The notes beneath the pieces are model-generated. The model searched no databases. It had not been told where the DNA came from and worked only from the letters and a program-made list of their open reading frames with translations. Positions 1 to 64,000 of a stretch of 64,000 nucleotides of DNA are shown here, piece by piece. Position 1 is the first letter of the stretch. Each line of letters starts with the position of its first letter. This DNA is from an uncultured Myxococcales bacterium (GTDB taxonomy: Bacteria > Myxococcota_A > UBA9042), in the NCBI GenBank assembly GCA_903955385.1, contig CAJBNH010000135.1:1-64000 (forward strand), written 5' to 3'. The position numbers and the translations under genes are program-made.

Positions 1-324
1 ACGTTTGCATCTCTCGCATCGGTGGCGACGACCGGGTCCTACGGCGACCTGAGCGGCACGCCGGACCTGAGCCCGTACGCGACGTTTGCATCTCTTGCAT
101 CGGTGGCGACGACCGGGTCCTACGGCGACCTGAGCGGTGCGCCGGACCTGAGCCCGTACGCGACGTTTGCATCTCTCGCATCGGTGGCGACCACAGGGTC
201 CTACGGCGACCTGAGCGGCACGCCGGACTTGAGCCCGTACGCGACGTTCGCATCTCTTGCGTCGGTGGCGACCACAGGGTCCTACGGCGACCTGAGCGGC
301 ACGCCGGACCTCAGCGTTTACGCC
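1..324 (+). repeat. 81-bp tandem repeat, four near-identical copies
   Basis: Copies begin at 1, 82, 163 and 244, each with 'acgtttgcatct', and differ by only a few bases. Each encodes one 27-residue unit of the fibre shaft. The array continues leftwards out of the window. Such DNA-level identity suggests recent expansion and possible copy-number change. Confidence 0.9.
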
Positions 325-903
325 ACGATCAACTCACTTGCCGCCGTGGCATTCAACGGAGCCTACACCAGCCTGACGAACCGACCCACGCTGCCCACCC
401 TCGGCACGGACTGCGGTGAGGGTCTGGTGCTCAAGGGTCTCAAGGCGGACGGCAGCTACAACTGCGTGGACGGATCGGCCATCGCGGGCGGCGGCACACC
501 GGCTGGGGCGGTCATGACTTTCAACCTCAGCGCTTGCCCGACCGGTTGGACAGAACTCACGGCGGCGCGAGGTCGTTACCTGGTGGGCCGTCCTCTCGGA
601 GGTACGGTGGGACTCACCGGCGGGTCGTACCCGTTGTCCAATGGAGAGGACCGGGCCGTCGGCCAGCACACGCACAGTGCCAGCGCGTCGGCCCACAGTC
701 ACTCGCTCAGCATCCCTCTCTACCGTTACTACACGTCCAGCGGGTACAACGTCGTCGCTTCGGGCTACACGGGCTATGGTCAATACGGCACCTACTCGTC
801 CTCGACCGGCTCTGCAGCCCCCTCAGTTTCCATCGGTTCCGTCGGTTCTTACCCCGGCACCAACGCCCCGTACCTGCAATTGCTGGTCTGCCTAAAGAAC
901 TGA
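1..903 (+). CDS. Tail-fibre-like surface protein, collar-type C-terminus (5' end outside window)
   Basis: The frame is open at base 1, so only the last 300 residues are seen. They begin with four near-identical 27-residue repeats of the form 'ATTGSYGDLSGTPDLSPYA', a pattern known from phage tail-fibre shafts. A linker follows with the 'CGEGLVLKGLKADGS' motif shared by the window's other fibre proteins. The last ~130 residues resemble a phage tail-collar head: 'CPTGW', a His-rich 'GQHTHS...AHSHS' segment and the closing 'NAPYLQLLVC'. HxH motifs in such tips can bind metal (known for T4 fibre tips). Unlike the five paralogues downstream, it has no P-domain between repeats and head. Role inferred: extracellular fibre or adhesin. 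A prophage origin is unlikely because no other phage genes are present. Confidence 0.75.
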   Translation, partial: TFASLASVATTGSYGDLSGTPDLSPYATFASLASVATTGSYGDLSGAPDLSPYATFASLASVATTGSYGDLSGTPDLSPYATFASLASVATTGSYGDLSGTPDLSVYATINSLAAVAFNGAYTSLTNRPTLPTLGTDCGEGLVLKGLKADGSYNCVDGSAIAGGGTPAGAVMTFNLSACPTGWTELTAARGRYLVGRPLGGTVGLTGGSYPLSNGEDRAVGQHTHSASASAHSHSLSIPLYRYYTSSGYNVVASGYTGYGQYGTYSSSTGSAAPSVSIGSVGSYPGTNAPYLQLLVCLKN

Positions 904-948
904 CCGACGGTCTTGCCCTCGCGGCACCCGTTGGTGGTGGCTCTACGG

Positions 949-994
949 AGTGCCTAGGTTTGGCTGGGTGCAACGAACCCCCGATCTAGGCACT
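949..994. terminator. 9-bp perfect inverted repeat, possible terminator
   Basis: AGTGCCTAG (949-957) pairs with CTAGGCACT (986-994). The loop holds a second short stem, GGGT (966-969) with ACCC (977-980). It lies 46 nt after the stop of the fibre gene. No T-run follows, so a classic intrinsic terminator is not shown. Four CTAG tetramers occur between 954 and 1012, which could instead mark a protein-binding site. The rest of the 904-1118 gap holds a candidate promoter and nothing else recognisable. Confidence 0.35.
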
Positions 995-1025
995 AGTTCC
1001 TATTACACCTAGGTCTTCCTCCGCA

Positions 1026-1054
1026 TACCGGCAACCTCCGGACGCTCCTATGCT
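1026..1054 (+). promoter_or_regulatory. Candidate promoter for the 1119 gene
   Basis: A TATGCT -10 box lies at 1049-1054, identical to the one before the pirin gene. The -35 at 17 bp (TACCGG) is poor, so support rests on the -10 alone. Confidence 0.35.
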
Positions 1055-1118
1055 GTACTCAGAAGCCGCCCGAACACGCTGGCGGCCACCGAACGAACAC
1101 AGCACAAGGAGAACGACC

Positions 1119-1532
1119 ATGAAGACCTCGAAGAACGGCGACCAAGTGACCTTCGGTGTGTACGCCTCGATGAAGCCGGTGGACATCCGGTTCGTGGGCG
1201 CGGACGGCGAGACGCTGGAAGGCAAGGCGGGCGCCCTGTACCGCCGCATCCCCACGCTGGCGATGGTCGCCTTGGCGCCCGTCTTCGGCGGCGTCTTCGT
1301 GATGGCCTTCCCCGCACTGGTGGTCATGCTGGCCATCGTCGGGCTGGCCCGCTTCGCCGGTCGGCAGTTGGTCGGCGACACGGCGCACCTGGCCGTCATG
1401 CGCTGGGAGCCCACCACCGCGTACCTCAAGCAGACCGGCGACTCGACCGAGCCCAAGACCGACCGCGCCCCCGACGCCGACCTGGATGCCCTGCGCGATG
1501 AGGTCAAGGCCCGCCGCGAGTTCGAGCGCTAG
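1119..1532 (+). CDS. Small membrane protein of unknown function
   Basis: A 137-residue product. The ATG at 1119 follows an AAGGAGA ribosome site; an in-frame start at 1050 lies inside the likely promoter and was not chosen. The first ~45 residues are polar. Two hydrophobic stretches follow at roughly residues 47-80, then a basic and acidic tail rich in Asp, Glu and Arg that may be cytoplasmic. The family is not recognised. It stands alone, convergent with the leftward cluster that ends at 1599. Confidence 0.7.
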   Translation: MKTSKNGDQVTFGVYASMKPVDIRFVGADGETLEGKAGALYRRIPTLAMVALAPVFGGVFVMAFPALVVMLAIVGLARFAGRQLVGDTAHLAVMRWEPTTAYLKQTGDSTEPKTDRAPDADLDALRDEVKARREFER

Positions 1533-1598
1533 TCGCCCAGCCCCCGGCAACCCAGCGAGCAAGTGGAAGTCCGCGTCGGTCAGACCCTTTCGACCACG

Positions 1599-2405
1599 CT
1601 ACCAGCCACAGCCCCGGGTGAAGTAGTCGGGGCCCTGCAGCTCACTCTCCGCCGTCCACGCAGGCCAGAAGTTCTTGGCGCGCGCCACCAGGTCCGCGAC
1701 CTCCGGGTCTTGGGCCGCCGCCTGCTGCATCGCCACGCCGTCCAGATCGATGCGCCCGCTGGCCGTGCCCAGACCCGGAACTCGGGTCGACAGCCGGTGG
1801 ATGGCGCTGTGCTCTGCCCACGGGTCGCTGGCGTCGACCATCGGGGTCAGGCCGGGCAGGTCGGACCAGGCCTCGATGAAGGTCTGCTCACCCGCGTCGT
1901 TGAAGGTGAATTCCTCATAGATGAAGCATGGTTTGCCGTCGCCCTGATCCTGATAGTCAAACGAGACCCGGCAACGCGCAAACGGCTGCACCGCAAAGGC
2001 CCGGCAGTCGCGGTGGGTGACCAAGGCCGGCGCGAACTTCTTGACCAGCTTGTCCGTGGTTTCCAGCTGCTGGCGGGTATAGCCGGTCAGCTTCAGCCAC
2101 GGCGGCCACTCCCACCGCACCGCCAGCTCGGCATAGGTCGGCGTACTGTCGGCAGGTGCGCTCACATCCAGGGCGTCGAAGTAGCGCTGCGCCTGGTCGA
2201 CGTAGTAAGCGGCGGTCTGCTTGGGCTCAGAGCATGGGGACAGCGCCCCCTCCCCCGCCAGCTTGCACGCGGCCTCGGCCGGCGAGAGGGCAGGCGCTCC
2301 GCCAGACTCGTCGGCGCAACCCGCTGTCAGCTGCACGGCAAAGGCCATGACCAGACAAGCGGCAGCCGGTGTCGGCAGTGGGTGTGCGCGTCGCGTCATG
2401 TTCAT
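1599..2405 (-). CDS. Lipoprotein of unknown function
   Basis: 268 residues. The N-terminus is a lipoprotein signal: basic start, hydrophobic core and the lipobox LTAGC, with Cys30 as the lipidation site. The mature part has several Cys and Trp residues but no domain I recognise. Two adjacent ATG codons (2405 and 2399) are possible starts; a weak AGGGAC site fits the first. It lies 39 nt after the GlsB-like gene and probably ends the leftward cluster begun by the phosphofructokinase. Confidence 0.7.
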   Translation of the reverse strand: MNMTRRAHPLPTPAAACLVMAFAVQLTAGCADESGGAPALSPAEAACKLAGEGALSPCSEPKQTAAYYVDQAQRYFDALDVSAPADSTPTYAELAVRWEWPPWLKLTGYTRQQLETTDKLVKKFAPALVTHRDCRAFAVQPFARCRVSFDYQDQGDGKPCFIYEEFTFNDAGEQTFIEAWSDLPGLTPMVDASDPWAEHSAIHRLSTRVPGLGTASGRIDLDGVAMQQAAAQDPEVADLVARAKNFWPAWTAESELQGPDYFTRGCGW

Positions 2406-2444
2406 CGAGTCCCTGCACTCAGCAACGGCATCCGGCCCGGGCCG

Positions 2445-2762
2445 CTACTCCTTGCCGATCCGCTTCTGCCCGGCCAGCACCGCCACGACGCCCACCGCGC
2501 AAGCGACCTCGACGAAAAACGTCATCAGCCCGCCCAGATGCAGCAGCCGGTGGCCGATCAGCCCGCCCACGAACGAGCCAGTCACGCCTGCCAATGCGGT
2601 GGAGAACCAGCCCAGGTTCTGGCGTCCCGGCAGCAGAGTCCGAGCCAGGGCACCGATCGCCAGACCCACCAGCAGCGCCCAGACGAGCTTGAAGGTCAGA
2701 CCCACCAGCCAGAAGCTCAGGAACAGCACCGCCGCCGTGGCAAGGATCGCGAACAATTCCAT
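2445..2762 (-). CDS. GlsB/YeaQ/YmgE-family small membrane protein
   Basis: 105 residues, almost entirely hydrophobic, with about four predicted membrane segments. The 'GLAIGALARTLLPG' segment followed by 'GVTGSFVGGLIG' is the Gly-rich pattern of the family once called transglycosylase-associated proteins, usually linked to stress and envelope functions of unclear mechanism. The start has a strong GGAGGAG site. It sits 19 nt after the secreted-protein gene and 39 nt before the lipoprotein gene, suggesting one transcript. Confidence 0.7.
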   Translation of the reverse strand: MELFAILATAAVLFLSFWLVGLTFKLVWALLVGLAIGALARTLLPGRQNLGWFSTALAGVTGSFVGGLIGHRLLHLGGLMTFFVEVACAVGVVAVLAGQKRIGKE

Positions 2763-2781
2763 GGATCTCCTCCCCGGTCGC

Positions 2782-3441
2782 TCAGCCGCCCAGATCCTCG
2801 TTGACGATGGCCTTCCATGTCTTGACCGCGTGCGGCAGGAACGCGGGCGGCGCCTTGTTGAACGCCGGATCGGCCTTGTACTTGCCGCCCACGCGCTCAG
2901 TCTCGGTGATGGGCACCCGGGTCTCGCCGCGCAGCACGTACTTCTCGCCCCCTTCCGTCATCAGCACCTTGAGGCCGATCGGGCTGACATCGCTGCGGCA
3001 ACCGAGCTTGTAGGCAAACGTCGCCTCGCCCACCCCGTCGCCGTCCAGATCCGTCACCGCGTACGCCGGCTGCAGCAGGTCCAACGACGGATCCGCCCAG
3101 CACTTCTGGACCGCGTCATTGAACTCGCGCACCAGCCGACCGTCGGCGTAGTGGCGCACGACCAGCCGCTTGGTGGTCTGGGATTCGTCGTCGGCGGTCT
3201 TGCCGGGCTTGACCTGGGTGGTTCCCGCAAACACCAGCAGGTTGTCGCCGGCGCGGTCGGTCCAGGCCATCGCGTGCAGCAGCGTACCCTTGGGACGCAG
3301 CTCTTGCGGCACGTTCTTCAGCACGACCGCGCGGGGCTGCACGGCGGAAGCGGCCAGCGCCGTCCAAGGCAGGGCGACCGTGAGACCCAGCAGCGGCAGC
3401 GCAAGCGCGACCAGCCGGTAAAGGGAGCATCGACCGAACAT
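2782..3441 (-). CDS. Secreted protein of unknown function
   Basis: 219 residues from the ATG at 3441, chosen because GGAGGTG lies just upstream; a start six codons earlier lacks this. It has a signal peptide with a hydrophobic core and AxA-type cleavage near residue 25. The mature part contains 'DLDGDGVGEATFAYKLGC', a calcium-loop-like Asp-rich stretch, followed by 'DVSPIGLKVLM'. This weakly recalls a family annotated as M949_RS01915-like surface polysaccharide proteins, but I would not name it from this. The gene is 45 nt after the phosphofructokinase stop. Confidence 0.65.
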   Translation of the reverse strand: MFGRCSLYRLVALALPLLGLTVALPWTALAASAVQPRAVVLKNVPQELRPKGTLLHAMAWTDRAGDNLLVFAGTTQVKPGKTADDESQTTKRLVVRHYADGRLVREFNDAVQKCWADPSLDLLQPAYAVTDLDGDGVGEATFAYKLGCRSDVSPIGLKVLMTEGGEKYVLRGETRVPITETERVGGKYKADPAFNKAPPAFLPHAVKTWKAIVNEDLGG

Positions 3442-3486
3442 GGTGCACCTCCACGGCAAAAAGGTCCGTTCGTGCGCCGCGTGGGG

Positions 3487-4773
3487 CTAGCGCTGGGACA
3501 CGGACTTCAGGAACTCGGGGCTGACCTCGATCTGCTGGGTATTGCGCAGCAGCGTGCGGTCCTTGTGCAGGATCTTGCCGACCGTCGGCGCGCGCAGGCG
3601 GTGGGCATCGGGCATGCCGGAACCCAGCAGCGGCCGCAGGTACAGGTAGAACGCGTCGGTGACGTCCGTGCCCGACTCGGACAGGAAAGCGTCGGGCATG
3701 GTGCGGGTCTTGCCGGCGACCAGATCGAGCTCGTCGAAGCGGTAGTCGACCGAGTAGAAGCCGGTGCGGCGGATCGTCACGGTACCGTCACGGTCCAGCC
3801 AGTGAGCGAATTGGACCGCCTTTTCGCCCACTTCACGGGCCTCGTGCTGGTCCACGTCCGACACGCAGCCCAGGAACGACCGCTGCAGGAAGCCCATCGT
3901 GTCGGCCCGCACCCGCTTGATGCCCAGCTTGGTCTTCACTTGCTCGACCAGCATGTCGGCCAGCGCACCAGTGCCAGAGAGCTGGACGTTGCCGTGGTCG
4001 TCGCGCTCGACCTTGCCGGCCAGCTTGGTGGCGATCGGCGTGCCCTCAGCGTCGTGGATGCCCTCGCTGATCGCGACGATGCAGCGTCCCAGGCGGTCGT
4101 AGGTGCCCTTGACGTCGGCCAGGAACTTGTCGAGGTCAAAGGTGCGCTCCGGGACGTAGATGTGGTGCGGACCGTCGTCTTCGAACTTGCGGCCGAACAC
4201 CGATGCTGCGGTCAGGAAGCCCGCGTGACGCCCCATGACGACGGCAAGATGCACCCCAGGCAGCGCGCGGTTGTCCAGGTTGATGCCGGCAAAGGCGCAG
4301 GCGACAAACCGCGCGGCAGAGGGGAAGCCGGGCGTGTGGTCGCTGAGCACCAGATCGTTGTCGATGGTCTTGGGGATGTGCACCAGTCGCAGGGCGTAAT
4401 TGGCCTTGCTGGCCTCTTCACGCAGCACGCGCAGGGTGTCGGACGAGTCGTTGCCGCCGATGTAGAAGAACGTCCGGATCTCGTGGGCCTTGAGCACCTG
4501 AAAGATCTCGTGGCAGTACTTCTCGTCCGGCTTGTCGCGCGTCGAACCCAAGGCTGAGGCAGGCGTGTGGCCGACCATCTCCAGGTTCTGCGTCGTCTCT
4601 TGCGTCAGGTCGATGAAGTCCTCGTGAATGATGCCCTTGACGCCGTGCAGCGCGCCGTAGACCGATGTAACGCCAGCGATTTTGCGGGCTTCCAGCACGA
4701 CGCCGACCAACGACTGGTTGATGACCGCAGTGGGGCCGCCGCCCTGGGCTACGAGTACTTTACCTTTCAGCAT
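3487..4773 (-). CDS. 6-phosphofructokinase, probably PPi-dependent
   Basis: 428 residues. It phosphorylates fructose 6-phosphate to the 1,6-bisphosphate in glycolysis, reversibly if PPi is the donor. Motifs in order: 'GGGPTAVINQ' (residues 11-20, phosphate loop), 'GGND' (106-109), 'PKTIDND' (134-140, catalytic Asp) and 'MGRHAGF' (180-186). The Asp in the GGND loop and the Lys of PKTIDND are the features that mark PPi-dependent enzymes; ATP types usually have GGDGS. The ATG at 4773 follows GGAGAA. First gene of a probable four-gene leftward cluster. Confidence 0.9.
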   Translation of the reverse strand: MLKGKVLVAQGGGPTAVINQSLVGVVLEARKIAGVTSVYGALHGVKGIIHEDFIDLTQETTQNLEMVGHTPASALGSTRDKPDEKYCHEIFQVLKAHEIRTFFYIGGNDSSDTLRVLREEASKANYALRLVHIPKTIDNDLVLSDHTPGFPSAARFVACAFAGINLDNRALPGVHLAVVMGRHAGFLTAASVFGRKFEDDGPHHIYVPERTFDLDKFLADVKGTYDRLGRCIVAISEGIHDAEGTPIATKLAGKVERDDHGNVQLSGTGALADMLVEQVKTKLGIKRVRADTMGFLQRSFLGCVSDVDQHEAREVGEKAVQFAHWLDRDGTVTIRRTGFYSVDYRFDELDLVAGKTRTMPDAFLSESGTDVTDAFYLYLRPLLGSGMPDAHRLRAPTVGKILHKDRTLLRNTQQIEVSPEFLKSVSQR

Positions 4774-4813
4774 GGGGTGTTTTCTCCGTGGGGGGTCGCC
4801 CGGTTGCGGGGTG

Positions 4814-4842
4814 ATGCTGGCGCGACGCGGCGTTTCCGTCAA
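4814..4842 (-). promoter_or_regulatory. Candidate promoter for the phosphofructokinase cluster
   Basis: On the minus strand: TTGACG (4842-4837), a 17-bp spacer, CAGCAT (4819-4814). It lies about 40 nt upstream of the chosen ATG, leaving room for the ribosome site. Confidence 0.5.
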
Positions 4843-4935
4843 CGCTTGGGGTTGTGCGGTTTGGGGCGGTCGCCACCGCCAACCGAAAGACCACCACCGT
4901 TCTCACACACGAACAATCCATTTCCCCGACCCGCT

Positions 4936-4964
4936 CTGGTGCGCGTTCCGAGAACACCTATGCT
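4936..4964 (+). promoter_or_regulatory. Candidate promoter for the pirin gene
   Basis: CTGGTG (4936-4941), 17 bp, TATGCT (4959-4964). The start codon follows about 40 nt later. Confidence 0.45.
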
Positions 4965-5003
4965 GACAGAGCGAGGCCATCCCGCCCGCAAACACGAGGA
5001 AAC

Positions 5004-6164
5004 GTGGACACACTGACTCGCCGTGAAGCCCTGCAGCGCCTTGCCGTCGCCAGCGCCGCCGTCGGGGTCTCTGCCACCGCCGTTGCCGCCTGCACTTCGC
5101 CCCAAGGACCCGCCATGAACGCCGCCGCCGCTCTGCCGCCACCCGCCGTTGCCGCCCCCGTCATCAAGCTGACGCCCATCCACGGGCTGCACTGGCCGAC
5201 GCTGGACCCGTTCCTGTTCTGTGCCCACCACGACGACGCATTCCCCAAGGGCAACGGCGCGTTCGGTCCAGCCACGACCCTTGCCGGACGCAACATCGGC
5301 CAGGACTTCGACGGCAAGGACGGCTGGAACATGTACCACGGCGAGCGTGTGCCCGGCTTTCCCTCGCACCCCCACCGGGGGTTTGAGACCGTCACGCTGG
5401 CGCGCAAGGGCTACATCGACCACTCGGACTCGCTGGGCGCCGCCGCGCGCTTTGGCCAGGGCGATGTGCAGTGGCTGACGGCGGGCAAGGGCATCCAGCA
5501 CGCCGAGATGTTTCCGCTGTTGGCCGATGACCAGCCGAACCCAGGAGAGTTGTTTCAGATCTGGCTGAACCTGCCCGCCGCCGACAAGTTTGCCGAACCG
5601 CACTTCTCGATGCTGTGGGGGCCGAACATCCCCAAGCAGACGCGGACCGACGCCGCCGGCCGGGGCACGGAGATCACGGTGATCGCGGGCAAGTTCAACG
5701 ACCTGACGCCGCCCGCGCCGCCGCCCAAGTCGTATGCCGCGCGCCCTGACAGCGACGTGGCCATCTGGGCGATGAAGCTGCAGCCCGGCGCGCAGTTTCG
5801 CCTGCCCGCTGCCAAGATCGGCACGAACCGACGCCTGTTCTTCTTCGTCGGCGAGTCATTGCAGGTGGGCACGCGCCACGTCTCGGGGCATCATGCCATC
5901 GACTTGAACCCGGCCACCGACGTCGTGCTGACGAACGGCCCCGCTGAGACCGAGCTGCTGCTGCTGCAGGGCAAGCCCATCGGCGAGCCGGTCGCGCAGT
6001 ACGGACCGTTTGTGATGAACAGCCGGCAGGAGATTCAGCAGGCCTTCTCGGACTACCAGCGCACCCGCTTTGGCGGCTGGCCATGGCCCGACGAGGCGCC
6101 GGTACACGGACGGCAAGGCCGCTTTGCGCGCAGACCTGACGGCAGTGTGGAAGAGGGAGCGTGA
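5004..6164 (+). CDS. Exported pirin-family protein with Tat/lipoprotein signal
   Basis: 386 residues from the GTG at 5004, chosen because an ACGAGGA site lies just upstream and a signal sequence follows at once; the longer upstream frame covers the promoter. Residues 6-7 are a twin Arg, then a hydrophobic run ends in the lipobox-like 'AVAAC'. The core has the pirin cupin motifs 'HPHRGFETVT', 'GDVQWLTAGKGIQHAEM' and a later 'MGRH'-free second cupin, so the iron ligands (two His, His, Glu) look intact. Pirins are usually cytoplasmic (quercetinase or redox regulators), so export is unusual. It overlaps the next gene by one base. Confidence 0.8.
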   Translation: MDTLTRREALQRLAVASAAVGVSATAVAACTSPQGPAMNAAAALPPPAVAAPVIKLTPIHGLHWPTLDPFLFCAHHDDAFPKGNGAFGPATTLAGRNIGQDFDGKDGWNMYHGERVPGFPSHPHRGFETVTLARKGYIDHSDSLGAAARFGQGDVQWLTAGKGIQHAEMFPLLADDQPNPGELFQIWLNLPAADKFAEPHFSMLWGPNIPKQTRTDAAGRGTEITVIAGKFNDLTPPAPPPKSYAARPDSDVAIWAMKLQPGAQFRLPAAKIGTNRRLFFFVGESLQVGTRHVSGHHAIDLNPATDVVLTNGPAETELLLLQGKPIGEPVAQYGPFVMNSRQEIQQAFSDYQRTRFGGWPWPDEAPVHGRQGRFARRPDGSVEEGA

Positions 6165-6709
6165 TGGAGAGAAAAGGCCAAGCGAACCCAACGCTTGCGA
6201 GCGCAGCTTGGACCACGCCGTACCGAAGCGACCGCGTGTGGACGTTGCGGTTCGTGCAGGCGGTGTGTCTGGCGCTGGCGATCGTGTGCGGTGGGCTCGT
6301 GGCCGCGTCGTGGAACACCCCGACCGACCCGGCACGCCCCTACGACATGCACGTAGCGTGGTTGCTCTGCCTCGCGGCGATTGTCGGGCCGAATGCGGGC
6401 ATGGTCTGGTACCTGCGCCGCTATGTGCTGCAAGTCGACGTCACGGCTGATCGGCTGCGCATCACGCACGCGCGTTTGCTGTTGGGCCGGTGGACGCGCG
6501 AGCTGGTTCTGGCGGATGTGCTGGGCACGCAGTACGTCGAAGGCCGGCTGCCGCCGGAGCTCGAGCGACGCAGCTCTGTCGATGCCCCTTGGACCTGGCT
6601 GTACACCTCGCAGGGAAGGCTGATCATGGACGAGCAGGGTGAGGGCAGTGACCGTGTGCAGGAGTGGCTGGGTCAGGTGCGCCGCGACGCGCCGAAAGTC
6701 AGGCGTTAG
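6164..6709 (+). CDS. Membrane protein of unknown function
   Basis: 181 residues from the ATG that overlaps the pirin stop (TGATG), implying translational coupling; a GTG one codon earlier is an alternative. Two membrane helices occur at roughly residues 27-48 and 64-86. The remaining C-terminal half is soluble with 'DVTADRLRITHARLLLG', a pattern like bacterial PH-type membrane-associated domains, but that assignment is tentative. Function unknown. Confidence 0.7.
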   Translation: MERKGQANPTLASAAWTTPYRSDRVWTLRFVQAVCLALAIVCGGLVAASWNTPTDPARPYDMHVAWLLCLAAIVGPNAGMVWYLRRYVLQVDVTADRLRITHARLLLGRWTRELVLADVLGTQYVEGRLPPELERRSSVDAPWTWLYTSQGRLIMDEQGEGSDRVQEWLGQVRRDAPKVRR

Positions 6710-6776
6710 AAGGGGTTATGGGTGTGGCGGGGGCCATTCGCGAGTGCCCATGCCGGTAGATCGCCGCGCGAGCCGG

Positions 6777-8066
6777 TCAGAAAGCCAGGGCGCGGTCTTT
6801 GGCATCGAAGAAGAACTGCAACACCAGGTGCGCCCGCGCCGCCCAGGCTGTCTCGCTGTGGTTGCCGCCCTGCACCTCCAGATACCCAAGCGTGTCAGGG
6901 GGCGTCAGGCCCAGCCCCATCAGCACGCCCTTGGTCTGTTGCGTGTCGGCCAGCTCGTCGTTGTCGGTGCCCGCATCCAACCACACGCGCACGGGCAGGT
7001 TCTTGGGCGGCGGGTGCTGCACCACCCAGGTGGCAAACGTGTAGTTCGCCCACATCCAGGTGCCGCTGAGGCAGGCGCCGCCGCTCCAGGTCTCGGGGGA
7101 CAGGAACAACGCATAACAGCTGATCAAACCGCCCAGCGAGCTGCCGCCCATCACGCGCCCCTCGCGCCCCGCCTGCAATCGGTACCGCTTCTGGGCGTCG
7201 GGGACGACGGTGCTGTTCAGCCATGCGACGTAGGTCGCGCCACCGCCGCCATCGCCGTACTCCTGGTCGACCCAAGGCGTGTACTCGTAGATGCGCGTCT
7301 TGCCGGCGTGATCGACGCCGACGATCACGACCTCTTGCAACTTCGCGTCGCTCCATGACTTTTGCGCGGCCTCGTCGAGCTGCCACGACACTCCGAAGCT
7401 GGCGGTCTCGTCCTCGAACAGGTTCTGGCCGTCGTGCATCAGCAGCAGTGGATAGGTCGCGGCCGTGTTCTCGTCGTATCCGGGCGGCAGCCAGGTTCGC
7501 AGGGTGCGCGTGCCGCCGAACGGACCCGGCAGCGAGTAGTCCTCGCGCCGTCCCTGGGCTTGGCTCGGGTCGAAGAACGGATACACATGGCGCTCAGAGC
7601 CCGGCTGCACCAGGTAGTTCGCCCCCACCGACCACGTGTTGCCGCCCAGCAACGCCTTGACCTGCAAGACTTTTGCCGCCACCGGCAGGGTGAAGCGTGC
7701 GGCCGTTCCTTGCACCAGATCGGGCTTCACGTCCGCGTCCCACGACAACGGCGCGGTGTCGCCGCGCAGGGTCAGTTGACCGGCATCGGGGTGGTGTACC
7801 CACACGACGGTGGAGGGGATGGTGGCTGTGTCAGCGTCGGAATCGGGGGTGGTGTCGGTGTCGGTGTTGGCCACGGTGTCGGTGTCGGCAGCAGTGTCGG
7901 CGTCGGCAGCAGTGTCGGCAGCGGCGTCGATGGCAGCATCAGCGTCGGCTTGCGGATCAGCGTCCTGCATGGGTGTCCCGCACGCCGACGCCAGCGCCAG
8001 CAGCGCCCACGCCGACAGGAGGATTCGGACCCTGTGTCTCCCACCGTTGCCGTTGCGCGTCTCCAT
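6777..8066 (-). CDS. Esterase-family (PF00756-like) lipoprotein
   Basis: 429 residues, ATG at 8066 with an AAGGGG site. A lipoprotein signal ends at Cys29. Residues 34-82 form a low-complexity Asp/Ala/Thr tether. The catalytic domain starts near residue 185 and resembles enterochelin-esterase-like hydrolases: 'LPPGYDE', oxyanion 'HDGQNLF', nucleophile Ser310 in 'GGSSLGG', Asp364 in 'WLDAG' and His403 in 'GGNHSE'. The likely role is hydrolysis of an ester on the cell surface or outside; the substrate is unknown. Convergent with the preceding membrane-protein gene. Confidence 0.8.
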   Translation of the reverse strand: METRNGNGGRHRVRILLSAWALLALASACGTPMQDADPQADADAAIDAAADTAADADTAADTDTVANTDTDTTPDSDADTATIPSTVVWVHHPDAGQLTLRGDTAPLSWDADVKPDLVQGTAARFTLPVAAKVLQVKALLGGNTWSVGANYLVQPGSERHVYPFFDPSQAQGRREDYSLPGPFGGTRTLRTWLPPGYDENTAATYPLLLMHDGQNLFEDETASFGVSWQLDEAAQKSWSDAKLQEVVIVGVDHAGKTRIYEYTPWVDQEYGDGGGGATYVAWLNSTVVPDAQKRYRLQAGREGRVMGGSSLGGLISCYALFLSPETWSGGACLSGTWMWANYTFATWVVQHPPPKNLPVRVWLDAGTDNDELADTQQTKGVLMGLGLTPPDTLGYLEVQGGNHSETAWAARAHLVLQFFFDAKDRALAF

Positions 8067-8216
8067 GCAACCCCTTCTGCGCACTGCGCAAGCCTGGCCA
8101 GCGACCCTACGCCAGCGCCACCGACGCGGCAAGGCGCAGGCACCGGCAGGTGCAGGTCAGGTGGGGCGAGGGGGAAACCAGGAGGAACCCTGTGCCGAGC
8201 GACCTTGAACCGGTGT

Positions 8217-8245
8217 TTGACTCCAATCCGATCCGGCCCCAGCAT
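8217..8245 (+). promoter_or_regulatory. Candidate promoter for the peptide transporter
   Basis: TTGACT (8217-8222), 17 bp, CAGCAT (8240-8245). It matches the shape of the phosphofructokinase and cupin promoters. The leader to ATG 8326 is about 75 nt. Confidence 0.45.
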
Positions 8246-8325
8246 CGGCGCCTTGTGCAGGCCCCCGGCCCCGTCGGAAGTCCCGCGGCGCCGCGATGCG
8301 GAGGCCCTGCGCACCCCGGACGCCC

Positions 8326-9897
8326 ATGAGCCAGACCGCCGAGACCCTGCCCACCCACTCACAAAAGACCTTCATGGGTCACCCGGTGGGCCTGTTCGTC
8401 CTGTTCTTCACCGAGATGTGGGAGCGGTTCTCGTACTACGGGATGCGCGGCCTGCTGAAGCTGTACATGGTGAACTACCTGTTCGTCACGGCGCGGCAGG
8501 TCTATCAGGGCGGAGCGTACGACGCGACCAAGATCGCAGACCCCAACTCCGTGTTCGGCTGGGGCTTCATCCAGACGCTGCTGCCCAAGCTGAATGCGGC
8601 CGAGGCCGTGCAGTGCATCCAGACCAAGGTCGCGATCCTGACCCATGGCGACGCGGTCAAGGGGCTGCAGGCGGTGTCGGCCGACGTGGCGCAGCGCATC
8701 GCCGAGCAGACTTGTTCGGTCGAGCCCCGCGCATCCGTCATCTACGGCTGGTACACCGGCCTCGTCTACCTGACGCCGTTGCTGGGCGGCTGGATGGCCG
8801 ACCGCTACCTGGGGCAGCGCCGGTCGGTGCTGATGGGCGGTCTCGTCATGGCGGCGGGCCAGTTCCTGCTGTTCGGCGCCGAAAACATGTTCTTCATCGG
8901 CCTGCTGTTGCTCATCGTTGGCAACGGCTTCTTCAAGCCGAACATCTCGACGCAGGTCGGCAGCCTGTACCCCGAGGGCGACCCCCGCCGCGACGGCGCG
9001 TTCACGATCTTCTACATGGGCATCAACCTGGGCGCCTTCCTGTGCAATTTCGTCGCGGGCACCCTGGCGATGGTCTATGGCTGGCGCTACGGATTCCTGG
9101 CGTCGGGCTTCGGCATGCTCATTGGCGTTGCCGTCCAGCTGGCCGGCGCTCGTTTCCTGGCCCCTGACACGCTGGCCCAGCGCAGGGCCGAGCGCGCCAA
9201 GGCCGGTGCCGATGCCGCCAAGACCCCGGCCGTCAGCGAGCCGCTCACGTCGAACGAGTGGCGTCGGGTGTGGGCGCTGGTCGCCCTGTGCGCGCTGAAC
9301 GTGATCTTCTGGGCGGTGTATGAGCAGCAGGGCAACACCATGCAGACGTGGGCCGACGAGCAGACCATCTGGCCGTCGTGGGCTTCGTCGACCTGGTTCC
9401 AGTCGGTCAATCCGTTCTTCATCTTCCTGCTCGCGCCGTTCCTGGATTACTTCTGGCGTCGTCAGGCCAAGAAGGGCACCGAGCCGTCGTCGGTGTCCAA
9501 GATGGTCATCGGCTGCTTCGTGCTCGGCCTGTCGTTCATCGTGATGATCGTCGGCGCCAACATCGTCGGCTCGGGCAAGGGCAGCTGGCTGTGGCCGATC
9601 GCTTGCACGCTGATGCTGACGATTGGCGAGCTCTACCTGTCGCCGATCGGCCTGTCGCTGGTCACCAAGGTCAGCCCGGTGCGTATCGTCAGCCTGATGA
9701 TGGGCATGTGGTTCCTGTCCAGCTTCTTCGGCAACATCCTGTCCGGCTACATCGGCCAGCTGTACACGTCGATGTCCAAGGATGCGTTCTTCTTCGTGTT
9801 GATGGTGCTCGGCCTGGGCTCGGGCGCCATGATGTGGGCGTTCAACAAGCCCCTGAAGAAGGCGCTGCACCACGAGTCCAACGCCGCGGCCGTCTGA
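8326..9897 (+). CDS. POT/PTR-family proton-dependent oligopeptide transporter
   Basis: 523 residues. It imports di- and tripeptides with protons through the inner membrane. The N-terminal signature 'FFTEMWERFSYYGMRGLL' contains the ExxER proton-coupling motif in the first helix, and 'FYMGINLGAF' is the second PTR signature. Twelve or more hydrophobic segments follow, with a polar central loop near residues 280-310. The ATG at 8326 gives the usual short N-terminus; an ATG at 8296 is possible and neither has a strong ribosome site. No partner genes are adjacent. Confidence 0.9.
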   Translation: MSQTAETLPTHSQKTFMGHPVGLFVLFFTEMWERFSYYGMRGLLKLYMVNYLFVTARQVYQGGAYDATKIADPNSVFGWGFIQTLLPKLNAAEAVQCIQTKVAILTHGDAVKGLQAVSADVAQRIAEQTCSVEPRASVIYGWYTGLVYLTPLLGGWMADRYLGQRRSVLMGGLVMAAGQFLLFGAENMFFIGLLLLIVGNGFFKPNISTQVGSLYPEGDPRRDGAFTIFYMGINLGAFLCNFVAGTLAMVYGWRYGFLASGFGMLIGVAVQLAGARFLAPDTLAQRRAERAKAGADAAKTPAVSEPLTSNEWRRVWALVALCALNVIFWAVYEQQGNTMQTWADEQTIWPSWASSTWFQSVNPFFIFLLAPFLDYFWRRQAKKGTEPSSVSKMVIGCFVLGLSFIVMIVGANIVGSGKGSWLWPIACTLMLTIGELYLSPIGLSLVTKVSPVRIVSLMMGMWFLSSFFGNILSGYIGQLYTSMSKDAFFFVLMVLGLGSGAMMWAFNKPLKKALHHESNAAAV

Positions 9898-9953
9898 CCG
9901 TCCCTGTTCCGCCCCACCTGACCGTCGCGTCCCGGCCGACACGGCCGCGTCGC

Positions 9954-9982
9954 TTGTCGCCGTCCTTCCGCAGCCGTACGCT
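9954..9982 (+). promoter_or_regulatory. Candidate promoter for fibre gene at 10025
   Basis: TTGTCG (9954-9959), 17 bp, TACGCT (9977-9982). The tandem paralogue at 12248 has the same -10 box and spacing. Confidence 0.55.
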
Positions 9983-10024
9983 TGCGCGGTGTTTGCCCCG
10001 CTCAACGTTCGCCCGGAGGCTCCG

Positions 10025-12163
10025 ATGCGCCCATCGACCACCCATTCTCTCAGGGTTCATGGCCTCTTGCTGCTGGCGGCGATGGCGCTTTGGGTGCGTT
10101 CGGCACCTGCTGAGGCGGCCGTGCCTCCGTTTGTGCAGGTTGAGGGCGTCCTGACCGGTGCTGGCGGCACGCCCGCGGCCGATGGGGACTACGACATGGT
10201 GTTCCGCCTGTACGATGCGTCGGCTGCAGGTCAGGCGCTGTGGTCAGAGGTCGGAACCAAGGTCGCGGTGCAGGCGGGCGGATTCCAGCACGTGCTGGGC
10301 ACCAAGACGGGGATCGAACCCAAGATCTTCGCGTCGGCGTCTGAGGTTTGGCTGGGTGTGCAGGTGGCGACAGAGCCAGAGCTGCCGCGCAAGCGTCTGG
10401 GGTCGGTGCCGCTGGCCTTGCGTGCGGCGATTGCGGAGGGCCTTGACTGCTCGGGCTGCGTGACGCTCGCGCAGCTGGATGCACAGGTGTTGTCCCCCTA
10501 CGCCAAGACCGCGGACCTGTCCAAGGTCGCGACATCCGGTCAGTTTGCCGACTTGAAGGGGGCGCCGGACCTGTCGGTGTATGCGAAGATCGCGTTGCTG
10601 GCGACGGTGGCTTCGACGGGTGCCTACGCGGACCTCGAGGGGCTGCCGGACTTGAGCGTGTATGCCAAGACGGCCGCGTTGGCCAAGGTCGCCACCACTG
10701 GCAAGTACGTCGACGTCACGGGCGGCCCGCTGGTAGGCAAGGCGTGTGGCACGGGGCTGGTCATGAAGGGCATTCAGGCCGACGGCAGCTACGACTGCGG
10801 GTCGGTGGCGTTCTCGGCGGCAGACCTGCCCAAGGACGGTCTGGACGAGATCTCGAACGGCTTGCTGTTCAACCAGTTCAACGAAGTCGCGGTCAGCACC
10901 AAGACTCCGACGGCTGTCCCCGACAACAACCCGGTGGGCATCAGCGACCTGATCGACGTGCCCGACTTCGGGGTCGCGCAAGTGCTCTCGATCACCGCCG
11001 AAGTCACCAACAGCGACACCGCCAATCTGGTGATCAACGCCATCGACCCGACCGGCACCAAGTTCGTGCTGTGGAGCAAGACCGCCAAGGGCACCGCCGT
11101 GAAGACCACCTGGCCCACCGACACCAAGACCGTGTCGGGCGATCTGACGACCTGGATCGGCAAGAACCCCAAGGGCAAGTGGTACATCGAGGTGATCGAC
11201 ACGGCGTTTCTGAACAACACGACCGACGGCGAGCTGAAGTCCTGGAGCGTCAACGTCAAGGTACTGTCGTCGGGCAAGGTCGGCGCGGGCGGAGCCTTTG
11301 TGCTGAAGAACGCGGGCGATCCGCCGTACACCTGCAACGCGTCGGTCAGCGGCTCGATCTACTTCGACACCAAGCTGAACGCGATTCGCTACTGCGCGCT
11401 CGGGATCTGGCGGACGCTTGCCGACACCTGCGGCAACGGCATCCTCGAGTCCGCCGAAGAGTGCGACGACGGCAACAACGCAGACGGTGACGGGTGCAGC
11501 GCGACCTGCGTGGCCTCGCTGGGGTTTGTCAAAAGCAAGGCCGGCAGCTCATGTCTTGCCATCTTCAACGCCGCGACCGCCGCCAACCTGACGCTCAAGG
11601 ACGGCGTGATGTGGGTCGACCCGAACGGCGGCGATGCAGCCGACGCGTTCCAGGTCTTCTGCGACATGACGACCGACGGCGGCGGCTGGACGCTGGTCAT
11701 GAAGGCGGGCCCAGAGTGCGCCCACACCTGGTCATCGCTCGACCAAGGGTCCTCGTCGCTGATCAACACGACCCTGCCGGGCGCCAATGTGCACTACAAG
11801 TTCTCGGACGCCGTGATGAACCAGATCAAGGACTCCGTGACCAAGGTCGGCGATGCCATCGCGGTTCGCCTGTACGAGTCGCAGACCAACAACGTCAAGA
11901 AGTTCGGCAAGGCGTCCTGCAAGCTGTGCACCAGTTACGCCGATACCTGCGACAGCGACTGTGTTTGGGGCACGCCCACCTACTCCGCCACGCCGGTCTG
12001 GACCAACCTGTCGAACGGCGACGACTGGAAGTGGTACCTGGGCGCGAACAACATAGGCGGCACGTGGGGTTGGGAACGCATGAGCATCTATGGCCGCGCC
12101 AATTGCGCCTTCCACTACGGCTGGGTTGGCGGCTACTACGGCGGCACCATGTGGGTTCGGTAG
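10025..12163 (+). CDS. Modular secreted fibre protein: P-domain, Cys-rich repeat, fibrinogen-like head
   Basis: 712 residues; ATG 10025 with a CGGAGG site. Signal peptide cleaved near residue 31. Residues 33-150 are the N-terminal domain common to bacterial fibre proteins ('VEGVLTGAGGTPAADGDYD', ending 'PLALRAAIAEGLDCSGC'). Residues 155-235 hold 27-residue shaft repeats. Residues ~290-415 are a P/proprotein-convertase-type beta domain. Residues 469-495 form one DUF4215-type Cys-rich repeat ('CGNGILESAEECDDGNN'). Residues 508-712 resemble a fibrinogen C-terminal fold, with the hallmark 'FCDMTTDGGGWTLV'. Probable adhesin or glycan-binding fibre. It is a tandem duplicate of the next gene. Confidence 0.8.
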   Translation: MRPSTTHSLRVHGLLLLAAMALWVRSAPAEAAVPPFVQVEGVLTGAGGTPAADGDYDMVFRLYDASAAGQALWSEVGTKVAVQAGGFQHVLGTKTGIEPKIFASASEVWLGVQVATEPELPRKRLGSVPLALRAAIAEGLDCSGCVTLAQLDAQVLSPYAKTADLSKVATSGQFADLKGAPDLSVYAKIALLATVASTGAYADLEGLPDLSVYAKTAALAKVATTGKYVDVTGGPLVGKACGTGLVMKGIQADGSYDCGSVAFSAADLPKDGLDEISNGLLFNQFNEVAVSTKTPTAVPDNNPVGISDLIDVPDFGVAQVLSITAEVTNSDTANLVINAIDPTGTKFVLWSKTAKGTAVKTTWPTDTKTVSGDLTTWIGKNPKGKWYIEVIDTAFLNNTTDGELKSWSVNVKVLSSGKVGAGGAFVLKNAGDPPYTCNASVSGSIYFDTKLNAIRYCALGIWRTLADTCGNGILESAEECDDGNNADGDGCSATCVASLGFVKSKAGSSCLAIFNAATAANLTLKDGVMWVDPNGGDAADAFQVFCDMTTDGGGWTLVMKAGPECAHTWSSLDQGSSSLINTTLPGANVHYKFSDAVMNQIKDSVTKVGDAIAVRLYESQTNNVKKFGKASCKLCTSYADTCDSDCVWGTPTYSATPVWTNLSNGDDWKWYLGANNIGGTWGWERMSIYGRANCAFHYGWVGGYYGGTMWVR

Positions 12164-12189
12164 GGTCGCTACGCCTGAGCCAGTCTGCC

Positions 12190-12218
12190 TTGCTGGTCCG
12201 GACGCCCGGACGTACGCT
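12190..12218 (+). promoter_or_regulatory. Candidate promoter for fibre gene at 12248
   Basis: TTGCTG (12190-12195), 17 bp, TACGCT (12213-12218). Together with the upstream copy the motif CGTACGCTT is conserved, suggesting shared control of the two tandem genes. Confidence 0.55.
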
Positions 12219-12247
12219 TCGGCAGTGCAACATCGCAGGGGGTTCTC

Positions 12248-14401
12248 ATGTCGCCTCGGTCTTCCATGCTTCGCAACGTGGGTCTTCCAGTCGTCTCCAT
12301 GGCGTTGGCGCTCGTCGGCCTCGTCGGTTCGGCAACGGCGGCAGTGCCCCAACTGGTTCAACTGGAAGGCGTTTTGACGGCGTCCGCGGGCTCGCCTGCT
12401 GCGGATGGCGACTACGACATCGCGTTCAAGTTGTTCGACGCAGAGGCGGACGGCAACCAGCTGTGGACTGAGGCGGTCGCCAAGGTCACCGTGAAGTCGG
12501 GGGCCTTCCAGCACTTGCTGGGCACGCAGACGGGGCTGGACCCGGCGCTGTTCGCTGGTGCGGCGGAAGTCTGGCTCAGCGTGCAGGTCGGCGCGGACCC
12601 GCCGCTGGCCCGCAAGCGCATGGCGTCGGCACCGCTGGCGCTGCGCAGCGCGATGGCCGAGGGGCTCGATTGCTCCGGGTGCGTCAAGCTGGCGCAGCTG
12701 GACCCGCAGATTCTGGCGGCGTTTGCGAAGAAGGCCGACCTGTCCAAGATCGCGACTTCAGGCGCATATGCCGACCTGTCGGGAGCGCCGGACCTGTCGG
12801 TTTACGCCAAGACCGCGGCGCTGTCGGCCGTGGCCTTGTCCGGAGCCTATGCGGATCTGGAGGGGCAGCCTGCCTTTGCCAAGGTGGCGACGTCGGGCAA
12901 GTACGCCGACGTGGCGGGCGGCCCGGCGGTGGGGACGGCGTGCGGCACCGGTCTGGTGATGAAGGGCATCAAGGCCGACGGCAGCTATGACTGCGTGTCG
13001 GCGGCGTTCACCGCAGCGGACCTGCCCAAGGACGGCCTGGACGAGGTGTCGAACGGCTTGCTGTTCAACCAGTTCAACGAGGTCGCGACCAGCACGACGG
13101 TCATCGAGATTCCGGACAACAACCCGGTGGGCATCAGCAGCGTGATCGACGTGCCGGACTTCGGTGTGGCACAGGCGCTGTCGATCACGGCGGAAGTCGC
13201 GAACAGTGACACTGCGAACCTGAAGATCACCGCGATCGATCCCGCGGGGACGAAGTTCGTGCTGTGGGACAAGACCACCAAGGGCACCCAGGTCAAGACG
13301 ACCTGGCCGACGCTGACCAAGACGGTGTCAGGCGACCTGACGACCTGGATCGGCAAGAACCCGAAGGGAAAGTGGTACTTGGAGGTTGTCGACCTCGCAT
13401 TCCTGAACAACACCAAGGACGGCGCACTGAAGGGGTGGAGCGTCAACGTGCAGGTGCTCGCGTCCACCAAGGTCGGCGTGGGCGGTGGCTTGGTGCTGAA
13501 GAATTCCGCAGCGGAACCCTACACCTGCACGGCGTCGGTCGCCGGCTCGCTGTTCTTCGACTCGGTAAACAAGACGGTGCGCTATTGCGACGGGACCGAC
13601 TGGCGCACGCTCGCCGACACGTGCGGCAACGGCATCCTCGAGTCGAACGAGCAGTGCGACGACGGCAACAACACCAACGGCGACGGCTGCAGCGCGACTT
13701 GCATGACCGTGTGTGGCGACGGCAAGAAGGTGGGCAAGGAGGAGTGCGACGACGGCAACAACGTCGACACCGACGCCTGCACCAACGCCTGCGTGGTGGG
13801 CAACTACGGAAAGGCGCAAGCGAATCCGGGCACCAGCTGCCTCGACATCCTGACCAAGTTCAAGGCCGCATCACTGACCCTGACCACGGGCGACTTCTGG
13901 ATCAAGGCACCCAAGGGCCAAGTCATTCAGGTCTGGTGCGACATGGTCACCGAGACCGGCGGCTACACCTACTTCCCCATCGCCAGCGGCGGCAAGACCA
14001 CCTCGGCCTTCACCGACGACAACACCTGCAAGGACTACGGCCTCGACATCTTCATCCCGCGCAGCAAGGCACAGTGGACGGTCGTCCTTGCCAAGTACGA
14101 CTCCAGCTACTTTGCGGCCATCCCAGGTGTGTACAAGCCCAGCACCAGCAACGGCGCCAACTACACCGGCTGCATCATGCGGCACCCCGCCTCCTACGGC
14201 AGCGGCTGCGCAGACTGGAGGGTGGCGGACGCCGGGCGCTGGTGGCTGCGCGACGCGACCTACAGCGAGCCCAATGGCGACTACACGGGCAACTGCTGGC
14301 TCAGCATGTACAAGTGGGACGTCAACGACATCCAATTCAACGACGGTGGCTGCGGCAACCCGACGTCGAAGTACATCTGCTCGACCAACGACAAGCTGTA
14401 G
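12248..14401 (+). CDS. Modular secreted fibre protein: P-domain, two Cys-rich repeats, fibrinogen-related head
   Basis: 717 residues; ATG 12248 follows CAGGGGG. The order is that of the preceding paralogue: signal peptide, N-terminal domain with the 'CSGC' pair, shaft repeats, 'CGTGLVMKGIKADGSYDC' linker and P-domain. It differs in having two DUF4215-type repeats ('CGNGILESNEQCDDGNN' and 'CGDGKKVGKEECDDGNN'). Its C-terminal head has 'VWCDMVTETGGYTYF' in place of the fibrinogen hallmark and no sequence match I can see to the neighbour's last 150 residues. The shaft is shortened: one repeat lacks its 'PDLSVYA' half. It is convergent with the D-aminoacylase gene, only 9 nt away. Confidence 0.8.
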   Translation: MSPRSSMLRNVGLPVVSMALALVGLVGSATAAVPQLVQLEGVLTASAGSPAADGDYDIAFKLFDAEADGNQLWTEAVAKVTVKSGAFQHLLGTQTGLDPALFAGAAEVWLSVQVGADPPLARKRMASAPLALRSAMAEGLDCSGCVKLAQLDPQILAAFAKKADLSKIATSGAYADLSGAPDLSVYAKTAALSAVALSGAYADLEGQPAFAKVATSGKYADVAGGPAVGTACGTGLVMKGIKADGSYDCVSAAFTAADLPKDGLDEVSNGLLFNQFNEVATSTTVIEIPDNNPVGISSVIDVPDFGVAQALSITAEVANSDTANLKITAIDPAGTKFVLWDKTTKGTQVKTTWPTLTKTVSGDLTTWIGKNPKGKWYLEVVDLAFLNNTKDGALKGWSVNVQVLASTKVGVGGGLVLKNSAAEPYTCTASVAGSLFFDSVNKTVRYCDGTDWRTLADTCGNGILESNEQCDDGNNTNGDGCSATCMTVCGDGKKVGKEECDDGNNVDTDACTNACVVGNYGKAQANPGTSCLDILTKFKAASLTLTTGDFWIKAPKGQVIQVWCDMVTETGGYTYFPIASGGKTTSAFTDDNTCKDYGLDIFIPRSKAQWTVVLAKYDSSYFAAIPGVYKPSTSNGANYTGCIMRHPASYGSGCADWRVADAGRWWLRDATYSEPNGDYTGNCWLSMYKWDVNDIQFNDGGCGNPTSKYICSTNDKL

Positions 14402-14410
14402 CGTCGAAGG

Positions 14411-15841
14411 TCAGCCTCCCACCACCTGACCGCCTGCTTCGCCTGACCCACGGGGGCTCCAGGCGACGCAGCCGTTGACCAGCACCCACCGCATCCCCAC
14501 GGCAAGCTGGCGCGGGTGCGTCCACGTTGCGCGGTCAGCGAACTCTGTCCGGCTCCAGACCGCCACGTCGGCGCGAGCCCCTGCCCGCAGCACGCCGCGG
14601 TCGCTCAGAGCGAACACTTCCGCAGGCAGGGACGTGACCTTGCGCACCGCCTCGGGCAGCCCCACCAGCTGCAGGTCGCGCACCCACGTCCCCAGAAAGC
14701 GGGCAAACGCGCCGAACAGCCGCGGGTGCGGGCAGGTGTCCTCGGGCAGGCCGTCGGACCCGACCATGCAGCGCGGGTGGGTCAGGATCTGCCTGACATC
14801 GGCCGGGTCCATGTGGAAGTAGGCTGCTCCGGCAGGCTGCAGGGCAGGAATCGCGAGGTCCAGCGGCAGGTTCAGGGCGGTGGCGGCCTCAGACAGCGTG
14901 CGTCCCGCCAGCTCCGGGTGCGGCACCGACCACGTCACCAGCACCTCTCGAGACTGCCGCACCGACTCGGCGTCCAGCACCGTGGAGCCTGCGTCGTAGG
15001 GATAGGCGTCCAGCGCCAGCGGCAGGTCGCGAGCGGCGTCGTCGATGCGGTCCAGCAGCTCACGCGCGCGCCCGCGCTGGCGGGGACCGGCGGTCTTCTG
15101 GTGCGACAGAAGCAGGAACGCTTGGGAATCCCTGGCGATCTCGAATGCTTCGGTCAGCGCGTCCCACACGCCGTCGTATTCGTCGCGCAGGTGGATCGCG
15201 AAGGGCTTGTGGCGGCGGGCGGACACGCGGGCCAGCGCGGTGACCTCGGCAGTGGGGGCCGCGATAGCGGTCGGGTAGGCGAGGCCGGTCGAAAAGCCGG
15301 CGAGACCGCAAGCCAACCCCTCGTCCAACCGCGCCGCCATCGCATCGATCTCGTGACGCGACGCGGGCTTGTGCCAGTCCGCACAGCACGCGACCCGCAA
15401 CGCCGAGTGGCCCCCCAGCACCGCGACGTTGACCTGCAGGGCAGCCTCGCGCAACGCCTGGAGATAGCTGGGGTAGTCTGGATACGCAAAGGCCGCGGCG
15501 GTGCCCAGCAGGTTCAGCGGCGGCGGTGGGGCCTGTCCCGGGATCAGCCGCACGGGGGGCAGACCGATCCCGCAGTTGCCGACCACGACGGTCGTCACAC
15601 CTTGGGCGAGCTTGCCGTCCAGCGCCCCTGGCCGCAGCACGGCTGCGTCGTCGTGCGTATGCGGATCGATAAAGCCGGGCGAGACGACCAGGCCCGCGCA
15701 ATCGAGCACCCGACAGTCCGCAGGCACCTCGTCCACGCGACCGACCTGTGCGACGCGGTCGCCGACCACCAGCACGTCGCCGGGCGTCGCAGCGGCGCCG
15801 GTGCCATCGACCAACGTGCCGCCGCGCAACAGGATGCTCAC
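14411..15841 (-). CDS. N-acyl-D-amino-acid deacylase (D-aminoacylase family amidohydrolase)
   Basis: 476 residues. It hydrolyses N-acyl-D-amino acids or related N-terminal D-amide bonds. Family motifs: 'GFIDPHTHDD' (metal-binding HxH), 'AQGVTTVVVGNCG', 'GFSTGLAYPT', 'HLRDEYDGVWDAL', 'LSHQKT' and 'VGSDGLPED'. The start is GTG 15841, whose GTGA overlaps the pmbA stop by four bases; the longer open frame upstream is only the shadow of pmbA. No signal peptide is seen. As third gene after tldD and pmbA it probably finishes breakdown of peptides that the protease releases (inference). Confidence 0.85.
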   Translation of the reverse strand: MSILLRGGTLVDGTGAAATPGDVLVVGDRVAQVGRVDEVPADCRVLDCAGLVVSPGFIDPHTHDDAAVLRPGALDGKLAQGVTTVVVGNCGIGLPPVRLIPGQAPPPPLNLLGTAAAFAYPDYPSYLQALREAALQVNVAVLGGHSALRVACCADWHKPASRHEIDAMAARLDEGLACGLAGFSTGLAYPTAIAAPTAEVTALARVSARRHKPFAIHLRDEYDGVWDALTEAFEIARDSQAFLLLSHQKTAGPRQRGRARELLDRIDDAARDLPLALDAYPYDAGSTVLDAESVRQSREVLVTWSVPHPELAGRTLSEAATALNLPLDLAIPALQPAGAAYFHMDPADVRQILTHPRCMVGSDGLPEDTCPHPRLFGAFARFLGTWVRDLQLVGLPEAVRKVTSLPAEVFALSDRGVLRAGARADVAVWSRTEFADRATWTHPRQLAVGMRWVLVNGCVAWSPRGSGEAGGQVVGG

Positions 15842-17163
15842 GCCTTGCCGCCCGCGATGGCCGCTCCTGCAAACCGCAGCGAAGGCACCCGCAGGCTTCC
15901 CGCCAGCCACGGGTCGTTGCCCAAGGCCTCCAGCCGCTTCCAGAACGTCTTGTGGTTGCCCGTCAGGTTCATCTCGGTCACCGGCGGGCCGATGGCGCCG
16001 TCGACGATCAGCCGCCCCTGGATGCCGACCGAGAAATCGCCCGTCAGCGGGTTGGAGTTGCCGCCGCTGAACGACGTGACCAGCACCCCCGTCTTGGCCT
16101 GTTGCACCAGCGTCGCCAGCGGGTCCTTGCCGGGCGTGGCGACCAGGTTGGACCACCCGCCCGACGTCGGCTTCATTCCCAGCTTCTTGCCGTAGTACCA
16201 ATCCACAAAGAAGTTCAGCAGCTTGCCGTTCTCGATGAACGGAAACGCCTGCGCCGGCAGCCCATCGCGGTCAAAGCTGCGTGAGCCCAAGCCGTCGGCC
16301 AAGGTCGGGTCGTCCCGCAGCGTCAGCAGCTCGCTCGCCACCAGCTGTCCGGCCTGTCCATCCAGGAACGAGCGCTTCTGCTGCAGCGCCGAGCCGGTAG
16401 CCGCCTGCAGGTAGAACGACAACAGCGTCCCCACGGCGCGGTTCTCGACGACCAGCGCCAACTCACCGCCTTTCTGGGTCTTTGCGCCGATGCGGTCGAG
16501 CGCGCGTTGCGTCGCCTCCTTGCCCAGCGCCTCGGGTTTGCCCAGCGCGGTCAGCTTGCGTCCGGCGGCCTGGCTCCACTCTTCGGGTCGCTTGTCGCCT
16601 TCGGATACCGTGACTTCGGCCGACAGCCCGTAGTAGGTGCCGCGCTGGACTCCGTGCAGGCCGTTGCTGCCCAGCATGACGGTGCCGCCGTCCTCGTCCG
16701 ACAGATTCGCGGTCACCGAGATCACGCGCGGGTCGCCGTGTCCCGCCGCATCGACCGCCGCCGCCAGCTTCTTGCGCCGATCGGTGTCCAGCTTGCCGTA
16801 CTCCGCATCCGACAAGGGCAATTCCGCGGGCTTGCGCAGCACCAGCTCGGGCGGCGGCAGGGTCCGCTCCGGGTCCGGGTCCAGCATCCGCGTCAGCTTG
16901 ACCGCGTCGGACAGAAAGGCGTTCAGCTCGGTCGGCCGCAAATCACTTGTCGTATGGGCGGCATAGCGGCCGTCGGCATACACGTGCACCGTCATGCCGG
17001 CAGAGCGCGACTCTTGCAGCTTCTCGAGCTTGCCGTCGCGCACCTGCACTTCCACGCCGCGCGACGCCCGCACCACCACGACGGCGTCCTGCGCGCCCAG
17101 CTTCTTGACTTGGTCCAAGGCGCGCTCGGCCGTCTTCTGCTCTTGATTCATGGCGTTGCTCAC
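15838..17163 (-). CDS. pmbA: PmbA/TldE-type subunit of TldD-TldE protease
   Basis: 441 residues. PmbA (TldE) forms a heterodimer with TldD; TldD carries the metal site and PmbA is needed for activity (known for E. coli, where the pair matures microcin B17 and degrades CcdA). As expected it lacks an HExxxH motif. The C-terminal half has typical family stretches, 'SRSFDRDGLPAQ' and 'LVTSFSGGNSNPLTGDFSVG'. The start is GTG 17163, where GTGA overlaps the tldD stop; an internal ATG at 17151 is an alternative. No export signal is visible, unlike its partner. Confidence 0.85.
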   Translation of the reverse strand: MSNAMNQEQKTAERALDQVKKLGAQDAVVVVRASRGVEVQVRDGKLEKLQESRSAGMTVHVYADGRYAAHTTSDLRPTELNAFLSDAVKLTRMLDPDPERTLPPPELVLRKPAELPLSDAEYGKLDTDRRKKLAAAVDAAGHGDPRVISVTANLSDEDGGTVMLGSNGLHGVQRGTYYGLSAEVTVSEGDKRPEEWSQAAGRKLTALGKPEALGKEATQRALDRIGAKTQKGGELALVVENRAVGTLLSFYLQAATGSALQQKRSFLDGQAGQLVASELLTLRDDPTLADGLGSRSFDRDGLPAQAFPFIENGKLLNFFVDWYYGKKLGMKPTSGGWSNLVATPGKDPLATLVQQAKTGVLVTSFSGGNSNPLTGDFSVGIQGRLIVDGAIGPPVTEMNLTGNHKTFWKRLEALGNDPWLAGSLRVPSLRFAGAAIAGGKA

Positions 17164-18719
17164 GCGGCACCTCCGACGGTGATGGCCTTGACGAGTACCG
17201 TCGGCATGCCCTGCGACACCGGCACGCTCTGGGCGTTCTTGCCGCAGGTCCAGCCGCCTTCGTCGATCGTCAGGTCGTCGGCCACCATCGAGATGCGCGT
17301 CAGCACCTCAGGGCCGTTGCCGATCAGGTTCACGTCCTTGACGGGGCGCGTCAGCTTGCCGTCCTCGATCAGCCAGCCCGTCTTCAGGAAGAAGGTGAAG
17401 TCGCCGCCGCCGATGTTGACCTGGCCGTTCGAGAACGACTCGCAGTACAGGCCTTTCTTGACCGACTGCACGATCTCGTCGCGGCTGTGCGGGCCCTTTT
17501 CCATGTACGTCGAGCGCATCCGCGGCATCGGCACGTGGCGAAACGACTCGCGGCGGCCGTTGCCGGTTGGGGCGACGCCGTAGTGCTTGGCGCTGATGCG
17601 ATCGTGCAGGTACGACGCGAGCTTGCCGTTGTCGACCAGCACCGTCTTCTGGCTGGCGCTGCCCTCGTCGTCCACGTGAATCGAGCCGCGCGCATCGGTC
17701 AGCGTGCCGTCGTCGACAATCGTCACGAACGGCTCAGCGATCGCCTTGCCCATCTTCGACGCATAGACGCTGGTGTTCTTGCGGTTGAAGTCGGCCTCCA
17801 TGCCGTGGCCAATCGCCTCGTGCAGCAGGATGCCGCTGGGGCCCGCGCCCAACACGACCGGCATCTCGCCGCCCTTGGGGGTCACCGCGTCGAACATCAT
17901 GACGGTGCGGCGAACCGCCTCGGACACCAGACGCTGCAGCGCTTGCGGCGTGTAGACCGAAAAGTCCTTGCGGGTGGCGATGTTGTACAACCCCGTCTCG
18001 CGCCGCCCAGCCTGTTCGGCCACGCACGAGGCGATCAGGCGCGACATCGGCTGGTGGTCGTGAAACGACAGACCCTCGCTGGTTACCACGTAGATCTCGT
18101 GGTCCGAGTCCGTGTAGGTCACCACCGTCTTGACGATGCGCGCGTCCTTCTTGCGCAGCGCCTCGTTCACGCCCAGCACCAGGTTGCGCTTGGCCTCGAC
18201 CGCGACCGCGCCGTGACGGATCTCTGGGTCGTAGAAGCGGGGCAGCTTGGCCAAGGCGATGGCCTGCGGGACGACGCCCGGCTTGCCCTGCGCGATGGCG
18301 GCGGCGGTCGAGGCGGCCTGCTTCATCGCTTTCAGATCCAGCACTTCGGTGAACGCATAGCCCACCGTGTCGCCCTTGACGACGCGCACGCCCATGCCCA
18401 GGTCGGCAGACGTCGCGGCGCGGCTGATCTTGTCGTCCTCGCACACGAGCTGCAGCGACCGCGTCCGCTCGAAGTAAAGGTCGGCAAAGTCACCGCCGCG
18501 CCCCATCGCGACGGCCAGCACCGCGCGCAGGTCTTCGGGCGGAATGCCGAACGGTGCTCCCGTCTCCGGTGGGGTTGGCCGACCGGCGGCGGGACCTGAC
18601 GACGATGCGCCATTTGCGGCAAACAACGGGTGGGCGATGGCCCCGGCGGTTACAGCGGCGCCCAGCTGCAGCAGCCGGCGGCGGTCCAGGGCAAACGGGT
18701 CGAAGGTCGGATCGTGCAT
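17160..18719 (-). CDS. tldD: TldD metalloprotease subunit with Tat signal peptide
   Basis: 519 residues; ATG 18719 with a GGAG site. Residues 12-34 carry a twin-arginine signal ('DRRRLLQLG', then a hydrophobic run to 'LFA'). The catalytic motif HEAIGH lies at residues 300-305, followed by 'GMEADF'. The rest matches TldD over its usual length plus the extra leader. TldD is cytoplasmic in E. coli, so this version is predicted to be exported folded. Its partner has no signal of its own and could travel with it as a complex. First gene of a coupled three-gene operon. Confidence 0.85.
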   Translation of the reverse strand: MHDPTFDPFALDRRRLLQLGAAVTAGAIAHPLFAANGASSSGPAAGRPTPPETGAPFGIPPEDLRAVLAVAMGRGGDFADLYFERTRSLQLVCEDDKISRAATSADLGMGVRVVKGDTVGYAFTEVLDLKAMKQAASTAAAIAQGKPGVVPQAIALAKLPRFYDPEIRHGAVAVEAKRNLVLGVNEALRKKDARIVKTVVTYTDSDHEIYVVTSEGLSFHDHQPMSRLIASCVAEQAGRRETGLYNIATRKDFSVYTPQALQRLVSEAVRRTVMMFDAVTPKGGEMPVVLGAGPSGILLHEAIGHGMEADFNRKNTSVYASKMGKAIAEPFVTIVDDGTLTDARGSIHVDDEGSASQKTVLVDNGKLASYLHDRISAKHYGVAPTGNGRRESFRHVPMPRMRSTYMEKGPHSRDEIVQSVKKGLYCESFSNGQVNIGGGDFTFFLKTGWLIEDGKLTRPVKDVNLIGNGPEVLTRISMVADDLTIDEGGWTCGKNAQSVPVSQGMPTVLVKAITVGGAA

Positions 18720-18752
18720 GGAGACTCCAAGGGCAGGACGAAGGAGGCCGCC

Positions 18753-18781
18753 ACCCTACGCGGCCTGTCGACGCGGTTCAA
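18753..18781 (-). promoter_or_regulatory. Candidate promoter of tldD-pmbA operon
   Basis: Minus strand: TTGAAC (18781-18776), 17 bp, TAGGGT (18758-18753). A 34-nt distance to ATG 18719 leaves room for the GGAG site. The remainder of 18782-18960 is GC-rich with short inverted repeats and no gene. Confidence 0.55.
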
Positions 18782-18960
18782 GCTGAACGGGTGCCAAGTG
18801 TGTGACGGTGGGACGTATTCCCACGCCCGCAGCGTCTACGACGACTCGGGTCGCTCGGCCTTGCGGCGGCGAGGTCACTCAGACCGCGGTCAAGATGCTG
18901 CAACAACAAGCAAAGGGGCGCCCGGCCGCGGGATTCTGCGGTCGCGGGTGCACGGTGTTG

Positions 18961-20688
18961 CTATTGCTTCTGGCAGAACAACACACCCGTGTAGGGCGGC
19001 AGGTGGTTGGTGTAGCCGACCCAGTTGTTGTTCATGCCCATCGTCACGTCGGACTCGGCCTGCCAGCCGATGCCCCAACTGCCCATCTCGCTGCTGCCGC
19101 CGCACCGGTTGCCGCCGTAGCCACCCGCAGCGTAGATGCGCCACATGTGCGAGCCGCCTGCGGCGTTCAAGGCGACCGTGCCGCCGTACGGCAGGTTTCC
19201 GGTGACCAGCGGGATCCGACCGCGCATGTCGATGGTGCCGCTGCCGCCGTCCGCGGGCAGCCATCCGGTCGGGCATGAAGCGAGGTTGAACGGCAGGACG
19301 GATCCGGCCGGAAAGATACTGCCCTTGCCAATCGCCAGCGAGCCACCCACGAACAAGTCGCCCTTGATCTGGACCTTCTTGTCCGACAGGGTCTGGACGT
19401 TGATGCTCCAAGCCGTCAACTGGCCGTCGGTGGTGTTGTTCAGGAACTTGACGTCGATCACTTGCAAGTACCAAGTTCCCTTGGGGTTCTTGCCGGCCCA
19501 GGTGGTCAGGTCGCCGCTGACCGGCTTGGTCACGTCGGGATAGCTCGTGTCGATGTTGTCGCCCTTCTTGCCGCCCTTGTCGTACAGCACGAACTTGGTG
19601 CCGAGGGGGTCGATCAGGTTGACCGTCACGCCAGTCAGGTCGCTGTTGTTCAAGACCTTGACCGTCACCGTCAGCTTCTGAGCCAAACCCAAGTCGCCGA
19701 CGACGATTGCGTCGCTGGTGCCGGTCGGGTTGTTGTCCGGGATGCCCAGCGGCGTCTTGGTGCTGCTGAACACGTCGCTGAACACGTTGGTCACAAGGCC
19801 GTTCGACACGATGGCGATGTCATCGGGCTTCAACGGTGCGGCCTTCGACTCCACGCAGTCGACCGCCCCGTCGCCCAGGATGCCTGCGACGACCAGACCG
19901 GTGCCGCAGGCCTGGCCGACCGCGACAATCGCAGGAGTGTCTTGCAGATCATTGAACGAACCGGTGGTCGCGAAGGCAGCCAGATCCGCCGACTTGGCAT
20001 AGGCATCCAGCGAGGCCGTCTTGGCCAGAACGTCCAAGTCCGTTGCGTTGGCATACACGCTGAGGTCAGGCGTGCCGGAAAGGTCGCTGTAAGCGCCCGA
20101 AGAAGCGACCGTCGCAAGGTCGGCGATCTTGGCGTACACCGAGACGTCGGGGGTGCCCACGAGGTCGGCGTAGTTGCCAGACGTTGCCACCGCAGCGAGA
20201 TCGGCCGCCTTGGCAAAGCCAGCAAAGATCTTCGGGTCCAGCACTGACATCGGCAGACAGCCCGAGCAGTCGACCTGCTCGGCGACGGCCGTGCGCATGG
20301 CGAAGGCCGACGAGGCTAGTTCCTTGCGGCCCAACTCCGGATCGTTGCCGACCTGATACCCAATGAACCGCGCGGTCGCGAGTGCGCTGGCCGTCAGGGG
20401 CGTCTTGGCGCCCAGCCGATAGCTGAACGTGCTGTTGTGGACGGTGACGTTCGTCGGACCCTCAGTCCACACCGCTTCGCCGCCTTCGGCCTGCGCGTAG
20501 AGGCGCACGGTCAGGGCATAGGTGCCGTCGGTGATGGGGCCGAACCCCGCGGAAACCAACGTCCCTTCGAGGTGGGTCGCCTCCGGCACTGCCGCCATCG
20601 CTCCGGCCGCGAGCAGCAAGCCAGCGGCCACGGTGGCTGCGATCATCGTCCGGCTAACCGGCATCCACTTGTCGAAATCTGTCCTCAC
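18961..20688 (-). CDS. Modular secreted fibre protein: P-domain and collar-type head (copy A)
   Basis: 575 residues from GTG 20688, which matches the conserved start position of copies B and C. Signal peptide cleaved near residue 33. Then come the N-terminal chassis domain with 'CSGC', a shaft of 27-residue repeats ('YAKIADLATVASSGAYSDL'), a 'CGTGLVVAGILGDGAVDC' linker, a P-domain at ~305-430, and a collar-type head from ~450. The head has 'CPTGWLPADG', 'DMRGRIPLVTGNLPYGG' and the closing 'NHLPPYTGVLFCQK'. No Cys-rich repeats. Likely an outward-facing trimeric fibre or adhesin (inference from phage collar architecture). Confidence 0.8.
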   Translation of the reverse strand: MRTDFDKWMPVSRTMIAATVAAGLLLAAGAMAAVPEATHLEGTLVSAGFGPITDGTYALTVRLYAQAEGGEAVWTEGPTNVTVHNSTFSYRLGAKTPLTASALATARFIGYQVGNDPELGRKELASSAFAMRTAVAEQVDCSGCLPMSVLDPKIFAGFAKAADLAAVATSGNYADLVGTPDVSVYAKIADLATVASSGAYSDLSGTPDLSVYANATDLDVLAKTASLDAYAKSADLAAFATTGSFNDLQDTPAIVAVGQACGTGLVVAGILGDGAVDCVESKAAPLKPDDIAIVSNGLVTNVFSDVFSSTKTPLGIPDNNPTGTSDAIVVGDLGLAQKLTVTVKVLNNSDLTGVTVNLIDPLGTKFVLYDKGGKKGDNIDTSYPDVTKPVSGDLTTWAGKNPKGTWYLQVIDVKFLNNTTDGQLTAWSINVQTLSDKKVQIKGDLFVGGSLAIGKGSIFPAGSVLPFNLASCPTGWLPADGGSGTIDMRGRIPLVTGNLPYGGTVALNAAGGSHMWRIYAAGGYGGNRCGGSSEMGSWGIGWQAESDVTMGMNNNWVGYTNHLPPYTGVLFCQKQ

Positions 20689-20737
20689 GGGTGCCCCCTA
20701 TGCGCCGTCCGCAGACGGCCGACTTCGTCACAGCACC
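20689..20737 (-). promoter_or_regulatory. Conserved leader with hairpin upstream of copy A
   Basis: Read on the plus strand, a hairpin GCCGTC-CGCA-GACGGC occupies 20704-20719, beside CCGACTTCGTCACAGCACC (20719-20737). Copy B has the matching motif at 22534-22552 (17 of 19 bases) and a hairpin of different sequence but same place. A G-run ribosome site follows just before GTG. Confidence 0.45.
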
Positions 20738-20746
20738 GTTTCCAAT

Positions 20747-20781
20747 TCCCTTCGACCGGCGGTTGGCCGAGTCCGAAGGGA
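20747..20781 (-). terminator. Hairpin after copy B stop, possible terminator or attenuator
   Basis: TCCCTTCG (20747-20754) pairs perfectly with CGAAGGGA (20774-20781), enclosing a 19-nt loop with a further GGC/GCC pairing. It lies immediately after the stop of copy B (20786). No U-run follows on the transcript, so efficiency is uncertain. Confidence 0.4.
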
Positions 20782-20785
20782 GACG

Positions 20786-22501
20786 TCAGTCCTTCACGCA
20801 CCACAGCACTCCCGTGTAGGGAGGCAGGTGGTTGCTGTATCCCGTCCAACTCGTGCCGTTGCCGACGGTGACGTCGGTCTCGCCCTGCCAGCCCCATCCG
20901 GTGTTGCTGAGGTCGTAGTTGTAGCAGGTGCGGCAGCCACGTCCGGGCCCGGCACCGTACAGGCGCCACATGTGTGAGCCGCCGGTCTGGCGCAGCGTGA
21001 CACTGCCGCCTTGGGGAAGGTTGCCCACGCCGATCGGGAAGCGGCCAAGCAGGTTGGGACGATTGGCGTTGCCGTCGGCAGGTGACCAGGCGGTCGGGCA
21101 GGATGCGGCACTGAAGGGCATGATGACGCCCGACGGCACGGGGCTGGCGCCGGCCAGCGCCAGGGTGCCCGTCACGATCAAGTCGCCCTTCACGTTGATC
21201 TTCTTGTTCGACATCGTGGTCAGGTTGACGCTCCAGCTGACGATCTGGCCGTCGCTGGTGTTGTTGAGGAACTGGCCATCGATGACCAGGATTCGCCACG
21301 AGCCCTTGGGGTTCTTGCCGTGCCATGTGGTCAGGTCGCCAGTGACGGTCTTGGTTGGGGAGGGCCACGTCGTGTCGATGGCGGCGCCCTTCGTGCCCGA
21401 CTTGTCCCACAGCTTGTAGGCCGCATTGGCGGGGTCGTAGACGATGACGGTGACGGTCGAGATGTCGCTGTTCGTGATCTTTGCGGTCAGCGTCAGCTTC
21501 TGGGCAATGCCGACGTCGCCGACCACGATCTCGTCACCGACGCCGGTCGGGTTGTTGTCCGGGATGGCCTTCGCACCGGCGCTGGCGAACGTGTCCGTAA
21601 AGACGTTGGTCAGCAAGCCGTTCGACACGACGGTCAGGTCGTCGGGCTTCAGCTCAGTGGCCGCACCAGCGATGCAAACGAGGGTGCCATCGTCCTTGAT
21701 GGCCCGGACGACGAGTCCAGTGCCGCAGGCGACACCCAGCCCAAGCAACGTCGGCGCGCCGGACACGTCCAAGTAGCTGCCTGTCGTGGCGGCCTTGGCC
21801 AGATCGGCCGTCTTGGCGTACTCGGCCACGGTGTCGGACTTGGCATACGCATTCAGGTTGGCGACCTCAGCAAAGCCGCTGACGTCGGGCTTGCCGGCAA
21901 CGTCCATCAGCGACCCTGATTGGGCGACCTTGGCGAGCTTGGAGGAGATGGCATAGGCATCGAAGTCCGGTGCGCCTGCCAGGTCGGACCGCTTCCCTGA
22001 GGTGGCAAACGCAGCCAGATCAGCGGCTTTCGCGTAGGCACCCACCTCGGCCTCGACGAAAGAGGTCAACGGCAGGCACCCAGAGCAGGCCAGACCGTCG
22101 GCAGCGCTGGCCCTCAGCGCGAAGGGAGCCGAGGCCAGCGGTGATCGTGGCAACTCAGGATCGTCGCCCACGCGAATCCCCAAGAAGCCTGCTTGAGCCA
22201 GCGTGTCCGCACCCAGAGCGACGGTCGTGCCCAGCAGATAGGTCATCTGACCCTGCTTGACCGAGACCTGAATCGGGCCCTCGGTCCACACCGGGTTCAC
22301 GTCGACCGGGCTCTTGTACAGCGAAAACGTGAACGCGTACGCCCCATCGGCAACCGGCTGACCCGACGCCGCCGCCAGCGCCCCTTCGACAAGGGTCGTG
22401 GTAGGGACGGCCGCCTGAGCCGCCGCGGTCCAGCCCAGCACCATCGTGGCCGCCGCCATCGCGACGCGGGAAGTACTCCAACTCAACACGTCTCTCTTCA
22501 C
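20786..22501 (-). CDS. Modular secreted fibre protein: P-domain and collar-type head (copy B)
   Basis: 571 residues from GTG 22501, preceded by AAGGGGGCACC; the longer open frame upstream runs through copy C in another frame and is not real. It shares signal peptide, N-terminal domain, 'CSGC' pair, shaft repeats and P-domain with copies A and C. Its collar head has 'CPTAWSPADG', 'LLGRFPIGVGNLPQGG', 'GWGWQGETDVTVG' and 'NHLPPYTGVLWC'. The middle of the head, rich in Tyr, Cys and Gly, differs strongly between copies, while the flanks are nearly constant. Co-oriented with A and C. Confidence 0.8.
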   Translation of the reverse strand: MKRDVLSWSTSRVAMAAATMVLGWTAAAQAAVPTTTLVEGALAAASGQPVADGAYAFTFSLYKSPVDVNPVWTEGPIQVSVKQGQMTYLLGTTVALGADTLAQAGFLGIRVGDDPELPRSPLASAPFALRASAADGLACSGCLPLTSFVEAEVGAYAKAADLAAFATSGKRSDLAGAPDFDAYAISSKLAKVAQSGSLMDVAGKPDVSGFAEVANLNAYAKSDTVAEYAKTADLAKAATTGSYLDVSGAPTLLGLGVACGTGLVVRAIKDDGTLVCIAGAATELKPDDLTVVSNGLLTNVFTDTFASAGAKAIPDNNPTGVGDEIVVGDVGIAQKLTLTAKITNSDISTVTVIVYDPANAAYKLWDKSGTKGAAIDTTWPSPTKTVTGDLTTWHGKNPKGSWRILVIDGQFLNNTSDGQIVSWSVNLTTMSNKKINVKGDLIVTGTLALAGASPVPSGVIMPFSAASCPTAWSPADGNANRPNLLGRFPIGVGNLPQGGSVTLRQTGGSHMWRLYGAGPGRGCRTCYNYDLSNTGWGWQGETDVTVGNGTSWTGYSNHLPPYTGVLWCVKD

Positions 22502-22552
22502 GGTGCCCCCTTGCTCCTGCCGCCCCTGGCGGTCCGATCTCGTCACAGCACC
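22502..22552 (-). promoter_or_regulatory. Conserved leader with hairpin upstream of copy B
   Basis: Plus-strand reading: CCGCC-cct-GGCGG (22520-22532), then CCGATCTCGTCACAGCACC (22534-22552). The stem sequence differs from the copy A stem but base pairing is kept, and both are followed by the G-run before the start codon. Confidence 0.45.
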
Positions 22553-22575
22553 CGATCTCTGCGTCGTTGCCGACA

Positions 22576-24303
22576 CTATTGCTTGATGCAGGCGAGGATG
22601 CCGCGGTAGGGCGGCAGGTGGTCGTAGTAGCCCGTCCAGCTGGTTCCGCGGCCCACCGTCACCTCCGCCTCCGACTGCCAGCCGAAGCCGGTCGTGTGGA
22701 AGTCGCCTCGCTGGCGGTTGTTTCTGCCCGCCGTGCAACCGCCGCCGCCGTACATGCGCCACCGGTGCGTGCCGCCGGTAGCCTTCAGCGCGACCGAACC
22801 TCCTTGCGGAAGGTTGCCGACGCCGATGGGCATGCGTCCGCGCAGGTCGGGCGCGCCGTTGGCGCCGTCGACCGGAACGAAGCCGGTCGGACAGGCCGCG
22901 CCGTTGACGAACATCATCACGCCTGCAGGCAGGAAACTGCCGGCACCGATGGTGACCGAGCCATCGACAATCAGGTCGCCGACGATCTGGACCTTCTTGT
23001 TCGACAGGGTCTGGACATTGACGCTCCAGCTGACCAACTGACCGTCCGTGGTGTTGTCCTTGAACTTGGTATCGACCACCTGAATAAACCAATTGCCCTT
23101 GGGATTCTTGCCTTGCCAAGTGGTCAGGTCGCCGGAGACGGTCTTGGTCGGGGTAGGGTACGTGGTGTCGATCGACACGCCGGACTTCAATCCCTTGTCG
23201 TACAGCTTGTACATATTGTTGTTGGGGTCATAGAGGTTGAGGGTGACGCCGCTGATGTCGCTGTTGGTCAGGCTTACCGAGACCGTCAGCTTCTGGGCCA
23301 ACCCCAAGTCCGGCACGGTAATGGTGTCGCCCATCCCCAGCGGATTGTTGTCGGGGATGCTCAGGGGCACCTTGGTGCTGCTCAGCTTGTCCAGAAAGAC
23401 GTTTGACATCGCGCCATTGGACACGACCACGATGTCGTCGCCCTTGAGGTCCGCCGCCTGACCGAGCACGCAATCAAGCGAGCCGTCCGCCTTGAAACCC
23501 GCGACGACCAGGTTCGTGCCGCAGGCCTTGCCGACCTCGACGAGCGTGGGCGGGTCGGTCAGGTCTGCATAGGAACCCGATGTCGCGACCTTGTGGAGCG
23601 CGTCCTTCTTGGCGAGCACGTCCAGGTCCGTGGCCTGGGCGTAGGTCCCGAGGTCCTGCGCTTTGGCATAGGCGTCCAGATTGGGCAGGTCCGACAGGTC
23701 TGCATAAGCGCCAGAGGACGCCACGGTGGCGAGATCGGCGGCAGCAGCAAAGACGGACAGGTCGACCGGGTCGGCCAGATCAGCATAGGAGCCAGACTTC
23801 GCGGCCTTGGCGAGTGACGAGGTCGTGACGAACGCGTCGACCGAACCCTGGACCAGTGCCGAAAGCGGCACGCACCCCGAGCACTGCAGGGTCTCTGCGA
23901 CGGAGGACCGCATGGCAAACGCGACGGCCGACAGCGGTTGTCGCGGCAGGGGCGGTTCCGCACCGACCTGAATCTCCAAGTACGCGGCCGAGGCGAGCGT
24001 CGCGGCGTTCAAGGTCTCGACAGACCCGAGTCGATGGGTCATGCGTCCGCTCGACACCGTCACCTGCGCAGGACCCTCGGACCACAGCGCCACGCCGCCC
24101 TCCGCGCCGGCGTGTAGCGAGAACGTGATCGAGTAGTCACCGTCGGTCGCCGGGGTGCCGTTGCCCGTTGCCAGCGCGCCTTCGATCAAGGTCGCTTGAG
24201 GCACCGCGGCCTGGGCGGAGCTCACCGCCGCCATGGTGAGAGCCGCAAGAGCCGCCGTCAGGACTGCCCGGGTCGGCCTCCAGTTGCACAGTTCCCTCAT
24301 CAC
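22576..24303 (-). CDS. Modular secreted fibre protein: P-domain and collar-type head (copy C)
   Basis: 575 residues from GTG 24303, chosen because its spacing from the AAGGGGGCATC site equals that of copy B; ATG 24300 is equally possible. Signal peptide, chassis domain ('VAETLQCSGCVPLSALV'), five or so shaft repeats, the 'CGTNLVVAGFKADGSLDC' linker, a P-domain with 'SIPDNNPLGMGDTI', and a collar head with 'CPTGFVPVDG', 'DLRGRMPIGVGNLPQGG' and 'HLPPYRGILAC'. First of three co-oriented copies (C, B, A) separated by 74 and 97 nt, so possibly one transcript. Confidence 0.8.
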   Translation of the reverse strand: MMRELCNWRPTRAVLTAALAALTMAAVSSAQAAVPQATLIEGALATGNGTPATDGDYSITFSLHAGAEGGVALWSEGPAQVTVSSGRMTHRLGSVETLNAATLASAAYLEIQVGAEPPLPRQPLSAVAFAMRSSVAETLQCSGCVPLSALVQGSVDAFVTTSSLAKAAKSGSYADLADPVDLSVFAAAADLATVASSGAYADLSDLPNLDAYAKAQDLGTYAQATDLDVLAKKDALHKVATSGSYADLTDPPTLVEVGKACGTNLVVAGFKADGSLDCVLGQAADLKGDDIVVVSNGAMSNVFLDKLSSTKVPLSIPDNNPLGMGDTITVPDLGLAQKLTVSVSLTNSDISGVTLNLYDPNNNMYKLYDKGLKSGVSIDTTYPTPTKTVSGDLTTWQGKNPKGNWFIQVVDTKFKDNTTDGQLVSWSVNVQTLSNKKVQIVGDLIVDGSVTIGAGSFLPAGVMMFVNGAACPTGFVPVDGANGAPDLRGRMPIGVGNLPQGGSVALKATGGTHRWRMYGGGGCTAGRNNRQRGDFHTTGFGWQSEAEVTVGRGTSWTGYYDHLPPYRGILACIKQ

Positions 24304-24983
24304 GATGCCCCCTTTGCGCCGCAGTGTGCAGCCCTCGCTATCGGTTGCCTCGATCGTCTCGTCGGGGAGCGAACCCCCCAGGCACACGTCTCGGCAGGCG
24401 AGGGCGGTGCAACTTGTCGAATCACTTACTATTGGAGCGACAGTCGCCACTCAAACCATCCGGCTTCGCCTCGTCTGATTCGCCGCCTGATGGTGTCCGC
24501 CGCGCCCGAAGCGGAGCGGTCATCGGCGGCGTCGAAACTCAAGCATTTCGATTTCTGTTAGGACATGTCAAGAAATGTTGCCGATTGTTCAACAGCAACG
24601 GACTTGCGAAGTCCGATGGGCAAAGGAGCGATAGGAAGCAAGATCATGCGGTTGGACTTGACTCGCGCGGTCTCGCGCACGAGGCCCGGACGTCTCACGC
24701 CGACGGCTGCAGGCAGCACGCACCTGATCTGAGAAACTGAAAAGGGGGCAGCGACTTGGCGGTCGGAGCAGGCGTCGGATACCGGGGGGGGATCTGTTCG
24801 CATCCCGGTGGCAGGGCGGGGACCTGGCCCGGGGGGCGGGACGACCGACCGCGTCGTCGATGGACCGTCGACCAACGGCCGATGCGGCGACGGCGGCAAC
24901 AGGTCCGAACTGGACCTGAACGCCGGGCGCGTGTAGACCCCAAGGAGGACAAGCTGTCGCCCACCGGGCCTTCTGGAGGAACC
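24304..24983. other. 680-bp divergent intergenic region
   Basis: It separates copy C (leftward) from the Ig-repeat lipoprotein (rightward). The part from about 24420 to 24610 is visibly more AT-rich than its surroundings, as expected for promoters. A G8 run lies at 24784-24791. A weak TGGACC-17-TAGACC (24911-24939) could serve the lipoprotein gene. No gene with a plausible ribosome site was found on either strand. Confidence 0.6.
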
Positions 24984-27863
24984 ATGCCTCGCGCCATTCG
25001 ATTCCTGACGCTTCTGGGTGTGCTCGCGTTGTGGCTGGGGGGCTGCAGCGACGGGGCCGTGACCGAGTCGCCGCCCTCGTTTGGCCTGACCGTCCCTGAC
25101 CCGCACGTCGTGGACGAGGGGGGCGACGAGTCCTTCCGGGTCGTGCCCATCCATGCCGACACGCTGCAGTGGCAACGCCACGAGCTGGGCGCGGCCGAGT
25201 GGAAGGACATCGCCGGCGCGACCGAGGACTGGTACGTGGTCAAAGGCGCCACGATGGACGACGACGGCGACGCGTTCCGCTGCATCGCGAAGAACGCCGC
25301 CGGCAGCGCGACCAGCCTGCCCGAGAAGCTGACCGTCACCCGCGCGCTGCCGAAGATCCTGCAATCGCCGACTGATCAGGGTGTCCAAGAGGGCACGCCT
25401 GTTGCATTTTCGGTGACAGCGACCGGCTCGGGCGGCTTGACGTATGCCTGGCAGCGCTCTGACGACGACAGCGCCACTTGGCAGGCCGTTCCACAGGCCA
25501 CCGAAGCGACCCTGACGCTGGCCGCGGCCACGCTGGACGACGACGGTGCCCGTTTCCGAGCGGCCGTGACGAACCCGGCTGGCACCACCACCAGCCAACC
25601 CGCCAGGCTGACTGTGGCGCAGCTGCCGCCCGCAATCTCGGCGTCGCCGCAGGGGCAGACGGTGCCAGAAGGCAGCGATGCGGTCTTCTCCGTGACGGCC
25701 AAGGGCTCGGGCGAGCTGGCCTACCTGTGGCAGCGGTCGGACGACGACGGAGCGACGTGGGGGGACGTCGACGTGGCGACGGAGGCCATGCTGACGCTGA
25801 CGGCGGTGCAGTGGGCCGACGACGGGGCGCAATTCCGTTGCCGGGTCACCAACCCCGCAGGCGAGGCGACCAGCGGCGCGGGCACGCTGCACGTGACGGT
25901 CGATCTGGCTGAGATCACGGAACAACCGCAGGATCAGTCGGTCGATGAAGGGCAGCCGGCCTTGTTCGCGCTGACCGCGACCGGCTCAGGCAATCCGACC
26001 TACCAGTGGCAGCGTTCGGACGACGCAGGCAAGTCATGGGGCGACGTCGCTGGGGCGGGCGAGCCCTCGTATGCCCTTGCGGCCGCGACGATGGAGGACG
26101 ACGCGGCCCGCTTGCGCTGCGTGGTCACCAACCCGGCGGGCGGTGTGACCAGCGGGGAGGCCAAGCTGACGGTCAAGCGTCTGCCGCCGAAGATCGCCCT
26201 GCAGCCGCAGAGCCAGTCGGTGCAGAAGCTGGCCCCGGCCAAATTCTCTGTAATGGCAACGGGTTCTGGCGGTCTGAAGTATCGCTGGCTGCGGTCGGAC
26301 GGCGTGGGCAAGCCCTGGGGCGACATCCCGGGAGCAGACCAGAGCTCGTACACGGTGGCGTCCGCCACCCTTGCCGACGACGGCGCCAAGTTCCGCGTGG
26401 TCGTCACCAACCCAGCGGGCAGCGTGACCAGCAGCGTGGCCCTGCTGACCATCGCCAAGTCGCCGATTCTCATTGACAACCAGCCTGAAGATGCTGCCGC
26501 CCCCTCGGGGCGGTCGGTCCTCTTTGCCGTGTCCGCTTCCGGGCCCTTGCCGTTGGCGTATCAGTGGCAGCGCTCCAATGACGCGGGAGAGACCTGGACC
26601 GATGTGGCGAACGCAAAGGCGAACACCCACTCGCTGACGGTGCAGGACGCGGACGACGGGGCCCTGTTCCGCTGCCAGATCGCCGACACCGGCGAGACGA
26701 TGTTCAGTGCAGTCGCGCACTTGACGGTGCTGCCTGTCATCGACAAAGCCCCCGCCTTCACCACGGGCCTGCGCACCGCCGTCAAGAACGCCGCGGGCTG
26801 GCACATGGTTTGGGGGCGCCCCACCGACACGGTCGACACGCTGCACTACGCGCAATCGAGCGACGGCGCGCACTGGAGCTTGCCTGTCGCGATTGCGAGC
26901 CAAGACCACACCGGCCAGAACGACAACCACGGCATGGTCAACGGTCAGGCGCTGGCGGCCGATGCCAAGGGCAACCTTCACGTGGTTTACGACTATCGCG
27001 CAGGTCAGAGCGCGGACCCCCCGGTGCTCGCATCGTACCTCACCAAGGTCGACGGCGTGTGGGACGAAACCCAAGCGTTCCTGACGGCCAACGCCTTGCA
27101 GACCTCGCCGACAGCGTTCCTGTTCGACCCGATGCTGTGGCCAGGGCCGCAGGGGACACTGCATCTGGTGGCCCGTGACGCCGCGTGGTCCTCGACCAGC
27201 TATCACCTGATCAACGCCACGCTGTCCGCGGGAAACTGGCAGGCTCCCACCGCGCTGGTGACCGTGACCACCGCCGTCGATGCCGACTCGCTGCAGGGCA
27301 GCCTGTTGGAGGGGGATGCCAGCGGCAATGCCTGGGTGCTCTACTACAACCGCAGCAACGGCGTGTTGGCGGCGAAGGCCTTCGACAAGGCAGACGGCTC
27401 ATGGAGCGCCCCCGCCGTCGTTCACGCAACGCAGTTCACCACGACCGGTGCCGGACCGTTCGGCATCCACGCGTCGGGACTGGTGCGCAACGGCGCATTG
27501 GAGGCCGTCGTCACGCTCAACGACAAGAAGGGCGCCGACACGCTGTCCCAAACCCTGTACGTCACCAATGCCGGCGGTGTCTGGACCGCCACGCCGGTCG
27601 ACTTGGGCTTCGCGGCCACCAGCATCACCGACGTGCACCTGTCGGCGGCCGGCAGCAAGCTGCGGCTGTTTCTGGGCGCCAGCGGCACGACGGTCTACAC
27701 GGTTGACGTGACCGGCGGCGTGATCGGCAAGTCGCAGACCCTGCGCGCGGTGGGCGGTACAGCAACGCTGCAGCTGGTCACGACGACGCGAGAGGACCCG
27801 ACGGCCATCCTGTTGGAGAGCGTGGGCGGCACCAGCTGGCTGTACGCGATGCGTGTGCCGTGA
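24984..27863 (+). CDS. Lipoprotein with six Ig-like repeats and a propeller-like C-terminus
   Basis: 959 residues; ATG 24984 with a TGGAGGA site. The lipobox LGGC gives Cys21. Residues ~25-600 contain six Ig-like domains of about 90-95 residues. Each of the last five has the pattern 'QP...SV.EG..A.FSVTATGSG', then 'Y.WQRSDD', then 'DDGA.FR..VTNPAG'. The remaining ~350 residues have repeated 'SDGAHWSLPV', 'ADAKGNLHVVYDY' and 'DASGNAWVLYYN' blades, typical of a sialidase-like or generic beta-propeller without visible catalytic residues. Likely an outer-surface binding protein; ligand unknown. Convergent with the cupin gene (10 nt). Confidence 0.8.
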   Translation: MPRAIRFLTLLGVLALWLGGCSDGAVTESPPSFGLTVPDPHVVDEGGDESFRVVPIHADTLQWQRHELGAAEWKDIAGATEDWYVVKGATMDDDGDAFRCIAKNAAGSATSLPEKLTVTRALPKILQSPTDQGVQEGTPVAFSVTATGSGGLTYAWQRSDDDSATWQAVPQATEATLTLAAATLDDDGARFRAAVTNPAGTTTSQPARLTVAQLPPAISASPQGQTVPEGSDAVFSVTAKGSGELAYLWQRSDDDGATWGDVDVATEAMLTLTAVQWADDGAQFRCRVTNPAGEATSGAGTLHVTVDLAEITEQPQDQSVDEGQPALFALTATGSGNPTYQWQRSDDAGKSWGDVAGAGEPSYALAAATMEDDAARLRCVVTNPAGGVTSGEAKLTVKRLPPKIALQPQSQSVQKLAPAKFSVMATGSGGLKYRWLRSDGVGKPWGDIPGADQSSYTVASATLADDGAKFRVVVTNPAGSVTSSVALLTIAKSPILIDNQPEDAAAPSGRSVLFAVSASGPLPLAYQWQRSNDAGETWTDVANAKANTHSLTVQDADDGALFRCQIADTGETMFSAVAHLTVLPVIDKAPAFTTGLRTAVKNAAGWHMVWGRPTDTVDTLHYAQSSDGAHWSLPVAIASQDHTGQNDNHGMVNGQALAADAKGNLHVVYDYRAGQSADPPVLASYLTKVDGVWDETQAFLTANALQTSPTAFLFDPMLWPGPQGTLHLVARDAAWSSTSYHLINATLSAGNWQAPTALVTVTTAVDADSLQGSLLEGDASGNAWVLYYNRSNGVLAAKAFDKADGSWSAPAVVHATQFTTTGAGPFGIHASGLVRNGALEAVVTLNDKKGADTLSQTLYVTNAGGVWTATPVDLGFAATSITDVHLSAAGSKLRLFLGASGTTVYTVDVTGGVIGKSQTLRAVGGTATLQLVTTTREDPTAILLESVGGTSWLYAMRVP

Positions 27864-27873
27864 GTGCGTCCGG

Positions 27874-28254
27874 TCAACCTTCGCCAAAGCCGTCCGGCAG
27901 CAGCTCGGTGTCTTCGTGCCGGTACGGCGGGGCGCAACAACACAGGATGCGGAAAGGCTGATTGCCTAGATTCAGCACCTGATGCGACGCGCCCGGCGGG
28001 ATCAGGACCGCGTCGCCCACGGTGACCAGCTGGCGCTCGCCGTCGACCTCCAGCCACGCTTCGCCTTGCATCACGAAGTAGAATTCCTCGGTGCCGGGGT
28101 GGCGGTGGCGCGTGGTGCGGCTACCGGGCTCGACCGTCGCCTCGGCCAGACTCTGGTGGCGCACGGGGGCACACGACAGGTCCAGCAGTGACCGGATGGT
28201 CGACCCGTCCTTGGTGACGAATGGCGTGGCAGTGTGCAGGTTGCGGCGAATCAT
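27874..28254 (-). CDS. Single-domain cupin protein
   Basis: 126 residues. The cupin motif 1 'RHRHPGTEEFYFVMQG' supplies two His and a Glu, and motif 2 'PPGASHQVLN' supplies the last His, so the metal site looks complete. It resembles mannose-6-phosphate-isomerase-like cupins of unknown substrate. The ATG at 28254 has no ribosome site and lies 7 nt from a -10 box, so translation is probably leaderless. No signal peptide; cytoplasmic. Confidence 0.8.
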   Translation of the reverse strand: MIRRNLHTATPFVTKDGSTIRSLLDLSCAPVRHQSLAEATVEPGSRTTRHRHPGTEEFYFVMQGEAWLEVDGERQLVTVGDAVLIPPGASHQVLNLGNQPFRILCCCAPPYRHEDTELLPDGFGEG

Positions 28255-28260
28255 GGCGGC

Positions 28261-28289
28261 ATGCTGGCGCACGGCGGTCGACGCGGCAA
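28261..28289 (-). promoter_or_regulatory. Leaderless promoter of the cupin gene
   Basis: Minus strand: TTGCCG (28289-28284), 17 bp, CAGCAT (28266-28261). The -10 ends 7 nt before ATG 28254, so transcription should start at or next to the A of the start codon. Confidence 0.55.
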
Positions 28290-28334
28290 GTCCGGCGGGC
28301 GGCGACGACCCGTGCACGTTCAGAGATCCCGCGC

Positions 28335-28363
28335 TTGTCCATGCCGGCCCCCGGCCGGATACT
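28335..28363 (+). promoter_or_regulatory. Candidate promoter of the FKBP lipoprotein gene
   Basis: TTGTCC (28335-28340), 17 bp, GATACT (28358-28363). ATG 28406 with its GGGAGA site follows after about 40 nt. Confidence 0.5.
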
Positions 28364-28405
28364 GCCGCGCTGGGGTTGTGCCTCGGCCCTGTGGGAGACG
28401 TCCAG

Positions 28406-29377
28406 ATGAAGCGTTCGACGGGTAGCCAGAAGAGTCTGCGGCGCTGGTTCTTCCTTGGGCTGTGGCTGCTGCTCGCCGCCGGTCTGGGCGCAGGCTGCGG
28501 CAAGGGCCGCCACGGGACCGTCGAGCCGGTACCCGTCGATGCGCAAGGGCAAGCAGGCGAAGAGGATGTTGCTCCCGACGTGGCGGCCGAAGACGCAGCC
28601 ATCGCGCCCGACCCTGCTCCCGCAGCAGACGGTCGCCCGAGTCTGGACCCGCCTGCCGACCTGAAATCGCCGCCGTCCGACGCCGAAAAGCGTCCGTCCG
28701 GGCTGGTCACCAAGGTCCTGAAAGCGGGAACCGGCGACGTGCGCCCTGGCCGCGACGACACCGTGTTCGTGCACTACATCGCGTGGAACGATACCGGCAA
28801 GCTCGTCGGCACCACCTGGAAGCGCGTGCCAGAGCCGCGGATCCTGCGGATGGACAAGGCCTTGCCGGGCTGGTCCCAAGGCATCGGTCTGATGGTGGTG
28901 GGAGAGACGCGTCGCCTGTGGATTCCTGCAGCTCTGGCGCACCCCCGCAGCACACCCAAGGCCGAACGCACACCGCTGGTGCTGGACGTCACGCTTGCCA
29001 AGCTCAAGCGCGCCCCGCCGGCGCCCGCCGACCTGAAGCGCCCCCCTGGCAGTGCGACCAAGTCCGCAAGTGGCCTTACGTTTGTCGAGCTCGTCGCGGG
29101 CCAGGGCGATGTGCGCCCGACCGGGACCAACGAAGTTACCGTGCGCTACGCAGGCTGGACGCAGGACGGTCGCTGCTTCGACCACACCGACGTCGACGAG
29201 ACCATGTCCTTCCCGCTGGGCAGCGTCATCAAGGGCTGGACAGAGGGCGTGCAGCAGATGAAACCCGGCGCGAAGTTCCGCTTCTGGATCCCAGCGAAGC
29301 TTGCCTACGACGGCGAGCAGGGCAAGCCGAAAGGCACGCTTGTTTTCGACATCGAGCTTGTGGCGATCGTGCCCTGA
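28406..29377 (+). CDS. Lipoprotein with two FKBP-type peptidyl-prolyl isomerase domains
   Basis: 323 residues; ATG 28406 with GGGAGA. The signal ends in a 'GLGAGC' lipobox. An acidic Ala/Pro-rich linker follows to about residue 90. Domain 1 (~95-205) keeps the fold pattern ('VFVHYIAW', 'LPGWSQGIGLMVVGETRRLWIP') but lacks the usual 'G..FDSS' active-site loop, having 'KLVGTTWKR', so it may be inactive. Domain 2 (~220-323) has 'VTVRYAGW', 'RCFDHT', 'VIKGWTEGVQQMKPGAKFRFWIP' and 'LAY', closer to active FKBPs. Likely an envelope chaperone for secreted proteins. Confidence 0.85.
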   Translation: MKRSTGSQKSLRRWFFLGLWLLLAAGLGAGCGKGRHGTVEPVPVDAQGQAGEEDVAPDVAAEDAAIAPDPAPAADGRPSLDPPADLKSPPSDAEKRPSGLVTKVLKAGTGDVRPGRDDTVFVHYIAWNDTGKLVGTTWKRVPEPRILRMDKALPGWSQGIGLMVVGETRRLWIPAALAHPRSTPKAERTPLVLDVTLAKLKRAPPAPADLKRPPGSATKSASGLTFVELVAGQGDVRPTGTNEVTVRYAGWTQDGRCFDHTDVDETMSFPLGSVIKGWTEGVQQMKPGAKFRFWIPAKLAYDGEQGKPKGTLVFDIELVAIVP

Positions 29378-29474
29378 AGCAGACGAACCCGACCCAGCGT
29401 GGTTCAGAGCCACTCACCGCGCTGTACCGGGCCAAGGCCGCCGGTCGCAATCGGGTTGTCGGACTGCACGCCGC

Positions 29475-33059
<3,585 letters not shown>

Positions 33060-33114
33060 GCGGGGCCTCGCAGGTCGCGCCAGCCGTCCGGGAGGGAGCT
33101 GACCCTGACCGGAG

Positions 33115-33144
33115 AGCCTAGGACCCGAAGGCAGTCCCGGTCAA
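33115..33144 (-). promoter_or_regulatory. Candidate promoter of the hybrid kinase
   Basis: Minus strand: TTGACC (33144-33139), 18 bp, TAGGCT (33120-33115). It lies within the 138-nt gap after the TSP3/OmpA gene, so the kinase need not depend on that transcript. Confidence 0.5.
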
Positions 33145-33197
33145 CCGAACCGCAAAGGGTCCGGGGATGTCTCGATTCGAACCAGTCGCCCTTTGCG

Positions 33198-39542
<6,345 letters not shown>

Positions 39543-39621
39543 CGATCCACCGCTTGGCCTGCGCCGTCCGTCCGTCCGCAACCTGGTGCGACAAGCGAAG
39601 GGCTTTCGCCACAAGCTCTAG

Positions 39622-39650
39622 TCTTTACGCTGGGGGGGGGCGAGCGTCAA
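39622..39650 (-). promoter_or_regulatory. Candidate phase-variable promoter with C9 spacer tract
   Basis: Minus strand: TTGACG (39650-39645), a 17-bp spacer CTCG-C9-AGCG (39644-39628), TAAAGA (39627-39622). The -35 is good and the -10 moderate. An A7 tract (39649-39655) abuts the -35. The predicted leader to ATG 39542 is about 70 nt. Loss or gain of one C would shift spacing to 16 or 18. The rest of 39656-39806 holds nothing recognisable. Confidence 0.5.
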
Positions 39651-39806
39651 AAAAACGGGTGCCCGCTTGCACTTCCGTCGTCTCGTCGGTCTCGCAGACG
39701 TCACGGTTGCGAGCTGCCGGAGGCACCCGCTCGGCGGCGCGACACAGCCGAGGGTCGCGCACGCGCGCGTTGCGGCCGCGCGAGGTCCGGGTGCGCTGAA
39801 CTTCGC

Positions 39807-40304
39807 TTACGCCTTGGGCTTCTTGGGGATCCACGCCCACAGCATCGTGCAGTGGATGGGCTCGCCGCCGGTTGCGTCGGTCACGGTCACCGGTACTGCC
39901 AGCTCGCCCTTGGGCGTCGCCTGGATGTGGGCGATTTGCTCTGCCGAGAGCGTGGCCACTGCGCGCATGTCGCCCTTGGTCCGCTTGCGGAAGTCGACGG
40001 TGAACGACTTGATCAGGGGCAGTCGGTCATCCGGCAGGTTCATGGCCACCACAAAGCCGGTCGCAGTCTCCGCCAGCAGCGCCATGGCGGCCGCGTGTAC
40101 GTTGCCGATGTGGTTGCGCGTGGGGCGACGGTTGCGAATCGAGACGACGACGCGCTCAGGCGTCAGCTCCTCGTACAGCAGCCCGCTGTGACCGACGTAG
40201 GGCACGTAGCGCCCGAGGATCTGCGACACCACGCGCATCCGCACGGCTTCGGGCAGAAACCGCAACTGGGCGAGGCGGCGGGTCATCGCGTTGGGAGCGG
40301 TCAT
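39807..40304 (-). CDS. DUF4442-family (hotdog-fold) protein
   Basis: 165 residues; ATG 40304 with a GAGG site. The sequence pattern 'NHIGNVHAAAMALLAETATGFVVAMNLP' is that of DUF4442, a hotdog-fold family related to acyl-CoA thioesterases; activity is unproven here. No signal peptide, so cytoplasmic. It starts 14 nt after the HmuY-like lipoprotein stop and is probably cotranscribed with it, though a functional link is not obvious. Confidence 0.8.
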   Translation of the reverse strand: MTAPNAMTRRLAQLRFLPEAVRMRVVSQILGRYVPYVGHSGLLYEELTPERVVVSIRNRRPTRNHIGNVHAAAMALLAETATGFVVAMNLPDDRLPLIKSFTVDFRKRTKGDMRAVATLSAEQIAHIQATPKGELAVPVTVTDATGGEPIHCTMLWAWIPKKPKA

Positions 40305-40318
40305 GGAGAACCTCGGGC

Positions 40319-41158
40319 TCAGGGCTGCAGGAAAGCCCAGCGGATGCGCATTTGTCCGCCGGGTGTGCCCATCGGCACCTTGCCAGTCGTGTTGCAGGTC
40401 GCTTGGGCTTCCGGCGCGTAGTAGTCCGTCACCGTCGCCTTGACGACCCGACCGTCGCCGCGCTGGATCAGGTACACGAAGTCGGTCATCTGCACGCAAT
40501 TCGAGTACTTCCAGAAGCCGGCCGTCACCGTGTCCGGCGCCTCGAGGCCCGAGCCGTCGGGCACCAGCGTGCACTTGGTCGTGAAGTAGGCCTCAGGCTC
40601 GAACTCGGCATCGACGGGGACGCTGGCGACGTCCTGGAAGGCCGTGTCCTTGGCAAGCTGTGCACCGTACACGCACCCCGGCCCCGCGACGCCGCTGTTG
40701 AGCCGGATCACGTAACGGCGAAACGCGATGTCCCAGTCGAGCGAGGTGAACGCCGCTTCGTCGCCGATGGCCACCTTCTCCAGCCCCTTGTCGGTGAACC
40801 GAGCGTAGACAAAGGCTTCCGACGGGTTCATGCCGCCCCCGGCCGCATCGACCGAGCTGACGAAGCCGTCACCGTCGATCTGGTTCTGGACCTGACGCGT
40901 GCTGGCCTTGCCGAACAGTGGCAACAGTGCCACCTGCTCGTCGATGCACGGGACTTTGCTGGGTTCGCACACGGCTGGCTTGGGGCTGTCGGGCGCCGTG
41001 TCCGGTGTGGCGGTGTCGTCGGTCCCAGCCGTGTCGGAGTTCGTCGTGTCTGCCGCGCTGGTGTCGGTCGGCGTCGTGGACGTGCCGGCGTCGGTTCCGC
41101 AGGCCGGAGCGGTCAGCAGGGCGAGCGAAAAACCAAAGCGAAGGAGCGGACTTGTCAT
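40319..41158 (-). CDS. HmuY-like lipoprotein
   Basis: 279 residues; ATG 41158 with AGAGG. Lipobox with Cys20, then a Thr/Asp/Ala-rich tether to about residue 65. The core contains 'SLDWDIAFRRYVIRLNSGVAGPG', the segment typical of HmuY proteins, and 'DFVYLIQRGDGRVVKATVTDYY'. HmuY of Porphyromonas is a surface heme-binding lipoprotein; many homologues have unknown ligands. No TonB receptor or other iron gene is adjacent, so heme binding is only possible. Confidence 0.8.
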   Translation of the reverse strand: MTSPLLRFGFSLALLTAPACGTDAGTSTTPTDTSAADTTNSDTAGTDDTATPDTAPDSPKPAVCEPSKVPCIDEQVALLPLFGKASTRQVQNQIDGDGFVSSVDAAGGGMNPSEAFVYARFTDKGLEKVAIGDEAAFTSLDWDIAFRRYVIRLNSGVAGPGCVYGAQLAKDTAFQDVASVPVDAEFEPEAYFTTKCTLVPDGSGLEAPDTVTAGFWKYSNCVQMTDFVYLIQRGDGRVVKATVTDYYAPEAQATCNTTGKVPMGTPGGQMRIRWAFLQP

Positions 41159-41199
41159 CGACGACCTCTGAGTGGCCAGCCTGCGGCCGACCCGTGGGG

Positions 41200-41228
41200 A
41201 TGCTCGCTGGGAGTCCGGAGTCTGTCGA
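41200..41228 (-). promoter_or_regulatory. Candidate promoter of HmuY-DUF4442 genes
   Basis: Minus strand: TCGACA (41228-41223), 17 bp, GAGCAT (41205-41200). It lies 42 nt before ATG 41158. Confidence 0.4.
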
Positions 41229-41243
41229 TGCACGGAGTCGGCG

Positions 41244-41966
41244 TCAACGTACGGTCGCAGCGGACGAGGGCTCGTCCGCAAGTGCCGGTTGCAGGCCAAG
41301 CTTCTCGCGCATCCACCAGCGACCCAAGTAGATCAGCGGGGTTAGGGCCAGCGCCAGCGCGAACTTCAGGGCGTAGCCGGTCCCGGCGATGTGCACCAGC
41401 TCCGTCGTCGAGGGCGGGGCACCGGTCTGGTTGGGCACACCGGCCAGCAGGATCCAGGTGACGAGCACGGAGTCCACGGCTTGTGACACCACCGTAGAGC
41501 CGGTCGCGCGCAGCCAGACCATCCGACCTCTCGTTGCCCGCTTCAGCACCCCAAACAGCCAGATGTCGGCCATCTGCCCCACCAGAAACGCAAGCAGCGA
41601 TGCGACGTACAGCCGATTCGACATCCCGAACACGGCCTCGAACGCCTCTTGCGGGACGGGGCTCTGCGGCGACACCGGGGCCAGACGCGCCGCCAGCACG
41701 AGCAGAAACGCGAGGCCAGAGCAGCCCAGCGCCGTCCAGGTCAGCTGTCGCGCCCCGCGGCGACCGTAGAACTCGTTGACGAGGTCGGTCAGCAGGAAAG
41801 TGACCGGAAAGGCGAACTGGCCGACCGAATGGGTCAGCAGCTCCCACGACCCGACATGGCCGAGGGGAACGAAGAAGAATTTGCTGCCCGTCAGGTCGGC
41901 GACCAGCAGACAGGTCACGAACACGGCGGTCAGGATCGTGTACAGTCGCGCGCGGTTGTCTGGCAT
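41244..41966 (-). CDS. VUT-family queuosine-precursor transporter
   Basis: 240 residues, about six membrane segments. It matches the VUT/YhhQ (DUF165) family: 'ANLTG'-like 'VADLTGSKFF', 'FPVTFLLTDLVNEFYGRRGARQ', 'GQMADIWLFGVLKRATRG' and 'STVVSQAVDSVLVT'. Family members import 7-deazaguanine precursors of queuosine; which one cannot be told. The ATG at 41966 lies 7 nt from a -10 box and the AAGGTGG before it overlaps that box, so the mRNA is probably leaderless. No queuosine genes nearby. Confidence 0.85.
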   Translation of the reverse strand: MPDNRARLYTILTAVFVTCLLVADLTGSKFFFVPLGHVGSWELLTHSVGQFAFPVTFLLTDLVNEFYGRRGARQLTWTALGCSGLAFLLVLAARLAPVSPQSPVPQEAFEAVFGMSNRLYVASLLAFLVGQMADIWLFGVLKRATRGRMVWLRATGSTVVSQAVDSVLVTWILLAGVPNQTGAPPSTTELVHIAGTGYALKFALALALTPLIYLGRWWMREKLGLQPALADEPSSAATVR

Positions 41967-41972
41967 GGCGCC

Positions 41973-42001
41973 ACCTTGCCCGCGGCCCCGGTCTGGGTCA
42001 A
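41973..42001 (-). promoter_or_regulatory. Leaderless promoter of the VUT transporter
   Basis: Minus strand: TTGACC (42001-41996), 17 bp, CAAGGT (41978-41973). The -10 ends 7 nt before ATG 41966, so there is no room for a riboswitch or leader. Confidence 0.5.
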
Positions 42002-42054
42002 GCTGGCGTCCTCCGGACCCGGCACGTGCAACGCAATGTCCAGGCAAACCGATC

Positions 42055-42083
42055 TGGACCGCTGCCCGGCCCCCGGCTAGCAT
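42055..42083 (+). promoter_or_regulatory. Candidate promoter for the 42113 gene pair
   Basis: TGGACC (42055-42060), 17 bp, TAGCAT (42078-42083), followed by an AGGGGGA site before ATG 42113. Confidence 0.5.
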
Positions 42084-42112
42084 TCGCCGCCACATCCAAG
42101 CAGGGGGACCCC

Positions 42113-43015
42113 ATGGACGAGTACTTCCAGCCACCGCCTCCAGTGCAAGCTCCGCCGCCCCCGCAGAAGGCCAACAAGACGCTGCTCTACCTGGGGATTG
42201 GTTGCGGCACGCTGATCTTCATTGGCCTGATCGCCGGAGGCCTGTTCGCTTGGTACGCCACACAGAAGGCCATGGAATTCGCGGATAATCCGGCCTACGG
42301 CACGCTGCGGCTGGCGGTCGCGGCGAACCCGGATCTGGAGACGGTCGATGCCGACGCGGCGACCGGCAAGATCACCGTACGCGACAAGAAGACCGGCAAG
42401 GTCGAGACCTTGACGATCGACTCGATGCAGGACGGCAAGCTCGTCATCGCAGGGGGCGACGGGTCGAAGATGGTGTTCGCGGGCGGAGAGAACGGTCAGG
42501 GAGAGCTCGTCATCACGGGCAAGAATGGCGAGAAACTGGTCGCCAAGGGCGGGCCCGGCGGCGGCAGTCTGGTCGTCACGGGGCAGAACGGCGAAGTGCA
42601 GGCGCAGGCCCAGGCGGTGGGCGACCAGATCAGGATCGACACGCCGGCGCAGGGCGACCAGCCAGCCGGCACGGTGGTGATGGGTGCCCCCGGCGCGGGT
42701 GGACCGAGCCTGCCGCAGTGGGTGCCGCCGTATCCGGGCGCGGCTCCGGTCGAGGGCGGCAGCGTCATCACGACGTCGGGCGACCAGACGTCGGGCACCT
42801 TCAGCTACAAGTCTGCGGATTCACCGGCCAAGGCACTTACCACCTATGCCGAGGCGTTGGCGAAGGCGGGACTGGCCGTCAAGACCAAGATGGAGACGGG
42901 CGACGGTGGTCTGCTGGTTGCCGCGAGTGCCGACGAGAAGCGTCAGGTCACCGTCACCATCGGCAAGGATGACGCGGGAACGGTTATCGGGCTGATCTTC
43001 ACCGCCAAGCCCTAG
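42113..43015 (+). CDS. Membrane-anchored protein with Gly-rich repeats, unknown function
   Basis: 300 residues; ATG 42113 with AGGGGGA. A Pro/Gln-rich cytoplasmic start (~1-20), one membrane helix (~25-47), then a soluble part. Residues ~60-170 show short beta-type repeats ('KTGKVETLTIDS', 'GDGSKMVFAGG', 'KNGEKLVAKGG') reminiscent of a small beta-solenoid or barrel. The last ~80 residues form a separate domain, 'GTFSYKSADSPAKALTTYAEAL'. Family not recognised. Cotranscribed with the next gene. Confidence 0.7.
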   Translation: MDEYFQPPPPVQAPPPPQKANKTLLYLGIGCGTLIFIGLIAGGLFAWYATQKAMEFADNPAYGTLRLAVAANPDLETVDADAATGKITVRDKKTGKVETLTIDSMQDGKLVIAGGDGSKMVFAGGENGQGELVITGKNGEKLVAKGGPGGGSLVVTGQNGEVQAQAQAVGDQIRIDTPAQGDQPAGTVVMGAPGAGGPSLPQWVPPYPGAAPVEGGSVITTSGDQTSGTFSYKSADSPAKALTTYAEALAKAGLAVKTKMETGDGGLLVAASADEKRQVTVTIGKDDAGTVIGLIFTAKP

Positions 43016-43045
43016 CATTTCCTGAACAGAATCAAGGAGTCACGC

Positions 43046-43402
43046 ATGGGACGCAAGGTGCTGGCCATCGTCGTCGGGTTGGTCGCGTGGTTGGCGGCGC
43101 AGTATGCGTTCGAGCTGATCAAGAACCTGCATCCTCCGACCGTGCTGCTGCAAGAGCTGGGGGTGCACGCGGTGGCCGTGGCCCTGGCGGCGGCCCTGGC
43201 AACCTGGGTTGGCAAGTGGACGACGCCGCTGCCGGCGATGGCGTTGGGCGGAGGCTTGATGCTCGCCAACCTCGCCTACCTGCTGGCCGTGCCGCACCCG
43301 ATGTGGTTTGAATTGCTGGACTTGCTGCTGTTCGTGCCTGCCGCGATGTTGGGCGCACGGCTGGTGATGGGCAAGGAAGTGGAGTCTGCCCCCGCCGCGT
43401 GA
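43046..43402 (+). CDS. Small four-helix membrane protein
   Basis: 118 residues; ATG 43046 after a clear AAGGAG site. Four hydrophobic segments cover nearly the whole chain, with a short charged tail. It lies 30 nt after the preceding gene. No family recognised. Confidence 0.7.
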   Translation: MGRKVLAIVVGLVAWLAAQYAFELIKNLHPPTVLLQELGVHAVAVALAAALATWVGKWTTPLPAMALGGGLMLANLAYLLAVPHPMWFELLDLLLFVPAAMLGARLVMGKEVESAPAA

Positions 43403-43438
43403 GGAAGGGCGCGTTGTCCCCTGCAAGGTCAGCCGACT

Positions 43439-45037
43439 CTAGCGGGCTTTGGACTGCTCGCGGATGCGCCGCACAAACGCCATCACCGCCTCGACCACCG
43501 CTGCGGCCTCGGCGTCGAGCAGCAGCTCGTGGCCGCTCTTGTCGAACCACGCCATTTGCTTGTCCTTGGACGAAGCTTTCTCCCGCACCAGCGCTTGGGC
43601 TGAGGGCGCGACCACCTTGTCTCGCCGTCCCCCGACCACCAGCATCGGCGCCTTGACGAAGGACAGCAGGTGCGCCACCTCTCGCGCATAGTCCAGCAGC
43701 GACGCGAAGGTGGCGGTGGGAAAGCGCTTGTAGTTGCGGTCTTCCCGCTTGCGGCAGCCCTGGTCGGCATACGCGTTGGGCGACGGCCAGGACGGCACCA
43801 CCTTGGCCAGCGCCGGAGTGAGGAAAGCTAGCGGATCCGCGAACTTCAGGGCGGGAGCCAGCACCGCCACCCCGGCCACCTTGTCGCGATGGCGCGCTGC
43901 AAGCTCCAGCGCCACCAGACCGCCCATCGACAAACCGACGACCACGACCTGTTCACACTCCTGCCACAGGTCCAACAGCGCGTTTTCACCATCGGCGTAC
44001 CAGTCGCGGTGGGTCACCCCGTTCAGGTCGCGCCACAGGCCGCCATGTCCTCGCAAGATCGGCAGGCGGTACGGCAGGTTTGCGGCATCCAGAGGCGCGA
44101 CCAGCGGATCGACGCAGTGGATGTCCGACGTGAAGCCGTGCAGCACCAGCACGCCCAGCGGAGCCTTGTGGCCTCGCGGAAGACCCTGCGGCGACCTCGA
44201 GAAGGCGTAGGGCGGCAGCGTCTCAGGCTTGGTCCGCGTCTGCACGGGCACCTGGATCGGCACGTGGTCCCGGCTGAAGTCGACCAACTCAGAGATCTGC
44301 GCCATCACCTGATGCGTGCGTCGCGCCAGCTCCTCACGCCCCACGTCGGCATTTGCCCGGAAGTGCAGGGGCTTGCCGAAACGGACCGTGACCGGGGCGG
44401 ACTTGGGCAGCGGAGGAAACAGCTCCATGCGCGGATAGGCCTCGGGCGGAAAAGCGAGGCCTGTCCCGGAGATTCCGCAAGGGATGATCGGAGCCCCCGT
44501 CGCCATGGCCACGCGCACGATACCCGAGTGGCCGCGCAGCAGGCCGGTATCCGACTCGACGTCCCAGCGCGGGATGTTCTCTTCGCCGGGAATCGTGCCT
44601 TCGGGGAACATCACCACGACCTTGCAATCGCGCACGGCCTGGATGATCTCGTCGAGCCCGCCGCCCGCGCCGCCGCGCTGCACATACAGACCGTCGAACA
44701 CCTCGATCATGCGCCGCAAGATCGGCCAGTGCTTGAATTCGGCCTTGGCGACGAAGTGCAGTTGGCGTTGCGTGGCCACCGCCAGCACTTGCACGTCCAG
44801 CCATGAGCGGTGGTTGGGGGCGATCAGGCAGCCGCCGGTCGCGGGGATGTTCGCCTCGTCCAGGACCTCCAGCTGGTACTGATGGTCGAAGGATTTGCGC
44901 AGCATCCGCTTGGCGGTGACGGTCAGCTTGCCCCGCAGCGGCTCGTACACGCCGGCCTTGCGTGCGGCGTCCAGGCTCGCCCCCATCACGCGGTCCAATG
45001 GCATCAGGACCCTGTTCAGGACCTCGTAAGATTCCAT
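43439..45037 (-). CDS. Fusion of PlsC-type acyltransferase and alpha/beta hydrolase
   Basis: 532 residues; ATG 45037 with GGGAGGG. Residues ~50-250 are a 1-acyl-glycerol-3-phosphate acyltransferase domain with the NHxxxxD motif (His76, Asp81) and 'FPEGT' (144-148). Residues ~290-532 are an alpha/beta hydrolase: 'LVLHGFTSD', nucleophile Ser370 in 'GLSMGG', the acid in 'GGRRDKVV', and His in 'KSGHELLLD'. This looks like a monoacylglycerol-lipase or carboxylesterase type. One chain would thus carry both acyl-adding and acyl-removing activities, perhaps for phospholipid remodelling. No membrane helix is obvious; likely membrane-associated. Confidence 0.85.
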   Translation of the reverse strand: MESYEVLNRVLMPLDRVMGASLDAARKAGVYEPLRGKLTVTAKRMLRKSFDHQYQLEVLDEANIPATGGCLIAPNHRSWLDVQVLAVATQRQLHFVAKAEFKHWPILRRMIEVFDGLYVQRGGAGGGLDEIIQAVRDCKVVVMFPEGTIPGEENIPRWDVESDTGLLRGHSGIVRVAMATGAPIIPCGISGTGLAFPPEAYPRMELFPPLPKSAPVTVRFGKPLHFRANADVGREELARRTHQVMAQISELVDFSRDHVPIQVPVQTRTKPETLPPYAFSRSPQGLPRGHKAPLGVLVLHGFTSDIHCVDPLVAPLDAANLPYRLPILRGHGGLWRDLNGVTHRDWYADGENALLDLWQECEQVVVVGLSMGGLVALELAARHRDKVAGVAVLAPALKFADPLAFLTPALAKVVPSWPSPNAYADQGCRKREDRNYKRFPTATFASLLDYAREVAHLLSFVKAPMLVVGGRRDKVVAPSAQALVREKASSKDKQMAWFDKSGHELLLDAEAAAVVEAVMAFVRRIREQSKAR

Positions 45038-45066
45038 TTGCGCCCTCCCGGATTCGGTCTTCGGGC

Positions 45067-45095
45067 AGCTTAGGCCTTGCCGGGGGGCTTGACCA
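45067..45095 (-). promoter_or_regulatory. Candidate promoter of the PlsC-hydrolase fusion
   Basis: Minus strand: TGGTCA (45095-45090), 17 bp, TAAGCT (45072-45067), 30 nt before ATG 45037. Confidence 0.45.
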
Positions 45096-45133
45096 TCGAC
45101 ACGACCTCACCCGTGAGCAGCACCGGGGGACTT

Positions 45134-45163
45134 GAAACCCACCTGAAACCCGGCGAAGGTTTC
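45134..45163. promoter_or_regulatory. GAAACC repeats in a divergent intergenic region
   Basis: GAAACC occurs at 45134-45139 and 45145-45150 (11 bp apart, one helical turn) and inverted as GGTTTC at 45158-45163. It sits between the leftward PlsC fusion and the rightward lipoprotein, where an operator could affect both. Confidence 0.3.
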
Positions 45164-45259
45164 GGCAGCGAATTCTTGGCCACCCGATTTCCGCAGGGTT
45201 GACCCGACGTCCGCCGGTCGCGGCCGTGCGGCGCTTGCGTCCCTGCAGAGGTATCACCG

Positions 45260-45637
45260 ATGAAGCACCTGATTCTTCTATTGATTCTCGTGGCGACTCT
45301 GGCTTGCGAGTCGGCAATTTCCGATCCCATCGATGTGTCGGGCGCCCTCGATGCGGACGGGACAACCAGCGACGCTGCGGGCGACGCGAACCCGCTGGAC
45401 CTCGACGTGACGCCCGACACGATCGGGCAGGACGGCACCGCGACCGGCACCGAACCCTGCAACCTGTTCTGTGAGGACATGGTCGCCGCGTGCCCGGCGC
45501 AGGACACGCTGCAGACCTGCCTGCACAGCTGTGAGCAAGAGGTCGACGTGGACCCCGACGCAGCCGCCTTGGCTTGCGCCGCTGCGGCAAAGGACTGTGC
45601 GGCGGTCAACAAGTGCTGGCCGCTGCTGTTCAATTGA
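45260..45637 (+). CDS. Small Cys-rich lipoprotein
   Basis: 125 residues; ATG 45260 with AGAGG. The lipobox 'LATLAC' gives Cys16, followed by an Asp/Ala/Thr-rich tether to about residue 65. The C-terminal ~55 residues contain eight Cys in a regular 'CNLFCEDMVAAC...CLHSCEQEV...CAAAAKDCAAVNKC' spacing, suggesting a disulphide-bonded helical hairpin. Function unknown; such proteins are common in Myxococcota. Confidence 0.75.
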   Translation: MKHLILLLILVATLACESAISDPIDVSGALDADGTTSDAAGDANPLDLDVTPDTIGQDGTATGTEPCNLFCEDMVAACPAQDTLQTCLHSCEQEVDVDPDAAALACAAAAKDCAAVNKCWPLLFN

Positions 45638-45678
45638 CGCAGCGATGCAGCGGTCTGGCATCCCGGCGGGTCTGACCG

Positions 45679-48600
45679 TCACGCCTTGCGGCGGCGCAGG
45701 GTCCAAAGCGCAAGCAAGAGCGCAAGGCCCCAGGTCCCGGGCGTGACCGGCGTCGGTCGTCCCCCTGCACGGCAGCCGCACCCTGGGTCTGCAGGCGGGG
45801 CGGCGGCGCCGACGTCTGCGGTATCCGCTTGCAGGTCAGTGGGTTGTGCTGTGTCGCCGGTCGCGCCGTCCAGCTCGGGGTCGGCCACCTGCACATCGGC
45901 GATCGCGGCATCGTCGCCGCCCGTGTCGGCCACCGCGCTGTCGCCGATCTGGTCCGCTTCAGAGACGGTATCCCCGGCATCCGGCTCGGGATCCGGATTG
46001 GCGATCGCCGCACACGGGTCTTGCGCCACCGTCGCGTGCACCAGCTGGGTTACCAGGTCCAACCTCGCCGTCTGGGGCCACACGCTCTCCAGCGGGACGC
46101 CCATCAACAGCGTTCGGGAACCGCCCGGCAGGTCCTTGCGCACGGCCGCGACTTGGGAGCCACCCGCATAAGCGAAGACCGGCACGCCCGCGCCTTTGGC
46201 CACGAGCACGTCGGCCGCTTGCACGTCGTACGTCTGGTGGGAGCCATCGTCGAACGTCCACGCCCCTTGAATTCCCCCGGCGTCCGCGGTCGGTTGCAAG
46301 CCGTAACTGTCCGCATCGTCTGCGGCATAACGCGCGCCGAACCACGTCTCCAGCCAGTCGCCGCCGCCTGCGCCGCCCTCGACATCCAGCGTTCGCGCCA
46401 CCTCGGCCCCGTGCAGCCACAGCGTTCGGCCCGTGCCGCCCTGCAGCCAGTCGGTCAAGTGCAGTCGCTCGGCCGCGTCCAGAACCCCTTCAGACGCATC
46501 CTGTTCTCCCGCTGCCCAGTCCAGCAGGGCATAGCCACCGAGATCCAGCCCCGCAACGGCGCCTCGCTCGGCCGAGTCGACGCCCAGTCCCGCCGCAGCC
46601 AGCGCCTGCACTTGCAACACGCTGTAGTCAAAGGTGTTCATGTGGTCCTGACGCAGACGTTGCACCAGACCCAGACCAAAAATGCCAAGGTCGTCCCATG
46701 GCGCCATGCCCGCGTCCAAGCGCGTGAAACCGGTGACCGTCAGCGCCCGCCGACCGCCTGCGCACCCCTCGACCGCGCCTACCGTGGCCGACGGCAGCGA
46801 CCGCCCGCCCGCGTTGACGGCCACCACCCTCGCGAACACCGGGACCGCGCCGTTGGGCAGGGTGACGGTCAGGTGGGTCTGCTGCACCGCCGTCCCCGCG
46901 TCGAACCCCAGACCATCGCTGGAGGTTTGCACCAGATACGACTCTGCCGCGTCCCCCAACGCCCCGCCCGACGCGCCCGGCTGCCACGACAGCAGCGCCT
47001 GACCCGTCGCCGTGTGGACCAGCGACACGGCCTGGGGCGGCTCCGGCAGCAGGTGCAGCGGCAACTTGTCGCGGTTGGCAAAGTAGGTGGCGATGGCTTT
47101 GTAGAGCGACCGCGCCAGCAGGTGGCGAAAACGCGGCTCGCGCAGGGCGTTGGCGTCGGCCAGCGTCGAGTGGAAGGCCGCTTCGATCAGCGCCGACGGC
47201 ATCTCCGGGTTGTGGGTCGGGTTGATCTCGCCAAACCAGGCGGTCAACAGGCCGCGGTCCTGCCACGCGGGGTCCCACAGCTTGCGGATGTCGGCCACCA
47301 CGATGTTCTGCACCAATTGGCCGAACGCGTCCGAACCCTTGGCGCCCGTGAAGATGTACTCGCCGTTCGGGTCATTGGGTCCGTAGACATAGGTCGAGGT
47401 GCCGCGCGCCGGGCTCGGGGCGTTGGTGTGCCACGACAGGAAGATGGCGTCCTCGTTGGCCTCGTGGTCCCAGGCGGCCAAGCGGCTGCGGCAGGTGACG
47501 TCGTCGTTGCCGTCCGAGGTGTTGCTGTCGTAGACGGCGGCAGGCGCTCCGGAGAATTGTGCGTAAGTACGGCAACTTTCCTCCCACCGTGGGCGGCCGG
47601 ATGTCGGGCCTGCTGCGGGAGGGTTGCCGGTGCCGCGGACGATGTCGCCCACACCGCCGCCCAAGCGCACGACGTCCGCGATCAGATAGCGGTTCGCCAG
47701 ACCGGCTTGCGTGTCGTTGTGCAGCAGGACCGCACCCTTGGCCTCGCTGACGCCCGCCGCGAAGGCGAAGTGCCCCAGATACACCCAAGTCTGGCCGTGG
47801 CGGGTCTGGTCGATCCGCAGGTGGGTCACGCCTCCCAAGTGGCGGACCTCGACGTGGGCATCCGGGACGCGGTTGGCCCCGGCGGTGTAGCCCAGATAGA
47901 CGGCGTATCGACCGGTGACGGGCACTTGAGGCACGTAGCGGGCGGCGGCGGTTGCCTGTCCCGCCACCGCAGGAACCGCGCGGTAGCTGGCCAAAGCAAA
48001 CGGGTTTGCGTCGTTCGCATAGGGAGCTTTGCCGTTGCCGAAACCGGGGTTGGTCCCCTGCTGGAAGGCGGCGCTGCCGGTCTCGTCGTAACCGGCGCCG
48101 TTCGCCCCCTTGCCGTCGCCATCGTCGACCACCGCCGTCGCCGACTGCAGATCGCGCTCACGCATCGTCACGACCCGCGCGCCGGCGTTCTCCAGCATCG
48201 GGATCAGGTAGTGCAGCGCGGCTTCGGCATTCAGCAGATCCTCCACCAGATCGTGGGTGTTGCCGCGCTGGGTCGCCCACCGATCGAGTGTCTGATTCCA
48301 GGTGAAGCCGTGGCCGGGGCTCAGGTAGACGTGCTTGCCGGCCAGACCCCCGCCGCCGTCCTCCGAAGGCGCTTGCGGCACCAAGGTTCCCGACGCGGGC
48401 GAGGCCGGGACCGGCCCCTCCCACGGACGGCGAGGCAGCGGCAGAGTCGGCGTCAACAGTTGATTCAGCGGGCGGAATTCGCCGCGGCGAATCCCTTGGG
48501 CCGGCACCGCTCGCGGCGCCTGTGCCCACAACACCACCGTCCGCACCTGCGCGGGCAAGGGGGCGGGGCAAGCCGACGGCCCACTCTGGTCGTCACAGGG

Positions 48601-48879
48601 GGCGTCCGCCCGCGCGCCGATGCGGGCCAGCCACAGGCGCTGCAGCTGCTCGACCCACACCTCGTTCAACCCCCCGCCCTGTTTGCGGATCTGCGCGACC
48701 AGCGCCGCAGGCAGCGTCACCCGCACATCGGCGCGGGCGTCGTGCACGCTTCGCGACAACTCGCGGACCCCGGACAGCGACTCGTCGTGACGAGGGCCAG
48801 CGGCGTTGCAGGGAACGGGAGCCAGCGACAGAACGGCACAAGCCGCAAGCAGCGAAACCAGGACCGGAGCAGGTTGCAT
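45679..48879 (-). CDS. N-acetylmuramoyl-L-alanine amidase with golvesin-like insert and MYXO-CTERM tail
   Basis: 1066 residues; ATG 48879 with GAGGA. Signal peptide to ~26. The amidase_3-type catalytic domain starts at 'HVYLSPGHGFTW' (zinc His190), continues with a helix containing Glu213 and Glu219, and ends with 'SWHTN' (His484) and 'SALIEAAFHS' (Glu566). Between them (~295-410) sits a golvesin/Xly-type binding domain ('TWVYLGHFAFAAG'). A fibronectin-III-like segment (~615-700) follows, then further domains of unknown type. From residue 1034 comes 'CGCRAGG', a Leu-rich helix and RRRKA: a MYXO-CTERM signal. Cleaves the peptide stem from peptidoglycan, probably at the cell surface. Confidence 0.85.
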   Translation of the reverse strand: MQPAPVLVSLLAACAVLSLAPVPCNAAGPRHDESLSGVRELSRSVHDARADVRVTLPAALVAQIRKQGGGLNEVWVEQLQRLWLARIGARADAPCDDQSGPSACPAPLPAQVRTVVLWAQAPRAVPAQGIRRGEFRPLNQLLTPTLPLPRRPWEGPVPASPASGTLVPQAPSEDGGGGLAGKHVYLSPGHGFTWNQTLDRWATQRGNTHDLVEDLLNAEAALHYLIPMLENAGARVVTMRERDLQSATAVVDDGDGKGANGAGYDETGSAAFQQGTNPGFGNGKAPYANDANPFALASYRAVPAVAGQATAAARYVPQVPVTGRYAVYLGYTAGANRVPDAHVEVRHLGGVTHLRIDQTRHGQTWVYLGHFAFAAGVSEAKGAVLLHNDTQAGLANRYLIADVVRLGGGVGDIVRGTGNPPAAGPTSGRPRWEESCRTYAQFSGAPAAVYDSNTSDGNDDVTCRSRLAAWDHEANEDAIFLSWHTNAPSPARGTSTYVYGPNDPNGEYIFTGAKGSDAFGQLVQNIVVADIRKLWDPAWQDRGLLTAWFGEINPTHNPEMPSALIEAAFHSTLADANALREPRFRHLLARSLYKAIATYFANRDKLPLHLLPEPPQAVSLVHTATGQALLSWQPGASGGALGDAAESYLVQTSSDGLGFDAGTAVQQTHLTVTLPNGAVPVFARVVAVNAGGRSLPSATVGAVEGCAGGRRALTVTGFTRLDAGMAPWDDLGIFGLGLVQRLRQDHMNTFDYSVLQVQALAAAGLGVDSAERGAVAGLDLGGYALLDWAAGEQDASEGVLDAAERLHLTDWLQGGTGRTLWLHGAEVARTLDVEGGAGGGDWLETWFGARYAADDADSYGLQPTADAGGIQGAWTFDDGSHQTYDVQAADVLVAKGAGVPVFAYAGGSQVAAVRKDLPGGSRTLLMGVPLESVWPQTARLDLVTQLVHATVAQDPCAAIANPDPEPDAGDTVSEADQIGDSAVADTGGDDAAIADVQVADPELDGATGDTAQPTDLQADTADVGAAAPPADPGCGCRAGGRPTPVTPGTWGLALLLALWTLRRRKA

Positions 48880-48931
48880 GGGAAAGTCCTCGCCGATCTC
48901 GGTCGCGGCGTCGCGTCAGGTCGGGTCGCTG

Positions 48932-50314
48932 CTACTTGGCCCCGCAGGTCAGCAGCGCAGCACCCGACTTCGTCATGGCGTGAAAGTCGATGTCATAAGT
49001 CACCGCCAGCCGGTCACTCTGCGCCGCGAGCTCGGGTCGCTTCAGCCCGTTGATGCCTGTGCGCGGCAGCTCGAGCACGTTGCTGGCGGTCGACAGGTCC
49101 GCGCCGTGCAGCCGCACGAACCGCAAGTCATGGTCGCCGACGCAGCCGCCGCAGATGTAGATCACCGAGCCAAACGCCCACGTCAGCACCACGTCGTCGC
49201 CCACAACTTCCAGCGCCGGGTCGACGTGCTCGAAGTCCGCCACCGCAGTCTGCACCTCGCGCGGCACCCCCACGGGCTTGCCATCCGTGCCAAGGCGTTG
49301 CAGCGCCGTCACCGACGCCGAGCTGCCCTCGCCAAAACCGCCGCCCGTGCCCGGCAGGGTGGTGCGCACGGTCAGGGCGACCATGAATCCATCGCCGAAT
49401 GGCACCAGATCTCCCAGCGAAGTCGAGAGCTTGGCCGTTGCTGTTGTCGAGATCCGCCAAGCGCTGCCCACCGGCTTGCCGCTGTCGTCAGTCGCCACGG
49501 CCCAGACTTCGGTCCAACCCAGATCGCTCGACTGGTCCCACGCGACCAGAAAGCCGGTCGAGGTCTTGGCTCCCCGCAGGTTGTAGGACCAGGCCGGCGG
49601 CAGGTCCGACGACCCCCCCACGGGCTTGAGGTCGGCGCCCAGCAGCGTCGCCTTCACCTTGTCGTTGGTGCCCCACAGCAGCAGCGCCTGTTCGCCTTTC
49701 GCAATCAGCTGGTACACCCGGGGACCGTTCGGATCCGCCACGCCCGGCACCGCCAGCGGCCCCAGCACCACCTGACCCGTCGCATTGACCCGCGCGGCGT
49801 GGACCTGCGCCCCGCCGCCCCCAAGCGCTCGCGCCCACACCACCGTCACGGTGTCGCCGGTGCTGGCCGACTGGCAGTCGCTGTCGTAGCCTCCGTCCGA
49901 GGCGCCTATCGCAAAGGGTTCTGAGGTCTTGCCCGTCACGCCGGCCCAGTGGCCGAACACGCCCCCCTCGACGCCGTCGCCGCCGAATCCGCTCTGCCGA
50001 CACTGCGTGACCAGAAAGCCGTCGGCCCCCGCCGCAACGGTGCCGCCCGCCGACATGCCCAGAAACGGCACGGCGTCTTTCTTGTCCAGCACGCACACAT
50101 GGCTCTGGGTGCCAGGGTGGTCGAGGATCGGTCCCGTCGGCTGCACGGTGTCGGCCGGCACATCCGCTGTAGTGTCCAAGGGTTCGATCGCATCCGCGGC
50201 GCCATCGGCCGTATCGGCGGGGGTGCCGGCATTGCCCGATGAGGCATCGCATGCCGTCAGGGAGGGCAGCGCGGCCGCGAGCGAGACGGCGAGCAGGAAA
50301 CGCAGGTTGCGCAT
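48932..50314 (-). CDS. Lipoprotein, beta-propeller-like, unknown function
   Basis: 460 residues; ATG 50314 with GAGGAA. Lipobox 'SLTAC' with Cys22, then an Asp/Thr/Ala tether. The body has repeated beta-rich units such as 'GEQALLLWGTNDKV', 'TGFLVAWDQSSD' and 'GDGFMVALTV', the look of a beta-propeller without known catalytic motifs. It lies between the serpin (51 nt) and the amidase (52 nt) in the same direction, so the three may share a transcript. Confidence 0.75.
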   Translation of the reverse strand: MRNLRFLLAVSLAAALPSLTACDASSGNAGTPADTADGAADAIEPLDTTADVPADTVQPTGPILDHPGTQSHVCVLDKKDAVPFLGMSAGGTVAAGADGFLVTQCRQSGFGGDGVEGGVFGHWAGVTGKTSEPFAIGASDGGYDSDCQSASTGDTVTVVWARALGGGGAQVHAARVNATGQVVLGPLAVPGVADPNGPRVYQLIAKGEQALLLWGTNDKVKATLLGADLKPVGGSSDLPPAWSYNLRGAKTSTGFLVAWDQSSDLGWTEVWAVATDDSGKPVGSAWRISTTATAKLSTSLGDLVPFGDGFMVALTVRTTLPGTGGGFGEGSSASVTALQRLGTDGKPVGVPREVQTAVADFEHVDPALEVVGDDVVLTWAFGSVIYICGGCVGDHDLRFVRLHGADLSTASNVLELPRTGINGLKRPELAAQSDRLAVTYDIDFHAMTKSGAALLTCGAK

Positions 50315-50365
50315 GGGGTTCCTCAGGTGGCCGGGTTTCTGGGGGCGAAAGCGAGGCAGTGCAAG

Positions 50366-51739
50366 CTAGTTCGCGGTCGGATCCACCACCCGGCCGATGA
50401 ACAGCACGGTCTGGGTGGCGCGGTCGCGGATCATGAACAGGAACGGCCGATCGACGACCAGCATCGGAGGATCCGGGACCGCAGCCGTGTCGTTGAAGAT
50501 CACCGCCGTGGCTGCCGCTGCTTCCGTCCCCGCCTCGTTGACCTTGATGAAGGCCTTGTGCAGCACGTCCGCGATGTACAGCGAGTTGGGGTCTGCGATG
50601 CCCGAGAAGTTCGCTTGGGCCGCGTCGAAAGCAGCGGGCATCCCGAGTTCTTTCAACGCATTGGCGAGTCCTGAGGTCGAGGTGAACTCAAACTTCGGCA
50701 GCGTCAGGATCACCTCGGTGTTGCCCAGGCTCTCGACCACCTGCGCCAACGTTGTCGCGCTCAGCCCGGCCTCGAATGCAGCGAACTGCCCCGCATCGGG
50801 CACCACCAACACCATGTCCAGCTGCTGCCCATCGTACGGGATCGCGACGGCCTGCCAGCCCTGACCCTTGCCGTACAGCATCTCAGCCGTCCCGTTCATC
50901 CGCTGGGCCGTCACCTTTGAACCATCAAGCCGGGTGAAGTCGCCAGGTTGCGTCGCCTGGACCTCGAACGGCGTGGCCCACGCGGCGTTGAAGTAGATGG
51001 CGTTGGTCAGCACCAGCTTGGTGTCCGACGTGACCGCACCTTCCGGGATCAGGTTCTTGATCTTGCCCTCGGTCTTCTCCTCGACCCACGCGTTGATGGT
51101 CAGCCGCGCAGCCTCGGTGGCGGCGATGAAGTCGACCACGTGCATCCCGGCCCCGTAGTTCAGCGCCAGCAGGTCAAGGAACGCGGGCAGGAATGGGTAG
51201 TTCTTCTGTCCCCACAAGGCATTGGCGATCTTCAGGCGGAACTTGCCACCGTCCGACCCCTGCTTGCCCTCCGCGCGCGACTCGAGCGTCAGGTCCAGCG
51301 TGTTCAGCGCCGGGTGCACCTGCGCTTGCGGCAGCGCCCAGTGGAACGTGTCGGCAATCTGGTCGGCGGTCTGCCCCACGGCGCCGCCCCACACCATCGC
51401 AAGGGCGAGCGAGATCGAGTACGGCGAGTACAGCAGGTTGCCCGGCTGCTTGGCCAGCACCCCGTAAAGATCCAGACCAAACGCGGTGTTGGCCTGCGCC
51501 ACGGCCAGCACGTCGGCCGGCGGCGCATCGGCAGCGGTCAGCCGCGCCTTGTCGGATGCAAAGTACTCGCTCTCGGCAGGGGCGATGGCGTCCCCCGCGA
51601 TGCTGTCGGCGGCGACGGCGTCCGGCGCGTCGGCAGAGCTCGACGAAGCGGTGTCGCAACCAGCCAGCGACAGGACGGCGGCAGCGCACAGGCAGCCGAG
51701 GGCGACGGTCAGCATCGAGGGGCGGAGTAGGGTGAGCAT
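50366..51739 (-). CDS. Serpin-family protease inhibitor, lipoprotein
   Basis: 457 residues from ATG 51739 (GGAGG site). Lipobox 'LSLAGC' near residue 28. The serpin fold is complete: 'NLLYSPYSISLALAMVWGGA', 'TEGKIKNLIPEGAV', 'LVLTNAIYFNAAW', and at the end 'DRPFLFMIRD' with 'LFIGRVVDP'. The reactive-loop hinge 'EAGTEAAAATA' has the small residues needed for loop insertion, so it should be inhibitory. The loop then reads 'VIFNDTAAVPDPP'; by count from the hinge the scissile residue is near Thr/Ala, suggesting an elastase-like target. It probably protects the cell surface from foreign or own proteases. Confidence 0.85.
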   Translation of the reverse strand: MLTLLRPSMLTVALGCLCAAAVLSLAGCDTASSSSADAPDAVAADSIAGDAIAPAESEYFASDKARLTAADAPPADVLAVAQANTAFGLDLYGVLAKQPGNLLYSPYSISLALAMVWGGAVGQTADQIADTFHWALPQAQVHPALNTLDLTLESRAEGKQGSDGGKFRLKIANALWGQKNYPFLPAFLDLLALNYGAGMHVVDFIAATEAARLTINAWVEEKTEGKIKNLIPEGAVTSDTKLVLTNAIYFNAAWATPFEVQATQPGDFTRLDGSKVTAQRMNGTAEMLYGKGQGWQAVAIPYDGQQLDMVLVVPDAGQFAAFEAGLSATTLAQVVESLGNTEVILTLPKFEFTSTSGLANALKELGMPAAFDAAQANFSGIADPNSLYIADVLHKAFIKVNEAGTEAAAATAVIFNDTAAVPDPPMLVVDRPFLFMIRDRATQTVLFIGRVVDPTAN

Positions 51740-51817
51740 CGAGGCCTCCAGACGTGGGTGCATCCCTTTGTACAGCAAGACGCGTGCCAGCGCAGCCGTG
51801 GGATCGATCCGCAGAGG

Positions 51818-51845
51818 AGTGTAGCCAGAATCAAGGGTTGTGGAA
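51818..51845 (-). promoter_or_regulatory. Candidate promoter of the serpin gene
   Basis: Minus strand: TTCCAC (51845-51840), 16 bp, TACACT (51823-51818). The leader to ATG 51739 is about 70 nt. Confidence 0.35.
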
Positions 51846-51918
51846 GCAGGCGGTGCGGGGCTCGGCGCGGGGGTGTTGTCTGTTGCGACATGTGGATAAA
51901 TTCGACATGACGGCCCCC

Positions 51919-52257
51919 TCAACGCCCAAGGACCAAACGAACGCCTTCCTCGATCGATGTGCATTTGTCGGCAGGCAGCGAGCCGATCCTCGCGACCAGC
52001 GCCGCCTTGTCCACGGTCGCGATTTGCGAGACGTTCACGACACACCGCTCAGGCACGCCCCCGCATCCTGCCGGCAGCAGCACGTTGCCCGGCGCACCTG
52101 CGAGCACCACGTTGCGCGTGACGGCGGCGACGACAACGGTGGCGATTCGGCTTGCGTTGAACGCGTCGCTTTGCAGCACGACCGCGGGACGTCGCAGCGC
52201 AGGTGCGGAGCCTCGCGGCACCCCGAAGTCGACCCACCACACCTCGCCCTGCCGCAT
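51919..52257 (-). CDS. MazF/PemK-family toxin (endoribonuclease)
   Basis: 112 residues from ATG 52257, which overlaps the antitoxin stop as TGATG; two GTG codons just upstream are alternatives. Family motifs: 'RQGEVWWVDFG' at the start, 'RRPAVVLQSDAFN', and 'CVVNVSQIATVDKAAL'. MazF toxins cut mRNA at short single-stranded motifs. Placed after its antitoxin, the usual order. Full length for the family, so probably functional. Confidence 0.88.
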   Translation of the reverse strand: MRQGEVWWVDFGVPRGSAPALRRPAVVLQSDAFNASRIATVVVAAVTRNVVLAGAPGNVLLPAGCGGVPERCVVNVSQIATVDKAALVARIGSLPADKCTSIEEGVRLVLGR

Positions 52258-52499
52258 CACCACGGGTCACGCGCGGCGATGTCGGCCTGCGCCTCTGCCC
52301 AGCCGGGTTCGAGGGCATTGACCTGCGCGTGGGCCTCGAAGAAGCGGTCGAGCTGTTCCGTCAGCGGCACCGGCGGCTGGTGGTCCAGGAAGATCTGCAG
52401 CGCGCGGCGGTACAGCTCGCTTCGGCTCACATGCAGGTCGGCTGCGGCGACTTCGGCGCGCTTGAACAGGTCGTCAGGCAGAGAGATGGCTGTCTTCAT
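52257..52499 (-). CDS. Ribbon-helix-helix antitoxin of the MazF-type toxin
   Basis: 80 residues. The N-terminus 'MKTAISLPDDLFKRAEVAAADLHVSRSEL' is cut here for length to its key part: a ribbon 'TAISLPDDLF' followed by helix-turn-helix-like 'VSRSELYRRAL', typical of DNA-binding RHH antitoxins. The C-terminal ~35 acidic residues should bind and block the toxin. ATG 52499 is chosen over a GTG at 52505 because it lies exactly 7 nt from a -10 box. Autoregulation is expected. Confidence 0.85.
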   Translation of the reverse strand: MKTAISLPDDLFKRAEVAAADLHVSRSELYRRALQIFLDHQPPVPLTEQLDRFFEAHAQVNALEPGWAEAQADIAARDPW

Positions 52500-52505
52500 A
52501 CCCAC

Positions 52506-52534
52506 AGTATAACTCCCGCGAGGCCATCCGGAAA
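52506..52534 (-). promoter_or_regulatory. Leaderless promoter of the toxin-antitoxin pair
   Basis: Minus strand: TTTCCG (52534-52529), 17 bp, TATACT (52511-52506). The -10 ends 7 nt before ATG 52499 and there is no ribosome site, so the mRNA is probably leaderless. Confidence 0.55.
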
Positions 52535-52633
52535 GGGGTTTGCCGGGTCGTCAGCACGATCCATGCCACGGGACCAGGTCAAGAGGTTCAAGGAGTTGCG
52601 TCTCTTCGGGGCAGGGCTGCCCTGTCTCGGGAC

Positions 52634-52660
52634 CGGTCTCGGCGAGGCGTCGCGAGACCG
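52634..52660. promoter_or_regulatory. 8-bp inverted repeat upstream of the acylase gene
   Basis: CGGTCTCG (52634-52641) and CGAGACCG (52653-52660) with an 11-nt spacer, between the toxin-antitoxin pair and the acylase promoter. Could be an operator. Nothing else stands out in 52535-52712. Confidence 0.3.
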
Positions 52661-52712
52661 AAACCGGCTGCCAAGCGCTCGGTCACGACGCGTCACAGCC
52701 CAAGCGGCCCCG

Positions 52713-52741
52713 TTCCCATCCCCCGCGCACCCGGCTACACT
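52713..52741 (+). promoter_or_regulatory. Candidate promoter of the acylase gene
   Basis: TTCCCA (52713-52718), 17 bp, TACACT (52736-52741), followed by CGAGG and ATG 52786. Confidence 0.45.
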
Positions 52742-52785
52742 GCGCCCTCCCCCCGCAACGACAACCCGAACTGCACGAGGCACCC

Positions 52786-55326
52786 ATGGCCCCGCGATAC
52801 GCTCGTCACTCTTTTCCTCTTTGCCTGCAGGCCGTTGTGGTCATGCTCTCGGTACTTCCGCTGGCCTGCGGCGGTGGTGACGAGGACAAGGTCTCCTCTG
52901 CGAAGTACCAGGCCACGATTCGCTGGGACACCTACGGCGTGCCGCACATCGAGTCCAAGGACCTGGGTGGCGTGTTCTACGGTCAGGGCTATGCCTTTGC
53001 CCGCGACAACATCTGCGTGCTGGCCGACCAGATCGTCAAGGTGCGCAGTGAGCGGTCGAAGTACTTCGGCGCTGGCGAGCAGAACGCCCACATCCAGAGT
53101 GACTTCGCCTACAAGGCCATGCGGGTCGTGAAGAATGCGGAGGAAACCTACCCGAACCTCTCGGCCGACGCCCGCACGATGGTCGATGGCTGGGTGGCGG
53201 GCTACAACCGACGCTTGACTGAAGTCGGCCCCGCCGGTCTGCCAGAGCCGTGCCGCAACGCCGCGTGGGTCAAGCCGATCACGGCGCTGGACCTCATCGC
53301 CTACGGCCACGACCTGGCCAAATACGCAAGTGCGCGCAACCTGAAAGCTTATCTGGCCAGCACGATCCCGCCCACCGACGTTGCCAGCGCTGAGCTGCCG
53401 GGGCTGGACGCGCTGCGGCCACTTGACCGGGGGCTGTCGCAGCTGCGGGATGCGGTCCGCTCGGCGCTTGCGACGCCCAACGACCTGGACCACGCCGCGG
53501 CCAGCAACGGCTGGGCGGTGGGCAAGGACAAGTCCGCGACGGGCAAGGGCATGCTGATTGCCAACCCGCACTTCCCGTGGTCGGGCGAGCTGCGGCTGTG
53601 GGAGGCTCAGTTGACCGTCCCCGGCAAGCTCGACGTCGCGGGTGCCGCCCTGTACGGCGTGCCCGGCATCCTGATCGGCCACAACCAGCACGTCGCCTAC
53701 ACGGCCACGGTGTCGGCGTCGCGCAAGATGACCGCCTACAAGCTGACGCTGGTGGCCGGTAACCCCATGCAGTACCTGGACAACGGCGTGCCCAAGCCGA
53801 TCACGTCGCGGCAGGAGTCGATCGAGGTTCTGGGCACCGACGGCAAGCTGACGACCCAGACCCGCACGTTCTACCGCACCGAGTTCGGGCCGCTGGTCGT
53901 GATTCCGGCGCTGGCCGAGTGGACCACGGTCAACGCCTACGCGATTCGCGACGGCAACGAGAACAACCAGAAGCTGTACGACCACTTCCTCGCGCTCGCG
54001 TTTGCCAAGGATATCGATGGGGTAGAGGCCGTGCTGCGCGACGTGCAGGGCAACCCGTGGACCAACACGACGGCCGTCGACGACCAGGGTCACGCGTACT
54101 ACAGCGAGTCGAACAGCACGCCGAACCTGCCGGCGCAGGCGATGGCCGACCACGCGCAGGCCCTCAAGGACGGCGACCTGCTGACGACCGTGGCGTGGCA
54201 GCTGGGCGTGGTGTTCCTGGATGCGAACAAGCTGACGCATCAGTGGATCGTCAAGGCGGGCTCTCGTGAGCCCGGGCTCGTGCCCTATGCCGAGACGCCG
54301 CACTTGCGCCGCGACGACTTCACGCTGAACGCCAACGACTCGCACTGGATCACCAACCCCGCGCAATTGCTGGAAGGATTTGGCCCACTGTACGGTCTGG
54401 AGAAGACCGAGCGCTCGCTGCGAACCCGCTGGAATTTCGAGGCGATGATGGGCCAGGGTGCCACGGCGCCCGCGGGTGAGGACGGCAAGTTCACCTTCAC
54501 CGAGCTGCGCGACATGATCTTCTCCAACCGCACTTGGACCGGCGAGCACCTGGCCGCGCAGGTCGTCGGTCGCTGCACAGGAGCGGGCAAGGTGCAGCTG
54601 CGGCTGAAGCCCGACGGAAAGCCCTGCGTGGACGACGGCAAGGGGGCTTGCGCCAACGTCAATCCGACTGAGGTGGACATCGCCCCCGCCTGCGCGGTGC
54701 TGACCAAGTGGGACAAGCGCTGGAACGCCGACAGTCAGGGCGCCGTGCTGTTCCGCGAGTGGCTGTTCGCGCTGCCGGTGTCTTGGAAGGTGCCGTTCGA
54801 TGTGAAGGACCCCCTTGCCACGCCTCGCGACCTGGCCGATGCGCCTGCGCAGGGCGACGACCCCGTGCTGGTGGCGCTGGCGACCGCCTCGTATCGGCTG
54901 ACCCAGGCCAAGCGGCCGCTGGACGCCAAGCTGGGCGACGTGCAGTTCACGTTGCACGGCGCAACGCGCGTGCCGATCCACGGCGGCCTGCACTCGGAAG
55001 GGGCGTTCCATGTCATTGGCGCAACCAACCGCAATGACACGCTGTATCTCGACGCGGCGCCGGCCAAGGCGCTGTCGCCCAGCAGCCTGAATGCCGACGG
55101 CTATCCGCTGAACTACGGCACCAGCTTCGTGATGGCGGTCGAATTCACGGACGCGGGCCCGCACGCCGAGGCGCTGCTGACCTACTCGCAGTCGGCCGAC
55201 CCTGCCAGCCCGTTCTACGCCGACCAGACCAAGCTGTTCGAGCAGGCGAAGTTCCGCGCGATGCCGTTCACCAAGGCCGACGTGTTGGCCGATCCCAAGC
55301 TCGTGACGGTCGAGGTCAAGGAGTAG
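52786..55326 (+). CDS. Penicillin-acylase-family Ntn hydrolase, lipoprotein
   Basis: 846 residues; ATG 52786 with a CGAGG site. Lipobox 'LPLAC' with Cys28. The family's alpha segment begins 'IRWDTYGVPHIESKDLGG' and has 'GQGYAFARDN'. Ser240 in 'AASNGWAVG' is the predicted N-terminal nucleophile exposed by self-cleavage, followed by 'LIANPHFPW'. Related enzymes split penicillins, cephalosporins or acyl-homoserine lactones; the substrate here cannot be told. Placement on the cell surface would suit degradation of foreign quorum signals or antibiotics (inference). Confidence 0.85.
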   Translation: MAPRYARHSFPLCLQAVVVMLSVLPLACGGGDEDKVSSAKYQATIRWDTYGVPHIESKDLGGVFYGQGYAFARDNICVLADQIVKVRSERSKYFGAGEQNAHIQSDFAYKAMRVVKNAEETYPNLSADARTMVDGWVAGYNRRLTEVGPAGLPEPCRNAAWVKPITALDLIAYGHDLAKYASARNLKAYLASTIPPTDVASAELPGLDALRPLDRGLSQLRDAVRSALATPNDLDHAAASNGWAVGKDKSATGKGMLIANPHFPWSGELRLWEAQLTVPGKLDVAGAALYGVPGILIGHNQHVAYTATVSASRKMTAYKLTLVAGNPMQYLDNGVPKPITSRQESIEVLGTDGKLTTQTRTFYRTEFGPLVVIPALAEWTTVNAYAIRDGNENNQKLYDHFLALAFAKDIDGVEAVLRDVQGNPWTNTTAVDDQGHAYYSESNSTPNLPAQAMADHAQALKDGDLLTTVAWQLGVVFLDANKLTHQWIVKAGSREPGLVPYAETPHLRRDDFTLNANDSHWITNPAQLLEGFGPLYGLEKTERSLRTRWNFEAMMGQGATAPAGEDGKFTFTELRDMIFSNRTWTGEHLAAQVVGRCTGAGKVQLRLKPDGKPCVDDGKGACANVNPTEVDIAPACAVLTKWDKRWNADSQGAVLFREWLFALPVSWKVPFDVKDPLATPRDLADAPAQGDDPVLVALATASYRLTQAKRPLDAKLGDVQFTLHGATRVPIHGGLHSEGAFHVIGATNRNDTLYLDAAPAKALSPSSLNADGYPLNYGTSFVMAVEFTDAGPHAEALLTYSQSADPASPFYADQTKLFEQAKFRAMPFTKADVLADPKLVTVEVKE

Positions 55327-55342
55327 CCGGCGTCGCGCTTCC

Positions 55343-55371
55343 TTGCGCACCCCGCTCACCCCTCCTATCCT
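55343..55371 (+). promoter_or_regulatory. Candidate promoter of deoB-deoA
   Basis: TTGCGC (55343-55348), 17 bp, TATCCT (55366-55371), then ACAGGAG before ATG 55406. Confidence 0.5.
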
Positions 55372-55405
55372 GCTGCGGCGTTCGATTTCCGCCGTACAGG
55401 AGCCC

Positions 55406-56614
55406 ATGACCTCGACTTCTTCCGCTTCCCGCCCCTTCACCAAGGCTTGCATCCTCGTCCTCGACGGCGCCGGTATCGGCGCGCTGCCGGACGTGGCCGA
55501 CTTTGGCGACCCGCCCACGGTGAACACGCTGTCGAACCTGGCTCACGCCGTGGGGCCGCTGAACCTGCCGAATTTCCAGCGGTTGGGTCTGGGCAACTTG
55601 GCCGACATGCCCGGAGTTCCCCCCGCCGACCAACCGGGCGCATTTCTGGTCCGGATGGCCGAGCTGTCGAACGGCAAGGACACCCCGACGGGTCACTGGG
55701 AGATGGTGGGCGTGCGCACGACCCAGCCGTTTGCGACCTATGCCGACGGCTTTCCCCCCGAGATCATCGAAGAGTTTCAGCGGCTTTCCGGCTACGAGAT
55801 CTTGGGCAACCTCGTCTCCAGCGGCACCGTGATCCTCGATCAGCTGGGGCCCGAGCACATGCGCACGGGCAAGCCGATCGTCTACACGTCGGCCGACAGC
55901 GTGTTTCAGATCGCCGCCCACGAAGGTGTGATGCCGATCGACGAGCTGCACCGCATCTGCCAGATCGCCCGCGAGATGCTGGACAAGTACCGCGTCGGCC
56001 GCGTGATCGCCCGCCCCTTCATCGGCCGGCCGGGCAGCTTCAAGCGCACGTACAACCGCAAGGACTTCAGCATGCCGCCGCCCAAGGGCACGCTGCTGGA
56101 CCAGCTGGTGCAGGCCGGCATCCCGGTGTTGGGCGTGGGCAAGATCCAAGATATTTTCGCGGGTTGTGGTATTCCCGAGTCGATCCACACGGAGGGCAAC
56201 ACCGACGGCATCGCCCACACGCTCGAAGCGGTGCGCGACCGGCGCGGCCTGATCTTCACCAACCTCGTCGACTTCGACGCGCTGTACGGTCACCGCCGCG
56301 ATCCGCAGGGTTTCTACCGTGCGATGGTCGAGGCAGACGCGGCCCTGCCGGCCCTGCTGGATGCGCTGGGCGACGACGGCCTGTTGGTCATGACGGCCGA
56401 TCACGGCAATGACCCGACCTACATGGGCTCGACCGATCACACCCGCGAGTACGTGCCGCTCATCCTCGCCTCACGCCGGTTCGACCGCACGGGGGGGGCA
56501 GACTTGGGCACGACCGACAGCTTTGCCGCGCTGGGGCAGACGCTTGCTCAAAACTTCGGCGTGGCGCCCCTGCCCATCGGCCAGTCGTTCTTCCGCGAGA
56601 TCACGGCCGGCTGA
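55406..56614 (+). CDS. deoB: Phosphopentomutase
   Basis: 402 residues; ATG 55406. It interconverts (deoxy)ribose 1-phosphate and 5-phosphate. Alkaline-phosphatase-fold motifs: 'LVLDGAGIGALPD' (metal Asp20), 'DTPTGHWEMVG' (activating Thr), 'EGNTDGIAHT', 'DFDALYGHRRDPQGF', and 'MTADHGNDPTYMGSTDHTREY'. The length fits bacterial DeoB. It precedes deoA by 57 nt, giving the classic nucleoside-breakdown pair. A G8 run (56491-56498) lies in the coding sequence near the end. Confidence 0.93.
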   Translation: MTSTSSASRPFTKACILVLDGAGIGALPDVADFGDPPTVNTLSNLAHAVGPLNLPNFQRLGLGNLADMPGVPPADQPGAFLVRMAELSNGKDTPTGHWEMVGVRTTQPFATYADGFPPEIIEEFQRLSGYEILGNLVSSGTVILDQLGPEHMRTGKPIVYTSADSVFQIAAHEGVMPIDELHRICQIAREMLDKYRVGRVIARPFIGRPGSFKRTYNRKDFSMPPPKGTLLDQLVQAGIPVLGVGKIQDIFAGCGIPESIHTEGNTDGIAHTLEAVRDRRGLIFTNLVDFDALYGHRRDPQGFYRAMVEADAALPALLDALGDDGLLVMTADHGNDPTYMGSTDHTREYVPLILASRRFDRTGGADLGTTDSFAALGQTLAQNFGVAPLPIGQSFFREITAG

Positions 56615-56671
56615 GCCTTCACAACCGCCCGTCTCCGCACCGCTTTCCCCCCAAGCCCCCGGAGTTCTCCC

Positions 56672-58018
56672 ATGACCCTGTTTCGTGCCGTCGAGACGAT
56701 TGGCCGCAAGCGCGATGGCCTCGAGCTGTCCCCCGCAGAGATCCAAGCCTTGGTCGATGGTTATGTCGCGGGCACCGTGCCGGACTACCAGATGGCGGCC
56801 TTTGCCATGGCCGTGCTGCTCAAGGGCATGACTTCGCTGGAAGTGGCGACGCTGCTCGAGGCCATGCAGCGCTCTGGCGACATCGTCACCTGGCCCGGCC
56901 TGCCGTGGCCGACGGCCGACAAGCACTCGACCGGCGGCGTGGGCGACAAGATCAGCATCCCGCTGGCCCCAGCGGTCGCGGCGTGTGGCGTGGCGGTGCC
57001 GATGATCTCGGGCCGTGGTCTGGGGCACACTGGCGGCACGCTGGACAAGCTCGAGTCGATCCCCGGACCCGGCCGCGACGGCACGGGCGGCGGCTTCGAT
57101 GTGCGCCTGTCGCTGGACGATTTTCACAAGGTCGTCGCCGACACCGGGCTGGGCCTGATCGGCCAGACCGAGCGCTTGGTGCCCGCCGACCGCAAGCTCT
57201 ACGCCCTGCGCGACGTCACGGCCACGGTCGAGTCGATCCCGCTCATCGTCGCGTCAATCCTGTCCAAGAAGCTGGCCGAGGGCGTTGCCTCGTTGGTGCT
57301 GGACGTGAAGGTCGGCTCCGGCGCCTTCATGAAGACCCGCGAACGCGCGATGGAATTGGCGTCGGCGATGGTCGGCGCGGGCCAGGCCGCCGGACGCAAC
57401 GTCACCGCTTTCCTGACGGCGATGGACCGGCCGCTCGGCACCCACATCGGCAACGCGCTCGAGATCGTCGAGTCGATTCACTTGTTGCACGGCAAGGGGC
57501 CCGCCGACTCCCGCGCGCTGGTCTTGCGCTTTGGCGGCGAGATGCTGCGGCTGTCGGGTGTGGTGCAAACGCTGGCAGAGGGTGAAGTGCGCATCGCAAG
57601 GTCCCTGGACGACGGCAGCGCGCTCGCCAAGTTCCGCGAGATGCTGGTGGCGCAAGGCGGCGACCCGCGCGTGGCCGACGACCCGGACCTGATGCCCAAG
57701 GCGCCCGTGGTCGTGCCGCTGCACGCGTGGGACGGCGGCTTCTTGACCAAGGTTGACGCGTTGGGTGTGGGGCTTGCGGCGGTGCACATGGGCGCAGGCC
57801 GCAACACCTCGGCCGACGTCATCGACGTGCGCGTGGGCTTCGTGCTCGAAAAGAACGCGGGCGACGCGGTGGCCACCGGCGACGTGATCCTGTGGGTCCA
57901 CGCGGCCGACGAAGCGCAGGCGCAGCGGGCACTTGCAGAGCTGCGTCAGGTCATCGCCATCGGCCCGCAACCGCCGACCGACCTGCTGCCGCTGTTCATG
58001 GACGTGGTCGAGCGGTAG
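56672..58018 (+). CDS. deoA: Thymidine/pyrimidine-nucleoside phosphorylase
   Basis: 448 residues; ATG 56672 with GGAG. It splits thymidine or other pyrimidine nucleosides with phosphate to the base and (deoxy)ribose 1-phosphate, the substrate of DeoB. The family signature 'GRGLGHTGGTLDKLESIPG' and the phosphate-binding 'KHSTGGVGDK' are both intact, as are the start 'IGRKRDGLELS' and 'DVKVGSGAFMK'. It could be DeoA or the broader Pdp type. Convergent with the 5'-nucleotidase gene (18 nt). Confidence 0.92.
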   Translation: MTLFRAVETIGRKRDGLELSPAEIQALVDGYVAGTVPDYQMAAFAMAVLLKGMTSLEVATLLEAMQRSGDIVTWPGLPWPTADKHSTGGVGDKISIPLAPAVAACGVAVPMISGRGLGHTGGTLDKLESIPGPGRDGTGGGFDVRLSLDDFHKVVADTGLGLIGQTERLVPADRKLYALRDVTATVESIPLIVASILSKKLAEGVASLVLDVKVGSGAFMKTRERAMELASAMVGAGQAAGRNVTAFLTAMDRPLGTHIGNALEIVESIHLLHGKGPADSRALVLRFGGEMLRLSGVVQTLAEGEVRIARSLDDGSALAKFREMLVAQGGDPRVADDPDLMPKAPVVVPLHAWDGGFLTKVDALGVGLAAVHMGAGRNTSADVIDVRVGFVLEKNAGDAVATGDVILWVHAADEAQAQRALAELRQVIAIGPQPPTDLLPLFMDVVER

Positions 58019-58036
58019 GGACCCGGATCCCGCGGC

Positions 58037-59719
58037 CTACGGCGCCAGCGGCTGGTCCATCGTCCCGTCGACCACGGCCGACTCGATCACCTCGGCAAGC
58101 AGCGGCGAGCCCTTGCACGGGTCTTCGTCGGTATAGTCGCGTCCATCCAGGCACTTGCGAGCGGTCCCGCCCAGCGCGTAGTACGTGCCGGCCTTGGTCA
58201 GGTAGTCCAACGTCGCCAGGCGATACAGGCCCTTGGGGTCCACCGGCTTGCCGTCGACGGCGATGCTGACCACCCGCTGGCCGGGCTGCACGATCTCGAC
58301 CGGCTTGTTGTCTTCGTACCGGTACTTGATGCCCGGATTGTCCGGCAGGCACTGCACGTCCAGGCCGAACACGACCGCGCGCGACGGTCGCCGCTCGTTG
58401 CCGCCGGCGCCCACCGTACCGCCGCACGAGCTGTCGAATGCCTGCGCCAGCTGCTCGCCCGTCAGCTCGACCAGCACCAGGTGGTTCTGGAAGGGGTGAA
58501 TCGCGGCGATTTCCAAATTCGTCACCGGTCCAACCGGATAGACCGTGTTGCTGCGCAGGCCGCCCGAGTTCAGCAGCCCCGCGACCACCGGCTTGCCGCT
58601 CTTCTCCTGGGCAAAGTGCTGCACCGCCCGCGCTGCCCGCTGGCCGTAGTCCGACTTGGCGCCCGACACGTCCCAAGGCACCGTGCGCTGGCCCACCACC
58701 CGCTCTTGAATCAGCGGCTCGCGTGCGGCGGCAATCGCCTGCTCGGTCGCTTCGTCGCGCGGCATGTCGGTCTTGACCTCGCGGATCAGCCACGACGACC
58801 GCGGCAGGTCCATGCCCGGCTTGCCGTTCGCCTTGCCCACGAGTTCCAGATAGCCCACGTACTTGAAGCGCTCGCCCGACTGCACGACGACGGTCTGCTC
58901 GAACCGCTCCCACCGCCACTGCCGCGAGTGCGAGTGGCCACCGATGATCGCGTCGATGCCCTGGACGTGCTCGGCGAGCTTCATGTCGCCCTCGATGCCC
59001 AAGTGGCTGATCACCACGATCACCTGCGCGCCCTGCTGCTTCAGGCGGGCGATGGCGGCGCGCGCGGCGGGAAACACGGGGTCGTCAGGGTTCTTGAACT
59101 TCAGGTCGCCGATGTCCGAGATCTGCTTGGCCGAGGGCGTCAGCAGCCCGAACAGGCCCACGCGCAGCCCGCCGCAATCGGCGACGACCTGCTCCTTGAT
59201 CAGCGGCGCACCCGGGCGGTCGAGGATCGAGCCCGGCAGGTCGACGTTGGCCACCAGAATCCGATACGTGCTCAGGCCTTCCAGAGCCGCACGCACCACC
59301 GCCGGTCCGGCGTCGAACTCGTGATTGCCAAGCGTTCCGTAGTCATAGCCGGCCTTCTCGTACACCTGCCACGCCGTCTTGGCCGCGAGCGCCCGGTTGC
59401 CGTCGGCGCGTTCCATGTACCGGCCCTGCAAGTCGTCGCCCGCCGAGACCAGCAGTACCGAGCCCGGATGTTGCGCCAGCAGCCGCTTCTTCTCGGCCGC
59501 GATGCGCGAGATCGATCCTTGGTACGTCATCTTGCCGTCGACGTTGACCTTGGGGCCGTCGAAGTTCGCCTCGGCATCGTTGGTCGTCAGGATCAGGCAG
59601 CGACCGGCGGCCGCCAGGCCATCGTCCGACAGGGGCTCGCGCACTTCCGTGGCCCCACTGCAACCCATCGAAATGACGAGGATCCCGGAGAGACCCCAGC
59701 GCCGCAGCCAAGCGTTCAT
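58037..59719 (-). CDS. 5'-nucleotidase/metallophosphatase-family lipoprotein
   Basis: 560 residues; ATG 59719 with GAGGA. Lipobox 'VISMGC' with Cys20. The N-terminal metallophosphatase domain has 'GDDLQG', 'LGNHEFD', 'ISHLG' and 'GGHSHS'. The first motif is 'TNDAE' (Asp48, Glu50), where the family normally has DxH, so one metal ligand is changed. The C-terminal 5'-nucleotidase domain has 'NSGGLRSN' and 'HPFQNHLVLVELTGEQL'. It would release nucleosides from nucleotides outside the cytoplasm, feeding DeoA. It begins 81 nt after the aldolase stop; a TTGACA lies in that gap. Confidence 0.85.
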   Translation of the reverse strand: MNAWLRRWGLSGILVISMGCSGATEVREPLSDDGLAAAGRCLILTTNDAEANFDGPKVNVDGKMTYQGSISRIAAEKKRLLAQHPGSVLLVSAGDDLQGRYMERADGNRALAAKTAWQVYEKAGYDYGTLGNHEFDAGPAVVRAALEGLSTYRILVANVDLPGSILDRPGAPLIKEQVVADCGGLRVGLFGLLTPSAKQISDIGDLKFKNPDDPVFPAARAAIARLKQQGAQVIVVISHLGIEGDMKLAEHVQGIDAIIGGHSHSRQWRWERFEQTVVVQSGERFKYVGYLELVGKANGKPGMDLPRSSWLIREVKTDMPRDEATEQAIAAAREPLIQERVVGQRTVPWDVSGAKSDYGQRAARAVQHFAQEKSGKPVVAGLLNSGGLRSNTVYPVGPVTNLEIAAIHPFQNHLVLVELTGEQLAQAFDSSCGGTVGAGGNERRPSRAVVFGLDVQCLPDNPGIKYRYEDNKPVEIVQPGQRVVSIAVDGKPVDPKGLYRLATLDYLTKAGTYYALGGTARKCLDGRDYTDEDPCKGSPLLAEVIESAVVDGTMDQPLAP

Positions 59720-59800
59720 GCGTCCTCGCCTTGCACTGGCCGGTTGGCCCATGCCTTTGAAATGTCAAGTGGATCGATCTGGGTCGTGAACAGAACCGGC

Positions 59801-60523
59801 CTAGCTGCCGCGCTGGGCCTTCTTGCGGCGCCGCGCCTCGGGGCCCAGACCGGCCTTCATGCGGGACTCCAACAGCCGCTCGAGATCTGCCGCCGGCACC
59901 GTCCGCAGCGCGCCCGCCTGCATCGCCCGCAGCTGGATGGTCGCCAGGTGCTCGACCAGCTCCATGCGCAGGAACGCCATTTCGAGGTCGTCGCCCCAGG
60001 CGAACACGCCGTGGTTCTCGATCGTGGCGGCGTCGCAACGGTCGGCAGCGGCCTTCAGGGCGGCCACCTGCTCAGCACCATTGGGGAATCCGTAGCCGAT
60101 CAGCGGAATCGCGTCGCCCAGCGAGACCACCGCCTCGGCGATCATCCGCGGCTCGACCGCCTTGCCGGCGATGGCAAGCGCGGTGGCCGAGGGCGCGTGC
60201 GTGTGGATCACGACCTGCACGTCCGGGCGCGCGGCGTACACGGCACGGTGCATCTTCAGCTCAGAGAAGGGCTTGCGGCCGCCCTGGACCACGCGGTCGT
60301 CGCCGTCGACCACGATCAGGTCGCCCTCGGTCAGCACGCGCTTCGACACGGCCGTCGGGGTCGCCAGCAGCTTGCCCGCAGGCATCCGCATGGTCACGTT
60401 GCCGTCGTGGTTGGCAAGCCAGCCGCGGGCGTGCAGTTCCTTGGCGATGGAGAGCAGCTGCCGGCGCGCTTCGGCCAGCGACCACTCGCCACGGTGCAGG
60501 GTATGGACCGGAGTGCCGCTCAC
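59801..60523 (-). CDS. Class II aldolase (fuculose-phosphate-aldolase type)
   Basis: 240 residues from GTG 60523, with AGAGG upstream and 11 nt after the BMC-P stop. Zinc ligands are in place: Glu88 ('FSELKMH'), His107 and His109 ('VVIHTHA'), His171 ('IENHGVFAWG'). The family cleaves ketose 1-phosphates to dihydroxyacetone phosphate and an aldehyde: lactaldehyde from fuculose or rhamnulose, acetaldehyde from 5-deoxyribulose. In some microcompartment loci (PVM type) such an aldolase makes the aldehyde handled inside the shell. The C-terminal ~25 residues are very basic ('RRRKKAQRGS'). Substrate here unknown. Confidence 0.85.
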   Translation of the reverse strand: MSGTPVHTLHRGEWSLAEARRQLLSIAKELHARGWLANHDGNVTMRMPAGKLLATPTAVSKRVLTEGDLIVVDGDDRVVQGGRKPFSELKMHRAVYAARPDVQVVIHTHAPSATALAIAGKAVEPRMIAEAVVSLGDAIPLIGYGFPNGAEQVAALKAAADRCDAATIENHGVFAWGDDLEMAFLRMELVEHLATIQLRAMQAGALRTVPAADLERLLESRMKAGLGPEARRRKKAQRGS

Positions 60524-60534
60524 GATTCAGGCCT

Positions 60535-60813
60535 CTAGGCGTTGGGAGCGACCGACACCTGATCGACCACGCCGACGATCAGGCAGCGCACGGGGGACTT
60601 GGGGTCGGCCAGGATCTGGCGGATGCCGTTGCCTTCGCGCAGCACCAGCACAACGTCGCCGGGACCCGACTGCGCGTGGTCAACGGCCAGAAAGCTCTCG
60701 CCGGAGTCGCTGCCGTCGGCCTCGAGGGGCTGCACGGAGAAGATCGCCAGCGTGTTCAGGTGCGGGTGCTTGATCGTCGAGACGACGTTGCCCAAGACGC
60801 GACAGAGGATCAT
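60535..60813 (-). CDS. Microcompartment vertex protein BMC-P (EutN/CcmL family)
   Basis: 92 residues. It starts 'MILCRVLGNVVSTIKHP' and has 'LAVDHAQSGPGDVVLVLREGNGIR', both hallmark segments of the pentameric EutN/CcmL fold that caps vertices of bacterial microcompartments. It overlaps the preceding BMC-P gene by 4 nt (ATGA). The length is typical. No hexameric or trimeric shell genes are in the window. Confidence 0.93.
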   Translation of the reverse strand: MILCRVLGNVVSTIKHPHLNTLAIFSVQPLEADGSDSGESFLAVDHAQSGPGDVVLVLREGNGIRQILADPKSPVRCLIVGVVDQVSVAPNA

Positions 60814-61181
60814 GAGGTCCTCCCCTTGCCGCTGTTCTTGGCCTTGACGACGGGCGTGTTCGTCTTCGCAACTGGGGTGCCGAACACTTCCTCGTTCTGG
60901 GGGCCGGCCAAAGGCGACTCGACCGTCACCGCATCGACGATGCTGATGATGGCGGCGTCGACCGGCACGAACGGCTCGGGCATCGCCAGCGCGGCTTCGC
61001 GCGACGTGGTGATGTGGACCAAATCTCCGGGACCAGCGAGCGTGGTGTCGGCTGCGACGATGGGCTTGCCGCGCTTGGTGCCGTCCTCGCCAACAGGCTG
61101 GACGACGAGCAAACGGATGCCTGTCAGGCCGGGGACCTTCTCACTAGCGACGACATTTCCGATGACGCGGGCAAGCTGCAT
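60810..61181 (-). CDS. Microcompartment vertex protein BMC-P with C-terminal tail
   Basis: 123 residues from ATG 61181; a start at 61202 would lie upstream of the predicted transcription start. Residues 1-87 are an EutN/CcmL pentamer fold ('MQLARVIGNVVASEKVPGL', 'AGPGDLVHITTSREAA'). Residues 88-123 form a polar Lys/Pro-rich extension absent from its partner, which might bind cargo or other shell proteins. First gene of a BMC-P, BMC-P, aldolase operon with 4-nt and 11-nt junctions. Confidence 0.9.
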   Translation of the reverse strand: MQLARVIGNVVASEKVPGLTGIRLLVVQPVGEDGTKRGKPIVAADTTLAGPGDLVHITTSREAALAMPEPFVPVDAAIISIVDAVTVESPLAGPQNEEVFGTPVAKTNTPVVKAKNSGKGRTS

Positions 61182-61192
61182 GGCGGGCGCGG

Positions 61193-61221
61193 ACTCTGGC
61201 ACAGCGATCCGGCGGGGTCAA
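61193..61221 (-). promoter_or_regulatory. Candidate promoter of the BMC-P/aldolase operon
   Basis: Minus strand: TTGACC (61221-61216), 17 bp, CAGAGT (61198-61193). The start codon is 12 nt from the -10, giving a very short leader. It sits in the 100-nt gap after the TPR lipoprotein stop. Confidence 0.5.
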
Positions 61222-61281
61222 CAGGCGCCGCGGGGGTTGCCGGTGCGGAATGGGCCGGGGGACGGGGCCTCCCGGCGGGGT

Positions 61282-62172
61282 TCAGCGGGGCGTCTTGCGC
61301 AGCCTCGCCAGCATGTTCACGGCCACCTCGACGGCCGGATCCGGGCCACGACCGTGGGCCTGAACGATGAACGTACGCAACGCCTCGATGGCCGGCTCCT
61401 TTTCGCCAAGCTGCAGCAAGGCCGCGGCGTAGTTCAGGAACAGGTGGTGGCGTGCCTTGGGGTGTTGTGTCGCTTTGGCCAGCACGGCCTTGGCCCGGTC
61501 GGGGCGACCCAGGTCCATCCACGCAAGGCCCAGCGACTCTTGCAGTTCGACCGAGGTGGGCGCGAACTGCAGCCCCTCGACCAGCACATCGCGCGCCGCT
61601 TCATAGGCTTCGACGTCGCCGTACAGCTGCGCCAAACGCACGTAGGCGGGCGCAAAGCCCGGATCGCCCTCGATCGCCAACCGCAGCTCGCGCTCACCGG
61701 TGATCCGGTCGGCCGCGTCGAGCGCGATCCGCGCCGCCAGCAGGTGACCGTTGGGATGCCCGGGATCCAGGCGGAACAACGGCTTCAGCGCGTCGAGCGC
61801 CGCCTTGGGTTCGCCGGCACCGACCAGCGCCCGCGCAAGCGAGAGGTGGGCGTCCGGGCGCGCGGGGTCCACCTGAACCGAGGTGCGCAGAAACGCCACC
61901 GCCGCTTGGAATTCCTCGTCCCGCAAGGCCAGCGAGCCCAAGTAGAAGTTGACGTCGGCATCGTCGGGGTCGATCGCGCGCGCCTTTTCGAAGGCCGTGC
62001 GGGCGAAGGTGTAGTCGTTCTCTTGCAGCGCGCTCACGCCCTCGTTGCTCAGGCGAACCAGCTCGGGGTCCTGACCGCAGCCGATGGCCAACAGACACGT
62101 GGCGGCAACGCCCAGCAGGACGCGAGGACCGGCAACTGTCTGAACGGTCGATGAAGCGGGGCGCGACGCCAT
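61282..62172 (-). CDS. TPR-repeat lipoprotein
   Basis: 296 residues from ATG 62172 with an AGGAG site; a GTG one codon upstream is possible. The hydrophobic leader ends in a lipobox-like 'LLAIGC'. About six tetratricopeptide repeats follow ('NEGVSALQENDYTFARTAF', then 'AFEKARAIDPDDADVNFYLGSL' type units). TPRs mediate protein binding. It lies 20 nt after the AgmX-like gene and is likely cotranscribed with it. Confidence 0.85.
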   Translation of the reverse strand: MASRPASSTVQTVAGPRVLLGVAATCLLAIGCGQDPELVRLSNEGVSALQENDYTFARTAFEKARAIDPDDADVNFYLGSLALRDEEFQAAVAFLRTSVQVDPARPDAHLSLARALVGAGEPKAALDALKPLFRLDPGHPNGHLLAARIALDAADRITGERELRLAIEGDPGFAPAYVRLAQLYGDVEAYEAARDVLVEGLQFAPTSVELQESLGLAWMDLGRPDRAKAVLAKATQHPKARHHLFLNYAAALLQLGEKEPAIEALRTFIVQAHGRGPDPAVEVAVNMLARLRKTPR

Positions 62173-62192
62173 CACGGCTCCTGCCCGGGGGC

Positions 62193-63662
62193 TCAGTGCG
62201 ACGAGAAGAGGAAGGGATACACGACCTTCGTCACACCGCCGCCCTTGGCCTGCGGAAAGCGCCAGCTCTTGATGTTGTTCAGGATGCACGACTCGACGCT
62301 GTCGTTTTCGAGCGTCGTAGCCGCGACCTTCTGCCCCAACACCGCGCCGTTGGGCTGGATCAGGAACGCGACCGTGACCTTGCCGGCCAGCGCGGGGTTG
62401 GATTGCAAACCCTTCTGGTAGCAGGCTTTTACCGCGCCCATCTTGGTGGCGATGTACTTCTTGACGGTGTCGCGCGGCAGCTCGCCGGTTGCCTCGCCGC
62501 CCGTGCTCTTGACCAGCGTGACCTTCTGCACCCCGGCGTTCATCCCGATCGCGACCTTCTTGCCGCCGGTCGTGGTGTCCTTGTTCAGGCCCGCGATCTC
62601 GGCCTTTTGCGTGCCGTCCTTGCCCACGCCCGTGCCGCCGGGGCCAGCCAGCAGCTTGCCCTCGGGATCGGCGACCAGTCCGGTGCCGCCTTGGCCGTCG
62701 GGGTTGGCAGCCGTGCCGGCGCTGTCATCGACCTGGAAGATCCGCGTGCCCAGAACGGGCGCCGCTCCGGGGATGGCGCCCGTGGCATCGTCGAGTACCG
62801 CCAGCTCGGTGGCCATCCGATCCTTGACCAGCGCGGTCGTCTTGACGGCCTTTTCCTCGGCCGTCAGCTTGTCCAACTGCTTGGCGATCTCCTTGGCCTC
62901 CTTGATGACTTCCGGCGGGGGCCCGATCGGCGGCGCCTCTTCCTTCTTGACCTCGTCCGGCTTGGCCTCTGCCTTCAGCTCCTCTGGGGGCTTCTCCTCT
63001 TCGATTGGCTCGACGATCTCGATCTCGATCAGCCGCGCCTCCATCTCCTCTTGGATGGTCATCCGGCCCTTGACGCGGAAATCCGGGGAGTTGTAGCCGG
63101 CCACCAAGGGAATGATCAGCAGCGCCGAGGCCATCAGCAGGCACAACAGCAGCAGCAAATTCTCCTTCTGCCACGCCCGAGTCCGCTGGGTCGGGGGCAC
63201 ATGGGCCCGCCGCAGCACGAAGGTGAAGTCGCCGAACTGGACCCACGCGTGGGTGTTGGCGCCAAACGGAACGACCGGACCGCGCAGGGCGGGCACCTGG
63301 CCGTCGCGCACCTGGGCGATGTCATGGGCGTGGCCGTCGACGATCACGTGGCCGGTGGCCGCCGGATTGTCGAACCGCAGCACCACGCCCAGCTTGGGGT
63401 CGATGTCGACCAGCGTCTGGACGAGCTTGTCGGCCATCACGTCGGGCGGCAGCGGGAACAGGCCTTCCTGTCCGACCGTCACGGGCACGGGGCGGGGGAA
63501 GAACCTTGCCGAGTGCATGTCGCCGCGCCACGTCATCGCGACGTCGACACCCAACACGCCGGTCTTGGGCTCGTCGTCTGGTGCGGCGGCAGGCGTGGCA
63601 GGGCCCTGCACGGGGCGCTTGCCCGAGTTCTCGCCCTGCGGACGGCTCTTGGTCGTCGTCAT
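62193..63662 (-). CDS. AgmX/PglI C-terminal (TonB-like) domain protein
   Basis: 489 residues; ATG 63662, 3 nt after the preceding stop, with GAGGA inside that gene. An N-terminal soluble region (~1-175) has a beta-rich FHA-like look. One membrane helix lies at ~176-200. A Glu/Lys/Pro-rich periplasmic stretch follows (~215-270), then a Gly-rich linker. The C-terminal domain has 'KMGAVKACYQKGLQSNPALAGKV', the two-Cys motif of AgmX/PglI proteins, and ends 'WRFPQAKGGGVTKVVYPFLF'. AgmX belongs to gliding-motility and envelope-energy complexes in myxobacteria; an ExbBD motor would be encoded elsewhere. Confidence 0.85.
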   Translation of the reverse strand: MTTTKSRPQGENSGKRPVQGPATPAAAPDDEPKTGVLGVDVAMTWRGDMHSARFFPRPVPVTVGQEGLFPLPPDVMADKLVQTLVDIDPKLGVVLRFDNPAATGHVIVDGHAHDIAQVRDGQVPALRGPVVPFGANTHAWVQFGDFTFVLRRAHVPPTQRTRAWQKENLLLLLCLLMASALLIIPLVAGYNSPDFRVKGRMTIQEEMEARLIEIEIVEPIEEEKPPEELKAEAKPDEVKKEEAPPIGPPPEVIKEAKEIAKQLDKLTAEEKAVKTTALVKDRMATELAVLDDATGAIPGAAPVLGTRIFQVDDSAGTAANPDGQGGTGLVADPEGKLLAGPGGTGVGKDGTQKAEIAGLNKDTTTGGKKVAIGMNAGVQKVTLVKSTGGEATGELPRDTVKKYIATKMGAVKACYQKGLQSNPALAGKVTVAFLIQPNGAVLGQKVAATTLENDSVESCILNNIKSWRFPQAKGGGVTKVVYPFLFSSH

Positions 63663-63665
63663 GGG

Positions 63666-63938
63666 CTAGAGATCCTCGGCCGAACGGATGATCTCGGCGA
63701 AGAAGTTGGTGCGGATGCGAATGAGGCTGGACCGCTTGCGTCCGGTCTGGACCACGGTGTTCTCGGTCTCGGGGCGCAGCAGCGTCGTCTCGATCACGTC
63801 GTCTTCAAACGTCATCGTGCGCGAGGCCTTCTTGCTCTTCTTCTGTGCGAATGCGTCAGGCGCGGCCACAGCCATCGTCAGCACGGCGACCGCCGCAAGC
63901 GCGAAAGGCAGGAGCGACAACGTGCGGAAACGCGGCAT
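63666..63938 (-). CDS. Small secreted protein upstream of the AgmX-like gene
   Basis: 90 residues; ATG 63938 after GGGAGAGG. Signal peptide cleaved near residue 31 ('AFAQ'). The mature part is basic, with 'KKSKKASR' and 'RKRSSLIRIRTNFFAEI'. Such short proteins commonly sit in AgmX/TonB-like operons; function unknown. First gene of a three-gene unit. Confidence 0.75.
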   Translation of the reverse strand: MPRFRTLSLLPFALAAVAVLTMAVAAPDAFAQKKSKKASRTMTFEDDVIETTLLRPETENTVVQTGRKRSSLIRIRTNFFAEIIRSAEDL

Positions 63939-63968
63939 GATAGACCTCTCCCCACCGGACAGGCGGAC

Positions 63969-63998
63969 AGTATAGGGTCAAGCCAAGCGGCGGTGCAA
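63969..63998 (-). promoter_or_regulatory. Candidate promoter of the AgmX-like operon
   Basis: Minus strand: TTGCAC (63998-63993), 18 bp, TATACT (63974-63969). The leader to ATG 63938 is about 25 nt. Confidence 0.55.
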
Positions 63999-64000
63999 TC

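Follow-up and report, generated by a model that had tools for sequence, protein, structure and literature searches.

Locus organization

Within the window, which is the whole stretch of DNA analysed (64,000 nt), a gene for a giant protein follows a DUF4442 gene on the minus strand. The intergenic region between the two measures 264 bp, since the DUF4442 gene ends at position 39807. The features considered here are given below in the order of the coding (minus) strand, with the giant gene last.

39807..40574, minus strand: upstream gene, DUF4442 (PF14539), assigned by profile match (E 2e-30)
39656..39729, minus strand: stem of CGGGTGCC (39729-39722) with GGCACCCG (39663-39656), 8 perfect pairs, 58-nt loop, adjoining the T7 run
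39655-39649, minus strand: T7 run (A7 on the plus strand), overlapping the -35-like hexamer; direct reading
39650-39645, minus strand: -35-like hexamer TTGACG, 5 of 6 positions as in TTGACA; direct reading
39644-39628, minus strand: spacer CTCGCCCCCCCCCAGCG, 17 bp; direct reading
39640-39632, minus strand: C9 homopolymer tract, wholly within the spacer; direct reading
39627-39622, minus strand: -10-like hexamer TAAAGA, which is without the final T; direct reading
39620-39625, minus strand: possible alternative -10, AAGACT; its distance to the -35 is 19 bp with C9 and 17 bp with C7
33198..39542, minus strand: giant gene, 2114 aa, with signal peptide, TSP3 repeats and OmpA domain

On the coding strand the order ACCCG-TTTTTTTGACG-CTCG-CCCCCCCCC-AGCG-TAAAGA is read directly from the sequence, and the stretch containing the promoter candidate is ACCCGTTTTTTTGACGCTCGCCCCCCCCCAGCGTAAAGACTAGAGC. 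An earlier note on this DNA had placed TTGACG and TAAAGA exactly 17 bp apart with nine C among the intervening bases, and had described an A7 tract that touches the -35. Both statements are exact; the A7 of the plus strand is the T7 of the minus strand and overlaps TTGACG. From the end of the -10 hexamer to the ATG of the giant gene the distance is 79 nt.

The giant gene and its product

The giant gene starts with the ATG at 39542, and a signal peptide is encoded there. The protein contains about 51 DxDxDG motifs with matches to TSP3 (PF18884) and carries an OmpA domain (PF00691) at its C-terminus. A weak MYXO-CTERM-like segment, a second hydrophobic segment and a barrel-like region are also present. 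The gene, described earlier as encoding a giant surface protein, is real by its length, signal peptide, TSP3 repeats and OmpA domain; the surface location in that description is predicted, and the protein is presumably surface-exposed.

The profile of the gliding lipoprotein CglD (NF033765) scored 465-492 bits against a cut-off of 400, a score that sums 11-12 repeat matches to a protein with an extra barrel-like and OmpA part. Despite the score above the cut-off, the protein was not assigned to CglD. The outer-membrane exchange protein TraB (NF033763) reached only 165-179 bits against a cut-off of 700, with the best stretch at the TSP3/OmpA end.

Residues from about 1490 to 1560 form a Cys-TM-RRRR segment resembling MYXO-CTERM (TIGR03901, 18.4 bits, cut-off 20), which is followed by a second signal-peptide-like stretch, the barrel-like region and then the OmpA domain. 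This layout suggests that a TSP3 MYXO-CTERM protein and an OmpA protein have been joined in frame, and it recalls traA and traB of Myxococcus, two genes that overlap (PMC3325183).

Terminator-like stem

Runs of T7 or longer occur eight times in the 5.3-Mb genome, which has a G+C content of 67%. Stems of at least 8 pairs appeared in 222 of 20,000 shuffles (about 1.1%). For a terminator the loop of 58 nt is long, and folding of the complete region gave no advantage over shuffles (z 0.36). The stem and the T7 run may, with moderate confidence, be taken as the terminator of the DUF4442 gene, with a U-tract that overlaps the next promoter. T7 as a general mark of terminators was rejected, most T6 or longer runs in the genome being without a stem.

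Promoter analysis

A strict consensus scan found no sigma-70 site at the candidate, because TAAAGA matches TATAAT at just three of six positions. A promoter model was therefore derived from the same genome, using 676 kb in 32 stretches with 451 crude gene calls and 248 upstream regions; the training set includes the candidate's own region. In this native model the -35 is TTG[AC]CN and the -10 is TA-N3-T. Sites with TTG-N3 followed by TA-N3-T numbered 38 at a spacing of 17 bp, 7 at 16 bp, 11 at 18 bp and 0-6 at other spacings, and 75% of the native-model sites have the 17-bp spacing. Given this sharp peak, sigma-70-type promoters spaced 17 bp are the rule in the genome.

The candidate scores about 8.1-8.2 nats and is the top-scoring site of the intergenic region, where no site that does not overlap it exceeds 5 nats in the native model. 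Scores at least as high were found in 102 of the 248 real upstream regions, which makes the candidate mid-ranking, in 51 of 248 antisense controls and in 7 of 248 shuffled regions. Among 1000 dinucleotide shuffles of the region, 14 equalled it when an E. coli-type matrix was used. The most conserved -10 base of the native model, T6 (82%), is absent from TAAAGA. The pair is better than chance, and TTGACG and TAAAGA are likely to form a promoter of moderate sigma-70 type.

A rival view, in which the hexamers are fortuitous, the gene is transcribed from a promoter elsewhere (its own true one or that of an operon) and C9 is a neutral intergenic homopolymer, is unlikely. It agrees with the negative strict scan and the poor fit of the -10, with the frequency at which antisense controls attain the score, and with the intergenic position of 32 of the 45 C9-or-longer tracts of the genome (crude gene caller). 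Against it, the candidate leads its region and stands far above the shuffles, no separate site in the region competes with it, and the terminator-like stem speaks against read-through from the upstream gene.

Frequency of C and G tracts in the genome

C/G tracts of at least 9 bases number 46 in the genome, where a second-order Markov model predicts about 20; taken by itself, the C9 tract is unremarkable. This enrichment was considered as a sign of selection and rejected: intergenic tracts fall short of the expectation from independent bases (in 49.6 kb of intergenic DNA, 3.7 tracts expected and one seen, the C9 described here), and the steep drop in tract numbers with length counts against selection. 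Tract density and an assumed total of about 1600 promoters together predict that, by chance, some one tract per genome lies wholly inside a promoter spacer. At the candidate's score, one of 45 tracts does so, again the C9 of this locus. The occurrence of a tract in a spacer is thus at about chance level, and with one overlap expected and one seen the coincidence needs no special cause.

Proposed mechanism

The preferred reading, held with slightly better than even confidence, is that of a moderate promoter with an incidental slip-prone C9, similar to porA and fetA in its working and without sign of selection as a switch. From the sequence we infer promoter activity, slippage and an effect of slippage in the following way. 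The giant TSP3/OmpA gene would be transcribed from TTGACG-17-TAAAGA, acting as a moderate promoter of the sigma-70 type; the pair would serve this gene because the DUF4442 gene probably terminates at the stem just upstream. The spacer happens to hold a C tract of slip-prone length. With one C more or fewer the spacing would depart from the preferred 17 bp, and output would fall a few fold, in a graded and not an all-or-none manner. After loss of two C, the overlapping -10 AAGACT could rescue the promoter at 17 bp.

Scores in the native model are 8.2 nats for C7 (via AAGACT), 6.5 for C8, 8.2 for C9, 6.4 for C10 and 3.9 for C11, which is a change of about -1.7 nats for one base more or less and of -4.3 nats for two more. 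The model accordingly forecasts graded tuning by tract length, asymmetric between gain and loss, and no on/off switch.

Survey of related genomes

The protein families seen (TSP3, CglD-like repeats and a weak MYXO-CTERM) suggest that the host belongs to Myxococcota or a close relative. The host is the sole representative of its genus among the genomes compared. An orthologous promoter in these relatives was rejected, since synteny of the locus was not found; in G002, which has the nearest DUF4442 relative, the next gene is on the opposite strand. The upstream regions of other giant TSP3/OmpA genes are unrelated to that of the candidate.

A class-wide survey covered 52 genomes and permitted spacer lengths of 10-26 bp. 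The pattern TTGAC-(C8)-TANNNT gave 11 sites and its G8 version 12, while reversed control patterns gave none in the same 52 genomes. Despite this freedom in length, the spacer measured 16-18 bp in all 11 sites with C and in 10 of the 12 with G, so that most of the tract sites are probably real promoters. For C8, 11 sites over 9 spacer positions compare with 21 distinct sites over 30 positions upstream of like promoters; the density of C8 per position in the spacer is 1.75 times that in the upstream flank, a difference that is not significant (p 0.10). Lipoprotein genes stand behind 9 of 23 spacer tracts and behind 8 of 36 ordinary promoters (p 0.14, with two lipoprotein classifications corrected by eye). 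A bias of spacer tracts towards surface genes, initially about 12 of 22, was rejected as not significant, because lipoprotein genes are frequent behind ordinary TTGAC promoters as well.

Two cases, both with tract lengths from assemblies in which homopolymer errors are possible, bear on the behaviour of such tracts in the class. In G038, two near-identical lipoprotein genes differ over more than 130 bp around the start just in the spacer tract, which is C10 in a spacer of 18 bp in one copy and C9 in a spacer of 17 bp in the other; the difference is suggestive of tracts that are able to change length. In G025 and G046, two species of one genus, an orthologous promoter of an exported-protein gene has kept G9 (L246, L247). 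It is decidedly unlikely that bacteria of this class, probably Myxococcota or close relatives, switch the expression of their surface lipoproteins and giant TSP3/OmpA proteins by slippage-tuned poly-C or poly-G tracts in sigma-70 spacers.

Some further details of these sites were recorded. Just upstream of both G038 promoters (contigs 145 and 169; L240 and L241, about 1480-1530) lies a perfect 16-bp palindrome, GTAGTCAATTGACTAC. The promoters of G025 and G046 read TTGACCTTTTCCC-G9-ATA, identical in tract and spacing and different in the -10. On contig 271 of G005 (L236), a C10 tract lies in a 16-bp spacer before a gene for a signal-peptide protein, the start of which resembles, by eye, a PilQ-type AMIN domain.

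Comparison with known systems

The fetA gene of Neisseria gonorrhoeae has a poly-C tract of C10-C14 between -35 and -10, the length of which differs among strains and alters expression (PMC5320596). The present locus is alike in having poly-C in the spacer of a probable core promoter before the gene of a predicted outer-membrane protein; it differs in its shorter tract (C9), and variation among strains and in expression is on record for fetA. In Neisseria meningitidis porA the tract also lies between -10 and -35, according to van der Ende (1995) as cited in PMC5320596. The two loci share a homopolymer that sets the -35/-10 spacing. They differ in that differences among strains and measurements of expression are on record for porA, while at the locus described here the tract is of C and there may be a second -10.

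In Bordetella, the C-stretch of fim2, fim3 and fimX sets the distance from an activator site to the -10 and not the -35/-10 spacing, and a single-base change of the fimX tract accompanies a 3.8-fold difference in transcript (PMC1891110). That study applied a threshold of more than 8 C/G, which the C9 tract exceeds. A C tract in the promoter (a probable promoter here), a gene for a surface structure (a predicted one here) and a GC-rich genome are common to the fim genes and the present locus; the model of activator-site distance and the tracts polymorphic among strains (PMC1891110) set the fim genes apart. The comparison is loose, because the fim C-stretch lies between activator site and -10. 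Of the mechanisms cited in the earlier note, the parallel with porA holds, porA and fetA being the exact parallels (PMC5320596), whereas the one with Bordetella fim is off in this detail (PMC1891110).

Possible phase variation

An evolved phase-variation switch, by which the giant surface protein would alternate between high and low expression as C9 slips reversibly, as in porA and fetA, is unlikely. The tract does lie inside a spacer at the preferred 17 bp, the product is a giant exported protein, fetA with C10-C14 offers a known parallel (PMC5320596), the duplicated G038 promoters differ in tract length, and a G9 spacer tract is kept in G025 and G046. These points are set against a chance expectation of about one such overlap per genome, a class-wide C8 spacer excess and a lipoprotein enrichment that both fall short of significance, and a second -10 that would buffer contraction of the tract. 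It is very improbable that the C9 length is a sequencing or consensus error which leaves the 17-bp spacing uncertain by a base or two: homopolymers are error-prone and the assembly has 201 contigs, but an error would have hit exactly the preferred spacing through luck alone, and no independent sign of error was seen.

With the moderate promoter and its incidental C9 as the preferred reading, the locus is a plausible candidate for spacer phase variation of the porA/fetA kind. The phase variation proposed earlier keeps its plausible promoter, the 17-bp preference, the exported giant protein and the length of the tract; an enrichment clearly beyond chance was not obtained. Among the papers searched, none describes phase variation by homopolymers in myxobacteria. 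If the tract varies, phase variation by spacer length, for which the examples come mainly from host-associated pathogens, would extend to a new group, one with elaborate surface proteins and with no such report found, and the tract would offer an easy way to approach heterogeneity between cells in that group. The chance expectation given above supplies a yardstick for such tracts in GC-rich genomes.

Other long tracts

C tracts are also present before paralogues, namely two other giant surface-protein genes, as C8 at 40 bp (L107) and C7 at 127 bp (L104) before the start; they lie outside the best promoter spacer and were rejected. The longest C/G tract of the genome is a G15 at 4369-4383 of L088 (G000 contig 134, 20368-20382). 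It lies in or adjoins a short open frame (IRGGGGDGAP in one frame) and is a candidate for slippage longer than C9.
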